A stretch of DNA of 64,000 bases from positions 1 to 64,000 of the forward strand of contig BBBF01000003.1 of NCBI GenBank assembly GCA_001315925.1. Direction: 5' to 3'. Source of the stretch: Thermocladium modestius JCM 10088 (GTDB lineage Archaea; Thermoproteota; Thermoprotei; Thermoproteales; Thermocladiaceae). This document shows positions 1 to 64,000 of the stretch, one piece after another; positions within the stretch are counted from its first letter, which is position 1, and each line of letters starts with the position of its first letter. The position numbers and the translations under genes are program-made. A model generated the notes under the pieces. The model was not told the DNA's origin and did not search any database. It worked only from the letters and a program-made list of their open reading frames with translations.

Positions 1-24
1 TAAAGGGCGGGGAGGAGGTCAGTA
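1..24 (+). mobile_element. IS605-type right-end remnant at window edge
   Basis: These 24 bases match exactly the last 24 bases of the tnpB element that ends at 4924 (starting TAAAGGGCGG and ending GGTCAGTA). The flanking bases differ: ACTAAC here, CGTTGG there. This is therefore the right end of another copy whose body lies left of the window. In IS605 elements the bases just beyond this end would be the guide of the element's omega RNA. That role is inferred; only the shared terminus is seen. Confidence 0.75.
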
Positions 25-553
25 ACTAACTACAAGCAAACCACAGATCATTGTTTAAACGATCCCCCCCTGAGCGGCAGTTGCTCGACCGAGCCGGGAT
101 TGGATCCGTATAATAGCCCTCGCCAAGCCCGCCGCGATTAAGATCTTTTCTTTTCCTTTAAAAACAAAACCATGTTCCACATATCTTGCTTGACGAGGTG
201 GTTATTTGGCTTATGATATAATTGCGTGTCCAATTATTGGTAACGCATATATAAATATTGCCTACCGCATCGTCATCATGAAAAGGCGGTTAAACTTGGT
301 TTTTAAGGTGTGCATTGAAAGACTATGCGAGGGGATTAAATATGCAATGAAGAGACTATCATTAAATCTCTTCAAATTGGTTGAAAGTAGAAGCTCGATT
401 CAGTGCTATTAACCTGCAAGGTGAGATTTACACTCACTCCAGTATATGTTCCCGATGTCTCTGGATAAACGAAGATGGAGGCAACACGTATTAACGGAAC
501 TATAGGGATTTGGGGGGGAATAGGGATAAATCACCCAATGCAGCCCTACCCTA
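25..553. other. intergenic stretch with no supported gene
   Basis: I see no conserved protein, RNA fold or repeat here. A 68-codon open frame at 206-412 has no recognisable domain and an isoleucine- and tyrosine-rich composition typical of translated AT-rich spacer. An AT-rich segment near 245-260 could hold a promoter but has no clear client. Confidence 0.4.
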
Positions 554-1907
554 GTGTTATCTCTGGAGTGGGATGGAGGCACGGTAGTGATTAGGGGCGG
601 CAAGGTGGATTTGCCGTATGCTAAGTATGATGATCGGGCCAAGGCATATAGGATATTGGCAATCAATTACCCGGACTTGACGAGGAGGTTGAAGAGCATG
701 GGGGGGGTTCAATTTGAGGATCACGTGATGGAGGTGGAGCCATGCATGATAAGGCCCAAGCGGGATTTGAGGTTAAGGGAGTATCAAAGGACTGCCTTGC
801 AGCGTTGGTTGGTGGGAAAGCGGGGGGGGCGTGGTGGTCATGCCGACCGGCATGGGGGGGGAAGACCCACGTGGGGGGGGTGGGCGCAATCACTGCCCTA
901 AGGGTTAGGACGTTGGTGGTCGTGCCCACCATAGAGTTAGTGGAGCAGTGGGCGGATAGGGTGAGCTATTACTTGGATACGAGGGTTGGGAAGTATTATG
1001 GGGGGGATGAGAAGAGCGAGGGATGCATCACGGTTACCACGTATGACTCGGCCTATATATCAATAGAGAGGCTGGGGAACAAGTATCCATTCATAGTATT
1101 CGATGAGGCTCATCACTTGCCGAGCGAGGGGTACAGGCAAATAGCCGAGCTATCCCCCCCCGCGCCGTACAGGTTAGGGCTAACCGCCACGCCGGAGCGC
1201 AGCATGATCTTCACCAAGACCTGCCTAACCTAATTGGGCCTGTGGTGTATAGGATAAGCGTGGAGGAGGCGCGGGGACGCTATATAGCTGACTTCGATGT
1301 GGAGACGGTGAAGGTAGAGCTGGATGAAAATGAGCGGGCCAAGTATAAGGAATTGATGAAGAAGTACAGGGAATTCATTAGGAGAAGCGGCATAAGCTTC
1401 AGGAAGCCGAGCGATTTCAGGGTGCTGGTTAAGATGAGCGGGAGAAGCCGAGCAGCGAGGGAGGCATTAAGGGCCTGGCGGGAGGCTAGGCGGCTGGCTA
1501 TGACTGCTCCCAGCAAGTTGGATGCCGTCGAGGAAATATTGAGGAGGCATCCCAACGATAAGGCGATAATATTCACGGAGCTCAGCGATCTCTCGCACGA
1601 GGTTAGCAAGCGATTTCTACTGCCTGAGGTAACTTATGAAACGCCCAAGGAGGAGAGGGAGGCCGTCATGGCCATGTTCAGGAGGGGGGAGACGTGAAGG
1701 CCATAGTTACAGGCAAGGTATTGGAGGAGGGGGGGTAGACGTGCCCGATGTCAATATCGTAATAATACTCGGGGGGGAACATCCAGCGAGCGGCAATACG
1801 TGCAGCGCATAGGAAGGGCATTGAGACTTAAGCCAGGCAAGGCCAAGATATACGAGGTAGTAACAACGGGCACCAGGGAGGCGTCGAGGAGACATGCTTC
1901 CGCTTAA
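554..1907 (+). CDS. xpb: XPB family DNA repair helicase
   Basis: Superfamily 2 DNA helicase/translocase of the archaeal XPB (Rad25/ERCC3) family, which opens DNA for repair nucleases and works with Bax1, encoded next. Seen in order: a damage-recognition-like N-terminus, Walker A MPTGMGKT (about 845-875), VVPT, DEAH box FDEAHH (about 1100), motif III LTATP, and a second RecA domain with VLEEGVDVPD and the arginine-rich end QRIGRALR. Length about 450 residues is normal for archaeal XPB. The frame changes at G tracts near 850-890, 1005, 1155 and 1735-1775, and near 1203 where a G seems missing. GTG at 554 is the chosen start. Its 3' end overlaps bax1 by 14 nt, so the two are co-translated. Confidence 0.92.
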
Positions 1908-3048
1908 CTTGATCAGGATCAAGTTCACGGGAAGGGGGGGGCAGGTAAAGCCCAGGTACATAGATGAGGCCGAGGCAGAGGTAGTGTACGACGTCATATA
2001 CGCATTCAAGCGAGGGGGGGTGGGGGGGATGAGGCTGGGTGATGTGATTAGGTCCATTGAATATGAGGGCAGCGATCCTAGACTGGTTGGAGGGCTAATC
2101 CACCTCCTCAAATCTAGGACGAGACTGGAGGACGTAGATGAGGCAGCGTTGATTAGGATGAGGCTGGACGTGTTCAGGGAGGCCGCCAAGCTATACCCGG
2201 TGACTCGGGGGAATAGGGGACTAGTTCTCAGTAAGGTGGCTGAGAAATTTGGCTCCAGCCCGGAGCGCGTCGACGCCGACCTTCTCAAGATATATGATGA
2301 TGAGCGGGTAATAGTTGACTTCAAGGAACCGGAGGCGGAGGAATTGATTAGGGAATACAACCTCTCGCTTGCCCAGGCTCTCCTGTTTAAGGCGCTGGAT
2401 GTGGAGGTGGAGACGGAAATGAGCGGCGCGCAGTCTAAGGTCTTGCTGAGGCAAGCCAAGTTGATGGGGGGGTTGATGTACGTCGCCGAGAGCTCCCGTA
2501 ACGGGATTAAACTAGCCATAGACGGACCCGTTTCCGCGATCAAGCAAACAGATAGATACGGTACCAGGTTGGCAAAGCTCCTTCCCTTACTGGTCGGTGC
2601 TAAATGGAGCTTGAGGGCCAGGATAAAACTGGGCGACCGCGTGTATTATTATGAGGACTCCAGCGAGGAAACTCGTTTTCCGAGACCCGTCTCAAGCGAC
2701 GAGCCCGTATTCGATAGCTACATGGAGGCGGATTTCTATAGGCGATTGTTATCCATATGCAAGGAAGTAAAGAGGGAGCCGGAGCCGTTGGTGGTGGATG
2801 GCAGGATATTCATACCGGACTTCAAGGTTGGCGATGCCTACATAGAGCTCGTTGGCTATTGGTCTCCCCCCCAGTACTTGGAGAGGAAATACGATAAATT
2901 ATTAAGATTAAAGATACCGATAATAGTCTTGGTCGACGAGAAGTTGGCGACAGCGGCTTGGCGCAAGCTGCCTCACTTCGTGGTGGCGTTCAAGGATAGG
3001 CCCAGGATCACGGATATATATAGATTAATAAAGAATTACTGCAAGTGA
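1894..3048 (+). CDS. bax1: Bax1, XPB-binding endonuclease (DUF790)
   Basis: Binder of archaeal XPB: a structure-specific nuclease that partners the helicase to cut bubble or fork DNA during nucleotide-excision-type repair (established for the family). The frame is open for 384 residues, a usual length, beginning MLPLNLIRIKF and ending in a nuclease-like region with FIPDFKVGD and AYIELVGYWSP, the D...E-type motif of PD-(D/E)XK folds. It overlaps the xpb stop by 14 nt, the usual xpb-bax1 arrangement. Several in-frame Gly-Gly pairs come from G tracts (1934, 2014, 2464) and may be inflated. Confidence 0.9.
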   Translation: MLPLNLIRIKFTGRGGQVKPRYIDEAEAEVVYDVIYAFKRGGVGGMRLGDVIRSIEYEGSDPRLVGGLIHLLKSRTRLEDVDEAALIRMRLDVFREAAKLYPVTRGNRGLVLSKVAEKFGSSPERVDADLLKIYDDERVIVDFKEPEAEELIREYNLSLAQALLFKALDVEVETEMSGAQSKVLLRQAKLMGGLMYVAESSRNGIKLAIDGPVSAIKQTDRYGTRLAKLLPLLVGAKWSLRARIKLGDRVYYYEDSSEETRFPRPVSSDEPVFDSYMEADFYRRLLSICKEVKREPEPLVVDGRIFIPDFKVGDAYIELVGYWSPPQYLERKYDKLLRLKIPIIVLVDEKLATAAWRKLPHFVVAFKDRPRITDIYRLIKNYCK

Positions 3049-3145
3049 GGCATGCACGATCCATAAACGAGTCACGAGGAGAACCGGGAGAACATGATGC
3101 AACTCAGAGCTCACGCAGCGCGCCGCGCCAAGATACTTCAACGGA

Positions 3146-3253
3146 GGAGTTAGCTGCCCATTTCCTGCCTATCACAGGGCCCAAGCCGTGCGTTTGTCAG
3201 GCCATCCCGGAAAGGGATTGAACCCCCCCCTGACCAAGCTAGACTACGGCCCC
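3146..3253 (-). tRNA. split tRNA-Pro(UGG), 5' half
   Basis: Read on the minus strand from 3253: acceptor strand GGGGCCG, TA, a D region starting GTCTAGCTTGGTCAG, then anticodon stem CACGG and loop CTTGGG, giving anticodon TGG. No 3' tRNA sequence follows. The transcript instead runs into TGGGCAGCTAACTCC (3160-3146), the exact reverse complement of the leader of the 3' half at 50499-50586. The two stems CACGG and CCGTG pair perfectly, and TTGGG can pair with CCCGA of the partner to build a bulge-helix-bulge for splicing at 37/38. The D region is about 36 nt too long, so one or two extra introns lie there. C runs at 3223-3230 and 3250-3256 look inflated. This is trans-splicing architecture; function is inferred. 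Confidence 0.85.
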
Positions 3254-3274
3254 CCCTCAGACATCGACTTAGGT

Positions 3275-3287
3275 GCATTTTTAAAGA
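3275..3287 (-). promoter_or_regulatory. TATA box of the split tRNA 5' half
   Basis: Minus-strand CTTTAAAAATG is centred about 28 nt upstream of the tRNA 5' end at 3253, the standard archaeal TATA spacing. It indicates independent transcription of this half. Confidence 0.6.
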
Positions 3288-3467
3288 TTTGCTCGAGCGG
3301 GCACTAGCAATTCTCCTTTCCTTATTGGGGCCAAATCCCATGTCTAACGCCGAGGAATTAGGCTATGCTGGCTCTTGGAGGACAATGGCTGATAAAAAAG
3401 AGGACAAACCTCGCCTCTTTGAGGCGGGAAGAAAGTTTTTTTAAGTTCCTTCAACACATCTTTCTTC

Positions 3468-4903
3468 ATGACGCCCTCCCCTGGTCAATTCCCTGAGGAT
3501 GAGGAGCGGGGGGGCCGATCACCCCAGCAATACCGGGGGGGAAGGGCGTCCACGAAGTCAAATATTCAAATAAGAGAACAAATATTGTACGTCTCCTACC
3601 AAACGGATTCCAAGAAAGGAAGCTAAAGAGGTTAGCCAACGAGTGTGCCAAGCTCTTCAACGAGTTAAACTACGAGAGGAGGCAACAATTCTTCCACGGG
3701 GGGGAAAAAGTAGACCTAAAAGGCACGTGGGGGGGCAAGTACTATGAGAAGTACAAGGGTGTACTTGGAGTTAACGCTCAAGCTGTCATGCAGAAGAACA
3801 ACGAGGCGTGGAGTTCGTTCTTCTCCCTACTGAGGCTGAAGAAACAAGGAAAACTACCTCACATGGTTAAAGTTTCGCCACCGCGTTATTGGAAGGAAAA
3901 AGAAACTAAGAGGAGGAAGCTAATCCTAGTTGTTAGGCAAGATCGCTATGAAGTCGATGAGAACAAGCACGTTATCATCCTCAAGGACTTCCACTTGGAG
4001 GTTGAGTTTGTAGGTGGGTTGAGGCGGCGTGGGAAACAAGGAAGGTTAGAAATCATCCATGATGAGACTACCAACAAGTGGTACGCCCACGTGCCAGTTG
4101 ATGTGGGGGGTTGAGGAGACGAAGACTGGGAAGAAGAGTGAATACGTTGTTCGCGGTGAGAGGAAGTCAATCCAGGCCGAAGCACCGAAGGGAAACAAGA
4201 TAGCCTCCATAGACTTAGGTATTAACGTCTTGGCCAGCGTAGTAGTCGACGACGGGACTTGGTTGTTATATAGGGGTGTTAGGGCTAAGGAGGATTATTT
4301 CTACTTCCAAAGGAGGATCGCCGGGGGGGTGCAGTCGATGGCTGGCAGAGCGAAGAACGTGGGTGAATATGAAGCGTATGAAGAGTTAGCAAGAGAGAAA
4401 AGGGGGGGAGCGTTCAAGAAACTGTATAGCAGACTGTTACACTTATACAGAAACTTAGCATCCCACATGGTAAGGAAATTATATGAACTAGGTGTATCCA
4501 TCGTTTATCTAGGCTATCCCTTCAACATTGCGCAGGGGGGGAAGGGTAATAAGTTCACTGTGAACTTGTGGTCTTACCGTGAACTAATGGAAGCGATTGA
4601 GTTGAAGGCTCAAGAGTATGGCATGAAGGTGTTTGAGGTTGTTGAGTATAACACCTCTAGGCTGTGTGCATATCATGACGTTGAGGTAAGGAGACATCCT
4701 AGAGGGGGGGTAGTAAGTTGTCCTAGGGGGGGCATAAGTTGCACAGCGACTTAAACGGTGCATTGAACATAATGAGAAAGGCTGTGGGCATCGTTGTGTC
4801 GACGGTTAAGAAACCGCTTTCATTCCTAGTACTTCATGGCGGAGTAGCGCCCGTTAAAGGGGGGCGTAACCCTCCAGACCTCGGGGAACCCCCCCCACCC
4901 TAA
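3468..4903 (+). CDS. tnpB: TnpB, RNA-guided nuclease family
   Basis: About 475 residues, close to the family norm once frame changes are bridged. TnpB proteins are RuvC-like nucleases guided by an omega RNA from the element's right end. Seen: RuvC I SIDLGINVLAS (Asp present), a helical insert, YLGYP where RuvC II normally places its Glu, then a zinc-finger-like region (C/H pairs at LCAYH and CPRGH) and RuvC III HSDLNGALNI (Asp present). The ATG at 3468 is chosen because a frame reading MTPSPGQFPEDEE connects through shortened G tracts into the conserved body. Frame changes occur at G tracts near 3511, 3535, 4105, 4705 and 4727. The C-terminus runs into the right end, as in other IS605 tnpB genes. 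Copies of its tail occur at 54549-54790. Confidence 0.85.
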
Positions 4904-4924
4904 AGGGCGGGGAGGAGGTCAGTA
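4840..4924 (+). ncRNA. putative omega RNA scaffold / right end
   Basis: The last part of tnpB plus the right end holds GGAGTAGCGCCCGTTAA followed by a GGGG/CCCC hairpin and the shared terminus. A close relative stands alone at 26155-26263. In IS605 elements this region is the scaffold of the guide RNA, with the guide taken from sequence beyond 4924. The RNA itself is inferred from position and conservation. Confidence 0.45.
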
Positions 4925-5014
4925 CGTTGGTTTAAATATCTCAATCGCTTGGAGTCCCATAATGCCTAGAGTAGGAGACTCAGCCTTTAAAGAGCGGTAT
5001 GCCGAGATAGCGGT

Positions 5015-6276
5015 ATGGAGTTGGGCGACTTCCCTGACCCTGAGGCGAGCGCGTGGATAGCATTTGATGATACGGATGATTATGAAAAGGGATGCACCAC
5101 TTTCGTGATGTATAATTTCATCAAGGAGTTCTTGAAGACACGAAGCGAGGACAGGATACTGGGCTTGCCCCGCCTCGTTAGGTTAAATCCATATATTCCA
5201 TTCAAGACGAGGGGGGGAAATGCCGCAGTCGCATTAAAGGTTAAGGTCGAGGACCCAAGAGAGTTGCTTGAGCTTGGGGGGGTTAATGTTGTTGATGAGT
5301 TCAGCGCGAGAGGCGCAAAGACGAGCCCGGGCATTGTTGTTTCCATGACGTCGAGCGAGCGATGGTTCTACTACTCAGCCCTAAGCGATGTGGTCCCCAG
5401 GGAGTTGGCTGAGCGATTAATCGCTAAATCGGCGCGATTAGGTGGGGCGGCCGCGGCGTAATAGGTGGCTTGGCCGCCATAATGGCGGAATTAGGGGATT
5501 CCACGTTCGAGCTATTATCCTATAGGAATGGCGAGGAGAGACCTGCGATAGACGCCGATATCCTAGCTAGACTGAGCGAGTTGACGGAGCCATTCACGTT
5601 CGCCAACATGGATGGCAAAAGACCATTAATAGAGCCCAGCACGGATGATCCCGTCCTCTTCGGCATAAGGGGGATTCCGCATATCACGTAATGTACGTTG
5701 GAAATACCTTGCTGTTCCTGCTAGGAGCCAAGCCGCGGTGGTTGCTCTACGAAACTAATCAAGGAACGGGGGGGTTAACTTTGCAGTTGCCGGGAAACGG
5801 ATGTATCAGCCAAGCATCGCCAGTGGACGCGTGACGTCGCTCAAAAGAAGCGAGGAGGGTCACGTATTCATGCGCGTGGGCAACGACGAGGCCGTTATAT
5901 ATAGGCATACCGGAATGGCCGGGCTCGTGGGTCAGTACGCGATATTGACCGGAGCAGGAGGCCGGGCTTGACCGGTAATCCCATATACGTCGAGACCCTT
6001 TTCTCGATTAATGAGGCGGTGAACATAAGGAACCCAAGATGCCCCCCCAAGTGCGGCGCAACTATGAAATCGGCGGGCAAGGGGGGGGAATTGCGATGCA
6101 ATAGGTGCGGCTTTAAATCATACCTGCCCAGAATCGTTGAGGGGGGGCAATACGGCTTCAGGGAGGCGGTTCCAAAAATGGGCGAGCGACGTCATCTAGC
6201 GAAGCTCCCTGAACGCGTGGGATTGGAGGGGCTAAGCAAGATTTTTGGAATGCCGAGGAGGTGGATTTCATGGTAG
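5015..6276 (+). CDS. tiaS: TiaS, tRNA(Ile2) agmatinylcytidine synthetase
   Basis: Enzyme that attaches agmatine to C34 of tRNA-Ile(CAU) so it reads AUA; essential in archaea. Seen: the N-terminal kinase-like motif IAFDDTDDYEKGCTT, then LVRLNPYIPFKTRG with NAA, both characteristic of TiaS; an OB-fold-like middle; and a C-terminal zinc ribbon with CPKCG (after removing inflated C) and CNRCG near 6050-6110. Total about 415 residues, as in the family. Frame changes at tracts near 5213, 5463, 5676, 5768, 5965 and 6043. The start ATG follows a TATA-like TTTAAATATC at 4930-4939 by about 75 nt, so a nearer promoter or an upstream start is possible. Confidence 0.9.
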
Positions 6277-6299
6277 CTGCATTTATATCTTTCATCTGA

Positions 6300-6321
6300 A
6301 GTATACGTATAGTATACGTAT
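6300..6321. repeat. two tandem copies of AGTATACGTAT
   Basis: An 11-bp unit is repeated twice without a gap (6300-6310 and 6311-6321), each holding the palindrome ATACGTAT. It lies just after tiaS and about 46 bp upstream of the TATA box of the metal transporter, so it could be an activator site. Only the repeat is seen. Confidence 0.6.
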
Positions 6322-6372
6322 ATGCAAAGCGATGCAAGCGGCATCTTTTGTGTTGGTAATGCTAAAGTTTAA

Positions 6373-6390
6373 ATATCCGATATCGGATAT
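6373..6390 (+). promoter_or_regulatory. palindromic operator over the CDF transporter promoter
   Basis: ATATCCGATATCGGATAT is a perfect 18-bp palindrome starting inside the TATA box GTTTAAATA (6367-6375) and ending 15 bp before the ATG at 6406. A protein bound here would block TBP/TFB or RNA polymerase, so a repressor, perhaps metal-responsive, is the natural inference. Confidence 0.6.
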
Positions 6391-6405
6391 CCGATTAAGA
6401 GAGCA

Positions 6406-7291
6406 ATGGGAAGTAATAAGGATAGGGCCAGCCGCGTTGGCGATCCATCCAAGATAATCATGAATGCGGCGTACCTGGCTTTATCCGTATCAATAATCGA
6501 AATGGCAACGGGATTGGGCCTAGGCATAATAGTGCTGGAGGCAGATGGTCTCCATACATCGATAGATGCCGTAATCCTGTTATCTCTGTACGTGGGGTTC
6601 GACATGGCATTTAGGCCAGCCGATGTGGATCATCCATTTGGCCATTACAAGTATAAATATTTAGCCATGTATACCGTTGCATTGATCATAATAGGAGCAA
6701 CCATGGCGTTGATTTATGAGGCGTCCTCCGACATAATAAATAAGAGCTTTGAGAGACCGCCTCAAGTCGCTATCTACGTCGTGGCCGCGGTAATGGCATT
6801 AGTTGCGTCCCGCGCGATCTACCTATTCATGAGCTATGGTCGCCTCAAGGAACCCGTATTGCTTCTTGAGGCCAAGCACGCCGCGGCGGATATCGTTGAC
6901 TCGGCATTGGTGATAACCACAGTGGTGGCATCGATGTACGTGCCCTTCATAGAGCCAATAGCGGCGTTGGCTATATCGTCCTATCTGCTTTACCTGGCCG
7001 GGAATTACATCAAGGAGTCAATGAACACTCTCCTGGATAGGGTGGATCCATCCCTCTCCCAGAGGATAATCGATTACGTAAATGGAATGGGGATATCCGT
7101 CAGCGACGTCAGGTTAAAGAACGTAGGCAATGGATACGTGGTAGACATGATAATCAAAGTCCCCCCTCTAAGTATACCATAGGCGAGGCCCATGATGCCG
7201 CCAGCACCGTCGAGTCAAGCGTGAAGAGGCGCTTCCCCCCCTCCGTCAGGGGGGGAGTCGTGGTCCACATGGAACCGGATCAAGCAGCTTA
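6406..7291 (+). CDS. cation diffusion facilitator (metal efflux)
   Basis: CDF family metal/proton antiporter exporting divalent metals such as Zn, Mn, Co or Fe(II). Six hydrophobic segments are visible in the first 210 residues. Metal-site signatures are ADGLHTSID in TM2 (H...D), HPFGHYKYKY after it, and HAAADIVDS in TM5 (HxxxD). A cytoplasmic domain follows (TLLDRVDP... GISVSDVRLKNVGNGYVVDM). C/G tracts near 7161, 7234 and 7249 break the last 45 codons; reading through them gives an end at HMEPDQAA. The ATG lies about 33 nt after the TATA box. The palindrome between the two suggests control by a metal sensor. Metal specificity cannot be told from sequence. Confidence 0.88.
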
Positions 7292-7354
7292 GCCGCTTCA
7301 AGACGGGCGAGATGTTGAAAAGCATTTAGAAGTCGGGATGTTTTCCTGTAATTG

Positions 7355-7374
7355 AATTGATTGGACAATCAATT
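7355..7374. repeat. perfect inverted repeat AATTGATT-GGAC-AATCAATT
   Basis: Eight-bp arms separated by 4 nt lie between the CDF gene and nucS. It could be an RNA hairpin after the CDF transcript or an operator for nucS. The arms are AT-rich and no T-run follows, so terminator function is weakly supported. Confidence 0.5.
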
Positions 7375-7441
7375 TCTATCATGGGGGGGATTAATCCTGC
7401 CTTGCATCAAATAGGGCAGAACCAGCTCTGGATGAGGGGGG

Positions 7442-8272
7442 GTGGTGGAATATGCGAACCAACGCTCGATAGGGATTAAAACCCCAATGCAATTTCATTT
7501 AGTGGATCATCTGATAATGCCGAGTAATGAGGATGCAATAAAATTTGTTAGGTCTCACCTGGCCACTCATGTATTGGTGATTTACGCCGTGGCACGCGTC
7601 TCATATAATGGCCGTGCAAAGGCCAATCTTAATGCCAATCCATACCTGATAATTATAAAGCCCGACGGGACCTTCATGGTGCATGGATCTAGGCGGGAGA
7701 AGCCGCTGATCTGGAACCCGCCCGGCTCTAGGACGTACATAGAGGCTCGGGATGGCTTGGTGGTATTGTTGAGCATCAGGGCATCCCCCGGCAGAGAGAG
7801 TGATAGCTGACCTGGATAGGGTGGATTTCATCGGTGCCTTCGACGTGGAGCACTCGGATAATAAAGTAATGGGCACGGAATCCGACCTGGTGGCTTGGCT
7901 GGTGGATCACCCTGACTACATAGAGAAGGGCTTCATGGTGTTGGAGCGGGAGTACGATACGGCGGTGGGAGGATAGATATACTTGGAAGGGACGCCAACG
8001 GCAGATTAGTTGTGGTCGAGGTGAAGAGGTCGCAGGCCGGCCCTGACGCCGTTAATCAATTGCTGCGGTACGTCGATCATTTACTTCAAAGGAGGGGAGA
8101 GAAGCCTCGTGGCGTGTTGGTATCGCCCGACATATCACCATCCGCCCACTTCATGCTTAAATCGAATGGCTTGGAGTACTTAAAAGTAAACAAGGATCTA
8201 ACCACCCTGATGGAGAAGGGCACCTCCCAACACTCAGCAAGACCAATGCCGGATTTTTACTCCTGGTTGTGA
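7442..8272 (+). CDS. nucS: NucS/EndoMS mismatch endonuclease
   Basis: Archaeal NucS (EndoMS) cuts both strands at mismatches and acts with the sliding clamp. Seen: an N-terminal beta domain with LIIIKPDGTFMVHG and PLIWNPPGS, then the nuclease domain TESDLVAWLVDHPDYIEKGF, GRIDILGRD and VVVEVKRSQAGPDAVNQL, giving the D...D...ExK catalytic set. About 275 residues with frame changes near 7790 and 7968. The GTG at 7442 is used, but the family usually starts close to the motif NEDAIKFVRSH, so the ATG at 7517 is a real alternative. No terminal PCNA-binding motif is obvious after PDFYSWL. Confidence 0.9.
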
Positions 8273-8419
8273 TGCGGCTCGCCGCGATGGAAGCGAGCAA
8301 GCATGAATTCTTTGTCTTGTCTCAACATCGCAATGCGGCAGGAGAGCCTTGGGTTAAGAATAAGAATTTTTATTGGGATTAGGGGCTAGAGTAGGCCCCA
8401 GTGATTTGCAATTTTTTAT

Positions 8420-9325
8420 TTAATTGGCAATGGCAGTTATGGTTACCGTGGCCGTTATAGATGCGCTTCCTGGGTTTATTGGCAATGATGGACCTGTATT
8501 AAGTGCAGTGGCATAGATGGGGTATGGAGCGGGGTAGTATGTGGGAACCGCGCTTTCTTGCACAGAAATTATCTTGATCGATGAAAGGCCTAGGCCGATG
8601 CTATTCCGTATATCTTGCTCATCGCGATTTGGACGGCGGCTTTCATCGCCTCGATCTCTCCCTGTTGATATGAGTAGGGACTGATATATGTGCTTATCGA
8701 TATGCTGGAGGCGCCATCCGAGGAAGCATTGCTCAAGAGCTCGCCGACCAGGGTTTGGCTTATGGGGGGGTTCATCAATGTTATCTTCATGCCATAGGAC
8801 GCGGAGTAACCCTCCAACTGCTGCGCTCCGTTGTAGTATTCATACACGGGGTTCAGGGAGACCTCCGTCGTAGTGTAATTCACCCCAAGGGAGTTCAATG
8901 TCGATATGAATTCATTCACGTTGGACTCCATGTAATCGTAGGCTTGAGATGGAGTGGGCAGGGGGGGCTGTTGGTTGCTGATGGTTATGTAGATGGTTAT
9001 CCCCCCCTCGGGTTGAAGATCTATGGATCCCTCTCCGGATACGGTTATAATAGTGCCGTTGCTTGGAGCCATCGATCCCTCAGTGGCATTGAGAATCGCC
9101 AAATCGCTTGAAGCCGTAAATGGAGGACCGGGAGGACCGCGGGCCGTCGCCATGGCCCCCCCCGGGATTGGCGATCCACGATCTATATATCGTAGTGCCG
9201 TTGCTTGGACTAATCAAGGACGGGCCTTGGGTTTGATTGGATTGGATTAGGTGTATTGCGTATGCGGAACTTGCTCCTATTATGGCCACCACCATGATGG
9301 CCAGGTACACCCATTTCATTGTCAT
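8420..9325 (-). CDS. secreted SIMPL-domain (DUF541) protein
   Basis: The N-terminus has a lysine, then a hydrophobic segment (WVYLAIMVVAIIGASSAYAI), which is a signal peptide or anchor, so the protein acts outside the membrane. A Ser/Thr/Asn-rich linker with NGT sequons is followed by the SIMPL fold: TVSGEGSIDLQPEGG, SLGVNYTTTEVSLNPVYEY, and a C-terminal part ending in ITATVTITAIAN. The role of DUF541 proteins is not firmly known. Frame changes occur at the C tract near 9157 and near 8598, where GGAATAGCATC probably lacks one G. The gene is alone on its strand between nucS and the UbiD gene. Confidence 0.75.
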
Positions 9326-9445
9326 GCGGGTCGAATAGGGTATCCGCCCCCCCTCGCTATTATTACTAGGCCTTGGAACCGGCTGTGTACATTAATGGAA
9401 GCCAGGCATTAATCGCAGTACTAGGCCTTGGTTCTTGTATGTAGT

Positions 9446-10758
9446 TCAATGAGGTATCCTGGCCCTCTCGAACCTGGCTGGATCCACTGATTGGGGCTTC
9501 GTCGCGTCAATGCCTACCTTAGTGGTGAGCCCAATGGCTTGATCAATTGCGGCCGGATCCAGCGAGGACCCCCCCCTTGCCCTACTTATTATTATCAAGT
9601 CCTCGTCTCCCCCCCTGAACCTGGTGGCTATGGCCCACTCCACTTGAGTGGGGTTATCTATGTCTATGTCCTCGTCCACCACCACCACGTGCTTCAAGCT
9701 GGGGGGGTGTGCGGCGAAGGCTGCCAGCGCCGCGTTCTTTCCCTCCCCCCCCTCAACCTTCTTCTTTATCGATATGACGGCATGAAGCCAACCCCCCCCT
9801 CCCCCCCCGGCGTTAATCTAACTGACTTCACGTCGGCGACTGCCCTAACGGCGTTCCATATCTTTGCCTCCTTCTCGAATCCCATCAGGACGCTGTTCTC
9901 CGGGCTACCGGCCACCAATATGTGGGAGTATATCGGTTCCTCCCTGATATATATCTTAGTTATCTTGACAACGGGTTGTCTCCTAACCACATCATATGTT
10001 CCCATTATGTCAACGCACGGCCCCCCCTCCTCCGCCTCTCCATCCTTTGAAATATATCCCTCCATCAATACCTCCGCCTCGCTTGGGGGCGATCACGCCG
10101 TTATCCAGTTGAACTACCTTGTAGTCCAGCAGCTTGGCAGCTACATCCAGCTCGCTGACCCCCCCAAATGGGGGCGAGGACGCGGAGGCCAGGAGAAACG
10201 CTGGATGCACTCCCCCCCACGCGATCGCCACGGGGGTATCCTTGCCCTTGGATTTATTATCCAAGTAAATTGAGTATAAGTGTCTTGGGACAAGCCTTAT
10301 AACGAATTTATCCGCGTCTATCACGGACAATCTATGTATTGATGCATTCACGTAATCTCCCATTCCGAGGACGACGCCGCTGGTCAAGCAATTGGTGGGC
10401 TCCCTCTCGAAGAACTTGGGTATGGGAAGCGTCTTAAATTCACCTCCTTCAACGGCTTGAACGCTGCATTGTTCGTTATGGTCGGCTTGCTTGGATTGTT
10501 CTCGGCATCGATCAATTTTCGGTAAAGCTCTACGTCGTTTGAGGTTCCCATCGCTATATGCAGTTTGTCCCGAGTATCGAGGATATTGCCGACGCCCATG
10601 AAGCCGGGAAAATTGCGAAGTTTGAACCTTATGGCCGGGCCCCCCCTCCCGGTCTCCTGGCTTATCACATATGGCGCCTCGTATTCGGGGCTAAGCTCTT
10701 CCACGTTCTTAATCAATCCCCTCCTATCCAAATAGTCCATGAATGATCTAAGGCTCAT
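9446..10758 (-). CDS. UbiD-family decarboxylase
   Basis: UbiD enzymes decarboxylate unsaturated acids using prenylated FMN. About 430 residues: an N-terminal [14 protein letters not shown], the middle [15 protein letters not shown] and APKRGGIDG, the family core [21 protein letters not shown], and [23 protein letters not shown] near the C-terminus. In archaea one UbiD homologue is anhydromevalonate phosphate decarboxylase of the modified mevalonate route to isoprenoids, and this single full-length protein is a reasonable candidate. That assignment is inferred. Frame is broken at many C tracts (9570, 9610, 9748, 9793, 10020, 10158, 10205, 10640). A UbiX partner is not in the window. Confidence 0.8.
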
Positions 10759-10951
10759 CTAGGGGGGGTGATTCTGCATCAGTATATTAAATTTCCCCCG
10801 CGATTAATCGAAAATTCCCCCCCAGTCGCGATGAGCTCGAATTAATCCCTAAAATTACCCTTCAAGGTAGGAGGGGGCTATATTTTAGGATAAAGCTTTT
10901 AAATGCTCCGTTACCTCGTTTCTCAAAAATCCCTGATAATTGGGGGGAGAA

Positions 10952-11362
10952 ATGACAGCCACAACATACATACAAGGGTCGACGGGAGAAAAGGGCGGCG
11001 TTGCAGTGTATGGCGTACACATTTACGGTAATCTTTATGGATGCGACGAGGAGTTGCTCAGCAATGAGGTTTTCCTACTTCAACTGGTTAGGGACGCGGC
11101 TGACGTTGCCAATGCCACCGTCATATCGGCGTTTTACCATAAATTCGGATCAAGCGGCGGCGTCTCCGCGGTGGCAATAGTGGCGGAGAGCCATATTTCC
11201 ATACACACGTGGCCGGAGCATGGTTATGCGACCGTTGATGTATACACGTGCGGTGAGCACACCAAGCCCATGGCTGCATTTGAGTTCATTGTGAAGAAGT
11301 TAAGGGCTTCCCGATACGATGTTCATGTATCGGATCGATCGATGTATAAAGAGGAGAGTTGA
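10952..11362 (+). CDS. speH: pyruvoyl decarboxylase, AdoMet or arginine type
   Basis: SpeH family proenzyme of about 136 residues that self-cleaves to form a pyruvoyl group. The processing site ESH and signature ESHISIHTWPEHGYATVDVYTCG (residues about 75-100) are intact, as is GVHIYGNLYGCD near the start. Crenarchaea carry two paralogues, one for AdoMet and one that has become arginine decarboxylase; both feed polyamine synthesis and the sequence alone does not settle which this is. The ATG at 10952 follows GGGGGGAG, a possible ribosome site, and a TATA-like CTTTTAAATG at about 10893. A T-run follows the stop near 11391. Confidence 0.88.
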   Translation: MTATTYIQGSTGEKGGVAVYGVHIYGNLYGCDEELLSNEVFLLQLVRDAADVANATVISAFYHKFGSSGGVSAVAIVAESHISIHTWPEHGYATVDVYTCGEHTKPMAAFEFIVKKLRASRYDVHVSDRSMYKEES

Positions 11363-11573
11363 CTATTTGCCTCGGAAAAAAAGGAGGAGTTTTTCCCAAG
11401 CCTTGTCATTTCTATACCTAATCATGGCTATTAATGCGTAGAAAGAAAAACAAGACTAAGGGTAAAACCTCCATCCATTAAGAATCCACGCGGTGGCCCT
11501 CGTTTCAGCGACCATGGAGTGATGAAGCGTAGTTGTTGGGGGAAGGTTTTAAATATGGAACGGTTTTCCTCCC

Positions 11574-12708
11574 GTGCTGAAGTGTCCGAAGTGCGGGTTC
11601 TCCGTTGATGACTACGGTATACTTAAGTGTCCGAAGTGCGGGTTGCCCTTGTTGGTTTCCAAGGGCTCTATCAACTATAGGATCAGCGGCAATAAGAGTG
11701 GAATATGGAGGTATAGCTCCATGCTTCCCAAGGCACGGGAGGAGGTATCGTTGGGCGAGGGCTACACGCCGGTCAGGCACATGGGTAAGTTCCTGCTTAA
11801 ATTGGAGGGAAGAAACCCCCCCAGCGGATCCTACATGGATAGGGGGGGTACAGCCGTCTGGATAAGCCACCGCATGCCTAGGGAGATATCGCTGAGGATG
11901 GATGGGGACTTCTCTAAGTCAGTTTCACTATACGTTTCCAGGATAGGCGGAAGGGTCTTGGTCTCCATAGGAAAGACCGATGATGCGCGTGATGTGGAGT
12001 TTTATGCGAAGTTGGGGGGGTGCAACCTATGCATAGATTGCGTGATGGAGCCGTCGGTTAAGTATGGGGATCCCTTGATGATAGAGGGTTATAAGACGAT
12101 TTCCATCGAGTTATATGAGCAGCTGCGCAGCATTAATGGCATAGTGGTTCCCGTGGAGAGCGGCATTTTGGTCTATTCCATTTGGCATGGGATAAACGAA
12201 TTACTTGAGGCAGGGGTCCTGAGTTCTCCTCCCCCCCACATAATAGGCGCGCGGCTGTTGGGCAGTTCCAGCGATGGTTTGGGCAATCCCATAATAGACT
12301 TCTTGAAGACCAGGGGAGTGGAGTTCATGGACGTGGATCCGCAAGACTCTTTGGATGCGGTGATCAGGCTGACCAGGATAAACGTGTATGCTAGGCCAAT
12401 ATCGGCCGCCGCCTACGTAGTGGCGGAACAAATGGGGAATGATTACGTGGCCATAATAAGCGGCTCCTCCGGCTTCAAGCATTACTCCAGGAAGGGGGGA
12501 CACGACCAGCTTACAGCGGGAGCTGTTGCAAGTGGTTAAGTCTATGGGAAAGGCCACTGCCTATCAAGTGTGGCAGAGGGTTACTGGCGAGGTAACGCTT
12601 CAAGGAGTCTATAAGGCATTGAATAGCTTGGTCAGTAAGGGACTTCTTCGCTCGGAGATGGATGTGAGGGGGAAAAAGACGGATAGTGTATTTCATGGCC
12701 GGCGATGA
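11574..12708 (+). CDS. threonine-synthase-like pseudoenzyme fused to a winged helix
   Basis: Domains in order: a zinc ribbon (LKCPKCG and LKCPKCG, residues 2-24), a type II PLP fold resembling threonine synthase (EGYTPV, then NPSGSYMDRG near residue 90), and a C-terminal winged helix (about residues 320-378, with TAYQVWQRV, TLQGVYKALNSLVSKGLL). In true threonine synthase the motif is SFKDRG and the Lys carries PLP; here it is Met (codon ATG). The SSGN and GNGGN cofactor loops are also not recognisable. Shortening the G6 run at 12494 by one joins fold and winged helix in one frame. I infer a ligand-binding regulator, not an enzyme. Translation probably begins at the GTG soon after TTTTAAATAT (11546). 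The MFS gene 92 nt downstream is a possible target. Confidence 0.75.
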
Positions 12709-12799
12709 TGGATCAAAGCGGTAGGCCACTGCTTATCCTTACACTATATTCGTGGTTGCAGCATCATTGTTTTTAAACCGAAAGCATATTGCCGCTGTA

Positions 12800-13975
12800 A
12801 TGGATTATGTAGATAAGGTGATGCTGCTGAGCGGGATCAGGTCCCTCGGCTTCTCCATAATATGGCCATACATAGGCCTGATACTTTACCGCTTCAATAC
12901 GCCACTATGGATGATAGGCATTTATTATGCTGCCCAGGCTATAACAGGCGCCGCGGCCCAGATGGTGGGAGGAGTATTGACGGATTACTTGGGCCGCGTG
13001 AGGACCATGAGCATAGGAATTATTGGAGGAGTGGTTACTTTGGCGGGGGGGGCCTACTTGGCAAGGGATCCCATACTATTGATGTCGCTATTATTGGCTC
13101 AATCTATTTTCAGTTCCATGTACGCCGTGGCCAGCTCCACCTTGGTGGGGGGGGATGTCAGGAAGGGTATGGAGAACTTAGTTAATGCCTATAGCAAAGT
13201 TAGGGTGGGGGGGGCGAACGCTGGATGGGCCTTGGGCCCATTCATAGGAGGGGGGTGGCGATCCAGTACATAGGTTATAGATCGCTTTTCCTATTAACCG
13301 CCACCATCTCTTTCGCCGCCCTCCCTTTGGTATCCACGATCAAGGATTTGAAGGTGAGGAGCAGGATAAAGTTGACAAATATAAGTAGAGACTTCTCCAA
13401 ATTCTTGGTTCCATCTTTGTTTCTATTTATGGTGATGGGCATGATGGGATTCGCCTTGGCAATGTATTACAACGAGGTCAGGGGGGATTCCCACCTCGGA
13501 GGTGGGGGGGATGGTGTTTGGCTTGAATGGTTTACTGGTGGTCCTGTTGCAGGAGAGGGTGGGGAGGTTTATATCCAAGAGAAACGCCATTAAGTGGCTC
13601 ACCTATGGATCCATAATATACTATGCATCGTACAGCTTGGTTGCATTTATCGGTAACTTCTATCTAGCCATGGCTGATGTAGTGGCGATAACCATGGGAG
13701 AGATGATAGTCTCCCCCCCATTGGCTCAAGCGCTTGCCATGAACATGGCGGAGGCCGATAGGAGGGGCCAGTACATGGGTCTCTTTAACTTGGCGACCAG
13801 CATAGGCAGGAGCGCGGGCTCCGTGTTGGCCAGCGAGACGATGCAGATATATCTATACAACCCAGTAATTTTGTGGCAAATACTTTCGATTCCTGCGTTG
13901 CTGGCGGCAGCTCTGTACTGGGCCGTTCTCGGCAGCAAGAGCGTGGAATTGGCCTCCCCCCCCACTGCTAGATAA
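12800..13975 (+). CDS. MFS transporter
   Basis: Major facilitator with about 12 hydrophobic segments over 390 residues. The MFS motif between TM2 and TM3 is seen as GGVLTDYLGRVRTMS, and a weaker counterpart (ERVGRFISKRNAIKW) opens the second half. Substrate unknown. ATG at 12800 lies about 27 nt after the TATA-like TTTTTAAACC (12769-12778), so the transcript is probably leaderless. G tracts near 13143, 13207, 13250, 13484 and 13505 change the frame. It follows the pseudo-threonine-synthase regulator. Confidence 0.85.
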
Positions 13976-14090
13976 ATCATAGACAATTAACCAGGTTCCT
14001 TAGAGGTCCTCGCGGTGGTCATCGCCTCATCGCTTGCCATTAATCTTGCCTCGTAAAATCTTTATAAGGACGAATGAATTCCATGAACCA

Positions 14091-14909
14091 ATGCATGGAC
14101 GTGCCGGGAGGGTTAGGCAATTGATGCTCAAGTATGGAATAAGGCCCAGTAAGAGGCTTGGGCAGAACTTCATGGTGGACGAACATTATATAAGCAAGAT
14201 AGCCAAGACAGTTAATGGGGGGACCGAAACCGTATTGGAGATAGGGATGGGCCTTGGCGATTTGACTTCATCGATTAGAAATAACGTGAATTGGTTGATA
14301 ACATGTGACTTGGATCCCAAGGTTAGGCGGGTGTATTCGGATATGGCAGCTGGCTGGGTCAATGTGGACTTCATTTCTTGTGATGGAAGAATGCCTCCCC
14401 CCCTGAGAGCGGTGGATTCTGTGGTCTCAAACATACCCTACGCCGAGACCTCCAGCATAATAATAGCTCTATTAACCAAGACCTCGTTCAAGAACGCCGT
14501 TTTAACTCTTCAAAAGGAGGTCGCGGAGAGATTAATGGCCTTGCCCGGCACTGAGAACTACGGTCGATTGAGCGTCATGGTTCAATGCGCGGCCGATGTT
14601 GAGTTAATAGATGTAGTGCCGCCCACTGCATTTATTCCAAGGCCTAAGGTGTACTCCGCCATAATTAAAATGAATAGGAAAAAGGAGTGTATTGATTTGG
14701 GTTTATTGGAGAAATTCACGGGGGGGAAGGTATTTACCCAGCCGAATAAGGTCTTAAGGAAGGTGGTAAGCCATTTTTATGGTAAGGAGGCGGTCCAGTA
14801 CATAGATATAGATAAAATAAATAAAAGAGTATACGAGCTGTCGCCTAGCGAGATAGCCGTGATAATCAATGCCTTAGGGGGGGACCGCATCCTCTATCCT
14901 CTTAGATGA
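14091..14909 (+). CDS. ksgA: 16S rRNA dimethyladenosine transferase
   Basis: KsgA/Dim1 dimethylates the two adenosines in the 3'-terminal helix of 16S rRNA during small-subunit assembly. Seen: RPSKRLGQNFMVDEHY, SAM motif LEIGMGLGDLT, and the catalytic NIPY. The later LQKEVAERLMALPGTENYGRLSV and PRPKVYSA are typical of the family. About 272 residues. The ATG at 14091 (MHGRAGRVRQL) is used; it sits about 25 nt after the TATA-like TTTATAAGG (14061-14069). In many archaea ksgA sits next to rpoF-DUF655; here that pair is at 18.9 kb instead. Confidence 0.93.
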   Translation: MHGRAGRVRQLMLKYGIRPSKRLGQNFMVDEHYISKIAKTVNGGTETVLEIGMGLGDLTSSIRNNVNWLITCDLDPKVRRVYSDMAAGWVNVDFISCDGRMPPPLRAVDSVVSNIPYAETSSIIIALLTKTSFKNAVLTLQKEVAERLMALPGTENYGRLSVMVQCAADVELIDVVPPTAFIPRPKVYSAIIKMNRKKECIDLGLLEKFTGGKVFTQPNKVLRKVVSHFYGKEAVQYIDIDKINKRVYELSPSEIAVIINALGGDRILYPLR

Positions 14910-14984
14910 ACACGCCCTTGACTCAATCATAATCAAGATGGGCGAGCACTGCTTCCAGTTATTTAGAGCAGTAATTGAGAGGAT

Positions 14985-15893
14985 CTAGAGGGTGAGCTTC
15001 AAGCCATTCATGGCCACCATTGATTTCGGAAAGGCCTTTATCGCGCACTTCATGAAGCACTCCAATAATCGGGGGGGCCATAGCGATAGCTTATATGGGT
15101 CAATATCAATGATTTAGCGCCTGCCTCAACGGCATCTCGGACGGCATCCAGGCACGTGGAGTGGCCAAGCTTGTGCGCCTCCTCTCCATCAACATCGCCA
15201 TCTAAGTACGTGGAGTCATGTATTAATACGTCGGCTGATTGCGCTATCTTAACTATGTTTTCCCCCCCCGGGGCTGTGTCGCCCGTGTATACTATCTTTA
15301 GGAAGGGATTTCCTACGCTGTCGAGAACATCTTGGGGGGGGTTATCAATCTATTCCCAACCCTCACGCTCTCTCCCATATGCAGCTTGCGCCAAAGCTTG
15401 ACGGGCACGCCTAATTCGTTGGCCTTGGATGGATTGAATTTGCCCGCGGGCCTCTTAATAAGCAATGAGTAGGAGTTGTCCTGCACGTTATGGTATGCCG
15501 TTATGTATCTAATCTCTATTTTACTGCTCAAGACTACTTGCTCGGTGTTCGATTCCCTTAGCTCGATCACCCTCAAGAAGGATAGCTCCGGAAGCCAGTC
15601 CCTAATGGGCGCGGGCCCCACTATTGTTAGGGGGGGGTGGTTCTATTCAGTAATTGCATTGTAGCTATTAATCCCAACAAGCCATTGAAGTGATCTGCGT
15701 GCAGATGCGAGAGAAGTATGTGGGTCAATCGCAGCGGGCTGATGCCCATCTCCTGCAATCTAGATTGCGTTCCCTCCCCCCCCGCATCCATTAATACCTC
15801 ATAGCCCTCGTGCGATACCAATATGCTGGGCAGCGCTCTCCACCTGTTTGGTATGGCAGCCCCCCCGGAGCCCAGGAACGTTATGGTAACCAT
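14985..15893 (-). CDS. rnz: ribonuclease Z (tRNA 3' endonuclease)
   Basis: Metallo-beta-lactamase nuclease that trims tRNA 3' trailers. Seen: ITFLGSGGAAIPNR at the N-terminus, the metal motif HLHADH in LLSHLHADHFNGLLG, GDTAP, HDSTY and ILTHIS in the second half, and a C-terminus FPKSMVAMNGLKL. About 300 residues. Frame changes at C tracts near 15072, 15268, 15338, 15635 and 15778. It is relevant that the window also holds tRNA genes without an encoded CCA (54854), whose 3' end this enzyme would make. Confidence 0.9.
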
Positions 15894-16102
15894 CTATCCA
15901 TTAAATAAATAGGAGAATATAAAATGTGTCTCCAGCCCAAAATGCTGAGCACGACTCGTTGACGAGGAATTAAAAATGTCTCTCGGATTTTTGGGAAACA
16001 TGGTTGATTACCATATTAATTCTTTCTTCATTGTATTGCCTACAGCAATCCCCCCCATCATTTGATATAATTCCAGAATAATGGTAAAGCGATGCTGGGC
16101 CA

Positions 16103-16538
16103 TCACTTAATGACCATCACCGGTCTCTTGGAGTACTTAACCACCCTCTCTGATACGGAGCCTAGGAGGAATTTGGTGACGCCTCTCAGGCCCCCCCTGG
16201 ATCCCATCACTATCATATCGACACACAGATTATCGGCCGCATCTATTATCTTACTGGCAGCATCCCCTCTCTCCAGCAATTGTTCGGCGTTTACGCCCTG
16301 CTCCATTGCTTTTTTGCCGCTTCATCCAGCAATTCCTTGGCATTTTTCAATAATGAATCCACCATCTCGGGGGGGTAGGCTGGGGGGGATAGTTAATGGC
16401 CAGCATATATTTCTGTTCTTCAATTACATGAACAATATATAGCTTGGATTCGAATCGTTTTGCCATATCTATAGCTATATCCAGGGCCTTGCTGGATTGA
16501 GGGGATCCATCTATTGCGACTAATATTTTCTTTAACAT
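16103..16538 (-). CDS. universal stress protein (UspA family)
   Basis: Single-domain Usp of about 145 residues. It begins MLKKILVAIDGSPQSSKAL and carries the nucleotide-binding motif MGSRGLRGVTKFLLGSVSERV at the C-terminus, so it is predicted to bind ATP. The exact role is unknown. Translation probably starts at the ATG at 16538, about 25 nt after an AT-rich TTTAAATATT (16560-16569). C/G tracts near 16195 and 16370-16390 change the frame. Confidence 0.85.
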
Positions 16539-16862
16539 ATATTTTAGTAAATTATAGAGATTTAAATATTTTCTATCATTGAACATAGCATTCTCATTTT
16601 GAAGGTTATGCATGCATGTCAATGGGATCCAGCGTTATCGGGCAATAATTGGCCTGGAATTGATGTCGCTGCGGTTCATGGACAGATAGTCATTGATTTC
16701 CCGTGGAGCGGTCAGTTTATGGCTTTATCTCCATGTTGTTCGTCGTCGCTCGGCCTCATTGCATTGTTTTTACAAGTTTATTTAGCGGGAAAATTTATAA
16801 ATGCAATTATGGTCGGGAATGCATGACCCAATTGGAATGGGGGGGACCTTTCCGGAATCAAA
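16539..16862. other. divergent promoter region uspA / serA
   Basis: Holds the uspA TATA element on the minus strand (16560-16569) and a plus-strand AAAATTTATAAATG (16790-16803) for serA. The serA leader would be about 35 nt, long for this genome. The middle (16600-16780) shows no gene or fold I can support. Confidence 0.5.
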
Positions 16863-17800
16863 ATGAACGTCTTGATAACCGATAATGTGAACGATCGGGT
16901 AATAAAATCCTTAAAGGAATACGGATTCGAAGTGGAGTATAAGCCTGGCATAAGCAAGGATGAATTGCTTGGCATAATAGGGAAATACGATATAATGATA
17001 GTTAGGAGCAGAACTAAGGTTACCGCCGAGGTAATAGATGCCGGAAAGAAATTGAAGATAATTGCCAGGGCAGGTGTTGGTCTGGATAACATAGATGTTA
17101 ATCATGCCATGAACCGTGGAATAGCAATAGTGAATTCTCCGAGGTCCGCCACGTATTCCGCCGCGGAGTTAACGATAGGCTTAATGATAGGCGTGGCCCG
17201 CCGCATAAATCTATATAATGCCGATATTAGGAACGGAAAATGGAGTAAGGGCGCATATGAGGGCATGGAATTGAGGGGGGAAAAACCATGGGAATAGTGG
17301 GATTCGGCAGGATAGGTAAGGCAGTTGCAGAGGTGGGAAAGGCAATGGGCATGAAAATCAACGTGACCGATGTGATTGACGTGGAAGAGGAGGCCAGCGC
17401 AATGGGGCCCAGTTCATGGATATACGCGATTTATTGGCCAGTAGCGACGTCATAACAATACACGTATCCCTCACGAAGGATACCTATCATATGATAAATG
17501 GAAATACGTTGAGACTAATAAAGGATAACTCCATCATAGTCAACACCAGCAGGGGGGGCGAGGTGATAGATTCAAAGGCATTGCTGGATCATTTGGATAG
17601 GTTATGGGGGAGTGGGGTTGGACGTTTTAGAGCACGAACCTCCACGCGATGAGTGGGAACAAAAGATAACCACCCACCCCCCCCAAGGTATTGATGACCC
17701 CCCCCATATAGGCGCGGAGACAAGGGAAGCGCAGGATCGCATAGTCGATGAATTGCTCGGTAATCTATTGGAGACGGTGAAACGGGTGGTCACGAAATGA
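16863..17800 (+). CDS. serA: D-2-hydroxyacid dehydrogenase, probable phosphoglycerate dehydrogenase
   Basis: NAD-dependent dehydrogenase of about 310 residues, the short archaeal type without regulatory ACT domain. Seen: ARAGVGLDNIDV, AELTIGLM, the Rossmann motif GIVGFGRIGKAV, VSLTKDTYHMIN, NTSRG (catalytic Arg context), and EPP then PHIGAETREAQ with the catalytic His. The final ATGA overlaps the start of a class V aminotransferase, which fits the first two steps of serine synthesis from 3-phosphoglycerate. Frame changes near 17275, 17405, 17552, 17607 and 17685-17705. Confidence 0.85.
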
Positions 17801-18859
17801 AATACTTGACTCCCGGCCCGGTCCAACTGCCTGACGCAGTGCTGAGAGCGGTCTCCTCTCAACCCATGTTTCACAGAACGGAGGAGTTCAGGAAGCTCTT
17901 CAAGTCAGTCACGGATAGATTATTGGAGGTAGGCAATGCGAGGAACGTAGCTATAATTCCGGGCACCGGCACCACGGCTGTGGATGCCGCAGTATATAAT
18001 TTCCTGGACCCCCCCAATGATGAAGTGCTGGCGTTGATAACGGGTGAGTTCTCGGAGAGGTTAGCGGAATCGGCGGAGAGCAGGGGGAGCCAAGGTATTT
18101 AGGCTCGAGGGTGTTTTAGGCGATGTCCCGAAGCTTGAGGATGTGAGGAGGGTAATAGATGAGAGAAAACCCAAGGCATTGTTGGCCGTCCATAATGAGA
18201 CCAGCACTGGGGTTGCCAACAAGGCCTTAGATGAGGCAGCCAAGCTAGCCCACGATAACGGCATGTTGGTTCTGGTTGACAGCGTGTCGGGCATGCCGGC
18301 GGAGCCTATAGATGCGGCCAAGTTCGATGTGGTGGCCACGGCCAGCCATAAAGCCTTCATGGCCCCCCCTCCCGGGGCAGCCATTGTGTTCTTCAATGAT
18401 GCTCCCACCTCAAGTGCGCCTAGGCCGCCGGCATTGGATTTGAGTAAGTTCATGAAGAGCTCCAGCAAATTGGAGACTCCCTACACTCCTCCCATTTCCG
18501 TCATGTTTGCCTTGGACGTCTCACTCGACATTATTTTAAGCCAGGGATTGGGTAATTACGTAAATGCTCACCTGGAACGCATGAATTACTTGTACAGCGA
18601 ATTGGAGGAAATAGGATTCGCCGGCGTTCCACGGCCTAATCTTAGAAGCAATACCGTGGGCGCGTTCTATTCGCCTGTGGATCCCCAAGCTGTTATATCT
18701 AAGTTACGCGAGCATGGATATACCATATCGGGAGGGATGTGGAAGATAAGGGATAAATCGATACGTATAGGCGTGATGGGCGACGTGACCTTAGATGATG
18801 TGGAGTCCGTGGTGGGTGTGTTGAGGAATTTCATGGAAACTGCTGTAAGGAGATCATAA
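17797..18859 (+). CDS. class V aminotransferase, probable phosphoserine aminotransferase analogue
   Basis: PLP aminotransferase of the alanine-glyoxylate/serine-glyoxylate type, about 353 residues. Seen: LTPGPVQLPDAVL at the start, IPGTGTTAVDAAV, HNETSTGV, LVDSVSG (PLP Asp), and ASHKAF with the Schiff-base Lys. It overlaps serA by four bases and probably supplies the amination step of serine synthesis, as in archaea that lack classical SerC; this is inferred from pairing. A frame change at 18085 (G5 where G4 is expected) separates the first 100 codons from the rest. Confidence 0.85.
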
Positions 18860-18939
18860 TCAAGCCCGAGCCCGAATTATTTAATATGAATCAATGGTGC
18901 GATACCTTTAAAATAGTGAATTACTTCGCTATAATCATA

Positions 18940-19287
18940 ATGTCAAAGAGAATCAGCGATTACGAGGATATAACTAACGCGGAGGCATTGGAGGTGCTGA
19001 GGAATATATTGGCCACTTACGGTCCCTCTCCTAAATTGGAGACATCTATGGAGTATCTAAGCAAGTTCTCCAAGACATCCAGCGACAATGCCAAGAAGTT
19101 GGTAAAGGAGCTCGAGGAGAGATTCGGTTTAACTAAGGTAACTGCAATACAATTAGTTAATATAATGCCACAGAGCATAGACGAGATAAAGTCCATAATA
19201 AGCAGCGAGAAGGGGGGGGAGTTCAAGAACGAGGAACTAGAGGAAATCTTGAACATCCTATCCAAGTACTCCAAGGTTCAGGGTTGA
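18940..19287 (+). CDS. rpo4: RNA polymerase subunit Rpo4 (Rpb4/RpoF)
   Basis: Archaeal Rpb4 homologue of about 115 residues that forms the RNA polymerase stalk with Rpo7. Begins MSKRISDYEDITNAEALEVL and ends in the helical LEEILNILSKYSKV; the SEYLSKFSKTSS and VTAIQLVNIMPQSIDEIKSII-like parts are typical. ATG at 18940 lies about 28 nt after CCTTTAAAATAG. It is followed by DUF655 after 7 nt, the usual archaeal order. The partner Rpo7 is not in the window. Confidence 0.9.
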   Translation: MSKRISDYEDITNAEALEVLRNILATYGPSPKLETSMEYLSKFSKTSSDNAKKLVKELEERFGLTKVTAIQLVNIMPQSIDEIKSIISSEKGGEFKNEELEEILNILSKYSKVQG

Positions 19288-19294
19288 CTAGTCC

Positions 19295-19877
19295 ATGGAT
19301 AAGAAAGAAGAATATGCTTATGTATTGGATATAGTCCCCCCCGGAGCAAGTGCTGGCTAAGGAGCCATCCATAGCTAGGCGAGGGTTTCCCCCCCGTAAT
19401 GAGGTTTACCTCCAAGTAATTGGAGATGAGTACTTTACATTGATGGAGGTAACTCTGAAGCCTCAGATGATGGCTGAGGTGGGGGAGCGAATATACGTGG
19501 GATCGGGCACGAGGGATAAGGTGAATAAAATAGTAAAGAGGTTAAAGTATGATGAATTGACCCATGAGGCAAAGGCTAATTTACAGGAAATAATAGAGAA
19601 GATAGTTACGGGGAAGGAGTCCAAATTCGTGGATTTCTTCAACACGGCCGGCCCCCCCTTGACGTTGAAGCTCCACTCGTTGGAGTTGTTAAAGGGCATT
19701 GGGAAGAAGACCCTCTGGCGGTTGTTGGAGGAAAGAAATAGAAAGAAATTCACCAGCTATGACGACATAAGGAACAGGGTTGGCATTGATCCCGTCAAGC
19801 TAATATCTGAGCGGATACTACGGGAGCTTCGGGAGGAGGATAAATACTTCCTATTCACCGCTTCCGTTGCCGAGTAG
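19295..19877 (+). CDS. DUF655 RNA-binding protein
   Basis: Conserved archaeal protein of about 190 residues found next to rpoF. It has an OB-like N-terminal part (EVYLQVIGDEYFTLMEVTLKP), the segment GERIYVGSGTRDKV, and a helix-hairpin-helix LLKGIGKKTLWRLLEERNR near the C-terminus. Known members are linked to translation or RNA metabolism; the exact task is not established. The ATG at 19295 is 7 nt after the rpo4 stop. Frame changes at C tracts near 19338, 19392 and 19653. Confidence 0.85.
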
Positions 19878-20302
19878 GCTTGAGAAATACGACGACCTCC
19901 TGAATGTTGAAGAGCCTCTTCGCCGTCTTTATGAGCTCCACGTCATCGCTTAATAACCCCGTCCGCCCCCCTCTTGCGTAGCTCTATGGCCACCAACAAC
20001 GATAGATCGGCCTTGCTGAGCCGTTGATTCCTTGCCATACGAGCCGCTCGCTCCAGCTCATCCTCATTAACGCTCAATATATTCAATTGCAATTCCTCCA
20101 GCATCGCGATGGATGAATCCCGTAATTCCTCAACAACCAAGTCTGTGGTGACCAATTCATTGGCCAATTCCTTGAGCACCAATGGGTTCCTAACGTGGAG
20201 GAAACCGCTGGCGTCTATTATCAGAACATCGAAAGTCTCTGCTGCATCCTTTCGTATAGGTTGAACCGTCGAGTCCTCACCATTTTTATCGTTCTTTGCC
20301 AC
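19855..20302 (-). CDS. Nob1-like PIN-domain endonuclease
   Basis: PIN ribonuclease of about 149 residues. The four acidic positions are present: IIDASGFL, VVEELRD, KADLSLLVAI and LLSDDVELI. This resembles archaeal Nob1, which cuts the 3' end of 16S rRNA, but the C-terminal zinc ribbon of Nob1 is absent (end reads VVVFLKPTRQRK). The C6 run at 19965 shifts frame just before the fourth Asp. The GTG at 20302 is a tentative start, so the gene would overlap the end of nadK by 82 nt. It converges with DUF655 and overlaps it by 23 nt. Confidence 0.7.
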
Positions 20303-21060
20303 GGCTTTATCACCGCCTCTGCTACCTCGCCGAAATTCTCTCCATCGCACAGTATAAATGCCTTTTCCGTGCTGGCCACCATTATGGGTTGGTCGAAGGG
20401 ATGGACTATCTTGTATGATCCTACAGAGAAAGGCACCAATGGAATTATTAACTTGGCATTAACCCTCTGATCTAGCACGGGGCCGCCTGCAGCGAAGGAA
20501 TAAGCAGTGGAGCCAGTGGGGGGGGTCGCCACTATTATACCATCCATTCTACCTCTCAGTAGCTCATCTCCGTCTTCCATCACGGTCACGGTGACCAGCC
20601 TTCCCATGTTTACGTTTCTCATTACCACCTCGTTCAAGGCGAAGCAGCTTCTTCCGCCACCTACATCTGCGCTCAAGGCTCTTCGTTCTTCTATGAAATA
20701 GTTGCCGCTGATTATGTTGATCAATTCATTTTTAATGTCTTTAAGATACACATCGCTTAGGAAGTTAACCCTTCCCGCACCTACATGTATTATAGGTACA
20801 TCCAAGTCAGGGTAATCGTGTATGAACTGCAATAAGGTTCCATCACCCCCCACGACGAGGGCCATATCTGGGGGGGCTCCAATTAACTGGGGGGGAAGAC
20901 CCATCTCCTCCTCGCGTCTCCTTAATGCGAATGCCTCTATTTCGTTTAATTTAACGGCATCCATGACAAGGGCTGATGCATCACTCAATGCATTAACATA
21001 CACGGCCATCTTCATTAAGCGGTAAATTCGACTTAACTTATTTAAATTATCCTTTCCCAT
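20221..21060 (-). CDS. nadK: NAD kinase
   Basis: Phosphorylates NAD to NADP. About 279 residues with GGDGTLLQFIH (catalytic Asp), VGAGRVNFLSD, ALNEVVMRN, and the glycine-rich TGSTAYSFAAGGPVL; the family's NE/D motif is intact. Start is ATG at 21060, although the ATG at 21012 (MKMAVYVNAL) aligns better with the usual N-terminus. G/C tracts (20518-20526, 20846, 20869, 20890) are mostly in frame. Divergent from a small membrane gene. Confidence 0.92.
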   Translation of the reverse strand: MGKDNLNKLSRIYRLMKMAVYVNALSDASALVMDAVKLNEIEAFALRRREEEMGLPPQLIGAPPDMALVVGGDGTLLQFIHDYPDLDVPIIHVGAGRVNFLSDVYLKDIKNELINIISGNYFIEERRALSADVGGGRSCFALNEVVMRNVNMGRLVTVTVMEDGDELLRGRMDGIIVATPPTGSTAYSFAAGGPVLDQRVNAKLIIPLVPFSVGSYKIVHPFDQPIMVASTEKAFILCDGENFGEVAEAVIKPWQRTIKMVRTRRFNLYERMQQRLSMF

Positions 21061-21068
21061 ATTGTGAA

Positions 21069-21425
21069 GTGAATTATGGTCTCATTATAATAGATAGGAG
21101 GAGAATTGTAGCCGTAGTAATTATTGCCTTGCTTTTGATCTTGCTAATTAAAGGCGGAGGCGAGTCATCTTTGTTGGCAGCATTCATGATTGGAATAACA
21201 TCCGTGTATTTAATTATTGAAAAGGATCGATATTATTTAGAATCCACTTTAATTCTATTATTATATATTGCAATATACGAGCTTTTCAAGGACTACATAA
21301 ACTCCATGGAGTTCTCCATCGCCATACAGCTATCCATTATATTTCTATTATACATGATCTATATAGTCATCAAGTATTTATTAAGGGCTGGCCAATCAAG
21401 GCATGGCCTCTCCCAAACGCCTTAA
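21069..21425 (+). CDS. small membrane protein of unknown function
   Basis: About 118 residues with three or four hydrophobic segments (IVAVVIIALLLILLI, LLAAFMIGITSVYLII, LILLLYIAIYELF, QLSIIFLLYMIYIVI) and a basic C-terminus. No family recognised. It starts with GTG only 8 nt from the divergent nadK start, so the promoters must overlap. Composition is AT-rich, like a real leaderless membrane gene, but with no homology support. Confidence 0.5.
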   Translation: MNYGLIIIDRRRIVAVVIIALLLILLIKGGGESSLLAAFMIGITSVYLIIEKDRYYLESTLILLLYIAIYELFKDYINSMEFSIAIQLSIIFLLYMIYIVIKYLLRAGQSRHGLSQTP

Positions 21426-21559
21426 TTTGCGGTTCCTAAATATAAAGGGTACATTAATTCTGAGATCACGGTGAGGAATTAAGCTATGTTGCCTATTTGG
21501 TATGGATTATGATTGGCTGTTGACCATAAAGGATAAATTATGCGAGGAAGCGGACAATC

Positions 21560-22352
21560 ATGGATCTCGGGCTAAAAAATAGGAACGTATTGGTGACAGC
21601 ATCTAGCCATGGCATTGGGTTGGGCGTGGCCAGGGTAATGGCAATGGAGGGGGGGCCAATGTGGTTCTCTTCGCGAGAAATCAAGATGAGCTTGAGACTG
21701 CTAAGAGGGATATTCAACGGGTGGCAGCAGGTAAGATATTGTATCACGTGGGCGATATAAGTAAGAGGGATGATATAGAGGATCTAGTTAAGCGCGTCAA
21801 TGAGGAGCTGGGGGGAGTCGACGTAATGGTATATAATACGGCGCCGCCCAAGCCAGGCACATTTTTGGAGTTAAACGATGATGATTGGGAATACGGGGCT
21901 AGATTGCTGCTTCACTCCGCTGTCTGGCTGACCAGGCGAGTCGTGAACAGCATGATCAAAAAAGGATGGGGGGGCAGGCTAATCTATATTACATCGCTCA
22001 CGTTGAAACAGCCCATTCAGAACTTAGTCCTCTCCAACGTGATCAGACTATCCATAATGGGGCTTGTCAAGTCCTTGGCGATAGAGCTGGCACCGCATGG
22101 GATCACCTCCAATGGAATAATGCAGGGCCACATATTCACGGAGAGAACTCGCCAATTAGCCTCTGACTCTGCAGCTCGGCAGGGGAAATCCGTGGAGGAT
22201 GTGTTGAGGGAGATGGCCAAGGAAATACCGGCCGCAGATACGGCACTCCCGAGGAGGTAGGATACTTAGCGGCTTTCTTGGCCAGCGATAAGGCATCCTA
22301 CATAAATGGATCAATGATATTAATAGACGGGGGGTTGGTTAGATGTACTTGA
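21560..22352 (+). CDS. short-chain dehydrogenase, atypical active site
   Basis: SDR of about 263 residues with the cofactor motif TASSHGIGLGVA, an NTAPP segment in place of NNAG, ITSLTL with the catalytic-position Ser, and the C-terminal ASYINGSMILIDGG. The normal YxxxK is not present: the aligned region reads LVLSNVIRLSIMGLVKSL. A subgroup of SDRs shares this SNVIR-type sequence, so it may be a natural variant with another catalytic scheme. Substrate unknown. Frame changes at G tracts near 21650, 21968 and before 22240. Confidence 0.8.
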
Positions 22353-22514
22353 CTTGGTTATAAGCTGATAAAATATAAGCCAAAGCCCCCCCTCTTTAGG
22401 GTCGGTGGAGGTCAAAATCAATATTTAGATGCCGGAATTTCAGGAATGTGGGTGAATGGGATTTCGTGGATAGGGGGGGCCAATATTTAAAAATACTATA
22501 TAGAATCGAACTTA

Positions 22515-22787
22515 ATGCAGAAAGCAAACGAGGAGCAACAGCCCCCCCTGCGGTTCTTGAATAAGATGTTAAATAAGCAGGTAGTTGTGAAGCTCAAGAC
22601 GGGTAAGATGCTTCGAGGGTCATTAAATTCATTTGATTATTGTATGAATATAGTTGTCAACGATGCAGAGGAACTGGATTATCATAATGATCAAGTTATG
22701 GTTAAGTATGGTAAAGTATTGATAAGGGGGGGGAAATCAAGTGCTATATATAGCGGCGAGGGATCTATTGGTGGGGGGGTGAAATGA
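22515..22787 (+). CDS. Sm-like archaeal protein (SmAP/LSm)
   Basis: LSm ring protein of about 90 residues that binds U-rich RNA. Sm1 motif VVVKLKTGKMLRGSLNSFDYCMN and Sm2 motif VLIRG are present; the tail is glycine-rich. TATA-like AATATTTAAAAAT (22483-22495) precedes it. The stop overlaps the start of the SAM synthetase gene (GTGAAATGA), so the two are translationally coupled. Confidence 0.92.
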   Translation: MQKANEEQQPPLRFLNKMLNKQVVVKLKTGKMLRGSLNSFDYCMNIVVNDAEELDYHNDQVMVKYGKVLIRGGKSSAIYSGEGSIGGGVK

Positions 22788-24012
22788 GGAACATAGTGGT
22801 ATCCAATATAGATAGAAAACCGGTGGAAGAGCAACCCGTGGAGTTGGTCGAGCGGAAGGGCCTTGGTCATCCAGATTACATATCCGACGCCATATCTGAG
22901 GCCGCCAGCAGGGAGCTATCCAAGTACTACCTAAAGGAGTTCGGCACAATACTTCATCACAACTTGGATAAAGTGCTCTTGGTTGGCGGTCAAGCATCTC
23001 CTAGGTTCGGGGGGGGAGGAAATGTAATACACCCAATATATATACACGTCGCTGGCAGAGCTACAACAGAGGTCAAAACAAATGATGGAGTCTTCAAAAT
23101 ACCCATTGGTCCCATAATTCTTTCCGCTTCAAAGAAATTCATTAAAAATAATTTCAGGTTCTTAAATCCCGATGACCACGTGGTTATAAATTACTCCATA
23201 GGGCCCGGCTCGGCTGATTTGGTGGGGGGTCTACGAGTTAGGCGCGCACTCCGCCATTCCCTTAGCGAACGATACATCGATAGGAGTTGGCTTCGCCCCC
23301 CCATTGTCGGTCACGGAGCGATTAGCAATGGAGTCCGAGCGGCTTCTGAACTCCAGGGAGTTCAAGCTGAAGTACCCAGAGGTGGGGGGGAGGATGTAAA
23401 AGTAATGGCATTGCGGCAAGGCAAGTCGATCAAGGTAACCATAGCTGCCGCCTTCATTTCATCGCTGGTGAAGGACAAGGACCACTACTTAAGCGTTAAG
23501 GAGGAAGTTAAGAGGAAGGTAGAGGATTTAGCCGCTAAAATAGCTCCTGGTTATGATGTATCGGTCTTCATCAACACAGCCGATAAGCCTGAGAACGGCA
23601 TATTCTACATAACGGTGACCGGCACCTCTGCAGAGCATGGAGATGATGGAATGACGGGGGGGAGAGGCAATAGGGCCAATGGCTTGATCACCCCCATGAG
23701 ACCTATGACCATGGAGCGGCGGCCGGCAAGAATCCAGTGAATCATATAGGCAAGATATATAATGTATTTGCGCCATTGGTGGCAAGCAGATTATATAAGG
23801 AGATCCCCGGCATGAGGGAGGTGTATGTTTATCTCCTCAGCCAGATAGGCAAGCCCATTGATCAGCCACTGATAGCGAACGTGGAGATAATCCCAGAGAA
23901 AGAATTGACCGGCAATATGAAGCAGGAGGCCCAATCCATAATGGATGAGGAATTGAGCAGGATAACCAGGATGGCAGAGTTAATACTAAATGAGGAAGCC
24001 ACCCTTTATTAA
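22784..24012 (+). CDS. mat: archaeal S-adenosylmethionine synthetase
   Basis: Archaeal-type MAT (not the bacterial MetK), making SAM from methionine and ATP. About 405 residues: [60 protein letters not shown], and the strong signature [20 protein letters not shown], followed by NHIGKIYNV. Frame changes at G/C tracts near 23010, 23225, 23296 and 23384, and near 23720. Coupled to the LSm gene upstream; SAM supply serves the many methyltransferases in this window. Confidence 0.94.
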
Positions 24013-24229
24013 ACCTACCAGCCTCAGCAATAAATTAATTAAAATTGAAATATTGCTTAAAGCCATTCGTAGATAGCGATAAACAATTATTGGCCCCCCA
24101 GCGGCAAGCGATTGTTAATAGCTTGAAAGCGTGATTCGAAATAATATGGGCGTGCGGCATCATTAAGGCTCAAGTCTCATATGTTGATGGGCCCCCCCGC
24201 TTCGCCGTTAATTGCCCGTGAATGCGTGA

Positions 24230-26115
24230 TCATAATCTGTTTCTTCTATACTCTCTTATTATGTCCTCCACGTAGGCTGGATCCACCTCTGTTTCCAGAT
24301 CGCGTAGGTTATTGAGGGAATTCATGACTGAATTCTTTGATATAAGCTTTACATCGCCTGCGTCCCATACAATTACATCCTTCAAGGGTATGGGATTTAT
24401 TCCCAGCTTGAAGAATGCCCTTAACCCGCCGGGGGGGGTAGTTTCCTCATCTATTATTACCGTGTTCGCTCCAAGGTCTAGTAGCTTGTGTATGTTCATC
24501 ATGGATAGCGAGTGAAAAGTGGTTATGGGGGGGTAGTATCCCCCTCTTAGAGAGATTTATCAGGGCCTCCTCATCCTCAGCCTTCACAGCTATCCCCACG
24601 TCACCGCTTACTATTCCAGCCAAGTACTCCTCCAACTGCTTCAGCTTATTCCTTAACTCCATGTTCTTGTTGATTTCCTTCATTAAGTCCTGCTCCAAAT
24701 ACGATATCCTAGTCCTCAGAGTTGAATCTCCGCTGGGGCTCCTGATTATGGTTCTCTCCAGTTCGTTTTTCAACTCATTGTTCTCCCGCCTCAACCTCTC
24801 CACTTCCCTCTCGAGGGCGATTATGTATGTGGAGTTATCCTCCTCCTCATCGTTTTGCTTGTCCTTTATCACTATGACTTTTACATTATTGCTGGCCTGC
24901 TCCTTCTTTATCGCCTCATTTATTGCTTGACTTATGGGCATTCCCTTTATGACCAATTCCTTCACGTGATCCACGGATAAACCCACCGCGCGTTCCCTAA
25001 CCTCTTCCTCCACTTTATCCAGCTTCGGCTTCACGTTCATGAAGGCCTTATACGCGGCCGCCAATGCATCTCGCTGATGCGTGGTCGCCACCTTTACTCC
25101 CTGTTGCCTGGATAAATTCATTGCTATGGTAGTCTTCTCATCGATGGAAAGATCATTCTCGGGGGGGCGAAGAGCATTGAGTTGACCATTGCAGCTAGCT
25201 TCCTCACGTAGTCGGATGGCTTGCTGACGTCGGTTGCTATTATTACGGGAGAGCCGTATCTATACACCATCCTTAGAAGCGCGCTCCTACTTAGGCTTCT
25301 TCCACTGTACAGCCTCAGTATATTGCCTCTCAAGTCCATTATGGCCACTCCGGCCACTATCCCGGGATCCACTCCAACTATCAATTTTCGGTCATGGCTT
25401 GGAACGCTGGCTCCCTCGAACCTGAAGGAATCCAGTAGAGCCGACTCTATCCTTATTTCCACATCCAATCCCTTATATGGTTTAACCAACCGCCTCACGC
25501 GGACTTCTCAGCGTACACCACGAACACGGCCGATCTAATTCCCTCGCTCTCCCTATAGAATAAATCGTAATCCATCCCGCCCTTATTCAAGGACTCCTTG
25601 ACCATCTCGGCCAAGCTCTTAATCCTGAGGGATACATTCCTCTCATATCTATTCCTGCTCTGTCCGCCGGGGGGGGTAGTCGATATCTTCGCCTTTATTA
25701 TTATGCGAGTCTCATCTTCGTAGAGCTTTATGGGCGTGCCGACTCCCATTATGGATAGGCGTGCCGTTGCCTCCGCGGTTTGGAGGGGGGGCGATAGCTT
25801 AACGACGTTGATGCCTAAGTATTCCTTAGCAAGGTGCTCCATGCTTTTCTCGGATCCATCGCTTAACCTTGTTACTTGAATGATAGAGATATCAAATGGA
25901 AGGCCAGCCATCTTTTTTATTAGGTGAGGCGCGGCCTCCAGCAACTCCCGTATATTATCTATGGCCAGCTTTCTTATCTTGTATTTACGTATTAATCTGT
26001 AGAGCCCCCCCCACTCATCCGTGGCGCCGCTCTCCACAACTCCGTTATCACTGGCAACGACGTATGCAAACTCGCCCCCACTTATGTCGATGCCCATCAC
26101 CAGAGAGCCGGCCAC
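24230..26115 (-). CDS. DUF460 protein (RNase H-like fold plus coiled coil)
   Basis: Conserved archaeal protein of about 625 residues. An N-terminal actin/RNase H-like domain (LVMGIDISGGEFAY), a second RuvC-like domain (LIVGVDPGIVAGVAIMDLRGNIL, with ATDVSKPSD and TTHQRDALAAAYKAF), a long charged coiled coil (about residues 400-510, ALEREVERLRRENNELK), and a C-terminal NYN/Toprim-like end. Family function is unknown, though the RuvC-like Asp residues suggest nucleic-acid cleavage. Frame changes at G/C tracts near 24430, 24528, 25160, 25671 and 25787. An IS605 right-end relic lies directly upstream. Confidence 0.85.
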
Positions 26116-26154
26116 GCTTTAATTCCCATTCGCTGGTTAAAAACGCTTTGTTAT

Positions 26155-26263
26155 TGATAACGGAGTAGCGCCCATTAACGGAGTTTAATCCTTGAGGCCT
26201 CGGGGGGGAGTCCCCCCCGCCGCTCACGACGGGGGGGAGGGGGGGAGTCAACATTCTCCTCCT
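26155..26263 (+). mobile_element. solo IS605-type right end
   Basis: GGAGTAGCGCCCATTAACGG matches, with one or two changes, the right-end region of the tnpB element (4846-4865), followed by the same order of CCTCGGGG, a C-run and a GGGG-AGGGGG-AGTCA terminus. No tnpB coding remains. It is either a decayed copy or a short non-coding derivative that still makes an omega-like RNA. Confidence 0.6.
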
Positions 26264-26447
26264 TCCCATCCATTAGAGTCTATTTGTCCATGCTAGCTAG
26301 AGACCTCCATTAGTGAGAGCGGGGGGGTGGTTTATTTAGTGGGGATAATTCCTAAGGTGGCCGGCCACTTTCAGTAATTCTGGTTCTCAATTCCGCCGGA
26401 ATGGGAATCCACGAAACGTTAATTAGCAACGGCCCATATATTCATAT
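26264..26447. other. spacer before the methyltransferase gene
   Basis: No gene supported. Contains the palindrome TGGCCGGCCA near 26358 and an AT-rich stretch CCCATATATTCATATATG just before the next start, a plausible promoter for a leaderless transcript. Confidence 0.4.
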
Positions 26448-27006
26448 ATGCAACCAGATAGAAAGGTACCTGCGCGGGCCTTATTGCTTCCTCCCAGGAA
26501 GTGGATGGAAGGTTCTGCCATGAGGTTCATAAGGGAATATGTAAAGGATGGCATGACGGTGCTAGACATGGGAAGCGGCCCCCCCGGCTTTTTCACGGTT
26601 GAAATTTCAAGAAGAGTAGGACACAGGGGGGGACTCGTTTATGCCGTTGATGCGGATGAAAACTCCATTAACCTATTAAAAAGAAAGATTGAAAGTCAAT
26701 CCATCAATAATGTGATCCCCCATACTGGCATCAGTCGATAAAATGGATTTCATAGACGACAATTCAATAGACGTGGTTTTCTCGAATAAAACGCTATGCT
26801 GCGTTAGGAGGCATCTAGATGCGGCCAAAGAGATCAAGCGTGTATTAAAGCGTGAAGGGGTGGCCTATGTAAGCATTTCGAGGCCGGCCCTGGACACAAT
26901 ATCCGTTAATTCGGAGGAGTGGGCAGCCATATTATCCATGTTCCGCATCATCAAACAAGGCGCATCTTTAATGTCCAGATGGGCAATCCTAGCTCTCCCA
27001 TACTAA
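26448..27006 (+). CDS. SAM-dependent methyltransferase (class I)
   Basis: About 185 residues. SAM motif I VLDMGSGPGFFTVEISRRVG, motif II VYAVDADENSI, and motif IV FIDDNSIDVVFSNKTLCC, followed by the usual EIKRVLKREG. Similar small UbiE/COQ5-like or arsenite-type methyltransferases are common and the substrate cannot be told. A C5 run at 26717 (C4 expected) and tracts at 26579 and 26626 change the frame; bridging joins both halves cleanly. Confidence 0.75.
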
Positions 27007-27182
27007 ATTTCGCTCCATACAATTAAGGAAATCACGCTACTGAGAATATTTCTCAAGCGACAAATTCATCCTCCTCCCCCCCTCAAAAAACGCGTAATTA
27101 GGAAGAATGGAATAGTAATTAACAAACTAATTTCCTTATTGAGTGAAGAAAAATATTAAACCTTTAATGTTTGTAATCGATA

Positions 27183-28868
27183 ATGGATATAGAAAAGCTC
27201 AGGGTTAAGTACGAGGAATGGAGAAGGGAATTCCTAATTCCCCTCCTCAACAAGATGCCTGAGCAGAGGAAATTTGAGACGTTATATGGCACGAAGATTC
27301 GGAATTTATATACGCCGCTTGATTGGAACCGGGATTATCTGGACTACCTAGGATTTCCGGGGGGGCAGCATCCATATACTCGAGGCATTTACCCCAATAT
27401 GTATAGGCATAGGCTCTGGACCTTCAGGCAATACTCCGGGTTTGGAAGTCCGGAGGACACCAATGCCAGATACAAGTTCCTACTCAACCAAGGCCAGACT
27501 GGATTAAGCGTGGCATTCGACCTCCCCCCCACTCAATTGGGGGGGTTGGATCCAGATGATCAATTAGCGTACCCGGAGGTAGGTAAGGTTGGAGTATCGA
27601 TTCCTGAGGTGGAATCCATGTCTGTGTTGTTCGATGGCATTGATCAAGGCAGAATAAGCACGTCAATGACCATAAACGCGACCGCAGCGGAGCTTCTCTC
27701 TATGTATATTGTTGTGGCGGAGTCGCGTGGCATTAACGTGGTTGGATTGGAGGGCACGGTTCAAAACGATATATTGAAGGAATTCATAGCTCGCAACCTA
27801 TACATCTATCCGCCGCTTCATTCCATGAGATATGCAACCGACATAATAGCTTATACTGCTAAGAATTTGCCGAAGTGGCACCCGATAAGCATAAGCGGGT
27901 ATCACTTCAGGGAGGCCGGCGCCACCTCGGTTCAGGAGATAGCATTCACGCTCTCCGATGCCATAGAATACGTCAGTTGGACGAAGGAGAGAAACGGGAT
28001 ACCGGTTGATGACTTCGCATCGAAGCTCTCGTTCTTCTTCGCAGCTACAACCAATTTATTCGAGGAGGTGGCTAAGTTTAGGGCAGTTAGGAGGATGTGG
28101 AGCAAGATAATGCGGGATCGCTTCGGCGCATCTAACCCGGAATCTATGCGCATGAAGTTCCACGTACAGACATCCGGAGCCGCTTTGACTGCGCAGCAGC
28201 CCGAGGTAAACATAATACGAACCACGATACAGGCATTAGCGGCGGTGCTCGGAGGTTGTCAATCTCTGCACGTTAATTCGTTTGACGAGGCCCTGGCTCT
28301 CCCCCCCACTGAGAAATCGGTCGAGCTGTCGCTCAGAGTTCAACAAGTAATAGCATATGAGAGCGGCGTAGTGGATTCCGTGGATCCTCTCGGCGGTTCC
28401 TACTACATAGAGTGGTTGACGGATGATATTGAGGAGAACGCGTGGAAGATAATAGATCACGTGGACAAGTTGGGGGGGGAGCCGTAAGAGCCGTGGAGAT
28501 GGGTTACCCCCCCAGCGAGAGATAGCTGCCTCCGCGTATGAGTACCAGAGAAAGGTAGATAGCGGCGAACTGCCCTTAATAGGGGTTAATATGTTTCGAA
28601 AGAATGAAACCACTAGGATAGAGCTTCATAAAGTGGATCCAGAATCACGGAGAAGAAGCATTGAGAGAGTCAAGCGGGTCAAGGAGAATAGGGACGTAGG
28701 AAAATGGAGCAAGAGCTTGGATGAGTTAAGAAGGACGGCGGAAAAGGATGACTTAAACATATTCCCGGCAATACTAAATGCAATTAGATCTAGGGCCACC
28801 GTCGGAGAGATCAGCAGAGTGCTTAGAGAGGAATGGGGGGGGAATACAAGCCGGAGCCCATCTTTTAA
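27183..28868 (+). CDS. methylmalonyl-CoA mutase, large (catalytic) subunit
   Basis: Isomerises methylmalonyl-CoA and succinyl-CoA with adenosylcobalamin. About 560 residues without a B12 domain, the archaeal split form. Seen: TLYGTKIRNLYTPLDW, GIYPNMYRHRLWTFRQYSGF, GQTGLSVAFDLPTQLG, SMTINATAAELLSMY, ISISGYHFREAGATS, and HVNSFDEALALPTEKS. The cobalamin-binding small subunit is 29 kb away at 58301-58708 beside meaB and the epimerase. Frame changes at tracts near 27360, 27525-27545, 28302, 28474, 28506 and 28836. TATA-like AATATTAAACC (27151-27161) precedes. Confidence 0.93.
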
Positions 28869-29131
28869 CCTCTCATACTATAAACTCCCCGGCAGGTACA
28901 GGAAGTCTCGTGAATTCCGGCTCAGCAGGAATAGGGGGGGTAGTTCATCGATGATGCTTAACTTGCCACTCCTTTATAATTCTATAAAAACCTCCCCCGT
29001 GGTTTCTTCAAGCCCTTCTTGTTATATAACTATTGTTCCAAGGTTTCATTGTGATACGGGGGGGTGACATGCGATTCGTCGGATGCATCATATGCGTTAT
29101 CGTTAAAAAATAACGCCATATAAAGATTCCC

Positions 29132-30267
29132 ATGGCATCCAAATCCATAGTCCTCGGCGTGGTTCTGTTGGTGGTGGGATTGGTTGTGGGATTAGCGGTG
29201 GGTTATTTAATATCGCCGAGATCAGCCAAGCCCGTTCAAACAACTACATCCTCGCCCGGCGCGTTCAATATAGGAGCCGCTGGGACGCTTAAGTTCGCGT
29301 TCGGCGATTTATTGAATATATATAAGCAACTATATCCATCTGTCACCACAGGCGTGCCATTATTCAAGGGCAGCGGTGAGGTAATGAGCGACGAGAATGC
29401 CACTAAGGTGTACAGCCTTGTGGCATCGGCTGATACCACCACAATACCGAAGGTTCTTTTCCCCGTTAATTTGACCAATTACGAGATAGCTTTCGGCAGC
29501 ACTCAGATGGTAATATTGGTTAACCTAAACACCACGGTGGGCAAGGAGGCCTATAATCTGTGGCTGCAAACCGACAATTCCAGCAGCAGTCCATATTGGA
29601 AACAGATATTCGAGCTCTTAATGGAGCCCGGCGTAGTGGTGGGGGGGTATCGAATCCCTTCACGGATCCTTCTGGCTACCAAGCAATATGCGTCACAAAG
29701 CTGGCCGGATTGACTTACTTCGATAATTCATCGCTCGTATATGACACGCTCTATTATTATGGTGGGCAGCCTCTCAATCCAAACAAGATATACATGGAGA
29801 ACACTGAGGTGGATTTGGTCACGTTAATGGAGAGCGGAAAAATAGACTTCATCCTTAGTGCCTATATGAGCAATGCCCTGCCCACCCACGCCGCCGTGCC
29901 CACGATAGGAATAATAACCCTGCCGGACCAGATAAACCTAGGCAATCTATCCATGGTTAACTATTACCACTCCGTCAATGTAACGTGGACTGAGAATGGG
30001 GGGGTCACCAAGACGTTCCAATGCAATCCCGTGGTCTACACGGCTTCCATTCCATACGCCGCCCCCCCCAACTCGCAAGCAGCCATAAACTTCATGCTGC
30101 TTCTCTTCAGCCCAGAGGGCCAGAGCATATTGAGAAGCAACGGAATAACTCCCATATTGCCTGGGGGGGTAGTTTATGGCAATTACGGCTCCGTTCCACC
30201 ACAATTAAAGCCCTTCACGGTACCGCTAAGCGACGTGCCGGCCCTCTCATCCATATTCCCTCAGTGA
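29132..30267 (+). CDS. wtpA: tungstate/molybdate-type ABC substrate-binding protein
   Basis: Extracellular solute-binding protein anchored by an N-terminal hydrophobic helix (residues 5-27) followed by a Thr/Ser linker. The body resembles the WtpA/ModA group: NIGAAGTLKFAFGDLL, LFKGSGEV, VASADTTTIPKVLF, FGSTQMVILVN, and a C-terminal FSPEGQSILRSNGITP. About 370 residues. Followed after 10 nt by a permease and then an ATPase, so the operon is a complete importer. Tungsten cofactors are common in hyperthermophiles, so W or Mo is the likely cargo. Frame changes near 29640, 30000, 30062 and 30163. Confidence 0.82.
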
Positions 30268-30277
30268 AGAGCTGCAT

Positions 30278-31094
30278 ATGAGAGATGTCTCATTCAAAAC
30301 ATTAATTATTTTGGGTCTAGCCTTAGTGGCATTCTATCTCTTCCCCCCCATTTTTGTCCTTGTTAAGGTGGCATCGCTTAGCGTGTTCCATGCATTGAGG
30401 GAACCATCGTTCCTACAAGCGATAGAGGTAACTATTATAATGGCCACGGCGGCATCAATTATATCCGTGGCATTCGGAATACCATTGGGATACTTCATGG
30501 CTAGATACGACTTCAGGGGGGGCAAGTATGTATTGGATGCTTTATTGGACGTGCCCATAATGATTCCTCACATAGTGGTGGGGGGGGATAATGATAGTGT
30601 TGGCATTCGCATCAAGCTATGGCATGGGCCTCTTTTATCTAGGCTCGGCGTAAGCTTCATTGATACGCTATGGGGGGGAGCAGTGGCGGCTGTCACGTAC
30701 TTGAGCTCCACGTACACCGTGAGAACCATAGAAACCGCGATTAGGATGATAAATCCCGACATGGAGTTGACAGCGCGTACGTTGGGCGCCACAAGATCAT
30801 ATGTATTGATGCACTTAATAATACCGTATATAAGGCGATCCATAGCAAATGGTGCCATGCTTTCTTGGTCCAGGTCCGTTTCGGAGGCGGGTGCCTTATT
30901 TATAGTCGCCTACTACGTTTTCTTGGGGGAGATCCACGATAGTTCCGGCCTCGATTTATATATATGAGTCATATATAGGAATAGGATTGACCAATGCCGC
31001 CATGTACTCAGCCGCGCTGATACTGGTGATTTTCGCGATATTCATTATATATAAAGCGGTAATCGGGATAAGCGATGTCCATTCGCATAAATGA
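30278..31094 (+). CDS. wtpB: ABC permease, tungstate/molybdate-type
   Basis: Inner-membrane permease of about 265 residues with six or so helices. The coupling motif to the ATPase is seen as ELTARTLGATRSYVLMHLIIPYI (EAA loop). Frame changes at G tracts 30517, 30580 and 30673, and near 30926-30950, after which the C-terminal helix (ALILVIFAIFIIYKAV) resumes. It overlaps the start of the ATPase gene by 20 nt. Confidence 0.82.
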
Positions 31095-32074
31095 TTTGAC
31101 TCATTCATTGCAATCATTTAGATTGGGACCCATTAACTTAGCCATAGATGGGGGGGATTACTTCGTTTTAATAGGACCAACGGGCAGCGGGAAGTCCACG
31201 CTTCTCAGATTAATAGCAGGGGGGGCATTCTTTCCTAGGGGGGGCGGCACCATAATAATCGATGGCGTTGATGTAACCCACGCGCCTCCCGAGAGGCGTA
31301 ATTTGTCCTTCGTTCCGCAAGACTATGCATTATTCTCCATAATGAGCGTGAGGAGCAACATAGAGTTCGGCCTAAAGGCTCGCGGGATTCCAAGGGAGGA
31401 ACGAGAAAGAAGGGTTTCCTACATAGCGGATAAATTGGGCATAAGGAATTTACTGGATAGGGAGCCCAATACCTTATCTGGAGGCGAGAGGCAAAAGGTT
31501 GCATTGGCGCGGGCATTAGCCCCCCAATCCACGTATATTGTTATTGGATGAGCCTCTTTCCATGCTTGACTCCAACAGCAGGATGGAATTCGTGGAGCTA
31601 TTGAAGAGCATTCACAGGGAGTATAATTTAACCGTGATTCATGTGACCCACGATTTTGAAGAAGCATATGCATTGGCTGATAAGGTGGGCGTGATAATGG
31701 GTGGGCAAATGAGGTATGTGGGGGGGGATAAGGAATTCCTATTCAATTCGCCGCCGGATATAGACGTGGCTCGCTTCATTGGGTACAGGAATAATGTAGT
31801 TGATGGGAGAATCATGGGCTTGGATGGGATTCTATTCATTAGGCCGGAGTGGATAGAGATAGGTAACTTCGATTCGCTGCGGGGAACGGTAACCAACGTG
31901 ATAGATTCACTATCCGGTTTCTATGTGGAAGTGACAATAAATGGAAATAAATTGGTATCGCTTGCCCGCAGTAGGCCTGACCTGGGCGCCGAGGTCGGCG
32001 TGAAAATCTTGAAATATAACGTACTGCCCCCCCGAATTGAACGGGGGGGTGGAGCCAGCGAAGGAAATGCATGA
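31075..32074 (+). CDS. wtpC: ABC ATPase, tungstate/molybdate-type
   Basis: Nucleotide-binding subunit, about 330 residues. Walker A GPTGSGKST, Q-loop VPQDYALF, signature LSGGERQKVALARAL, Walker B LLLDEPLSMLD and His-loop HVTHDFEEA. A C-terminal TOBE-like domain (GTVTNVIDSLSGFYVEVTINGN) binds oxyanion in ModC/WtpC relatives. Frame changes at tracts 31151, 31219, 31240, 31519 and 31720. The last 15 codons are uncertain because of C7 and G7 runs at 32027 and 32044. Confidence 0.85.
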
Positions 32075-32196
32075 AAGGATCAATAGCCTCTTCTCAGGGG
32101 GGGAGAGGAGAGATAACCAAGTATTAAGCATTTTATAAATTAATGCGAAAAAAGTTAATAAACGGCCTGCGCAAGATATCCTAGGTGATCTTAAAA

Positions 32197-32456
32197 ATGA
32201 TAGAAACACCTCTAAGCATTTCGATCGATGAGTTTGATCGCGTGATGTTGATGGATGATGGGGATTGTAAGACTTATTCCATAGGTTACTCCAAGCTCGG
32301 TAAACGGAAGTTCATGGTGGTAACCCTCACGAAATGCTTTGATGAAGCGGGTCCATTAAGATTTACACTATTACCGCCAAAGATCCGCGGCACGCTTACT
32401 CCAAATTGGCCAAGCTAATGTCCCGCGAGGCCGAGTCTTCTTTTCACAAGTCGTAA
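32197..32456 (+). CDS. small conserved-looking protein of unknown function
   Basis: About 86 residues: MIETPLSISIDEFDRVML, then a beta-rich middle (CKTYSIGYSKLGKRKFMVVTLTKC) and KIYTITAKDPRHAYSKLAKLM. A missing C at 32352 (GGTCCATT where GGTCCCATT restores the frame) is needed for the last 35 residues. Not recognised. It lies alone between the ABC importer and fixC on the same strand. Confidence 0.5.
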
Positions 32457-32512
32457 GTCTCCGGCTTGGATAAGGATAATATTTAATAAGTGCACTAGTT
32501 GGCATAGGACAC

Positions 32513-33803
32513 GTGTCTATAAAATTCGACGCAATAATAGTTGGGGCTGGCCCCCCCGCCGGCCTCACCGCGGCCCAACGATTGGCATCTAAGGGCCTCA
32601 AGGTCTTAGTAGTGGAGCGCGGCCGCAAGCCTGGTAGTAAGAACGTCTATGGCGGTAGGATATATGCTCACGTATTGGATAAATTATACCCGGAGTATGT
32701 AAAAGAAGCTCCCGTGGAGCGGTGGGTGCGGAAGGAAAGGATATCCTTCCTCACCGAGGATAGCGGTACAACCGTTGAGTTCGAGACCAACAATGTGGAG
32801 CACAAATCGTTCACCGCGTCTCTATCCGATTTCACGGAGTGGCTAGCAAGAAGGCCGAGGCCGCTGGCGCCATTATAATATCGGAATCTCCCGTGGATTC
32901 CCTGGTGATAAAGGAGGGAAAGGTTGTGGGAATTCGTTCCGGCAATGATGAGGTCTATGGGGATGTGGTAATATCTGCCGAGGGAATAAATAGATTGGTA
33001 CTGGAAAGAAGCGGCCTGGCTCCTAAACTGGAGCCCCAGATGGTTGGAGTAGGAGTTAAGGAGGTGATAAAGTTGGGGGGGAGAAAGGTAATAAATGATA
33101 GATTCAACGTTGATGATGATGAAGGTGTAGCATGGGCTATAGCGGGCTTCTCCACCCATTACGTGCCGGGGGGGGAGCATTCATATATACCAATAAGGAT
33201 GCAATCACGTTGGGCTTGGTCATATATTTAGGCCATGGCAGTAAGGTGGATGTTCCGGTTTACGATATGGTGGAGGAGTTCCGGCTACATCCATTTATAA
33301 AGAGATTGATAAAGGATGGGCAATTACTGGAGTACTCCGGCCACTTAACTCCAATAATGGGTCTAAACGCATCTCCCCCCCCGTCATTATATGGTAATGG
33401 TTATTTAGTGGTGGGGGGACGCCGCGGGCTTCCTCCTTCATGGTGGCATAATAATAAGAGGAGTCGATTTCGCTATGGAGAGCGGAAGAGTGGCCGCCGA
33501 TGCCATAATCAAGATACACGAGGAGGGCGGCAAATACGATGAATCCTCCCTTTCCTTGTATGGCAAGATGCTTGAGGAGAGCTTCGTCATGAAGGAATTG
33601 AGGGCTTTCCGTAATGCCTATAAGGCATTGGATGAGCCCAGCTATATAATGACTATGCCAAGTTCATAAATGCCTTTTTGAAGCGGTATTTTGATGTGGA
33701 TGGCACGCCGAGAAAGATATTTAGTACCTTTAAGGAAACTAAAGGTAACTTAACCATACTTGATATGATGAGGGATATGGTGAAGGTGGTGACCAATCTA
33801 TGA
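32513..33803 (+). CDS. fixC: electron transfer flavoprotein:quinone oxidoreductase (FixC)
   Basis: FAD-dependent oxidoreductase of about 430 residues in a fixC-fixX-etfB-etfA cluster. Seen: dinucleotide motif IIVGAGPAGLTAAQRLASKG, PGSKNVYGGRIYAH, ISAEGINRLVLERSG, and VVGDAAGFL (second FAD motif). Together with FixX and ETF it forms FixABCX, which moves electrons between NADH-level donors, quinone and ferredoxin, in some organisms by bifurcation. Frame changes at tracts 32551, 32860, 33075, 33170, 33376 and 33413, and near 33642 where a G seems lost. GTG at 32513 is used. Confidence 0.88.
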
Positions 33804-34096
33804 GCATGGAGCGGAAAATACCGATAGAGGAAAGGCTCAACTCCAATGCTTGGGACGTGGACGAGCGGCCCCCCCACATAAGAATAAAGGATCCGGATCA
33901 ATGCCGCAAGTGCGATTCCAAGCCCTGCCTATACCTGTGCCCAGCTAGATGCTATACGCCTGGAGGCAATGGAGCGGTCCTATTCTCCCATGAGGGATGC
34001 GTTGAGTGCGGCACTTGCAGGGTTGTTTGTCCTAACGATGCGATAGAGTGGAATTACCCGAGGAGCGGTTATGGAGTTCAATTCAGGTTTGGGTGA
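33800..34096 (+). CDS. fixX: ferredoxin-like protein FixX
   Basis: About 98 residues with two Cys clusters, CRKCDSKPCLYLCPARC and CVECGTCRVVCP, sufficient for one or two [4Fe-4S] clusters. It takes electrons from or to FixC. ATG overlaps the fixC stop (ATGA). Only one C tract (33870) disturbs the N-terminal part, in frame. Confidence 0.9.
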   Translation: MSMERKIPIEERLNSNAWDVDERPPHIRIKDPDQCRKCDSKPCLYLCPARCYTPGGNGAVLFSHEGCVECGTCRVVCPNDAIEWNYPRSGYGVQFRFG

Positions 34097-34102
34097 TGGG
34101 TC

Positions 34103-34957
34103 ATGCTTAAAAATGAATCTGGAGGCGATAGTAACATGGATGAATTAACCATAGTGGTTCCCGTGAAGGCCGCCGTTCCCAACATAACGGCGGTGAGGCT
34201 TGACCCGAACACGCATAATTTGGTCAGGGAGGGAGTTCCATTGATGATAAACCCCTACGATAGAAATGCCGTGGAACTGGCCTTGAGGATAAAGGATAGG
34301 TTCGGCGGCAAGGTGGTTACAATATCAATGGCGCCCCCCAACGGCAAGGACTTCCTGGAGTCAACTATAGGAATGGGGGGGGTTGATGAGGGAATATTGA
34401 TAACTGATAGGGTATTCGCCGGAGCGGACACGTTGGCCACCTCGCACGCCATCGCTAAGTCTATCGCTAAGCTATACCCTAACTTCAACTTGATAATAAT
34501 GGGCGAGGAAACCACTGATTCCACGACCGCCCACATGCCCGCTCAAGTCGCATCGTGGCTGGAGGTACCCTTTGTTTACTACGCAATAGATGCGGAACCC
34601 AATATAAAGGATGGAACGGTCAGGGTATCCAGATACTTGGAAGATGAGGGTTTGGTGGAGGAGTTCATCTATAACATGCCCATAATAATGAGCGTCTATA
34701 GAAATAGCAATCCTCCCCGCGACATCAGCTTAAACAGGAAGATAATGGCAAAGGTCAATGGATTGGTTAAGGTATTAACCAATAAGGAGCTAGGACTGAA
34801 TCCCGATTGCGTTGGGTTGAAGGGCTCGCCCACCATAGTGGCCAAGATAGAGGATGCCAAGCCGCTGCCGCGCAAGAAACAGATATTCCAGGGAGACCCA
34901 AAGGAGGGCGCTAAGTGGTTATTAGAGAACTTAGTCAAGGAGGAGGTGATCAGATAA
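34103..34957 (+). CDS. etfB: electron transfer flavoprotein beta subunit (FixA/EtfB)
   Basis: About 284 residues. LTIVVPVKAAVPN, NPYDRNAVELALRIKD, MGEETTDSTTAHMPAQVASWLEVP and the C-terminal PLPRKKQIFQGDPKEGA are typical of ETF beta/FixA. Start either ATG 34103 or ATG 34136 (MDELTIVVPVKA); the latter matches the family better and the former follows fixX by 6 nt. The stop overlaps the etfA start (ATAATGG). Confidence 0.9.
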   Translation: MLKNESGGDSNMDELTIVVPVKAAVPNITAVRLDPNTHNLVREGVPLMINPYDRNAVELALRIKDRFGGKVVTISMAPPNGKDFLESTIGMGGVDEGILITDRVFAGADTLATSHAIAKSIAKLYPNFNLIIMGEETTDSTTAHMPAQVASWLEVPFVYYAIDAEPNIKDGTVRVSRYLEDEGLVEEFIYNMPIIMSVYRNSNPPRDISLNRKIMAKVNGLVKVLTNKELGLNPDCVGLKGSPTIVAKIEDAKPLPRKKQIFQGDPKEGAKWLLENLVKEEVIR

Positions 34958-36018
34958 TGGTTTGTCCAGAATGGAACCAAGTTAATAAGGACGATTATAG
35001 AGGTATCTGGGTTTACGTGGAGCATTTTAATGGAAAGATAAGCGAGGGAAGCCTTCAATTAATAGGCAAGGCAAAGGAACTGGCGGCTAAGTTGGGAGTA
35101 GACGTTACAGCAATCATGGTGGGCAAGGATTTGGACAAGCTATTGATGGAGCCCATCTACTATGGGGCGGATAAGGTGATTTACGTGGATGATGATAGGC
35201 TCTCCGTGTACCTGCCCCCCCACCTATACGCCGCGTCCGTGGTGGAGCTGGCCAATAAATATAAGCCAGAGATAATATTATTCGCCGCCACCAAAAGAGG
35301 AAGGGAGTTGCTCCCTACGTCGCCAATACATTAAGAAGCGGCATCACGGCGGACTGCACGGCGTTGGACGTGGACCCTAAGACTCGCGACTTGGATCAAG
35401 TGAGACCAACCTATGGAGGAAACATACTGGCCCACATAAGAACCCCCCCCACCAGGAGACCCCCCCAGCTGGCCAGCGTTAGGCCAACGTGTTCCCCCCA
35501 CGCCGCCTCGCGATGAGTCAAGAAAGGGCGAGTTAGTGAAGGAGAAGCTGAGCAAGTTACCGGAACCCCCCCGGGGTCGCTACTTGGGGGGGTCCAAGTC
35601 CATAACTGAGGAGGACGAGAGCGGTTTGCCGCCGGTCGAGAAATCGGATATAGTGGTGGTGGCTGGGAAGGGAGTGAATGGGGGGGTGGAGGGAGTGAAG
35701 CTGCTCACGGACCTAGCCAAGCTGCTTGGTGGAACGATAGGAGGAACTAAGAAGGTGACTGACGCGGGCTGGCTGCCCACCAGCAGGCAGATAGGGCAGA
35801 CTGGACGCACTGTACGGCCTGCCTTGTATATAGGAATGGGAGTCAGCGGAGCAATACAGCATGTCTTTGGAATGAATGAATCGAAGATAATAGTGGCGGT
35901 GAACAGCGATCCAAACGCCCCCCCAATATTCAACTACGTGGATTATGGAGTGGTGGGCGATTACAAGCAAGTGACCGAGGCATTGCTGGAGCTCTTGAGG
36001 GAGCGCAAGAAGCAATGA
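34957..36018 (+). CDS. etfA: electron transfer flavoprotein alpha subunit (FixB/EtfA)
   Basis: About 345 residues. N-terminal YRGIWVYVEHFNGKI, ATKRGRELAPYVA, the FAD-domain GKGVNGVEGVKLL, DAGWLPTSRQIGQTGRTVRPALYIGMGVSGAIQH and NSDPNAPIFNYVDYGVVGD, the classic ETF alpha FAD signature. Near 35310 a missing G (GAGTTGCTCCC where GAGTTGGCTCCC is expected) shifts frame; C/G tracts at 35217, 35444-35465, 35567, 35585 and 35680 do too. Last gene of the fix cluster; a small gene overlaps its stop. Confidence 0.9.
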
Positions 36019-36334
36019 AAGTATTTATCGTCGAGATAAAGGATAAAGTGATTTGGTTTTTCGATCCTGGTTTGGACGTTAGGGCTCCTGCGGTTATTAG
36101 GATAAGGCTACGCCCGGCTGCGGAGGTGGAGATAGAGAGCTGTGGACGAAGCGTCCGCCTATCCCTGGAGCTGGCGGGGGAGCGCCGTTAAATACCCCCC
36201 CACGGAGGCGGCTGTGATGGGGCGTGATGCCTTGCTGGGAGATGCGTGGATGATGGCGATGGGGTTACTTGCATGTTGGACTCCCCCCCCTGGGGAGCGC
36301 GGGGAAATTGCGAGTAAATGTTATTAATTATTGA
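36015..36334 (+). CDS. small protein between etfA and a CBS regulator
   Basis: Starts at an ATG overlapping the etfA stop (ATGA): MKVFIVEIKDKVIWFFDPGL. The unedited frame stops after 58 codons at 36191. Shortening the G5 run at 36176 by one and the C tracts at 36195 and 36282 continues it to about 105 residues (ending GKLRVNVINY), with codon use like its neighbours. No family recognised. The coupling suggests co-expression with the fix cluster. Confidence 0.45.
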
Positions 36335-36352
36335 TAATTTAAAAATAAACCC

Positions 36353-37241
36353 ATGGAATCGCTGCCCCCCCAGACATTTATTAAGATATTGGAGTCTCTG
36401 GTCGAGCTTCATAATAATTACAAGAGACCCATAAAAAGCAAGGAAATAGCAACGAGGCTGGGAATGAATGAGGGAACCGTGAGGAACATAATGATATCGC
36501 TCCGAGCTATGGGCTTCATAGATAGTAAGACGGGTCCATATGGTGGCTTCACTCCATCCCAGAAAGCAATGGAACTGCTTCGATCCCCATCCATGATGGC
36601 CGGGATAAGCGACATAGCTCCGATAGCCGTTGAGAAGCAGGGAACGGTGATGTATGCCACCAACATAGAGTTGCTTGACATGTTGAATCCCTTCATAACT
36701 AAAGCCATAATTAAGGTTATGGGAAACCTAAGGCAGTTGCCGCTGGGTTCCCTGGTCAAGATAGGCCCCCCCACAACCAATGCCCGCATAGTCATTGAGG
36801 GGCAAGTGATGGAGAAGAACGATCAAATGAGGGAGATCGTAATATCCATTAGGCGGTTCATTTCCATACCTAAAGTCAAGGTCAAGGAGATATCCAGCAA
36901 GCAAGTGCTGGTCATATCGAAGGGAGAGCCGCTTCGGGCGGCTGCTCGGTTGTTCTCAGAGCGAAAGATAAGGGCATTGCCCGTTGTTGATGATGGTGGC
37001 AGGCTGGTTGGCTTGATAACCAGCACCGACGTTGCTAGGGCATACGTGAGGGCAATCTAGACGCCACGGTTGAGGAGTACATGAGATCCGAGGTACCATT
37101 TATACGGATGATGATGATGTTTACGATGCGATAAACTTGATGATAAGCAAAAACATAGGAAGGCTCGTAGTCATAGATGATAAGAATAATCCTGTGGGCA
37201 TAATAACTAGGACGGATGTATTGGGATTGCTAGTCGATTGA
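36353..37241 (+). CDS. CBS-domain transcription regulator with N-terminal HTH
   Basis: About 295 residues: a winged helix (residues about 15-70, IKSKEIATRLGMNEGTVRNIMISL), a linker domain, then a CBS pair (RKIRALPVVDDGGRLVGLITSTDVA and IGRLVVIDDKNNPVGIITRTDVLGLL). Such archaeal proteins are thought to sense adenine nucleotides and regulate transcription. G/C losses at 37056 (GGGCAATC) and 37097 (GTACCATT) split the second CBS domain. The target is unknown. Confidence 0.8.
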
Positions 37242-37465
37242 GATCATGGTGAAACCCATCCCGCCGACCCTTCTTTTGTGAGGCTTAAATCCCATTATGC
37301 CGCGGCTCGCGTCATTAGTGACATTAAATCTGCGTTGGAAGTAATTATACTCATTTCACTTTAGGTACGCATCCAGCCCCCCCTCGCCTGCCCTTCAGGG
37401 AAGTTTTTATGCCTGCCTTGGGCCCCCCCTCAATCTTTATAACAGGTCTATTTCTCGGTTCTTAA

Positions 37466-38585
37466 GTGGATGGTAAAACATCCGCTATAATGGTATCAAG
37501 GATTATATATGCCATTCAATGGTTCGTGTTGGCCCCCCCACCCATAGCCGAAGTACAGGCGGAGTTCGGCGTTCCGGGTTACTTGGTGGGCTGGATCCCC
37601 CCCTATCCTTCTTCGTGGGCGCTGCATTACTTCAAGTGCCCTCCGCGTACGTATCATCCAAGCTCGGCGCGAAGAGGACATCTATAATGGGCATGATAGT
37701 GTTGGGTGCCTTCACTGCATTAAGTGGATTATCGGCTAACCTATGGGAGCTGCTTTTATTTAGGGCCATCTCCGGGACAGGCGCAGCGCTCTTCTTTTCA
37801 TCGGCGGCGTATTTGCTGGTAGAGTTGAATAAGGGCAAGGAGGGCATCATGATGGGCTTATATAATGCGTTCTATGGGGTCGGAAGCTTAATAGGATTGC
37901 TGTGGGGCTACGTGGATAATTTGTTCCAGTGGAGAGCTGCCACTGCGTTGGCGGGATTACTATCCATTATAATGGGATTGGTAGATATATATGAATTGAG
38001 GGGGGGTTTTGAGCGGAGGCCCACGTATGCGTTGGGCCATATAAGGGACTCACTGGGTATAGCCGTCGGGATAAGCGGAGTATGGGGGGGTTCATATTAC
38101 GTGGTAAGCGAGTTGCTTCCATACCAAGTCGCCCATCTCTTCGGTTATGGATCATTCCATGCCGGCTTGATAGCAGAGGGACTGGTGGTGGCCTCAATAC
38201 TGGGCGGATTCATGACGAACGAGTTCTTCAAAATGGCCAAGAACAAGGCATTGCTGTTATTATTGGTGTCAATAGCATCCTCTGCCCCCCCCTCTACTTC
38301 ATGTGGGTGGGAAACCCGCTTTTGGAATTCGCGTTGGGCGCCTTTTCGGGCTTCTTCAACGACATGGCGTTCTCCGTGGCATACGCCATAACGGCTAATA
38401 AGGGAGGTGCATTATCCTTGGCGTTCGTGAACTTCATGAACATGATAATAGGAATATGGCTGCAACCCCTCTTCACGGCCGTCTCGTCGTATGGCTACCT
38501 ATACGGCTGGCTCGTTGTGACCACCGTGGCCATCGCGTTGGCCCTTCCCCCCCTCTTCAAGGAATTAACTTTCAAGACTGGCTGA
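37466..38585 (+). CDS. MFS transporter
   Basis: About 370 residues with roughly 12 hydrophobic segments. MFS motif seen as YVSSKLGAKRTSIMGM after TM2, and GFFNDMAFSVAYAITANKGGALSLAF in the C-terminal half. Promoter CTTTATAAC at 37435-37443 lies about 27 nt before GTG 37466. Substrate unknown; nitrate/sugar-like MFS cannot be separated by eye. Frame changes at C tracts 37533, 37598 and 38285 and the G tract at 38084. Confidence 0.82.
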
Positions 38586-38722
38586 AACATGTCGGCATTG
38601 GCTCGTTGTTTAACAGATGCGGGTACTGGGTCAATAATGGGGAGGACAGCTAGCGCGATTAGGGAATTAGCCTTGCTATTATTATGGATGCCACTATTAT
38701 TGTGAGGATTACCACTCTATGG

Positions 38723-39643
38723 TTAAATGGCCCGGCCCATAAAGCCTTTAATTCCCTCCATTTGTCCTGGCTTCCTCTTGATGAGCGGGATGACCAGTCT
38801 AGCGGAGAAGGGCAGCACAAGTAAGGATGCCAGAGATAGGTAGGGAAGGAAGCCCAGGTAAACTGATATGGCGATTATTATATAGATGAATGCCACTGCT
38901 GCGACCGCTAAATACCCCGTCCTCCTCAGCCCAAGCATTAACGCGATTGTTTTCTTCCCGAACTTCCTGCTGGCCTCTATCTCGATCGCGCCGGAGCCGA
39001 GCAGTATTATTAGGGTGAACAGACCGTTGACCAATCCCACCAAGACGGGCGCCCAGCTGAATGAATTGGTTTGAACCATGAAGGAGCCAAGGGCTACCAG
39101 GGGCCCCCCCATGGAAATCAACGCCACCGCCTCGCCTGCCCCCCCCTTATAGTGCAATCGCAATCCCTCGCTGTATAGGACGCCTAGCGAGAAGCCTATT
39201 ATGGCTATTAATAGAATTATCCAAGTGGTTTCCACCGCTAAGTAAATCCCAATGAGTCCCGCGGCGATTAGGAGCAAGTATCCGCTCCTTTTCACTGAGG
39301 CGGGGGTTCAAGCCAAGGTTTATTATGGGGTGTATCCTGTGTGGCAATCCTTGGGATATATGTACGATATCGAGGCCTGTTTTGAATTCCGAGTAATCAT
39401 GGATCAAGTTGACCCCCCCGGCCTGCGCCATCATTATCCCCCCATTGCAGTTAATATATAAAATGGAATATTTATTTTCCCGAGTAGGTAAAAAGATAGG
39501 ATGGCTCCCAATGTAACGGATGAGAAGGCGCTGGTCAGGGTGGAGGGGGGGCTGGTCGCCACAAACCATTTTCTCATCGTTTCGATCACATTACGCCTCG
39601 ACTTGTTGCTTCTCTCCCCCTCATCTGCTCGGCCTGCGTCCAT
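38723..39643 (-). CDS. UbiA-family prenyltransferase, MenA-like
   Basis: Integral membrane prenyltransferase of about 305 residues with eight or so helices. The first Asp motif is NLIHDYSEFKTGLD, close to the N-D-x-x-D of MenA (1,4-dihydroxy-2-naphthoate polyprenyltransferase); the second motif, near EIEASRKFGKKTIALMLG, has the acidic and basic residues expected. Menaquinone is the respiratory quinone in Thermoproteales, which fits the nearby FixC quinone reductase. Frame changes at C/G tracts 39103, 39140, 39301, 39413, 39436 and 39545. Confidence 0.78.
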
Positions 39644-39817
39644 GGGATCTCCTATTTAGCTTGCTCTCTGTATTACTTAAAGCTTAACTCGGCATATTGA
39701 CTTGAGCATCCAACGATGAGTTTATGCGGGGGGGCGTGCAAGCCAAAAGTTTTCGGTCATGGTAATAGCTGTTACTTAAGCATTTGAGTTAAATACGATT
39801 TCTCGGCAGGAACGATT

Positions 39818-40030
39818 ATGGCGATACTACTATACAACGATGGCGATGCGGATGTGCTGGAAATTATAAGGAAGTTAATACCCAACGCCAAATTGGTTCG
39901 GGTTGAGTCGACAGATGATGCGCCCTCTCCATTATTGATAACGGAGGACGGCGTATTCAGCGGTTATGAGATATACAGTTACCTGAGGGAAAAGGGGTTG
40001 CCGAGCGATATTGTGCGGCAAGGCGAGTAA
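39818..40030 (+). CDS. small protein of unknown function
   Basis: 70 residues: MAILLYNDGDADVLEIIRKLIPNAKLV, then LLITEDGVFSGYEIYSYLREKG. The alternating beta-alpha pattern resembles a minimal thioredoxin-like fold without the CxxC motif. No frame disturbance. Alone between menA and padR. Confidence 0.5.
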   Translation: MAILLYNDGDADVLEIIRKLIPNAKLVRVESTDDAPSPLLITEDGVFSGYEIYSYLREKGLPSDIVRQGE

Positions 40031-40178
40031 TCAAACCCTTGCGGGCCATGAAGTTTTGCATTATGGGGAATTGAGAGTTAGATTTTGTGGTGTTCCTTAA
40101 TTAAGTTATTTCTGGGGGGGATTATGAATTAAAATTAACCTAGTTTAGTCTGTGTGGAAAGGTTTAAAAAGGATACTG

Positions 40179-40194
40179 ATATCGATATCGATAT
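40179..40194 (+). promoter_or_regulatory. palindrome overlapping the padR start codon
   Basis: ATATCGATATCGATAT is a perfect palindrome of 16 bp ending in the ATG at 40193 and lying about 10 bp after the TATA box GGTTTAAAAAGG (40161-40172). Its position over the transcription start fits autorepression by PadR. Confidence 0.6.
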
Positions 40195-40627
40195 GTTTCC
40201 CACCATATTTAGAGGAAGCATACGGAAGAGGGGTGGCCTGAGGATTTTGGTGCTGCAGATGCTTCAAGGATCGCCCAAGAACGGGGGGGCGGAAATAATG
40301 GATGAAATAGAAAGGATGACGTGGGGGGGTTGGTGGCGGCCATCGCCTGGCTCCATATATCCATTGTTATCCACCCTAGTGGAGGAGGGATTGGCGGTTA
40401 AATTAAACGATGGGAGGTATCAACTAACTGAGAAGGGGGGGAGAAGCGAGGCGGCTGAGTATAGCGAGCTGTTTGCGTGGCCGATAAAGCCCAGAACAAT
40501 GGATGATATATTAAACGAGATGGAGAGCTATATCTCCTACATGGAGGACATGGGCAAGGATAAAATAATTCAATACAAGGACCGCATAGAATCTATTAGA
40601 TCCAGGTTGGAGAGGTTGATACAATGA
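40193..40627 (+). CDS. PadR-family transcription regulator
   Basis: About 143 residues. Winged helix LRILVLQMLQGSPKNGAEIMDEIERM, then SPGSIYPLLSTLVEEGL, the PadR recognition region, and a C-terminal dimerisation helix (MDDILNEMESYISYMEDM). The ATG at 40193 is preferred because the TATA box is about 27 nt upstream. The stop overlaps the start of an ABC ATPase gene (ATGA), so it probably controls the exporter in whose operon it lies. Frame changes at G tracts 40284, 40324 and 40436. Confidence 0.88.
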   Translation: MFPTIFRGSIRKRGGLRILVLQMLQGSPKNGGAEIMDEIERMTWGGWWRPSPGSIYPLLSTLVEEGLAVKLNDGRYQLTEKGGRSEAAEYSELFAWPIKPRTMDDILNEMESYISYMEDMGKDKIIQYKDRIESIRSRLERLIQ

Positions 40628-41626
40628 GCTCGCCAGCTATAAAGGCCATTAACCTAACCAAGAAGTATGGCTCGTTGCTCGCAGTGGATCACATAAACTT
40701 CGAGGTAGCTGTGGGAGAGATATTCGGGCTTCTGGGACCCAATGGCGCTGGGAAAAGCACTACCATAGGCATGCTAACCACCTTGGTGAAGCCCACCGAA
40801 GGAACGGCGTTAGTCAATGGATTTGATGTTATTAAGCAACCATCGAAGGTCCGTGCATCGATAGGAGTAGTGCTGCAAGAATATACCGCTGATGAGGATT
40901 TGACTGGGTGGGAGAACTTGATGTTGGCCGCCTCCCTCTACGGCATCCCCAAGGATGTTGCCAAGGAACGAGCAAAGGAATTGCTGCAAATGGTGGAGCT
41001 CACCAATGCCGCTAATAAGAAGGTCGAGAATTACTCGGGCGGCATGAGGAGGAGGTTGGAGATAGCAATGGGCCTAATAAACAGGCCCAGGATTCTCTTC
41101 TTGGATGAACCTACCTTGGGCTTGGACGTGCAGACTAGATCCGCCATCTGGACCTATATAACCAAGTTAAAGAAGGAGTACAACATGACCATATTGGTCA
41201 CCACCCATTACTTGGAGGAAGCTGATGCTTACTGCGACAGGATAGCGATAATAGATAAAGGTAAGATAGCCAAAATAGGCACTCCCAAGGAATTGAAGGA
41301 AAGTCTCGGAGGCGATATAATAATGCTACAGATAGCAGGCAACATTGATCTTGCCAAGCAGATAATAATGAGCATGGATGGAATGGGCGATGTGCGCGTT
41401 ATGGATAATTCCATCTGGATCACAGCTAAGGATGGGGGGGTCAATGGCTCCCCGAATACTCGAGGCGTTGAATAAGAACGGCGTAAGGGTTGCCAAGATA
41501 TCTATAACGGAGCCGACTATGGACGAGGTCTACATGAAGTACACCGGCAAGAGCTTGCGGGAGGAGCAGTCCAATTGGGAGGAGGCGATGTCCACTATGA
41601 GAACCATAAGAAAGGCGAGGTCCTGA
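40624..41626 (+). CDS. ABC exporter ATPase (DrrA-like)
   Basis: About 335 residues. Walker A GPNGAGKST, signature YSGGMRRRLEIAMGL, Walker B ILFLDEPTLGLD and VTTHYLEEADAYCDRIAI. Followed by a type-2 (DrrB-like) permease with a coupled start. Controlled probably by the PadR gene upstream; such sets export drugs or lipids. The frame changes only at the G7 run at 41434. Confidence 0.88.
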
Positions 41627-42500
41627 TGGAGCGCCAAAACCTTGGCCCGCTTCATGGATTGTGGTCGCTGACCAATAGGGAGTTGAAGAAGTGGTATAAG
41701 GCACCATTCATATTGCTGCTGTCCCTAGTGCAGCCCGTGCTCTGGCTGGGGGGGCTCTTCGGCAAGGCAATGAATTTGGGCAACATGTTTACCTCAGGCC
41801 TTAACATACCGGGCCTTAACATACCGAAGCAAGTGATAGATCAAATAGGAACGGAACTGATAAAGAGCACCTTCGGAACTACGGATTACTTCTCCTTCTT
41901 GGCAGCAGGCATGTTGTCCTTCATAGTGCTTTTCACCTCCATGAACAGCGGCATGATGATAGTGTGGGACAGGAGGCTCGGCTTTCTGAATAAGCTATTG
42001 ACTACCCCCCCCGTTTCTCGGGGGGGATCCATAATAATGGGCAAGGTACTTTCCGCCGTCATAAGGTCATTGGTTCAAGCCACAATAGTCTTAGTCATCG
42101 CATTACTGCTAGGCATGCAGTTCAGGCCCGATATATCCGCGCTGGATATAGCCGGGACTTATGTAGCTCTATTCCTAATGTCGCTCGGCCTCTCCTCGCT
42201 CTTCATAATGCTGGCATTGAGATCGACTAGCTGGGAGTCACAAATGGCAATAATGAATCTACTGAACCTGCCACTGCTCTTCGCGAGCAATGCGTTTTAC
42301 CCTGTGAAGCTCATGCCATCTTGCTAAAGCCGGTGGTGGAGATAAATCCAATAAGCTATGCAAATGATATATCCAGGCAATTGCTATTGGGGGCCACGGG
42401 CATGAATAGCGTATGGTTCGACTTTGCGTTCTTGTTAGCGTTCGCCGCCATATTCTCTACGCTGGGCATAGTGCTGTCTTGGAGGTACTTGAATTCGTGA
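41626..42500 (+). CDS. ABC-2 type permease (DrrB-like)
   Basis: About 290 residues with six helices. N-terminal LTNRELKKWYKAPFILLLSLVQPVLWLGLFG, GMMIVWDRRLGFLNKLLTTPVSRG and the C-terminal helix after ISYANDISRQLLLGATG are typical ABC-2 permease features. Two short repeats of LNIP occur in the first outer loop (GLNIPGLNIP). Frame changes at 41747, 42004, 42018 and near 42323. Last gene of the padR-ABC operon. Confidence 0.85.
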
Positions 42501-42590
42501 TGCAATGTTTGGACCACTTGGTTTTTCAGTAAAAATAGAATTAATGGCCTCATCGGAAAAATTATTAACCCTCTATACAGCCGTGCTTGA

Positions 42591-44329
42591 ATGTCGGATA
42601 AATTCAATGATTTGTTGAATCGGAGGGGATTCTTTTGGCAGAGCTTCGACGCTTATAAAGGCATGGTTGAGGCGGGCGGCTTTTACGATTATGGCCCGCT
42701 GGGCGTCGGGCTTAAGAGGAATATAATCAATAAGTGGCTCAGGACGTTCGTGGTACCCTACATGGACTTCACAATAGAGGTGGAGACCCCCCCATCATAA
42801 TGCCCAGGATAGTTTTTGAGGCAAGCGGTCATTTGGAGAACTTCACGGATTTCTTGGTGACTTGCAGTAAATGCGGCCGTAAGTATAGGGCCGATCATTT
42901 GGTGGAGGACGAGTTGAGAAAACGTGGAGTGAAGATAAAGACTGAGGGATTGGACGAACGACGATTGGATGAGCTGATATCCCAGTACGGCGTAAAATGC
43001 CCCCCCAATTGCGGGGGGGAGCTTGGCAATGTTCAACGCTTCAACCTGTTATTCCAGACCACTATAGGGCCATATAGCAGTAACCTGGGATTCATAAGGC
43101 CCGAGACGGCTCAAGGCATGTTCATAGACTTCGCGAAATTATATGAATTATCCAATAGGAGATTGCCTCTGGCAGTGGCCCAAGTGGGTAAGGTGGGAAG
43201 AAACGAGATATCGCCGAGGCAGGGATTGGTTAGATTAAGGGAGTTCTCCCAAATGGAGATAGAGCTGTTCTTCGATCCCCCCCTGAATCCAAGGTGTCCC
43301 TACTTGGATGATATCAAGGACGTCAAGATAAGGATACTGCCGGAGGATGATGTGGCGAAGGGAGTTAATGCTCCGCGTGAGGTGAGTGTGAGGGAGGCCG
43401 TCGAGAAGGTATATAGTTAATGAATGGATGGGATTCTACATGGGACTGGCCACCGTTTTCCTGAACGAGCTAGGAGTCCCTCTGGATAAGCAATTATTCC
43501 TGGCCAAGCTGCCGGAGGAGCGGGCCCACTACGCAAAGGCGGTCTTCGACCAAGTGGTTTTAACGGAGAGGTTTGGATGGCTTGAGGTGAGCGGTCACGC
43601 CTATAGGACGGATTATGACTTGTCCAGGCATGTCAAGTACAGCGGCCAGGATTTGAGTGCTTATAGGGATCTCCAAGTCCCGCGGATAGAGAAGGAGATT
43701 CGTGTCTCCCCCCCTAATCCGGTTAAGATAAAGGAGAAGTACGGCGGCGATGCGGGCAAGATAATCAAGTACATATATGATAATCCAGACAAGGTATTGC
43801 GGGATATCGAGTCAACCGGCAAATCGGTGTTCGAGGCATTCGAGATAAGCAGGGAGATGATATACATTAGTGAGCAGGAGAGGAAAACGTACAGGGAGAG
43901 ATTCATCCCCCCCCACGTTATAGAGCCGTCTTTTGGGGGGGTGGATAGACTGCTTTATGTTACTTTGGAGAACTCATTCGTTGAGAGGAACGGCAAGTAC
44001 GTGCTGAGGCTCCCGCCCGACATAGCTCCAATAAAGGTGGCCGTGCTTCCCTTGATAAGGAAGGATCCATACCCAGCCATAGGCAGGAGGATTTGGTCGA
44101 TGCTGGTCATGAATGGGATAGAGCCGTGTACGATGATGGAGATACCATAGGTTCCCGCTACGTCAAGTATGATGAGGAAGGCGTTCCATTTGCCGTCACC
44201 ATAGATGATAAAACGCCCATGGATAATACGGTCACGTTAAGGGATAGGGATACGACATCCCAAGTCCGGGTCCCCCCCGTGGACTCCCTCGTGGCCGTTA
44301 TATCCTCGAAGTTATATGTGAGGCATTGA
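42591..44329 (+). CDS. glyS: glycyl-tRNA synthetase
   Basis: Class IIa synthetase, archaeal/eukaryal type, about 575 residues. [14 protein letters not shown] near the start, the zinc-like CSKCGRKY and CPNCGGELG insertion, motif 2 [25 protein letters not shown], motif 3 [16 protein letters not shown], and an anticodon-binding domain beginning [11 protein letters not shown]. Frame changes at tracts 42788, 43000, 43280, 43710, 43909 and 43925, and near 43409, where [11 protein letters not shown] is restored if a G-pair is added. Preceded by ATTATTAACCC. Confidence 0.93.
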
Positions 44330-44447
44330 CGTGCATGGAGGAGTGCCTGCTTATTCAATGATTGCATTGCGGCTCTCCGGCATTGTGCTGCGTCATTTTA
44401 TGGGCAAATTATAAAATGGGGGGGCATCGCGCTGGTATTGATTGCAT

Positions 44448-45233
44448 GTGTCGAGGAGCGATGCAATAGATGAGGGAAGCTATGTATTGTTATACTTCAA
44501 CGAGACAATAAATTACGTGATCAAGGCAAGGCGGAGCGCCACGTTCAATACAATTAAGGGAACCATAATGGGGGGGATCAAGTGGTGGGAGCGAAGTACG
44601 GGATGAAGTGATCAGTAGCTTAGGCTACGCGTTCAAATTGAGTAGACCCGATATAGTGGATGTATTGATGAAGCAGAGGCGGGCGACGCAGCCATATACC
44701 CCCCCAAGGACGCCGCTATAATAATAACTTATTGCAACGTAGTGCCGGGGGCAGTAGTATTGGAGGCCGGCATGGGAAGCGCATACCTGACCAGCATGTT
44801 GGCCATGCATGTAATGCCTACGGGAAAAGTCGTGTCGTATGAACGGGACTCAAGTCGAGTGAGGATAGCCGAAAGGACGCTGAAGGAGATGGGAGTCGCT
44901 CCATTTGTGGAAATCAAGGAGCAAGATCTAGCCGAAGCCAGGCTGGACAGAGAGTTCGACGCGGCTGTGCTGGACGTGGCGGAGCCGTGGGCATTGCTTC
45001 CAACCGCTGTGGGCGCAGTGCGGCATGGGGGGGCTAATGTGGCGGCTTACGTTCCAACCATAGGTCAAGTGGATAAGACCATCTCAAAGATGGCGGAGCT
45101 GGGCTTGATTCGAGTTCAGTTATTCGAGTCCATATTGAGGCCTTGGAAAACCGTGCCGGGGGGGGAGATCAGGCCCCCCCAGATGTGGATGCTGGGGCAT
45201 ACGGGCTTCATAATAATAGGAAAGAGGCCTTAA
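44448..45233 (+). CDS. trmI: tRNA (adenine-N1) methyltransferase TrmI
   Basis: Methylates A57/A58 in the T loop of tRNAs. About 260 residues: N-terminal EGSYVLLYF, then RPDIVDVLMKQRRATQPIYPKDAAIIITYCNVVPGAVVLEAGMGSAYLTSML (broken by the C7 run at 44700), SYERDSS, and DVAEPWALLP with the catalytic Asp. GTG at 44448 is chosen; ATTATAAAAT (44408-44417) lies about 35 nt upstream. Frame changes at 44570, 44700, 45027, 45160 and 45175. Substrates include the T arm of the split tRNA-Pro. Confidence 0.88.
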
Positions 45234-45260
45234 ATGCATCCCCCCCACTTCCGTCCCTCA

Positions 45261-46405
45261 TCATAACCTGGAGAGAGGCGGCACTACTTTTCCGGGCTCC
45301 ACCACAGTTCCGGGGGGGGACATCACGGAATTAGCCCCTATGCGCGCTCTACGCCCGATCAACGCGCCTAATTTTCTATCGCCGATCTTAGCCCCCCCAT
45401 CTTGGTGGGCAGTCAACGTGACCACTCCGGGCTCCATCACTCCTTGACTTCCCATTATAGATGATCCTATAAATGAGCCCCCCCGTCCCACCGTGGAGAA
45501 CGGCTGTATGGAGGACTCCGTTATCTCCGCCCCCCCGGCTCCCACCACGCATCCCTCCTCTATGGCCGCATAGTTTCGTATCAATGCATTGGTTCCCACG
45601 TATGCCTTCCTGCCTATATATGCTGGTCCCCTTATGGTTGCATTATGATCCACGGTGGCCCCATCATCTATGAAGACGACTCCCTCTATCGACGCCTTGC
45701 TGGATACTGACGCCTTTGCGCTTATCCTCCCCCCCTCAGTCCAAGAGTTCATCACATTCCTTATAACGGACAACACATCCCATGGATACTTAACATCTAT
45801 CCACCACCCGCTCCACATGGCGGCATTGCCCTTGGAGTTGCCCAGCAGCTCTATGAATTCCCCCCCTCATTATATCGACTAGGTAATCCCCCCCTCGACC
45901 GCCAATGCGCCGGCCAAGACGTACCCCCCCGGCTGATGGTCACTGCTCCTCGAGGCTCCTCCTATCTCCTGGGTTTCCGTCACATTTATCCGTACATAGC
46001 CAGCGGTGTCCTCCATGGGAACCACCATGGCGGTCAAGCTCCTGCCGCTTCCCAAATGAGAATCCAGCAATAACTTATATGCCTCGACAGGCATCACCAC
46101 GTCTCCATATGCTATTATCACTGTGGTGCCCCTCAAACTATGCTGAGCTATCTCTCTTATAGCGTCGGTCTCGTTTTCTCCGTATCTGGTTGTTTCCACT
46201 TCATCGTCCCTCATCAAAACGCGATTAGATGCAATCATGACTCTCCTAATCCCTAAATCCCGCATGGCATCCACTGGGTATTTGATGAGGGGCTTGCCCA
46301 ATATGTTCAATAAATACTTGGGCTCGCCATCATCGACCAGGGGGGGATACATGTCAACGCCCCGTCCCCCCCCGCCAATATCAATGCCCAAATGCTCCGC
46401 CTCAT
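45261..46405 (-). CDS. nucleotidyltransferase with left-handed beta-helix (GlmU-like)
   Basis: About 380 residues. Sugar-phosphate nucleotidyltransferase N-domain starting MRRSIWALILAGGRGVDMYPLVDDGEPKYLL and KPLIKYPVDAMRDLG, then a beta-helix with the hexad repeats IEGVVFIDDGATVDHNATIRGPAYIGRKAYVGTN, as in bifunctional GlmU/ST0452. The usual GxGxR of the active-site loop reads GGRGVDMYP. It begins 2 nt after the stop of glmS, so together they make UDP-N-acetylglucosamine. Frame broken at C tracts 45241-45249, 45310, 45478, 45532, 45732, 45863 and 46340-46370. Confidence 0.82.
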
Positions 46406-46407
46406 GT

Positions 46408-48253
46408 TCACTCAACCGTGACTGTTTTCGCCAAATTCCTCGGCTTATCGGGATCCAATCCCCTCGCAACGGCCGTGTAGTAAGCCAGCAATTGCATTGG
46501 CACTGAATACGCTATAGTAGCTATGGCTGGCTCCTCTACCCTATCGGGATGGCTATGTCCAGCACCTTGTCCAGCCTTTCCTCCAGGGATTTGGGGGGGA
46601 TAACTCCAATGGCATATGCATCGCGTGCCTTCATTTCCATTATGTTCCCCCCCTCCATGGCCTCGCCGTATTCATCGTTGAATATTGTGAAGAGCACCGG
46701 AAACGACTTCTCCACGAGGGCTATTGGTCCGTGCTTGCTCTCCCCGGCAGGGTAGGCCTCTGCATGTATGTATGCAACCTCCTTCATTTTCAACGCGCCT
46801 TCCATTGAAATGGGCAATCCCAATCCTCGCCCCAGGTAATACATGCTGCTCGCCCTGGATATCGAGCCGCCACCCTCTTTATCTTGGCCTCGTTGTTGGC
46901 GAGGGTTGCTTGTACTACATCCGGCACTTGCTCCATTTCATTCATGAAATACGCCGCCTCATCGTCATTTACGTAACCCCTCGCCGCCGCAGCGCTCATG
47001 GCCAATATAGTTAATACCATCAATTGAGCTGTGAAGGTCTTTGTGGCCGCCACCCCCTATCTCGGGCCCGGTCCTGGTGTATATGGCTAAATGGCTCTCC
47101 CTCGGTATTGCGCTGTCCATCACGTTGGATATGGCTATCACCTTGACTCCAGCGCTTTTCAATGCGCGGAGGGCTAGTAATGCGTCTATTGTCTCGCCCG
47201 ATTGAGAAACCACTATGGCAACATCCCCCCCTCCCCCCCCGCCGTCTTCATGTATTTACGATACTCCGATGATGTGAATGTATGGACATCGGCGCCGGCA
47301 ACCGTGGTTAATAAGTAATCGCCTATCAATCCAGCATGTAATGATGTGCCGCTGGCGGTTATGAATATGTGCCTGGCGTCCGCCAATTCCGCTCCTATTT
47401 TCGTAACTTCATCCCTCTCTATGCCGGCCAAGGTATTCCTGAGGGCCATGGGTTGCTCGTGGATCTCCTTTAGCATGAAGTGGGAATAGCCTTCCTTGCT
47501 GGCCATTTCGGGGCTCCAAGTCACGTGCCGTATCCTCTCCTCCACGTTGACAGGCTTGCCGTTCCTCTCTATGTAAATGGATGAGGGAGATACGTAGCCG
47601 TACTCGCCATCATTCAATACAACCACTGTATTGGTGTATTCCAGGAAAGCCGGTATATCGCTGGCTATGAAGTTAGTCCCGGATCCTATCCCTATGACCA
47701 GCGGCGATATGTTCCTCACGAAGAACATTTTATCTGGCTCATCCCTCACCACCGCCACCAATGCATATGCGCCTTTTAGCTCAGAAATGGTTTTCCTGAA
47801 AGCATCGAATGCATTTGCTCCCTCCTTCAAGTGCTCCTCTATCAAGTGGGCTATTACCTCCGTATCCGTCTCGCTCCTAAATACATGTCCTCTTCCCTCC
47901 AACATTGCCCGTAGCTCTCTGTAGTTGGATATTATGCCGTTGTGCACGACTGCCACGCGTCCACCGCAGTCAATGTGGGGGGGATGTGCATTATCATCGC
48001 TGGGCTTGCCATGGGTGGCCCAGCGGGTGTGGCCTATTCCTATCAATCCATCGATTTCGCTGAACTTAACCCGTGCGTCCACCTCTCCTATCTTTCCTTT
48101 TCCCTTTCTAACGATTAACTCCCCCTTGCCTATAACGGCGACTCCGACCGAGTCATAGCCTCTATATTCCAGCTTAGTTAAGCTTCTCTTCAATGCCCTA
48201 CCCAGCGGCTCTCCCAATCCGTTGAGGGAGCAAATGCCTATTATGCCGCACAC
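46408..48253 (-). CDS. glmS: glutamine-fructose-6-phosphate aminotransferase
   Basis: Makes glucosamine-6-phosphate from fructose-6-phosphate and glutamine. About 610 residues. N-terminal nucleophile Cys ([12 protein letters not shown]), [32 protein letters not shown], then two SIS domains with [12 protein letters not shown] and [14 protein letters not shown], and the C-terminal end [20 protein letters not shown]. Frame changes at 46414-46560, 46595, 46650, 46860, 47050 and 47225-47237. The GlmU-like gene follows directly downstream. Confidence 0.93.
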
Positions 48254-48387
48254 GCATTGCTTTTAAGCATGTAAGTCTAATAAATGTTGCGTGATGAAGG
48301 ATCAACAAACCGATTGATGAGGATACTCACATGGACTGAGATGTATGATGGATCGGCTTCGAACTCCACTTTAACGCGGGGGGCGGC

Positions 48388-49795
48388 TCATTTATGTCTC
48401 TTGCTCTCCATTATTATGAGAAGGGCAGTGAGCAAGGACATGGCCCCCCCGATTATCACGTATACGATATCTATTCCCCTAGTGAAAAGAATTTTATCCC
48501 TGTATCCCAACGAGGTGGACAATCCCAGGAACACATTTCCTATTAATTGCATTGGTTCCTCAGTGGCAAGCACGGCAAACGTCAAGGCAGTTCCCACTGC
48601 CGATCCCAAGTTAAGCATCAAGGTCCTGAACCCAGCCGCTACTCCCCTCTGCATCGGCTCCACCGATAACATTATGGCCGTATTGTTGGGAGTATAGAAA
48701 AGCCCCATTCCGGCCCCTCCTATTGACATGGCTATTGCAGCGTAAACATAAGGAATGGGAGACATGGCCAACGCAAACGCCGATGCAACTATCAGGAATA
48801 GCCCAATCACCTCCAACGCCTCGCTGTTCACGCGCCTAACCAGATTCGGTGCAAAGAAGCTGGAGAGCCCCATAGCCACCGCGTATGGCGTCATCAACAC
48901 GCCGGCCTCCAGCGGTGAATACCCAGCGGGCCCCCCTGTAGGTATAGCGCGAGGAGCAGTATCAACGAATACCTAGTTATTGAGTTGAGGAGAGTAGACG
49001 TTATTGTGAACGAGAACTTCCTGTTCCTAAAAATGGATGGATTTATTATGGGGGGGTTCTCGGCCCTCCTCTCCACGTAAATGAATGCCGCCAGAAGCAC
49101 GAGCGCGGCTATGGGCATGGCAAGAGTCGTTCCTGTCCATCCAATTATGGGCGACAACGTGAGATACACTATCAAAATGGTCACCAATGCTGAAAACGCC
49201 GCCGATCCAGCCCAATCCATCTCGATGCTGACCTTGGCCCTCGGTTCCTCGGCCACCCCCCCACTTCCGGATAATGCGTATCCCAAGGCAGCTATTGGGG
49301 CGTTCGCCAAGAATATGAGTCTCCAAGTTATTTGGGTCAATGCCCCGCCCACTATGGGTCCTATAGCGGTTCCAAATCCCACCACGGCGGCATTAACTCC
49401 CATCGCCCTTTGCAACTCGGTTCCCCTGAACGCATCGGTTATTATTGCCAAGCTGTTGGAGAAGAGACAAGCAGCACCCACCCCCCCTGAAGTATCCTAG
49501 CCACCAATATTATGGAGGCGCTCGGACTTAGTCCAGCCATGATGGAGCCCACCAGGAAAATCAAGTAGCCGATCCTGTACACCGCCCTTCGTCCAGCCAT
49601 GTCGGAATACTTGCCCAGTATGGGAGAGAGTACTGCCAGCGCAACCGAGTAAGCGGTGAGTACCCATATCACTGTGAAGAAGTTCATGTGTAGATCCACC
49701 ATCATCGATGGAAGAGCTATCAACAATGATGTGGAGTTGATTACCGATAGAAACGAACCCAGGCTAGTCACAAGCAGAGTGCTGCCGCCGCGCAA
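48388..49795 (-). CDS. MFS transporter, 14-helix drug-efflux type
   Basis: About 465 residues and around 14 helices, DHA2 (EmrB/QacA-like). Motifs: LPSMMVDLHMNFFTVIWVLTAYSVALAV, GKYSDMAGRRAVYRIGYLIF (MFS motif A), GFGTAIGPIVGGAL (motif C), and a second half with MSIGGAGMGLFYTPNN. Substrate unknown. Frame changes at tracts 48442, 48932, 49050, 49255 and 49490. It is alone on its strand. Confidence 0.85.
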
Positions 49796-49933
49796 TTAGA
49801 TCCACCTCATTGTGATGGAACCTCCCCCCCTTTTATCTTTGCAGCACCTCATGGTCTATATTTCATTTGTTAATTGACATTTTTAAAGCTTATGGCATTA
49901 ACTCCAGGCCCAAGGCTATCTATTCAACCCTCC

Positions 49934-50368
49934 TTACACCGTCGATGAAAAGCTAGCTATCAACGTGGTTATTTTATCCACGTATTCCCTAAATATTCTA
50001 AGTATGTCTCGAGAAGTCACTACCCCGACCAGCTCTCCCTTATCTATTACGGGCAGTCTCCTTATCCCCCCCTTCTGGGCCATTAAAGTGGCCACTTGAT
50101 CCGTGGGCGTATTTGGGTCTATGTACGTTATGGGGCTGCTCATTATATCCTTAAGCAATACCTTGCCGGGATCCAATCCCTTTGCAATTATCTTGCTAAC
50201 GTAGTCCCACTCAGTTACCATTCCAATCGGCTTTCCCTCCTGTTGAATTATCAAGAAACCCACGTGATCCGCCGCCATTATTTTAGCTCCCTCCAGCGCA
50301 GTAATGTTGCCATCCACCTGTCGAGTATATCTTTTCATTATATCCTTGGCATAAAGCACCATGGGCAA
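49934..50368 (-). CDS. two-CBS-domain protein
   Basis: About 144 residues formed by a CBS pair: DIMKRYTRQVDGNITALEGAKIM and MAQKGIRRLPVIDKGELVGVVTSRDILRIF. Stand-alone CBS proteins bind adenosine nucleotides and adjust partners. Which partner is unknown. Probable start MVLYAKDIMKR at 50362. A C6 run at 50066 changes frame by one. Confidence 0.8.
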   Translation of the reverse strand: MPMVLYAKDIMKRYTRQVDGNITALEGAKIMAADHVGFLIIQQEGKPIGMVTEWDYVSKIIAKGLDPGKVLLKDIMSSPITYIDPNTPTDQVATLMAQKGGIRRLPVIDKGELVGVVTSRDILRIFREYVDKITTLIASFSSTV

Positions 50369-50498
50369 TCCCTCGCAGCGGGATTTATAAATGCTGATCC
50401 ACTCAGTCCAACTAACGGCTCCAAGCCTAGGAGCGAGCTTTTTCTAATTGCTTCACTAGCTTTCGATTTGGGAAGTGAAGTTCTTAATAAAATTAGGA

Positions 50499-50586
50499 TG
50501 GTGGGGCCGCCGGGATTTGAACCTTCCCCCCCGGGCAACTCGGCCCGACCGGGACCTCACGGGATCGGGTGGGCAGCTAACTCCGA
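50499..50586 (-). tRNA. split tRNA-Pro(UGG), 3' half
   Basis: Minus strand: leader GGAGTTAGCTGCCCA (50584-50570), exactly complementary to the 3' flank of the 5' half, then CCCGAT, position 38 C, anticodon stem CCGTG, variable AGGTC, T stem CCGG, a probable intron of about 26 nt (TCGGGCCGAG to the G7 run and AAG), then GTTCAAAT CCCGG and acceptor CGGCCCC with A73. CCA is encoded in DNA (50501-50499). No D arm or acceptor 5' strand precedes it. Joined to the 5' half it makes a full cloverleaf with anticodon TGG. The intron boundaries in the T arm are inferred. Confidence 0.85.
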
Positions 50587-50607
50587 GTACTCCCTTTTTC
50601 CTAAGGC

Positions 50608-50620
50608 CTATTAAACTTTT
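50608..50620 (-). promoter_or_regulatory. TATA box of the split tRNA 3' half
   Basis: Minus-strand AAAAGTTTAATAG is centred about 27 nt upstream of the complementary leader, so transcription would start at or just before GGAG at 50584. This supports a separate transcript that begins with the pairing segment. Confidence 0.6.
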
Positions 50621-50774
50621 CCCTCGGCGGTCCCCTCATGATTCGCGCCTCCTTTCCATTCTAGAAGCCTCCTTACTGAGCGGTTCAACTCGACTCCCTG
50701 CTAGTTAATGAAAGGACTGGAAACGGGCTCGACAATCGTATTTAATATTTCAATTAGGAAGTTGGGATTCGCAG

Positions 50775-51023
50775 TTACTTCTCCTTTCTTATCAAGTATT
50801 TGTGAACTAATGATTCCACTACCTCATCGTAGTCATGACTCGGTTCCTTGCCCGCTATCTTGCATGCCATCTCGTACTCGCTCTTAAGGGCAACGAGCCT
50901 TAGCAATGAGCGTCGCGTCTCCTCGAATAACTCCACGTATTCCTCGTGAAGCGAGGCTTTTTTGGACATTAGTCGCAGCAACTCCAACCTCAATGAGGTC
51001 TCGTCATTGTTTTCTGCATTCAT
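50775..51023 (-). CDS. small charged helical protein of unknown function
   Basis: 82 residues, nearly all helix-forming: LRLELLRLMSKKASLHEEYVELFEETRRSLLRLVALKSEY, then DYDEVVESLVHKYLIRK. A coiled coil or helix bundle is likely. Its ATG lies inside the previous gene's last codons (19-nt overlap), so it is translated with that gene and with the nitrilase. Function unknown; small coupled pairs like this often form a complex. Confidence 0.6.
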   Translation of the reverse strand: MNAENNDETSLRLELLRLMSKKASLHEEYVELFEETRRSLLRLVALKSEYEMACKIAGKEPSHDYDEVVESLVHKYLIRKEK

Positions 51024-51165
51024 AGATCTCTCCTGTTAGCTTTATCATTATATCATTGATTACCTCGAGGTCCCGTTTACATTCATTTATTAAAAGTTCA
51101 TACCTATCTACTTCCTTGGTTGCCGCATCCATTTCGTGGATTAGCATGTCTCTATTGTCCTTCAT
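51004..51165 (-). CDS. very small helical protein of unknown function
   Basis: 53 residues: MKDNRDMLIHEMDAATKEVD, RYELLINECKRDLEVIND, ending IYECRKQ. Amphipathic helices are evident. Its ATG overlaps the stop of the nitrilase gene and its stop overlaps the start of the next gene, a tight three-gene operon. No family recognised. Supported by perfect stop-start couplings on both sides. Confidence 0.55.
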   Translation of the reverse strand: MKDNRDMLIHEMDAATKEVDRYELLINECKRDLEVINDIMIKLTGEIYECRKQ

Positions 51166-52000
51166 TAATGCTCGCCCTCGAGATAATTCAAGTCACTGCG
51201 TCTGTAATCCTTGAGTATTGGCCTTATGGCTCTATATCGAGTCACCAACGAGGGATCTATCTCTATGGTTTTTACATCCTCTTCGTAATACTTAGCCCTT
51301 ACCAATACCTCACCCAATGGATCCACCACGTGGCTTCCCCCCCTGAAGAAGCCCAACCCATCGTATTGCCCCCCCACCGTATTGACGTAGACGACGTAGA
51401 CGACATTTTCCATTGCTCTGGCCATCGTGAATGTTTCGAAGTACTTCCTGCTCATATCGGGGGGGCAGCGCTTATGTATATATGTACCTTCGCGCCCCTA
51501 AGAGTTAAGCTTCTCGATATCTCGGGGGGGTAGAATGCATCATAGCAAATCGCCAGCCCCCCCATCTTAGCCCCCCCGCCGACCTCGAACACTGGAGGTT
51601 CGTCCTCCCCCCCCGCTCCAAAGTACCTTGCCTCATCGAATACGCCATAACTAGGCAAGTGCCTTTTCCTGTACTTGGCAATCAATCCCGTGGGCCCTAT
51701 CGCCACAGCAGTATTATAGAGGGCATCGGTCGCATTATCTCTCTCGCCGATTCCCGTCACCACAGTGCACCCGGTCTCGGCCGTCGCCTTCTCTATCTCC
51801 TTAATGGTTTTCCCATTGATGGGCTCCGCTATATTGAAGTGTAGATCGCGAGACATGTATCCAGGCAAATAAAGCTCGGGCGTGATAACTATGTCCCCCC
51901 CACTTCCGCAATTGGCCTTTATGTAGCTTACTAGCCTGGATAGGTTGTGATCCACATCCCCCCCGAGCTTGCTCTTGGCTTGGAATAGATGAAGCTTCAC
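51165..52000 (-). CDS. carbon-nitrogen hydrolase (nitrilase superfamily)
   Basis: About 278 residues with the Glu-Lys-Cys triad: TPELYLPGY, KYRKRHLPSYGVFDE, and GLAICYDAFYPEISRSL. Such amidases include NAD synthetase glutaminase domains and omega-amidases; the sequence DEARYF favours the NAD-synthetase/glutaminase-like group, but no synthetase is adjacent. Frame changes at C tracts 51337, 51368, 51461, 51526, 51557, 51571, 51609, 51895 and 51958. Starts the operon with two small helical proteins. Confidence 0.8.
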
Positions 52001-52077
52001 GCTTCTTGTTATGATTCTCCGCTTTTAAATTTAACATCGCGGGGGGGAAAATCCCGTTTAGATGGCATTTCCTCAAC

Positions 52078-54016
52078 TCAGACTACTCTGACGCTCTCCA
52101 GCTGGCCTAGGACTATGGAGTCCAATCTATACGTCAGCTCCAGGCTCAGCATGAGATTCATCATTTTGCTGGGCTCTCCATGGAGTATTATCGCCTTCTG
52201 AGGCTTTGGATCCATGGTTCCCACGTATCGCATCAATTGCTTCCTATCGCTGTGGCCGGAGAACCCGGGCGTATCGAACACTTGCATCTTGACGTCCAGC
52301 GTCAATTCATCGTTGTAATACTTGACTTGTACTTTTCTATCCCCCCCATTTTCAATCGCCTCCCCAGGGTTCCCTCTCCCTGGTATGAGACGAATATCAG
52401 CGAGTTCTTCGGGTCGTCAGCCATGTGAACGAAGTAATCCAGCGCGGGTCCTCCGTTCAGCATGCCGTGGGGAGCCAGTATTATTGACGGTAATCCCTGA
52501 ACTATATCCATTACTTGCTCCTGTCTCTTCTCGGGCATGCGGGCGCGCTCCACCGGCTTCACGTACTCCGAGAGGAAGGGGTTCACGCCGTCATATATCA
52601 AGTCCCTTATATTTCTATTTAAGTAATCCGGGAACATCATATGGATATTCAATGTCTCCAGCACCATTCCATCGACATATATGGGCACCTTCGGCAATCT
52701 GCCGCTGTTTATCGCCTCATTTAGCACTAGCAGTATCTCCTGGGCCCGCCCAGTGCTGAACACCGGTATCAATGCCTTTCCGCCTCTTTGCAACGTGTTA
52801 TTCAATATATCTATTAATTGAGCCTCGCTCTCCTGCCTCGGCAGCTGCACGTCGTTTTTCCCGCCATAGGTGCTCTCCATTATTAACAGCTCAGCTCTCT
52901 TGAACTTGTTGTGGGCCGGGTTCAATAGCCTGGACGGTCCATACTTGAAATCGCCGGTGTATATTACGTTATATAATCCATTTCCTATATGCAAGTGAGA
53001 TATAGCGCTGCCTATCTCGTGCCCAGCATCGTATAGGGTCAACTTTATATCGGGCGCAACGTCGGTGACCTCATCATAGTCTATGGAAATCGTGTGGTAT
53101 AAGGCAGTCACTATATCCTGCATTGAGTACGGCGCGCTGCCTCTCTCTGCCGCTGTTTCCACGTAATCTGTGAGCAGCACCTCCATTAAGTACTTGGTTG
53201 GCTCGGTCATGTATACGGGCCCCCCTTATATCCATATTTGAACAGGTACGGCAGGAAGCCAACGTGGTCCAGATGCGCGTGGGATATTATGACGCGTCCA
53301 GCTTATCTATGTCCACGAGCTCCAGCGCTGGAGCCTCGTCCAAGGTGGATGTGGTGGGCTTGGCTCCCATATCCATTATTATATTGCTTTCCTTAGTCTC
53401 CATGTATATTGCGCTCCTCCCAACCTCCTGGCATGCACCCAAGCACGTTATCCTCACGTATTCATTGTCATAGCTATATATGGGCATCCTATGTATCCTA
53501 TATCCCAGGTTCTTCAGGAAATCCTGCCGTTCCTTTGCCATCCTCACTTGCAGCTGGTTCACCACATCTATTTCATCGTGGGGCAATCCCTTGCTCATCT
53601 CGAAGGCCGTGGCTATTATCCATGGTTTCCACCCCCCCGTCTCGGCCAATATGGATTTCTCGAGCCTCCTATCCCTGGTGGGCCTCTTTAGGTATATGTA
53701 AACCTCGCCGGCCTGCTCATCAAAGTATATGCTATCAACCTCATTACCCGCCTCGGCCACGGCCGTCCTTATCATCTTCTCCACGTTCTGCTTAGGGGAT
53801 CTGATGCGGGGGGATCCCCCCCCTTATTATGATGTGTTTCTTCAATTCCTTTGCCAGCGATTTTATGAAGTCGCTGTTCTCCATTATGTACTTAGGATTA
53901 GCCACGTATATTACTACGCTTGGCCCCTCGAACTCCACCTTGGTTACATTGCTCTCCTCCGGCAGTATCTTCAATATCTTCTCTTGAATGTCAGATCTAA
54001 ACGTCAAAGGAATCAC
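52078..54016 (-). CDS. aCPSF1/FttA, KH beta-CASP ribonuclease
   Basis: Archaeal cleavage factor acting in transcription termination and RNA decay. About 635 residues: two N-terminal KH domains (residues 1-140), a metallo-beta-lactamase core ([15 protein letters not shown]..., [11 protein letters not shown] after adding a lost base near 53293, [18 protein letters not shown]), beta-CASP insert with [13 protein letters not shown], and C-terminal [14 protein letters not shown]. Metal residues HxHxDH, H and D are intact. Frame changes near 53220, 53290, 53632 and 53815. Downstream on the same strand lies the nitrilase operon. Confidence 0.93.
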
Positions 54017-54544
54017 CCATCGCCGGGCTCGGCTGCCTCATCAACAATACTTCATTTAAGCTAAGCGTTTGCTTTTCCCTCTTGCGAGGAAGAATAGATG
54101 TTCTCCCGCTCATTTTTGCTCTAGATGGAAAGGACATCGCCTCCCACGTTTATAAATGTTTTGAACTGGAAACATGTAGCAAAAATCAGGTCCAGCCAGG
54201 CCTAGTTTTAAATTCCCTCTAACTACGCCCATCCCCCCCCAATCACCTTAAGTACACCGCCAGAACTTAAGTTAACTTACATTATTGCATCTCTCTAATA
54301 AACTAATGCTCTATAAAATCATAGAACCCCATGCTCGCAAGAGGTTTATACGTGGCCTAAACCCATTGTGTATTCGACATAATCGTTACCAAAAATTGGA
54401 CACGCAAATTAGGAAGAGAAGATCCCAATGCTAATACATCAAGCTTTGCTCAACGATTGATTACAATGCCTAGGGCTTAGAAGAAGGGTTCGGTCTGATT
54501 AATAGGACAGGCAATAGGCCTTGCCTTTCAAGATAGGGAGAGTT
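54017..54544. other. intergenic stretch with no supported gene
   Basis: About 530 nt between the aCPSF1 start and the tnpB relic. It is AT-rich, contains the aCPSF1 promoter on its left (the start region at 54016) and inverted ACTTAAG/CTTAAGT words near 54245-54275. I see no ORF with codon bias, RNA fold or repeat I can support. Confidence 0.4.
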
Positions 54545-54548
54545 TAAA

Positions 54549-54790
54549 ATGTGGAACGCAACATTTCTACGTCCTACCTCGGTCAATCTCTGGGAGCGGG
54601 GGGGCCAGCTGTTCCTCTCAATACTTAGGAAGGGCACCGCTCAAGAAGGGGGGGTTGGCATTATTGTTTCAACTATTAAGAAGCCCTTATCATTCCTCGT
54701 GTTGTACATCGTGAAATATAGTCCATTAAGGGATCATGAGAGCCTTAGGGGGGGGATCTCCGCTTCGTAGGATAGGGAAGGGGGGGCTGG
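54549..54790 (+). pseudogene. tnpB: decayed tnpB 3' end with right-end remnant
   Basis: Translates as GIIVSTIKKPLSFLVLY, matching GIVVSTVKKPLSFLVLH at the C-terminus of the intact tnpB, then diverged right-end sequence (GTCCATTAAGGGATC...). Upstream of 54640 no RuvC domain remains. It is a truncated IS605 copy. Confidence 0.75.
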
Positions 54791-54853
54791 CGAGACCTTA
54801 GTATATAGAAAATGAAGTAGGCCTTGAGCGATCAGGAAAGAATCAATTAATAG

Positions 54854-54972
54854 TGGGGCCGCCGGGATTTGAACCCGGGATCACCGACGCTCTGGATCGC
54901 TTGGAGCCAACGCTCCACGGGGCTTGTGCCCCCCCAGGCCGGTATCCTTTTTCCAAGCTAGACTACGGCCCC
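54854..54972 (-). tRNA. tRNA-Pro(GGG) with intron
   Basis: Minus strand: acceptor GGGGCCG (54972-54966), D arm GTCTAGCTTGG...GGAT, anticodon stem CCGGC, loop CTGGG, an intron from about position 37 (GGGGCACAAGCCCC to CCAGAG), then stem GTCGG, variable TGATC, T arm CCGGG-TTCAAAT-CCCGG, acceptor CGGCCCC and A73. Anticodon GGG. Stems pair fully apart from one G-U. CCA is not encoded. The C7 at 54969-54975 shows three extra Cs at the 5' end, and the C7 at 54929-54935 lies at the loop/intron border, so the intron size is uncertain. TATA-like ATTAAAAATT (about 55003) sits 31 nt upstream. Confidence 0.9.
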
Positions 54973-55072
54973 CCCTCAGCGAAGCGGCATCCTTGGCAAT
55001 TTTTAATCTTTACGTTAATGAAAAAGTGAAATTACGCATAATTCTACGGTTAAATGGATGGAATATGCGGGA

Positions 55073-57337
<2,265 letters not shown>

Positions 57338-57465
57338 GCGTAAGCCATATCTAGGAATTATTTAAACTTACCTTCAGCATTTTCGGGAGCAATCAATATA
57401 AATCTCAATAGTCGTACAAGCCGGCATAGCCCAAGCCTTTCCGTGGGAGGTAATGAGGCCCCCCA

Positions 57466-58246
57466 TCATGCTAGGACCAGCGTTACGATGAATCTGCTGA
57501 ATGCATCGTTCATGTATTGAGCCCCCCCAAATGCATGAATGTTCATATTGCTTTCCATTATGGCGTCCTCCACGTACTCGCTTAGGTAGGAGGGATATAT
57601 CAGTACGACCCGCCCGCCGGGCTTAATCGCCTCCTCCGCCTCTCTTATCAATGAATAATAAATATTATCTAGCCTGGAGTTAACTGTGTGAATTCTATTA
57701 AACGGTGGATCCGTCACCACCGCATCGAATGCCCTTCCTCGAAACGGCATTATTGTGGCATCCCCCCCCTGATCTCGGCTTGAGTCTCGTTGGATATATC
57801 CATGGAGATCACATCTATTCCAAGGACCTTGCCTACCATGCCTATCGTGTTGAAGCCGGAGAATGGATCCAGCGCGCGATCGCCGCGGCCCAACCCGGCC
57901 AGATTCACCATCAACATAGCGATCTCAACGTCTAGGTGGGGGGGAGCCTTGGGGGGGTCATTGAACAAGAATCGCCGCCTCCTGTATATCTCCCTTCCTT
58001 TTTCATCGAATGCCCTCCTGGTCAGTATGAGCCGCGGCAATACCTTGGTCAAGTCGCTGCCTTTGGCTTCTATCCACGCCTCGTAGCCCTTATTTTCAAT
58101 TATCTTAATGCCCGTCCCCCCCTCCCTCTTCGTCACCGCCATTAATTCCTTAATTGGCAAGTCCTTCCCCACTATATTTCTGAACTCCAGCCTGGCCTTT
58201 ATCTTGTCTCCCCCCCCTCTCCCATCAATGCCAAGGCACGGCCCAT
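57466..58246 (-). CDS. RNA (guanine-N2)-type methyltransferase, Trm-G10-like
   Basis: About 260 residues. SAM motif LDPFSGFNTIGMVGKVLG and the catalytic DPPF (VVTDPPFNRIHTV) place it with the THUMP-associated N2-guanosine RNA methylases such as aTrmG10 (m2,2G10 of tRNA) and Trm14. The N-terminus is short and only a partial THUMP-like part is visible (LEFRNIVGKDLPIKELMAVTKREG), so the exact target is inferred. Start ATG 58246 (MGRALALMGEG). Frame changes at 57464, 57762 and 58208. Confidence 0.75.
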
Positions 58247-58300
58247 TATTGGAGCATCGCAATAAGAATTTAAAAATCTGAATAATATTTTTTCACGCAT

Positions 58301-58708
58301 ATGCGTAGGATAAAGGTGATAGTAGCTAAGCTGGGATTGGATGGCCATGATAGGGGGGGAGCCAAGGTAATAGCCAGGGCGTTGGCGGAGGCAGGCATGG
58401 ATGTGGTTTACACAGGCATGAGGCAGACGCCTCGCCAAGTGGTTGAAACTGCAGTGCAGGAAGATGCAGACGTGGTGGGCATCAGCATTCTCTCAGGCTC
58501 CCATTTAGAGCTTGTGAAGGAGTTGATGGATGAGATGAGGAGGAGAGGCATCGATATCCCCCCCGTCATGGTGGGAGGCATAATACCTCCAGAGGATGAG
58601 GAATCGCTTAAGCAAATGGGGGGGGTGGCCGAGGTATTCGGCCCCGGCACTCCATTATCGATTATAGTGGATAAGGTAAGGTCGCTTGCGGCGGTGAGGA
58701 GGGTTTGA
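58301..58708 (+). CDS. methylmalonyl-CoA mutase, small (cobalamin-binding) subunit
   Basis: About 133 residues. B12-binding motif GLDGHDRGAKVIARAL (DxHxxG), then DADVVGISILSGSHLELVKELM and MVGGIIPPEDEESLKQMGVAEVFGPGT. Partner of the large subunit at 27183-28868. ATG overlap with meaB (TGATG) begins the mutase accessory operon. G tracts at 58350 and 58618 shift the frame. Confidence 0.93.
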   Translation: MRRIKVIVAKLGLDGHDRGGAKVIARALAEAGMDVVYTGMRQTPRQVVETAVQEDADVVGISILSGSHLELVKELMDEMRRRGIDIPPVMVGGIIPPEDEESLKQMGGVAEVFGPGTPLSIIVDKVRSLAAVRRV

Positions 58709-59592
58709 TGGAGGCCGCAATGAAGTGGGATAAGCAAGCCATATCCAAGTTAATATCCCTAATAGAGGACGGTAAGGAATTGGATTACGAGCCTGTCAGG
58801 AGGAGCAGGGTGGTGGGGGGATAACGGGTCCTCCTGGCGCCGGCAAAAGCACGTTGATATATGCCATGATGAAGATGCTGCCCCGCGATTTAAAGTTGGC
58901 CGCCCTAACAATAGATCCCACGAGCCCCCCCTTCAGCGGCGGGTCATTTATGGGCAATAGGATAAGAATGCAGGACCTCTCCGATCGTCCTAACATATTC
59001 ATAAGGAGCCTGGCCACTCATGGAAGCAGGGGGGGCGGCCTTTCGTACGAAGCCATCTCCACCGTGAATTTATTGGAGTACGTGGGTGCCGACTACATAT
59101 TCCTAGAAACGGTGGGCGCGGGCAGGTAGATACGGATGTTAGGAAGATAGTTGACACCGTGGTGGTTCTATTGCCTCCCTTGGCCGGGGGACGAGATACA
59201 AGCATTGAAGATGGGATTGATGGAGATCGGGGGACATCTACGTGGCCAGCAAGGGCGACTCTCCGGAGTCGGATAAGGTGCTTCTGGATATAGAGGCAAT
59301 GTTGCGGATGGTTGCTCCAAGGGCATGGGCCCCCCCAAGTCCCTTAAGGTATCTCCCCCCCTGTACGGCCAAGGAGTGCCCGAGTTAATGAAGGCCATAG
59401 AAGAACATCACAATTACTTGGAGAGCAATGGATTATTGGTAAACATATTGAGCAACAGGCTTGAATTGATGATGCGATTACACGCCCAAGCATTGCTCGA
59501 TGAATTGATAGAGAAGAGCATCGAACTGCGCGAGGTGAGGAAAGGCTCATTAAGGCCCAGGGAGGCCGCGGCTAGGGTGATGGGGGGGCTAA
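58708..59592 (+). CDS. meaB: MeaB/ArgK GTPase, mutase chaperone
   Basis: G3E GTPase that loads and protects cobalamin on methylmalonyl-CoA mutase. About 290 residues: Walker A GPPGAGKSTL, TIDPTSPFSGGSFMGNRIRM, ETVGAGQVDTDV, and a C-terminal dimerisation arm (LRPREAAARVMG). Frame changes at 58815, 58923, 59030, 59120-59200 and 59331-59357. Coupled to the small mutase subunit upstream and to the epimerase start downstream (13-nt overlap). Confidence 0.9.
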
Positions 59593-60003
59593 GGGTCCGC
59601 GGCTGGACCACGTGGCAGTGGCCGCTAGGGACGCCGAGTCATTGATAGGGAAGCTGACGGCGTTGGGAATGAGGAAGATAGGGGGGGAGGAGGTGGTTGA
59701 GGAGCAGGGAGTCAAGGTAGTGATGCTGGGGGGGCTATCTAACTCCAGGGTGGAGGTGTTGATTCCGTTAGGCGAGGACAGTACCGTGGCCAGGTTCCTG
59801 GAGAGACGCGAGGGCGTTCATCATCTGGCTATCTTGGTGGATGATCTGGATGAGTTCAGGAAGGTGGCTTCCAGCATTGGGTTGGAGTTCTTACCCGTCT
59901 CCAGCAAGGGAGCAGAAGGATCCAGGGTGCCTTCATAAACCCAAAGGGATTGGGCGGCGTCTTGTTGGAGGTGGTGGAGAAGAAAGATGAGCACAAAATT
60001 TAA
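59580..60003 (+). CDS. mce: methylmalonyl-CoA epimerase
   Basis: Vicinal-oxygen-chelate epimerase of about 138 residues, converting the 2S and 2R forms for the mutase. RLDHVAVAARDAES, HHLAILVDDLDEFRKVASSIG (second metal His) and NPKGLGGVLLEVVEKK give the VOC metal site. Overlaps meaB by 13 nt: ATG at 59580 needs the G7 run at 59582 shortened to G5. Other frame changes at 59682, 59725 and 59930. Confidence 0.9.
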
Positions 60004-60030
60004 AATGAGCAAATATAAGATGCGCCCGCA

Positions 60031-60492
60031 ATGGTTTCGCAAGCCAAGAAATTGATAAGCAGGGCATTGGGAGAGGCATCGTCGCGCATAAAGGTATCGC
60101 CCGAGGCCGCTGATAGGCTGGCCGAGGTTGCCACTAGATCCGATGCTAGGTCCTTATTGAAGGAGGGAGTGGTAACGGTGGAGCCCAAGAGAGGAAATAG
60201 CAGGGGGGGACGCTGGAGGCTTCTGCATGAAAAGAAGAGGAATGGAAGAAGGAGGGGGGGGCAAGGCAAGCGGAGGGGGGGCCCTAAGTCGGCCAGGATG
60301 AATGAAAGGAGACAGTGGATTAATAGGGTTAGGAACATGAGAAGATTTCTGAATTACTTGAAGCATAAAGGCACCATAGATTCCAAGACCTGGCGTAGGC
60401 TTTATCTTATGGTTAAGGGAGGCTACTTCGAGTCGCTGTCCAGCCTTCGTGCATATATGATTCAGAACCATATAATAGAGGGAGGCAGGTGA
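60031..60492 (+). CDS. rpl19e: ribosomal protein L19e
   Basis: About 150 residues, very basic. AKKLISRALGEASSRIKVSPEAADRLAEVATRSDARSLLKEGVV and the C-terminal MRRFLNYLKHKGTIDSKTWRRLYLMVKGGYF match L19e. G tracts (60206, 60253, 60275) fall in a Gly/Arg-rich loop and are multiples that keep the frame. It is followed after 6 nt by rpl18; in other archaea S5, L30 and L15 would come next, but here an alcohol dehydrogenase converges. Confidence 0.93.
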   Translation: MVSQAKKLISRALGEASSRIKVSPEAADRLAEVATRSDARSLLKEGVVTVEPKRGNSRGGRWRLLHEKKRNGRRRGGQGKRRGGPKSARMNERRQWINRVRNMRRFLNYLKHKGTIDSKTWRRLYLMVKGGYFESLSSLRAYMIQNHIIEGGR

Positions 60493-60498
60493 TCCGGA

Positions 60499-61110
60499 GT
60501 GGCTAATGGAGGTATGTATAAGGTTAAGTTCAGGAGGAGAAGGGAGGGCAAGACCAATTACAAGAAGAGGGCAGTGATGGTTATAAGCGGCAAGAATAGG
60601 CTGGTCGTGAGGAGGACCAACAGATATATAATAACTCAGATAATCCAAGCAAGGCCAGAGGGGGACGTTACGTTGGTGTCCGCCACCAGCAAGGATTTAA
60701 GGAAGTTTGGATGGAAAGGTGGATTGAAGAACCTACCCGCCGCCTATTTAACGGGATTTCTATTGGGGAAGCGAGCGTTGTCGAGGGGATTGGAGAATGC
60801 GGTGCTGGACATAGGTCTCCACGTGCCGATGGCTGGGGGGGCCAGGGTATTCGCCGCCGCTAAGGGCGCGATAGATGCCGGCATGGAGATTCCCCAAAGC
60901 GAGGATTCATTTCCAAGCGAGGATAGGATAAGCGGGAAGCACATAGCGGATTACGCATCCAGCATGGCAAGCGACGAGGAGAAGCTGAAAAGCAGGTTCT
61001 CGGATTACTTTAGGAATGGATTGAATCCCGGCGACGTAGTTGAGAATTTCGAGGAGACAAAGAAGAAGATAGAGGAGCAGGTAAAGGCCGAGGCTAAGGC
61101 CGAGGCCTAA
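60499..61110 (+). CDS. rpl18: ribosomal protein uL18 (L18p)
   Basis: About 203 residues. [43 protein letters not shown] binds 5S rRNA; later [24 protein letters not shown] and [26 protein letters not shown] are family hallmarks. Starts at GTG 60499, or ATG 60514 (MYKVKFRRR). Ends with a Lys/Glu-rich tail common in archaeal L18. Stop overlaps the convergent dehydrogenase by four bases. Confidence 0.94.
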
Positions 61111-62078
61111 GGAATTAGAACGGCTTTGCCGAGCACCCTTCTATTAATAACGTCATCGATGGCCTTGTTCACGTCCTTCAACTTATACGGGATAAACTCG
61201 GTGTTGATGGCCCCCCCATCGTGGATCAGCTTGACTGCTCCCTAACTTCAGCGGAGGTGTAGGCTGCGGATCCTACTATGCGTTGCTCCCTCATTATGGT
61301 CAACGCGGGCCGCTTTAGGACTATTTCCTGGCCCTCCACGTTGCCTATTAAAACCAAAGTCCCCCCCTCCTTATCCAGGCTGCGGAGTCCCTCATTTATG
61401 GTAGGTGCGCCCACGTTGTCGTATACTATATCTACCTTACCTGGATACCGCTGTCCCTCCAACACCACCTCATCCGCGTATTTCTCTACCTTGGGCTTCT
61501 TCCCGCTAGACGTGACGGCAATCACCTTGGCTCCTAAGGTCTTCAGGTACTGGATCATGTGCATCCCAACGCTTCCGCCAGCCCCCCCGGTCACCATTAC
61601 CTTCCGGCCCCCCCGGGGGATCCGCCAATCGAGCAGCGTGTATTGAAGTGGCTAGGGGGCACGTTGCAGCCGCGTATTTTTCGAATTGCTCATCGGGCAG
61701 CTCGAAGATGTTGCGCGTAGGCACTGCCACTGCCTCCGCGTATCCCCCCCAAGCTTCCCTCGCCCAGGAATGTCAATTCATTGCATAGATTCTCCCTGCC
61801 CGTCCTGCAATAATCGCACTTCCCGCAAGTCACTGCGCCGTAGACCCCCCCAACGGGCTTGTCGTTCAATTCGCCAAACACCTCATGCCCCCCCAAGACT
61901 AGGGGGGGTGGATTAAGCTTGAATCCTCCCCCCTCCATATCACTATGTCGCGACCGCACACTCCGCTGGCCTTGACATTAATTATTGCCTCGCCTGGCCC
62001 AGGCTCGAGATCTATGTATTCCAGCGATAATGGTTTGTTGTACTCGTGCAGGACGGCGGCAAGCGTTTTCCTGCCCAT
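61107..62078 (-). CDS. zinc-dependent alcohol dehydrogenase (MDR family)
   Basis: About 320 residues. Catalytic zinc ligands GVCGRDI and GHEVFGE, structural zinc site [15 protein letters not shown], and Rossmann motif [28 protein letters not shown]. Similar enzymes in crenarchaea act on alcohols or serve as acryloyl-CoA reductase in carbon-fixation pathways; the neighbouring methylmalonyl-CoA genes make the latter tempting but unproved. Frame broken at C/G tracts 61211, 61363, 61582, 61608, 61745, 61848, 61892 and 61903. Confidence 0.82.
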
Positions 62079-62118
62079 GTATTAATCATTCCGGCATTAT
62101 TTAAAGGATTTTGGCCGC

Positions 62119-62350
62119 CCTCCATGAGTAGATAATCATAACCCCCCCCTTCTGTGGCATTGGTCTAAGGTCCTACCCGGGCCTCGTCGCATGGTTCCTC
62201 ACAGGCCCCTATTTGGACCAACGTCCCCCCCTTCCGGCTTTACCCGTCGGGTCGCCCCGAGGGACCCATGCGAGTAGGGGGGGGAGTTTCCTGAGGCCGC
62301 CCGTCGCCGTGACGGCCCCCCCGCGCATTGCGATTATCTACCCATGGAGG
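62119..62350 (-). ncRNA. rnpB: RNase P RNA, minimal (type T-like)
   Basis: Minus strand. Its ends form a 19-bp P1 helix: CCTCCATGGGTAGATAATC (from 62350) pairs with GATTATCTACTCATGGAGG (to 62119) with one mismatch. Between lie the conserved CR-I-like CAGGAAACTCC, a P-stem GGGTCCC...GACCCGACGGGTAAAGCC, the GTGAGGAACCATGCGACGAG part, and the CR-V-like AATGCCACAGAAGG. Only about 232 nt, lacking the usual specificity domain, as in Pyrobaculum/Caldivirga type T RNase P. G/C tracts at 62142, 62225, 62277 and 62315 are probably inflated. TATA box CTTATAAAC (62374-62382) is about 27 nt upstream. Confidence 0.85.
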
Positions 62351-62371
62351 CTCATTGCTAGATTGCATGCG

Positions 62372-62382
62372 AGTTTATAAGC
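62372..62382 (-). promoter_or_regulatory. rnpB: TATA box of the RNase P RNA gene
   Basis: Minus-strand GGCTTATAAACTCG is centred about 27 nt upstream of the P1 5' strand at 62350. Confidence 0.6.
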
Positions 62383-62410
62383 CTTCCCGCAAGATATTGT
62401 AAGGCGAATA

Positions 62411-62461
62411 TTCAGCTTGGTATCACTCTTCACGATCTCCGAAATACCAGCTTTCATCACA
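62411..62461 (-). ncRNA. C/D-box guide sRNA
   Basis: Minus strand: C box GTGATGA (62460-62454), spacer AAGCTGGTATTT, D' box CGGA (62441-62438), C' box GTGAAGA (62433-62427), spacer GTGATACCAAG, D box CTGA (62415-62412). Spacing and total of about 50 nt are those of archaeal C/D sRNAs directing 2'-O-methylation. The D' box is one base off consensus. Targets, five bases upstream of D and D', would be in rRNA or tRNA and are not determined here. It lies just upstream of rnpB on the same strand. Confidence 0.6.
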
Positions 62462-62527
62462 AATCACCTGGATAATTCATTGACTTATAAGCGTTTAACC
62501 CGCGGCATAATGGGTAATCTACGACAT

Positions 62528-62964
62528 TCATGCGTTCTTGGGCAGCCTCTTCTCTAGCTCCCCCCCATACGGTAGGGGGGTCTCGATTTCGGTTCCGTCG
62601 GTAGTGACTATGAGGGAGCCCCCATCCTTCATCGCCTCCCACCTGGATATATCTCTCCATTCAATGAAGAGATCCAATCCCTTAGCGATGTTTATGTATA
62701 TACCATTATCATATAGCACGCAGTTTCCAAACGATCCAACAATTCCCCCCACCTCCTCCGCCCCCCCACGGATTTGGAGATCATGATCAATGGATAGATG
62801 ACGGCCACGCCCAATGACAATAATAGCAATCGAGAAAGCCCTTCAACGAATAGAGACGATACCATGAGCAACCCAGTGATTGGAATCACGATGAGCACGA
62901 CCCTCACTCGATCGCCAAGCCCCCCCACCCCCCCTACATCCATTGCAAGCATTGCTTGCGGCAT
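62528..62964 (-). CDS. membrane protein with C-terminal soluble domain, unknown function
   Basis: About 145 residues reconstructed across C tracts at 62763 and 62750: two hydrophobic helices (VVLIVIPITGLLMVSSLFV and LLLLSLGVAVIYPLIMI) then a beta-rich part (GNCVLYDNGIYINIAKGLDLFIEWRDISRWE, SLIVTTDGTEIETPLPYGEL) like a PH-domain protein. No family assigned. Probably ATG 62952 or 62964 as start. Confidence 0.55.
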
Positions 62965-63068
62965 AGCTTATAAACTTACCTCATAAAGGAGTAGAGTCTC
63001 TGGATTTTACTTGAGAGTATAATATCTAATGCGTTTGAAGGCAGTGAAAAATGATTATGATGAATGGC

Positions 63069-64000
63069 CTATTTGCTGAACTTGATTATTATGGCCAACG
63101 CGGCGAGCACCATTAGCATCCCCCCCACAGTGAATGTAAGTGGATTTATTGTGGTGTATATTGTAGATTGAGTTGAGGTTGGCGGTATGCTGGGCGCAGA
63201 CGTGCTCAAGGTCTCGTTTATAGCGGGTACAGATATGGTGTAAGTCACGTTGCAAGCAGCCACTGTTTTTATGAGCTGAAGAACTACGTTGGAGTATGCC
63301 GACGACATCTCGTATAGGTTCAGAGCGGTGCTGAAGTAACTCGAGGCGCCTCCCGTGGAATTCGTGGCGGTGGAGTTGTACTGGCCATACCAATAATCGC
63401 CGTATTGTATATAGGAAAGAGGCAGCAGAGGAGTTGCATTGCATTGCTCCAGCTTACTGGCGGAGTAAAGGGCGAGCTGCCTCACGGTTGAGAGCAGGCC
63501 CGTTTCATACGATGCGGACTGGGACGACATGAATATGAGGTGAAGCATGGTGCTGGTTTCCGATATGACGTCCAAGCTGTTGCTCAATGCCATCAAGTAA
63601 TTGCCCTCGCCGAAGTAGGTCTGGGCATTGCTCACCTCATTCAGCAATTGATTTATCTCGCCGGCGAATAATGCCGATATCCCCCCCTCGGCTTGCGTCA
63701 AGGAGTATAGGTATGTTACCGTGGACTGCGCATACGATAGGTAGTCCTGGGATATCTTGTACAGCAATTGATTAGGTATTGGATACCCCCCCCGCTGATC
63801 CCCCCCTTTAATAATTCGTACCAATACTTAAGGGTTGCCACCCTCACGTACGCCGCCGATAGATTGGCCGCCGCCTCTCCAACGCTGCCTGCGTTTAGGT
63901 CGGACATGGTTTGATTGAGCAGCTGCTGGGCTTGGTATATCCTATCGTACATCCCGACCATGACGTCTATGTTGACGCTGGTCACCGAGGTTTTGTTTAG
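63069..64000 (-). CDS. C-terminal part of a large secreted, membrane-anchored protein
   Basis: Truncated at the window edge; the N-terminus lies to the right. About 310 residues are visible: NIDVMVGMYDRIYQAQQLLNQ helical repeats, many NST/NATP sequons, Tyr-rich segments, a Thr/Ser/Pro stalk (SAPSIPPTSTQSTIYTT), and a C-terminal helix LTFTVGGMLMVLAALAIIIKF followed by Ser-Lys. It is a surface protein held by its C-terminus. Frame changes at C tracts 63787 and 63799. A catalytic domain, if any, is outside the window. Confidence 0.7.

What the first reader, a model, noticed from the sequence alone, without database searches (positions are those of the whole stretch)
3146..3253. tRNA-Pro(UGG) is split into two genes 47 kb apart
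The minus-strand segment ends after the anticodon TGG with no 3' half, and its trailer TGGGCAGCTAACTCC is the perfect reverse complement of the leader of a solitary tRNA 3' half at 50499-50586. Anticodon-stem strands CACGG and CCGTG also pair perfectly, acceptor strands GGGGCCG and CGGCCCC match, and both halves have TATA boxes at the right distance. This is the architecture of trans-spliced tRNAs known in Nanoarchaeum and Caldivirga. I do not recall a split proline tRNA among the published examples, so the identity may be new.
Basis: partly seen in the sequence, partly recalled or inferred. Interest (0 to 1): 0.92.

Follow-up and report, generated by a model that had tools for sequence, protein, structure and literature searches.

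The report
Split proline tRNAs sharing one half
In a heat-loving archaeon (Thermocladium) two proline tRNAs are not encoded as whole genes: two different front halves, one per anticodon, apparently join a single shared back half after transcription, which adds proline to the short list of trans-spliced tRNAs and shows an unusual layout in which the joining site doubles as the splice site of an ordinary intron.

Summary
The segment at 3146-3253 (minus) is the 5' part of tRNA-Pro(UGG); 50499-50584 (minus) is a solitary 3' part. The 15-nt trailer and leader are perfectly complementary, each part has its own TATA box, and no intact tRNA-Pro(UGG) was found in the 1.92-Mb genome or in two congeners. 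(1) A second 5' half, anticodon CGG, lies on another contig (C22) with a trailer fitting the same 3' half, so one 3' half serves two tRNAs; all three Thermocladium genomes show this. (2) The halves carry cis introns: D arm, T arm (identical to the one in intact tRNA-Val(GAC)), and 15-20 nt after G37. (3) The best trans bulge-helix-bulge does not join exon to exon; it joins that residual intron's end to C38, so trans-ligation appears to create the intron's 3' splice site (ordered trans-then-cis splicing; inferred). (4) 4-5-base G/C runs in this assembly are often inflated by three. Removing the introns in silico gives perfect tRNA-Pro(UGG) and (CGG). Split tRNAs, including shared 3' halves, are known; proline and the stacked trans/cis junction were not found in the reviews I could read. 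No RNA data were available.

The parts
3276..3290 (-). TATA-box region of the 5'-half gene (AAATCTTTAAAAATG)
   Evidence: Sequence; TAAATCTTTAAAAA-type block conserved in G001 and G002; coordinates
3229..3253 (-). 5' half of tRNA-Pro(UGG), first exon (acceptor 5' strand, D stem and loop to G23)
   Evidence: Identical start to the intact tRNA-Pro(GGG) of the same window; coordinates
3194..3228 (-). cis intron in the D arm (H GTCA/TGAC, bulges GG^G and AA^A; 32 nt in G002, 35 here through the inflated G run)
   Evidence: Orthologous introns in G001 and G002; removal restores the D stem GTCT/GGAC
3180..3193 (-). 5' half, second exon: positions 24-37, anticodon stem strand CACGG and anticodon UGG
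3162..3179 (-). residual 18-nt cis intron at 37/38 (CCCTGTGATAGGCAGGAA); its end AA^ is the 5' side of the trans junction
   Evidence: Best trans and best cis BHB both point to this boundary
3146..3161 (-). 3' trailer of the 5' half (A + TGGGCAGCTAACTCC), pairs with the leader of the 3' half
   Evidence: 15-bp perfect complement, -29.4 kcal/mol, 0 of 5000 shuffles
50607..50620 (-). TATA-box region of the 3'-half gene (AAAAGTTTAATAGG), about 22-24 nt before the leader
   Evidence: Conserved in G001 and G002
50564..50584 (-). 5' leader of the 3' half: pairing strand GGAGTTAGCTGCCCA (50570-50584), H strand CCCG and AT of the 3-nt bulge
   Evidence: Identical in three genomes
50549..50563 (-). 3' half, first exon: C38, CCGTG, variable loop, T-stem 5' strand
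50523..50548 (-). cis intron in the T arm (H TCCC/GGGA, bulges GG^T and AG^G; 23 nt without the inflated G run)
   Evidence: Same intron sequence in intact tRNA-Val(GAC), L168 and L007
50499..50522 (-). 3' half, second exon: T loop, acceptor 3' strand CGGCCCC, encoded ACCA
54851..54972 (-). intact tRNA-Pro(GGG) with a 37/38 intron; not part of the split gene but the only intact proline tRNA found in the genome

Best explanation
The two loci are the separately transcribed halves of tRNA-Pro(UGG). The 5' half runs from its own TATA box through position 37, a short insert and a trailer; the 3' half starts at about the first base of the complementary leader. The halves anneal over 15 bp, the archaeal tRNA-splicing endonuclease cuts a bulge-helix-bulge at the junction, and RtcB ligase joins the exons. 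The same 3' half also serves a second 5' half (contig C22) with anticodon CGG, so one 3' gene completes both tRNAs. Three further cis introns (D arm, T arm, 37/38) must be removed. Inferred order: trans-splicing first joins the residual 37/38 insert (...AA) to C38. That ligation creates the 3-nt bulge AA^C and brings in the CCGTG strand, completing the canonical BHB (H = C32-G35 with CAGG or CGGG), from which the insert is then removed. Shown: sequences, pairing, conservation, absence of intact genes, perfect in-silico products. Inferred: transcription, cleavage, ligation and their order (the two-step order about 0.65-0.7 on its own).
For: Perfect 15-bp complement, unique in the genome. Same architecture in three Thermocladium genomes, including a second 5' half (CGG), one shared 3' half and conserved TATA boxes; conservation ends at the trailer end and starts at the leader start. 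Pairing-region changes in G001 keep pairing through G-U or one bulge. No intact Pro(UGG) or (CGG) found. An unbiased BHB search gives AA^A / AT^C (AA^C / AT^C for CGG) as the best trans junction in all six Thermocladium pairs. After joining, an intron whose 3' splice site is exactly the trans junction ranks first (UGG) or ties for first (CGG), and after all introns are removed ARAGORN calls perfect tRNA-Pro(tgg) and (cgg). The same script recovers a classic exon-exon junction in a Caldivirga-type split tRNA-Gly used as positive control, whereas a direct 37^/^38 cut in Thermocladium gives 2 of 4 H pairs and no h'. The T-arm intron recurs in intact tRNA-Val(GAC). EndA-like genes (one strong, one weak match) are present here and in G001; RtcB is intact in G001 and G002 and present but broken by indels in this assembly.
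Against: No transcript data: expression, cutting and ligation are not shown. The UGG trans H helix has one A-C mismatch here and in G002 (CAGG/CCCG; full 4 bp in G001 and in every CGG gene). ViennaRNA at 37 C prefers for this UGG pair a three-way junction with exon UUGGG paired to CCCGA. The H pairing of the residual intron has about a 4-5% chance of arising in shuffled inserts. The assembly is fragmented, with indel errors and low estimated completeness (47.6%), so absence of an intact gene rests partly on the two relatives, one of which is 97% complete and the other 76%.
Confidence: 0.92

Rival explanations
1. Split and trans-spliced as above, but in one step: the 5' cut falls directly after G37 within a three-way junction (exon UUGGG or UCGGG paired with CCCGA of the 3' half, the insert folded as a side hairpin), so the insert leaves as part of the trailer and is not a separate intron.
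For: ViennaRNA at 37 C gives this fold for both UGG and CGG pairs of this genome; the mature product is the same.
Against: It does not have the 3-4-3 BHB geometry: a forced 37^/^38 cut has 2 of 4 H pairs and no h'. The side hairpin is broken in both G001 orthologues, while the BHB elements of the two-step model are kept. The same stacked layout occurs independently in a Caldivirga-type split Pro(GGG).
Confidence: 0.25
2. The halves are dead remnants of a broken tRNA gene, and an intact tRNA-Pro(UGG) was missed.
For: The assembly is fragmented and has indels; no expression data.
Against: Both halves, promoters and complementary arms are conserved in three genomes; the sequence outside the arms has diverged. 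No intact gene in any of them by 5'-end and 3'-end searches with up to 2-3 mismatches.
Confidence: 0.03
3. Misassembly of an intact intron-rich gene.
For: This assembly has systematic G/C-run errors.
Against: Separate assemblies of two other genomes give the same broken ends, each with its own upstream promoter; on contig C16 of G002 the halves again lie about 46 kb apart.
Confidence: 0.02
4. A single tRNA gene with a 47-kb intron or cis read-through.
For: Both halves are on the same strand of one contig.
Against: On the minus strand the 3' half lies upstream of the 5' half, dozens of ORFs lie between them, each half has its own TATA box, and the CGG 5' half is on another contig.
Confidence: 0.005

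Closest known systems
Nanoarchaeum equitans split tRNA-Glu(CUC)/(UUC)
   Same: Two 5' halves with different anticodons share one 3' half, ligation site 37/38, complementary trailer and leader, separate promoters (PMC3218864 Table 1; PMC4390854; PMC4090602)
   Different: Other amino acid and phylum; the reviews describe no residual 37/38 intron at the trans junction
Caldivirga maquilingensis split and tri-split tRNA-Gly
   Same: Same family-level group, shared 3' half, 37/38 junction (PMC4090602, PMC4390854); the likely Gly(GCC) middle piece and shared 3' half were found in G003 and their junction recovered
   Different: There the trans BHB uses exon positions 32-35 as H (exon-exon joining); here H lies in a residual intron. 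The isotypes reported as split in Caldivirga (Ala CGC/UGC, Glu UUC, Gly) are contiguous in this genome, and all three Pro tRNAs are contiguous in G003
Aeropyrum pernix / Thermosphaera aggregans split tRNA-Asp(GUC); Staphylothermus split tRNA-Lys(CUU)
   Same: Sporadic, recent-looking splits with BHB and a 13-14-bp trans stem (PMC3218864)
   Different: Other isotypes, halves closer together, no shared half
Pyrobaculum islandicum tRNA-Pro(UGG) with three cis introns (25/26, 37/38, 56/57; PMC4090602)
   Same: Same isotype and the same three intron-bearing arms
   Different: Reported as one tRNA gene with three introns, not split

Membership tests
Trans-spliced split tRNA | 5' and 3' parts of one tRNA encoded at separate loci, no contiguous copy of that isoacceptor | tested here: met
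Trans-spliced split tRNA | Complementary trailer and leader able to anneal the halves | tested here: met
   15 bp perfect; 0 of 5000 shuffles as stable; conserved in three genomes
Trans-spliced split tRNA | BHB (hBHBh') motif at the junction | tested here: met
   Best motif AA^A / AT^C (CGG: AA^C / AT^C) in all six pairs; one A-C mismatch in H of the UGG pair of this genome and G002
Trans-spliced split tRNA | Trans BHB lies directly at the exon-exon junction (typical of the published 37/38 cases, not a requirement of the definition) | tested here: not met
   Direct 37^/^38 cut: H 2 of 4, h' 0; the motif is displaced by the 15-20-nt residual insert. This makes it a variant, not a non-member
Trans-spliced split tRNA | Separate promoters for each part | tested here: met
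   Conserved TATA boxes upstream of both 5' halves and of the 3' half
Trans-spliced split tRNA | Joined product is a canonical tRNA with the right identity | tested here: met
   ARAGORN: tRNA-Pro(tgg) and (cgg), full cloverleaf
Trans-spliced split tRNA | Expression of halves and of the mature joined tRNA | not testable with these tools
   No RNA data
Trans-spliced split tRNA | Splicing endonuclease and RtcB ligase in the genome | tested here: met
   PF01974: one strong and one weak match here and in G001; PF01139 intact in G001 and G002, fragmented here by indels
Permuted tRNA | 3' half encoded immediately upstream of the 5' half on one transcript | tested here: not met
   The order is 3' half then 5' half on the minus strand, but they are 47 kb apart with separate promoters

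The most novel reading that the evidence does not exclude
Ordered trans-then-cis splicing: the trans-ligation of two separate transcripts builds the 3' splice site of a resident 37/38 intron (bulge AA^C, two bases from one RNA and one from the other), so the cis intron cannot be removed before the halves are joined. The same layout arose independently in a Caldivirga-type genome (split Pro(GGG), G012), suggesting that tRNA splits can begin as a second intron inserted at the 3' splice site of an existing intron and then broken by rearrangement.
Probability: 0.6. Interest if true: 0.75.

Novelty: new variant of a known kind. Interest (0 to 1): 0.63.

Why it matters
It adds proline, and two anticodons at once, to a short list of trans-spliced tRNA isotypes and a new genus to the few lineages known to have them. 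The set of split tRNAs differs between the related genera Thermocladium and Caldivirga, and within this family other genomes have independently split Pro(GGG) while close siblings keep the intron-bearing gene; this speaks for repeated recent splitting of intron-containing genes rather than relics of primordial half-tRNAs, and gives concrete before-and-after pairs to test that. The stacked trans/cis junction makes a specific, checkable prediction about splicing order.

Tried and rejected
Exon-to-exon trans junction directly at 37/38: rejected as a BHB (H 2 of 4, no h'). Acceptor and anticodon-stem complementarity as evidence: discounted, because the intact Pro(GGG) shares the acceptor stem. Pseudogene, misassembly and long-intron readings: rejected on three-genome conservation. 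Reading the long G runs as real features: rejected after comparison with G001, G002 and the UBA166 contig. ARAGORN and Rfam on the raw window do not see the halves. Literature searches for split tRNA with proline, Thermocladium, twintron or metagenome terms gave no published split Pro; the original Caldivirga paper (PMC2650326) is not held, so its isotype list was taken from reviews. Part of a planned control was incomplete: the first Gly piece fetched from G003 was the 5' quarter of the tri-split set, so the anticodon piece was found separately.

Full report
Observation. On the minus strand, 3253 to 3146 reads GGGGCCGTAGTCTAGCTTGG...CACGGCTTGGG...TGGGCAGCTAACTCC, and 50584 to 50499 reads GGAGTTAGCTGCCCA...CCGTGAGG...TTCAAATCCCGGCGGCCCCACCA. 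The trailer and leader are perfect 15-nt complements, each unique in the window, with one unrelated 2-mismatch match elsewhere in the genome. Their duplex is -29.4 kcal/mol; 0 of 5000 trailer shuffles are as stable. ARAGORN finds no tRNA in the window and the RF00005 search hits neither half.

Setting. The window is G000:C3:1-64000 of a 1.92-Mb, 118-contig assembly. It holds a truncated (type T) RNase P RNA. The organism is therefore a Thermocladium (Thermoproteales).

No intact gene. Searches with the Pro 3' end and Pro 5' end (up to 3 mismatches) found in this genome two exact 3' ends (the 3' half and the intact Pro(GGG) at 54851-54972) but three exact 5' ends: the UGG half, Pro(GGG), and a third at C22:23809-23828. 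The third is a 5' half with anticodon CGG whose trailer TGGGCAGCAACTCC pairs with the same leader with one bulged base. Among the RF00005 hits, Pro(GGG) is the only proline tRNA.

Relatives. G002 has the same three 5' ends and two 3' ends; G001 (97% complete) has both 5' halves and the 3' half. Alignment shows conserved TATA boxes, conserved arms, and loss of conservation exactly after the UGG trailer and exactly before the leader. G001 changes in the pairing region keep pairing: the UGG trailer TGGGCGGCTAACTCT through two G-U pairs, the CGG trailer TGGGCAGCTGCTCC through a G-U and a bulge. In G003 (2,077,567 bp, which I recall as the size of the C. maquilingensis genome) all three Pro genes are contiguous, as are nearly all Pro genes inspected in the other relatives.

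Cis introns. The D arm carries an intron in both 5' halves. The 3' half carries a 23-nt T-arm intron (26 here because of an inflated G run) that is identical to the T-arm intron of the intact tRNA-Val(GAC) of this genome, and similar in G001 and G002. This fixes its borders and fits the intron copying among tRNA genes reported for Thermoproteales (cited in PMC4033280 and PMC4390854).

The junction. An unbiased search for 3-nt bulges flanking a 4-bp helix, with a trans stem, gives AA^A / AT^C (AA^C / AT^C for CGG) as the best junction in all six Thermocladium 5'/3' pairs. This leaves 15-20 nt between G37 and C38. On the joined product the top-ranked (UGG) or joint-top (CGG) cis BHB removes exactly that insert: H = C32-G35 with CAGG or CGGG, bulges GG^C and AA^C, outer stem CACGG/CCGTG. 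The AA^C bulge exists only after trans-ligation. With all introns removed, ARAGORN calls perfect tRNA-Pro(UGG) and tRNA-Pro(CGG). As a positive control the same routine recovered the exon-exon junction of what appears to be the published Caldivirga split tRNA-Gly (H from exon 32-35), whereas a direct 37^/^38 junction fails in Thermocladium. The rival one-step three-way junction is the ViennaRNA minimum at 37 C for this genome, but its side hairpin is not kept in G001.

Independent parallels. Genome G012 (genus of G003) has a split tRNA-Pro(GGG) on two contigs (trailer GGTTGGGCGTCGGCC, leader GGCCGACGCCCAACC), again with the trans junction at the 3' splice site of a 37/38 intron that its congeners carry in a contiguous gene; its two other Pro genes are contiguous. 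G010 has Pro(GGG) interrupted in the D arm by about 1.25 kb with a glycosyltransferase-like ORF (by eye) between 18-nt inverted repeats.

Machinery. EndA-like genes (one strong, one weak match) occur in this genome and G001; RtcB is intact in G001 and G002 and fragmented here, consistent with the assembly's indel errors.

Known or new. Reviews list split tRNAs for Lys, Gln, Glu, His, iMet, Asp, Ala and Gly, including shared 3' halves in N. equitans Glu and Caldivirga Gly (PMC3218864, PMC4390854, PMC4033280, PMC4090602). I found no split proline tRNA and no case described where trans-ligation builds a cis splice site. The original Caldivirga paper and tRNA databases could not be read, so novelty is probable, not proven.

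Verdict. The finding is real and extends a known kind: split tRNA-Pro(UGG) and (CGG) with a shared 3' half (confidence 0.92 for splitting and trans-splicing as the explanation; about 0.65-0.7 for the trans-then-cis order).

Noticed in passing
whole window, e.g. 3247-3256, 3221-3228, 54966-54975; also contig C22: G/C runs of 7-8 are hugely over-represented (288 observed, about 6 expected) and runs of 4-5 depleted; against the UBA166 contig, 11 of 35 cleanly aligned 4-base runs are exactly 3 bases longer. Looks like a systematic assembly or consensus artefact; other small indels break genes such as RtcB and may explain the 47.6% completeness.
   Followed up: partly
L051 (G012:C15, about 6722 downwards) and L023 (G012:C1, about 13920): Split tRNA-Pro(GGG) in a genome of the Caldivirga genus: 15-bp complementary trailer and leader; congeners have a contiguous intron-bearing gene.
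   Followed up: partly
L030 (G010:C53), 170-1521: tRNA-Pro(GGG) interrupted in the D arm by about 1.25 kb holding a glycosyltransferase-like ORF (228-1382) between 18-nt inverted repeats, with a TATA-like CTTATAA before the 3' part: split tRNA with adjacent halves, or a giant intron.
   Followed up: partly
L168 / L007 (tRNA-Val(GAC)) and window 50523-50548: The same T-arm intron sits in tRNA-Val(GAC) and in the Pro 3' half, a sign of recent intron copying between tRNA genes; tRNA-Ile(GAU) (L167) has a similar T-arm intron.
   Followed up: partly
window 62130-62339: RNase P RNA of the truncated T type (83.5 bits).
   Followed up: no
window 1-24 and 4901-4924: Direct repeat TAAAGGGCGGGGAGGAGGTCAGTA, part of a weak HgcC-like match at 4857-4935.
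   Followed up: no
window 48288-48341 and 62410-62464: Sub-threshold C/D-box sRNA-like matches (sR1, sR43, sR2).
   Followed up: no
own genome tRNA set: No clear tRNA-Cys or tRNA-Thr(UGU/CGU) among the RF00005 hits; they may be intron-rich, split or in assembly gaps.
   Followed up: no

Follow-up and report, generated by a model that had tools for sequence, protein, structure and literature searches.

A gene at 11574-12708 of the window, the 64,000-nucleotide stretch of the Thermocladium modestius JCM 10088 genome analysed here, encodes a member of a clade of proteins from many thermophilic archaea which are probably transcription factors that arose from threonine synthase by loss of the catalytic lysine and gain of a C-terminal winged helix, and which control the supply of vitamin B6. 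With the same good confidence, the clade can be described as a lysine-less, fold-type-II sensor and regulator of vitamin B6, an archaeal counterpart of the bacterial PdxR. The fusion of the two domains, the loss of the lysine, the gene context, the shared operator, the promoter geometry and the match between a protein residue and the operator are all supported by the sequence comparisons presented below.

The ORF at 11574-12539 of the window begins with a GTG codon and encodes a threonine-synthase-like protein with a PF00291 (PALP) match of 5.6e-17 and a CxxC...CxxC zinc ribbon, and thus bears out the zinc ribbon and threonine-synthase layout that had been proposed in the initial annotation from the DNA letters alone. 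SYMDRG is found in place of SFKDRG, such that the pyridoxal phosphate (PLP) lysine is replaced by methionine, and the cofactor loops are likewise gone, with 'DGDFS' where SSGN and 'PVESGI' where PVGNAGN would be expected. The winged-helix frame that follows (12523-12705) shows weak matches to helix-turn-helix families (BlaI/TrmB/PadR, best 0.0057). With the start codon at 11574 so close to the TATA-like box (Table 1), the transcript should be leaderless or almost so. The PALP fold of the clade is called from sequence (PF00291 at 70 bits against a cut-off of 35 in the protein of the closest relative, locus L034), and a structure model of one complete relative had a mean pLDDT of 34.

Table 1. 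Features of the regulator gene and its downstream neighbour in the window.
Feature	Coordinates	Strand	Remarks
TATA-like box of the regulator gene	11547..11555	+	Sequence read directly
PALP domain resembling threonine synthase, with a zinc ribbon at its N terminus and Met for the PLP lysine	11574..12499	+	
Former catalytic motif NPTGSFKDRG, now NPPSGSYMDRGG	11816..11848	+	Between inflated C7 (11816) and G7 (11842) runs
G6 run splitting the frames of the two domains	12494..12499	+	Most likely an artefact; relative L034 reads through
C-terminal winged helix-turn-helix, one protein with 11574-12499	12526..12708	+	
Recognition helix TLQGVYKALNSLV	12595..12633	+	Gln codon 12601-12603 covaries with the operator variant
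MFS transporter gene adjoining the regulator, broken by G runs	12800..13975	+	No operator

Relatives were sought in 61 genomes, then in 81 genomes of the class and then in 398 genomes of the phylum, where the clade was found to be spread across the Thermoproteota. Among the 81 class genomes, complete clade members scored at least 409 bits, while the true threonine synthases reached 166 bits at most. The 38 full-length clade members were aligned with 24 proteins of a second clade and with 12 true synthases, and the fragmentary regulators of G020-G023 and G342 and the window copy were set aside. The 38 proteins form a single clade in the tree (support 100/100), and the PLP lysine is present in none of them (A14 M13 S6 Y4 T1), as opposed to all 12 of the true synthases. 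Its absence from every full-length orthologue indicates that the missing lysine in the window protein is no artefact. The asparagine of the SGN loop is replaced by Asp in 35 of the 38, the GN of the second loop (GNxGN) is swapped, mostly for [EKS][RTS], and the phosphate loop has become [RTSK]G. A winged helix follows within the same ORF in all 38, whereas the true threonine synthases of the same archaea carry the N-terminal zinc ribbon and lack the winged helix. The search for homologues combining both domains with a non-lysine residue, suggested in the initial annotation, was thus matched by every full-length member, and the lysine-bearing homologues that might have marked this copy as an error proved to be separate, true synthases. 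The proposed origin of a regulator from an enzyme is supported by these data.

The gene context links the clade to PLP synthesis. A total of 44 neighbourhoods were fetched, 40 of them from the main clade, and PdxS (identified by PF01680) is encoded in 13 of the 20 main-clade genomes outside the window's class. The regulator gene lies at most five genes from pdxS in all 13, and in 11 of these, from families f16, f18, f25, f35 and f51, it directly abuts pdxS/pdxT on the same strand (PdxT identified by TIGR03800, 181 bits against a cut-off of 105.6, and PF01174). The same immediate neighbourhood occurs inside the class in G057, while the remaining class genomes that have both pdxS and the regulator gene show them apart from each other, and the g5 genomes, of the same order, contain pdxS and no regulator. 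The neighbours in the other lineages differ between genera and no common function emerges from them: a CBS-HTH regulator and HerA/Mre11/Rad50 in g4, CoA transferases, cytochrome-bd-like genes and thermopsin in g7, and a HAD phosphatase and DUF981 in g2.

A shared DNA element accompanies these genes. The perfect palindrome TTGAACGTTCAA lies upstream of pdxS in regulator-bearing genomes, and it still precedes pdxS in the g7 genomes of the same order, where the regulator is distant from this gene, while the pdxS promoters of the window's own family (f1) carry the symmetrical variant TTAAACGTTTAA. The location of both the gene and this DNA signal beside genes for B6 synthesis and import suggests that the protein is probably the vitamin B6 gene regulator of these archaea. 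A set of 47 promoters was picked by the 12-mer, so that only its surroundings carry information. When aligned, they show the palindrome lengthened to TATTRAACGTTYAAYA, with a purine-rich, BRE-like stretch and then a TATA-like stretch at +7 to +12 after the 12-mer. A dimer of the regulator would be expected to bind TATTRAACGTTYAAYA directly upstream of the BRE and TATA elements. We infer the dimer, the ligand, the direction of regulation and the substrates of the transporters discussed below from these sequence features and from analogy.

Archaeal activators generally have their sites upstream of the TATA box. The fixed position of the palindrome upstream of the TATA-like box across the 47 promoters and the analogy with the bacterial PdxR, which activates pdxST as an apo protein with PLP acting as anti-activator (PMC5320631), suggest that the ligand-free form is probably the activating one and PLP the off-switch. 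When PLP is low, the regulator would be active and both synthesis and import would be switched on, and binding of PLP would switch them off. The opposite arrangement, a repressor that is released by B6 starvation, is somewhat less probable and yet a serious contender, as the palindrome abuts the BRE/TATA region and a bound dimer could block TFB; both the upstream site at its fixed distance and the PdxR precedent count against it.

The dead active site of the regulator most likely holds PLP or another B6 vitamer, bound without a Schiff base. The PLP contacts are largely remodelled and a different ligand is therefore possible, so that the protein might regulate the B6 genes in response to threonine, O-phosphohomoserine or an amino acid with a PLP-dependent supply. 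The descent of the fold from threonine synthase and the loss of the PLP lysine and of the SSGN and GNxGN loops are in keeping with such a ligand, as is the arrangement in eight f24 genomes, where members of the second clade, in which the lysine is replaced by arginine, are divergent to a threonine synthase of true length as judged by coordinates (the lysine of this neighbour was seen in two). However, the operator sits at genes for B6 synthesis, transport and interconversion, and searches for exact or near-exact sites found none at threonine or methionine biosynthesis genes. In the protein itself, the Thr/Ser that contacts the pyridine nitrogen N1 in threonine synthases is retained in 38 of the 38 clade members, and none of the 38 still has the Arg of the substrate-phosphate region (NPWRLEGQKT). 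Sensing of another ligand is thus considered unlikely. The amino-acid sensing envisaged in the initial annotation has given way to vitamin B6 sensing, since PLP synthesis and uptake are what both the DNA site and the gene context indicate.

Within the class, exact TTRAACGTTYAA occurs at the pdxS promoter in all nine readable regulator-bearing genomes, as opposed to one of 20 genomes in which no regulator was detected (Fisher 1e-6); the promoter of G043 is masked and was excluded from the nine, and that of G057 was read separately. In the genome-wide search among the 398 genomes, exact TTGAACGTTCAA is found in 17 of the 28 regulator-bearing genomes outside f1 versus 46 of the 351 without the regulator (p 4e-8), in none of the 15 f1 genomes and in none of the four with divergent members. 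The 20 exact TTGAACGTTCAA sites in these 17 genomes are located at pdxS (13), an APC permease (three), an ECF S component (two), an ABC solute-binding gene (one) and between a methyltransferase-like and a CoA-transferase-like gene (one). Likewise, 31 of the 35 exact TTAAACGTTTAA sites in f1 are found at pdxS (13, of which two were assigned from their coordinates and three because their upstream sequences are similar), an orthologous APC permease (10) and a class-V aminotransferase (eight), with four elsewhere. The counts of 31/35, 17/28 and 46/351 and the 20 sites by target were tallied by hand. The exact site is absent from 11 of the 28 regulator-bearing genomes outside f1. Degenerate forms were observed at pdxS in G168, G173 and G262, and no target site was found in G033, G043 (promoter masked), G126, G310, G314, G318, G342 and G345, nor in G011. 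A common site upstream of the regulator genes, as would indicate autoregulation, was not seen, and the 150 bp upstream of the window regulator contain no operator (best match with four mismatches).

The residue that precedes GVYKA in the recognition helix follows the operator variant, being Arg in 17 of the 17 genomes with TTGAAC and Gln or Leu in eight of the eight with TTAAAC. On the tree the match comes down to just two independent changes, each of them as expected (sign test p 0.5), and it is thus suggestive rather than statistically proven. If the palindrome belonged to another regulator, its co-location with a dead synthase would be coincidental. The 46 regulator-less genomes that contain TTGAACGTTCAA somewhere could be explained in this way, as could the f1 variant at pdxS of G018, the sole such case in a genome with no detected regulator and an 84%-complete metagenome-assembled genome. 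The immediate pdxS-pdxT-regulator neighbourhoods, the nine of nine against one of 20 pdxS promoters and the covarying residue make such a coincidence highly improbable, and assignment of the regulon and the DNA site to the lysine-less regulator is well supported by the sequence comparisons.

The regulator would thus govern B6 supply through pdxS or pdxST, encoding the PLP synthase, where these are present, with an APC permease, an ECF S component, possibly an ABC importer and a pyridoxamine-pyruvate-aminotransferase-like enzyme as further predicted targets. Genes for B6 uptake and interconversion would be the only targets in genomes without pdxS, such as those of Thermocladium. Sites at the APC permease (G034, G006) and at the S component (G055, G082; both PF07155) also occur in PdxS-less genomes, which is consistent with a role in B6 import. 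The operator-bearing aminotransferase has pyridoxamine--pyruvate transaminase as its best NCBIfam match, at 262 bits and so below the curated cut-off of 600; this score was obtained with the G008 copy, and class-V aminotransferases with the operator at their promoter were observed at loci L181, L186, L169 and L191 (g1, g2 and g4). In the PdxS-less G302 (locus L237), the operator is flanked on one side by a divergent ABC permease-like gene and on the other by a gene for a solute-binding protein (PF01547), and the products of these genes are candidates for a B6 ABC importer.

PdxS (PF01680) was not found in the window's own genome (G000) or in G001 and G002, and the exact operator was not found in G000. 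The latter does, however, contain the near-perfect operator TGTTAAACGTTTAGTAA on contig C28, 42 bp ahead of the start of the APC permease gene, with a spacing close to that in its relatives. The target in this genome is likely to be this permease on another contig and not the adjacent MFS gene that had been put forward as a candidate in the initial annotation. The MFS gene adjoins the regulator in all three genomes of the genus Thermocladium and is separated from it by about 5 kb in G005, G008 and G011. In the window copy, its upstream 100 bp contain no match to the operator with fewer than four mismatches. A weaker, imperfect operator-like palindrome, TATTAAACCTTTAATG, is present at 27154-27169 of the window and occurs also in G002; it precedes by 21 bp an ORF that was identified by eye as methylmalonyl-CoA-mutase-like. 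In this looser operator search, the reversed-pattern control returned no matches in G000 and eight over seven genomes, where the operator pattern itself returned 22.

The two domains of the window protein are in different frames on either side of the G6 run. The closest relative, Thermocladium sp. UBA166 (92% identical; L034, with L005 representing the same contig), was the only one found in a scan of named genomes, and it has five G at the fusion point and a single, unbroken ORF of 378 amino acids. Runs of G in the 64-kb window number 21 of length five, 109 of length seven and 29 of length eight, those of C 11, 117 and 33, respectively, while A and T runs show a normal decay with length. Where the UBA166 contig has a pure run, window runs of seven correspond to four (15 cases) and runs of six to four or five (six cases). 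Given this inflation throughout the window and the uninterrupted relative, a sequence artefact most likely underlies the frame break at 12494, as the initial annotation had supposed in reading the two domains as one fused protein. The notion that a decayed threonine synthase and a small HTH protein are encoded by two genes and merely seem fused finds its support in the frames set by the G6 run, and with a single ORF for both domains in 38 relatives and a window rich in inflated runs it is scarcely credible and is refuted for the family. Run inflation also accounts for the NPPSG and DRGG oddities in the motif and for the additional residues that flank the former active site. Across the window, G and C runs of four to five have swollen to six to eight, mostly by three bases (e.g. 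at 11816, 11842, 12494, 13250 and 13481), and many genes are broken or lengthened as a result. The inflated runs may explain the completeness estimate of 47.6% for G000 (1.92 Mb in 118 contigs, the window being on contig C3).

Neither such a regulator nor any archaeal B6 regulator was found in the literature searched, as judged from titles and the openings of abstracts. The clade provides a concrete candidate for an archaeal B6 regulator, with a DNA site, a list of targets and a testable contact between residue and base. It also nominates an archaeal pyridoxamine-pyruvate aminotransferase, as well as B6 transporters, namely the APC permease, the ECF S components and the ABC importer, for a vitamin whose transporters are stated to be still unidentified in many organisms (PMC9997740). 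More broadly, it appears somewhat probable that the Archaea evolved their own B6 regulator independently of PdxR, from a killed threonine synthase and a winged helix and with lysine-free PLP sensing, that a larger, Lys-to-Arg sister group controls threonine synthase or B6 import, and that pseudo-threonine-synthases constitute a broad class of archaeal transcription factors that sense metabolites. The present case suggests that many archaeal proteins annotated as 'threonine synthase' are actually regulators.

The best matches among solved-structure profiles are threonine synthases (PDB 6cgq, 1uim, 2zsj and 2d1f; 6.3e-17 to 1.1e-15), from which the window clade differs in the absence of the PLP lysine, the remodelled cofactor loops and the added DNA-binding domain. 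A sister architecture, also combining the threonine-synthase fold with a C-terminal winged helix, is represented by the 'threonine synthase' family NF004170/PRK05638. Against its cut-off of 421 bits, the window-clade protein of L034 scores 133.6 bits and the Lys-to-Arg protein of L105 scores 699 bits, and 12 of the 398 genomes have members above the cut-off, with many slightly below. The SxGN and phosphate loops are largely kept in this family, unlike in the window clade. Thirty second-clade loci were fetched (L255-L284), six of which had no match to the motif pattern and were excluded; all 24 members read have Arg for Lys and a C-terminal winged helix, and these proteins are probably regulators too. 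At L105:7557-11788 of G213, the gene for a Lys-to-Arg member precedes genes for an ABC ATPase and for an ECF S component that belongs to PF07155, as do the operator-bearing S components of G055 and G082; the two likely form a vitamin importer. The CysH-ThrC fusion described in PMC11237513 differs from the fusion in the window. The closest functional parallel is PdxR, a member of the MocR subfamily of GntR regulators, whose MocR relatives are stated to be absent from the Archaea (PMC5320631). As described there, PdxR also joins a PLP-enzyme fold to a winged helix and controls pdxST together with genes for B6 salvage and transport; the corresponding regulon here is predicted from operators and gene order. 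It differs in having a fold-type-I aminotransferase domain and an N-terminal, GntR-type winged helix, as opposed to the fold-type-II threonine-synthase domain (PALP only) and the C-terminal, weakly BlaI/TrmB/PadR-like helix of the window clade, and it binds PLP (PMC5320631), whereas PLP binding by the lysine-less clade is predicted. The archaeal protein would represent a PLP enzyme turned regulator of PLP supply, convergent with PdxR from an unrelated fold.

What the first reader, a model, noticed from the sequence alone, without database searches (positions are those of the whole stretch)
50499..50586. The 3' half carries its own T-arm intron and an encoded CCA
T stem CCGG is separated from GTTCAAATCCCGG by about 26 nt (TCGGGCCGAG to AAG). 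Removing it gives a perfect T arm. So the mature tRNA would need trans-splicing at 37/38 plus cis-splicing in the T arm. The encoded CCA contrasts with tRNA-Pro(GGG) at 54854, which lacks it.
Basis: partly seen in the sequence, partly recalled or inferred. Interest (0 to 1): 0.72.

Follow-up and report, generated by a model that had tools for sequence, protein, structure and literature searches.

The report
Split proline tRNA with nested introns
A hot-spring archaeon (Thermocladium) appears to encode two of its proline tRNAs in pieces: two different 5' pieces share one 3' piece, and each mature tRNA needs one joining between separate transcripts plus removal of three small introns, one of them the T-arm intron that was flagged.

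Summary
Minus strand 50584-50499 is the 3' half of a split tRNA-Pro, with its own TATA-like box, leader, T-arm intron (52/53) and encoded CCA. As assembled the intron is 26 nt, but this MAG lengthens G/C runs by about 3 nt; relatives have 22-23 nt and a strict bulge-helix-bulge (UCCC/GGGA, cuts GG^U and AG^G). Nearly the same intron sits at the same place in tRNA-Val(GAC).

The partner 5' half, anticodon UGG, lies in the window at 3253-3146 (minus). Its trailer pairs perfectly over 15 nt with the 3' leader. A second 5' half (CGG, another contig) pairs with the same leader, and no second 3' half was found. Two other Thermocladium genomes repeat this arrangement.

The 5' trailers also keep a short 37/38 intron upstream of the trans duplex. 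The best-supported route is therefore trans-splicing first, which completes a strict BHB, then cis-splicing at the same 3' exon border. With the D-arm and T-arm introns this makes four splicing events per tRNA. A Caldivirga-like genome has a split tRNA-Pro(GGG) of the same layout.

Split tRNAs are known. Split tRNA-Pro, and this nested trans-then-cis layout, are not in the papers I could read. There are no RNA data.

The parts
50609..50615 (-). TATA-like box TTTAATA of the 3' half, about 28 nt upstream of the leader
   Evidence: Read directly; TTTAATA conserved at the same place in G001 and G002
50564..50584 (-). Leader of the 3' half: GGAGTTAGCTGCCCA (50584-50570, trans duplex), CCCG (50569-50566, central BHB helix), AT (50565-50564, bulge)
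   Evidence: 15-nt perfect complement of the UGG trailer; trans-BHB scan
50549..50563 (-). 3' half, exon nt 38-52 (CCCGTGAGGTCCCGG)
50523..50548 (-). T-arm intron at 52/53; 26 nt as assembled, most likely 23 nt in reality
   Evidence: Strict BHB in relatives; run-length artefact; nearly the same intron in tRNA-Val(GAC)
50499..50522 (-). 3' half, exon nt 53-73 plus encoded CCA
3278..3285 (-). TATA-like box TTTAAAAA of the 5' half (UGG)
   Evidence: Read directly; conserved in G001 and G002
3229..3253 (-). 5' half (UGG), exon nt 1-23
3194..3228 (-). D-arm intron at 23/24 (35 nt as assembled, 32 in G002, 29 in G001)
   Evidence: Strict BHB GUCA/UGAC with cuts GG^G and AA^A in both relatives
3180..3193 (-). 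5' half, exon nt 24-37 with anticodon UGG
3162..3179 (-). 18-nt cis intron at 37/38 carried by the 5' half (CCCTGTGATAGGCAGGAA)
   Evidence: Strict BHB after joining, CUUG/CAGG, cuts GG^C and AA^C
3146..3161 (-). Trailer: A (bulge) plus TGGGCAGCTAACTCC, pairs with the 3' leader
54854..54972 (-). Contiguous tRNA-Pro(GGG) with a 37/38 intron, no encoded CCA (comparison, not part of the split tRNA)

Best explanation
The site is the 3' half gene of a split, trans-spliced tRNA-Pro, and it carries a T-arm intron with canonical BHB geometry. Two short transcripts (5' half UGG from this contig, or 5' half CGG from another contig) each anneal through their trailers to the leader of the same 3' half. 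The splicing endonuclease cuts the bulge-helix-bulge formed in trans (after AA in the trailer, and before C38 after CCCG-AU in the leader) and RtcB ligates the ends. The joined RNA now has a complete short intron at 37/38 whose strict BHB forms only after joining; it is cut at GG^C and at AA^C, i.e. again just before C38. The D-arm intron (23/24 in UGG, 22/23 in CGG) and the T-arm intron (52/53) are removed in cis by the same enzymes. Shown by sequence: the halves, their complementarity, the BHB motifs, conservation in three genomes, no second 3' half found, and genes for endonuclease and ligase. Inferred: transcription, the order of splicing, and actual use of both 5' halves. Confidence is for the split tRNA with a cis T-arm intron; the two-step order alone is about 0.6.
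For: Exact 15-nt complementarity of trailer and leader, duplex -33.0 against shuffles -13.3 +/- 3.2. Same halves, promoters and complementarity in G001 and G002; collinear with an independent assembly, Thermocladium sp. UBA166. Strict T-arm BHB in relatives and nearly the same intron in tRNA-Val. Assembled UGG and CGG tRNAs are called tRNA-Pro by ARAGORN. One 3' half but two 5' halves, and no contiguous Pro(UGG) or (CGG), also in the 97% complete G001. Unconstrained scan picks one and the same trans junction in all four 5' halves, and the joined RNA has a strict 37/38 BHB; shuffles reach both scores in at most 0.0001 of trials. Endonuclease family and RtcB genes present.
Against: No RNA evidence. 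For UGG in G000/G002 the trans BHB is imperfect (3 of 4 central pairs, 2-bp outer helix). In the window as assembled, the T-arm BHB is displaced because of extra G. G000 is 47.6% complete and G002 76%, so a missing second 3' half cannot be fully excluded there.
Confidence: 0.88

Rival explanations
1. One-step trans-splicing: the endonuclease cuts directly at GG^C (37) and AU^C (38) in a relaxed motif, and the 15-20 nt segment is only a side hairpin in an enlarged bulge, not an intron removed separately.
For: At 37 C the predicted duplex for most pairs is UUGGG or UCGGG with CCCGA plus a side hairpin. Relaxed motifs are known for crenarchaeal endonucleases (PMC4090602).
Against: Both cuts lie in strict 3-nt bulges only in the two-step model; central helix co-varies with anticodon base 34 (CUCG/CGGG, CUUG/CAGG); shuffle control at most 0.0001. 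The Caldivirga-like G012 trailer holds a segment resembling the cis intron of its sister.
Confidence: 0.3
2. The 3' half is a tRNA fragment left by a mobile element that integrated into a tRNA gene (attachment-site remnant), and is not functional.
For: Archaeal integrases often use tRNA 3' ends (general knowledge), and TnpB-like ORFs lie near the 5' half in this genome.
Against: No intact Pro(UGG/CGG) copy found; fragment has its own promoter and a leader complementary to the 5' half; conserved in three genomes; the TnpB stretch is absent from the collinear G002.
Confidence: 0.03
3. Misassembly: a contiguous intron-containing tRNA-Pro was broken by the assembler.
For: This MAG has systematic run-length errors and low completeness.
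Against: An independent assembly (G002) has the halves about 46 kb apart on one contig, collinear with this window; G001 shows the same halves with own promoters, on two other contigs.
Confidence: 0.02

Closest known systems
Split and tri-split tRNAs of Caldivirga maquilingensis (Gly, Ala, Glu; Fujishima 2009, described in PMC4033280 and PMC4390854)
   Same: Same order; separate promoters, complementary leader and trailer, junction at 37/38, one half shared between synonymous anticodons
   Different: Other amino acids; there the leaders correspond to intron regions of relatives, here a whole short intron is kept in the 5' half and the duplex lies downstream of it.
Nanoarchaeum equitans tRNA-Glu(UUC/CUC) (PMC4390854, PMC4090602)
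   Same: Two 5' halves share one 3' half
   Different: Different amino acid and lineage; I found no cis introns described inside those halves
Split tRNA-Asp and tRNA-Lys of Desulfurococcales (PMC3218864)
   Same: Two-piece genes, 37/38 junction for Asp, BHB at the junction, promoter before the 3' half
   Different: Halves lie close together there; here about 47 kb apart, with a shared 3' half and added cis introns
Pyrobaculum islandicum tRNA-Pro(UGG) with introns at 25/26, 37/38 and 56/57 (PMC4090602)
   Same: Same isoacceptor with introns in D arm, anticodon loop and T arm
   Different: Contiguous gene; here the gene is also split and the D-arm and T-arm positions differ
Transposed tRNA introns of Thermoproteales (Fujishima 2010, cited in PMC4033280)
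   Same: Near-identical intron at one position in different tRNAs (Pro and Val)
   Different: Here one copy sits in a split half

Membership tests
Split (trans-spliced) archaeal tRNA | 5' and 3' halves encoded at separate loci | tested here: met
   About 47 kb apart, same in G002; separate contigs in G001
Split (trans-spliced) archaeal tRNA | Own promoter for each half | tested here: met
   TATA-like boxes about 28 nt upstream, conserved in three genomes; sequence only
Split (trans-spliced) archaeal tRNA | Complementary trailer and leader | tested here: met
   15 nt exact, far beyond shuffles
Split (trans-spliced) archaeal tRNA | BHB motif at the trans junction | tested here: met
   Strict for CGG; 4/4 central pairs for UGG in G001, 3/4 in G000/G002
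Split (trans-spliced) archaeal tRNA | No contiguous copy of the same tRNA | tested here: met
   None found in G000, G001, G002 with Pro 5' and 3' end patterns; G000 and G002 are incomplete
Split (trans-spliced) archaeal tRNA | Halves transcribed and joined in the cell | not testable with these tools
   Needs RNA
BHB-type cis intron in the T arm | 4-bp helix between two 3-nt bulges; removal restores the tRNA | tested here: met
   Met in G001 and G002; displaced in the window copy because of extra G
Permuted tRNA | 3' part directly upstream of the 5' part in one transcript | tested here: not met
   No 5' part near the 3' half

The most novel reading that the evidence does not exclude
The tRNA is matured by a nested, ordered pathway: trans-splicing completes the BHB of a canonical 37/38 cis intron, so the same exon border (before C38) is cut twice. 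tRNA genes can split at the 3' border of an existing intron, seen for Thermocladium UGG/CGG and again in a Caldivirga-like tRNA-Pro(GGG). With the D-arm and T-arm introns, four ligations are needed for one tRNA.
Probability: 0.6. Interest if true: 0.75.

Novelty: new variant of a known kind. Interest (0 to 1): 0.62.

Why it matters
It adds proline to the published list of split archaeal tRNAs, gives another case of one 3' half shared by two anticodons, and suggests a concrete route from intron-containing to split gene: a break at the 3' border of an intron that is kept. That bears on whether split tRNAs are ancient or derived. Here derived is more likely, because the other genera of the family have mostly contiguous tRNA-Pro genes. 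It also makes ordered trans-then-cis splicing by one endonuclease directly testable in a culturable genus.

Tried and rejected
ARAGORN and Rfam do not recognise the halves. A contiguous multi-intron gene just upstream of the 3' half (TAGGCCTTAGGAAAAAGG resembles a D arm) was considered and dropped once the real 5' half was found. Permutation was rejected. A second 3' half for CGG was sought and not found. Two other apparent orphan 5' ends (G020, G021) proved to be contiguous genes whose 3' end differs slightly from the pattern. A 5' partner for an orphan 3' half in G017 was not found. Whether the published C. maquilingensis split tRNAs have the same nesting was not tested; the 2009 paper is not held.

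Full report
Observation. The 3' half lies on the minus strand at 50584-50499. Exon 38-52 (CCCGTGAGGTCCCGG, 50563-50549) is followed by a 26-nt insert (50548-50523) and then exon 53-73 plus CCA (50522-50499). ARAGORN finds no tRNA in the window; Rfam reports only the contiguous tRNA-Pro(GGG) at 54972-54854 and a truncated RNase P RNA. At relaxed thresholds Rfam gives a chance-level tmRNA match at the 3' half and nothing relevant at the 5' half. tRNA-Pro(GGG) ends ACTA, so the CCA contrast is real. Most tRNA-Pro genes of the family encode CCA, and I read nothing further into the contrast.

Where it comes from. Searches with the two halves find two same-genus genomes, G001 and G002. G002 is Thermocladium sp. 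UBA166; Thermocladium belongs to Thermoproteales. The window is collinear with G002 contig C16 over almost its whole length.

T-arm intron. In G001 and G002 the intron is 23 and 22 nt and makes a strict BHB: central helix UCCC/GGGA, bulges GG^U and AG^G, 5-bp inner helix. Nearly the same intron is in tRNA-Val(GAC) of all three genomes (BHB checked in the two relatives), as expected from the tRNA-intron transposition described for Thermoproteales (Fujishima 2010, cited in PMC4033280). The window copy has three extra G. This fits a general fault of the assembly: at roughly half of the sites where G002 has four or five G or C, the window has two to four more, while A/T runs agree. RtcB is broken into several frames on contig C41. 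The true intron is therefore most likely 23 nt.

Partner. GGGGCCGTAG and the complement of the leader both occur near 3.2 kb on the same strand. The 5' half has exon 1-23 (3253-3229), a D-arm intron (3228-3194), exon 24-37 with anticodon UGG (3193-3180) and a trailer (3179-3146). The last 15 nt of the trailer are the exact complement of the leader; the duplex scores -33.0 against -13.3 +/- 3.2 for shuffles. TATA-like boxes stand about 28 nt upstream of each half and are conserved in all three genomes.

Shared 3' half. A second 5' half with anticodon CGG is on contig C22, with counterparts in G001 and G002. Its trailer pairs with the same leader, with one bulged leader base. No second 3' half with this exon was found in the three genomes, and no contiguous tRNA-Pro(UGG) or (CGG). 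G001 is 97% complete, so this is not only a gap in the poor MAG. The assembled UGG and CGG tRNAs are called tRNA-Pro(tgg) and tRNA-Pro(cgg) by ARAGORN.

Mechanism. The trailer segment between the anticodon exon and the duplex is 15-20 nt and behaves as a complete intron. An unconstrained scan for trans-BHB motifs gives the same best junction in all four Thermocladium 5' halves, joining ...AA to CCCGTG. The joined RNA then has a strict BHB at 37/38: the 5-bp anticodon stem outside, CUCG/CGGG or CUUG/CAGG (CUUG/CGGG in G001) as central helix, cuts GG^C and AA^C. The central helix changes together with anticodon base 34. Shuffles of the segment reach the cis score in 0.0001-0.002 of trials and both scores in at most 0.0001. 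For UGG in G000/G002 the trans motif is weaker (3 of 4 central pairs, 2-bp outer helix), and a one-step fold with a side hairpin is possible; it is kept as a rival. The D-arm introns also have strict BHB solutions that restore a normal D arm. Splicing-endonuclease family matches (one strong, one weak, in G000 and G001) and RtcB are present. This is consistent with a heteromeric crenarchaeal enzyme; the subunit type was not tested further.

Independent case. In a Caldivirga-like genome (G012) tRNA-Pro(GGG) is split. The 5' half (L201) keeps a 30-nt segment after nt 37, equal in length and 17/30 identical (shuffle p 0.0005) to the cis intron of the contiguous tRNA-Pro(GGG) in G003, and then a trailer perfectly complementary to the leader of the 3' half (L142). 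Its BHB helices have 3 of 4 pairs, so the same layout is likely but less clean.

Comparison with what is known. Published split tRNAs are Met, His, Lys, Gln and Glu in N. equitans; Gly, Ala and Glu in C. maquilingensis; Asp and Lys in Desulfurococcales (PMC4390854, PMC3218864). Sharing a half between synonymous anticodons is known. tRNA-Pro(UGG) with three cis introns is known in Pyrobaculum islandicum (PMC4090602). I found no split tRNA-Pro and no trans-then-cis nested layout in the held literature. The key 2009 paper is not held, so this novelty is provisional.

Noticed in passing
whole window: G/C runs of four or five are lengthened by 2-4 nt (mostly 3) at about half of sites relative to Thermocladium sp. 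UBA166, while A/T runs agree; this breaks genes such as RtcB and probably explains the 47.6% completeness.
   Followed up: yes
window 3788-4754: TnpB-like ORFs beside the 5' half; the stretch 3322-4947 is missing from the collinear G002 contig, which suggests a recent insertion. TnpB assignment is by eye.
   Followed up: partly
L201 (G012:C15:6400-7000) and L142 (G012:C1): Split tRNA-Pro(GGG) in a Caldivirga-like genome, with perfectly complementary trailer and leader and a kept 37/38 intron in the 5' half.
   Followed up: partly
L265 (G010:C53) 485-1834: tRNA-Pro(GGG) whose D-arm intron holds about 1.2 kb with a glycosyltransferase-like ORF (543-1697) between long inverted arms; a giant intron or a split in the making. 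ORF assignment is by eye.
   Followed up: partly
L266 (G017:C112) around 2211: Orphan tRNA-Pro 3' half with a TATA-like box; its leader matches the 3' part of the cis Pro(UGG) intron of a relative. No 5' partner found in this 87% complete genome.
   Followed up: partly
window 62130-62339: Truncated RNase P RNA (RNaseP-T, 83.5 bits, minus strand).
   Followed up: no
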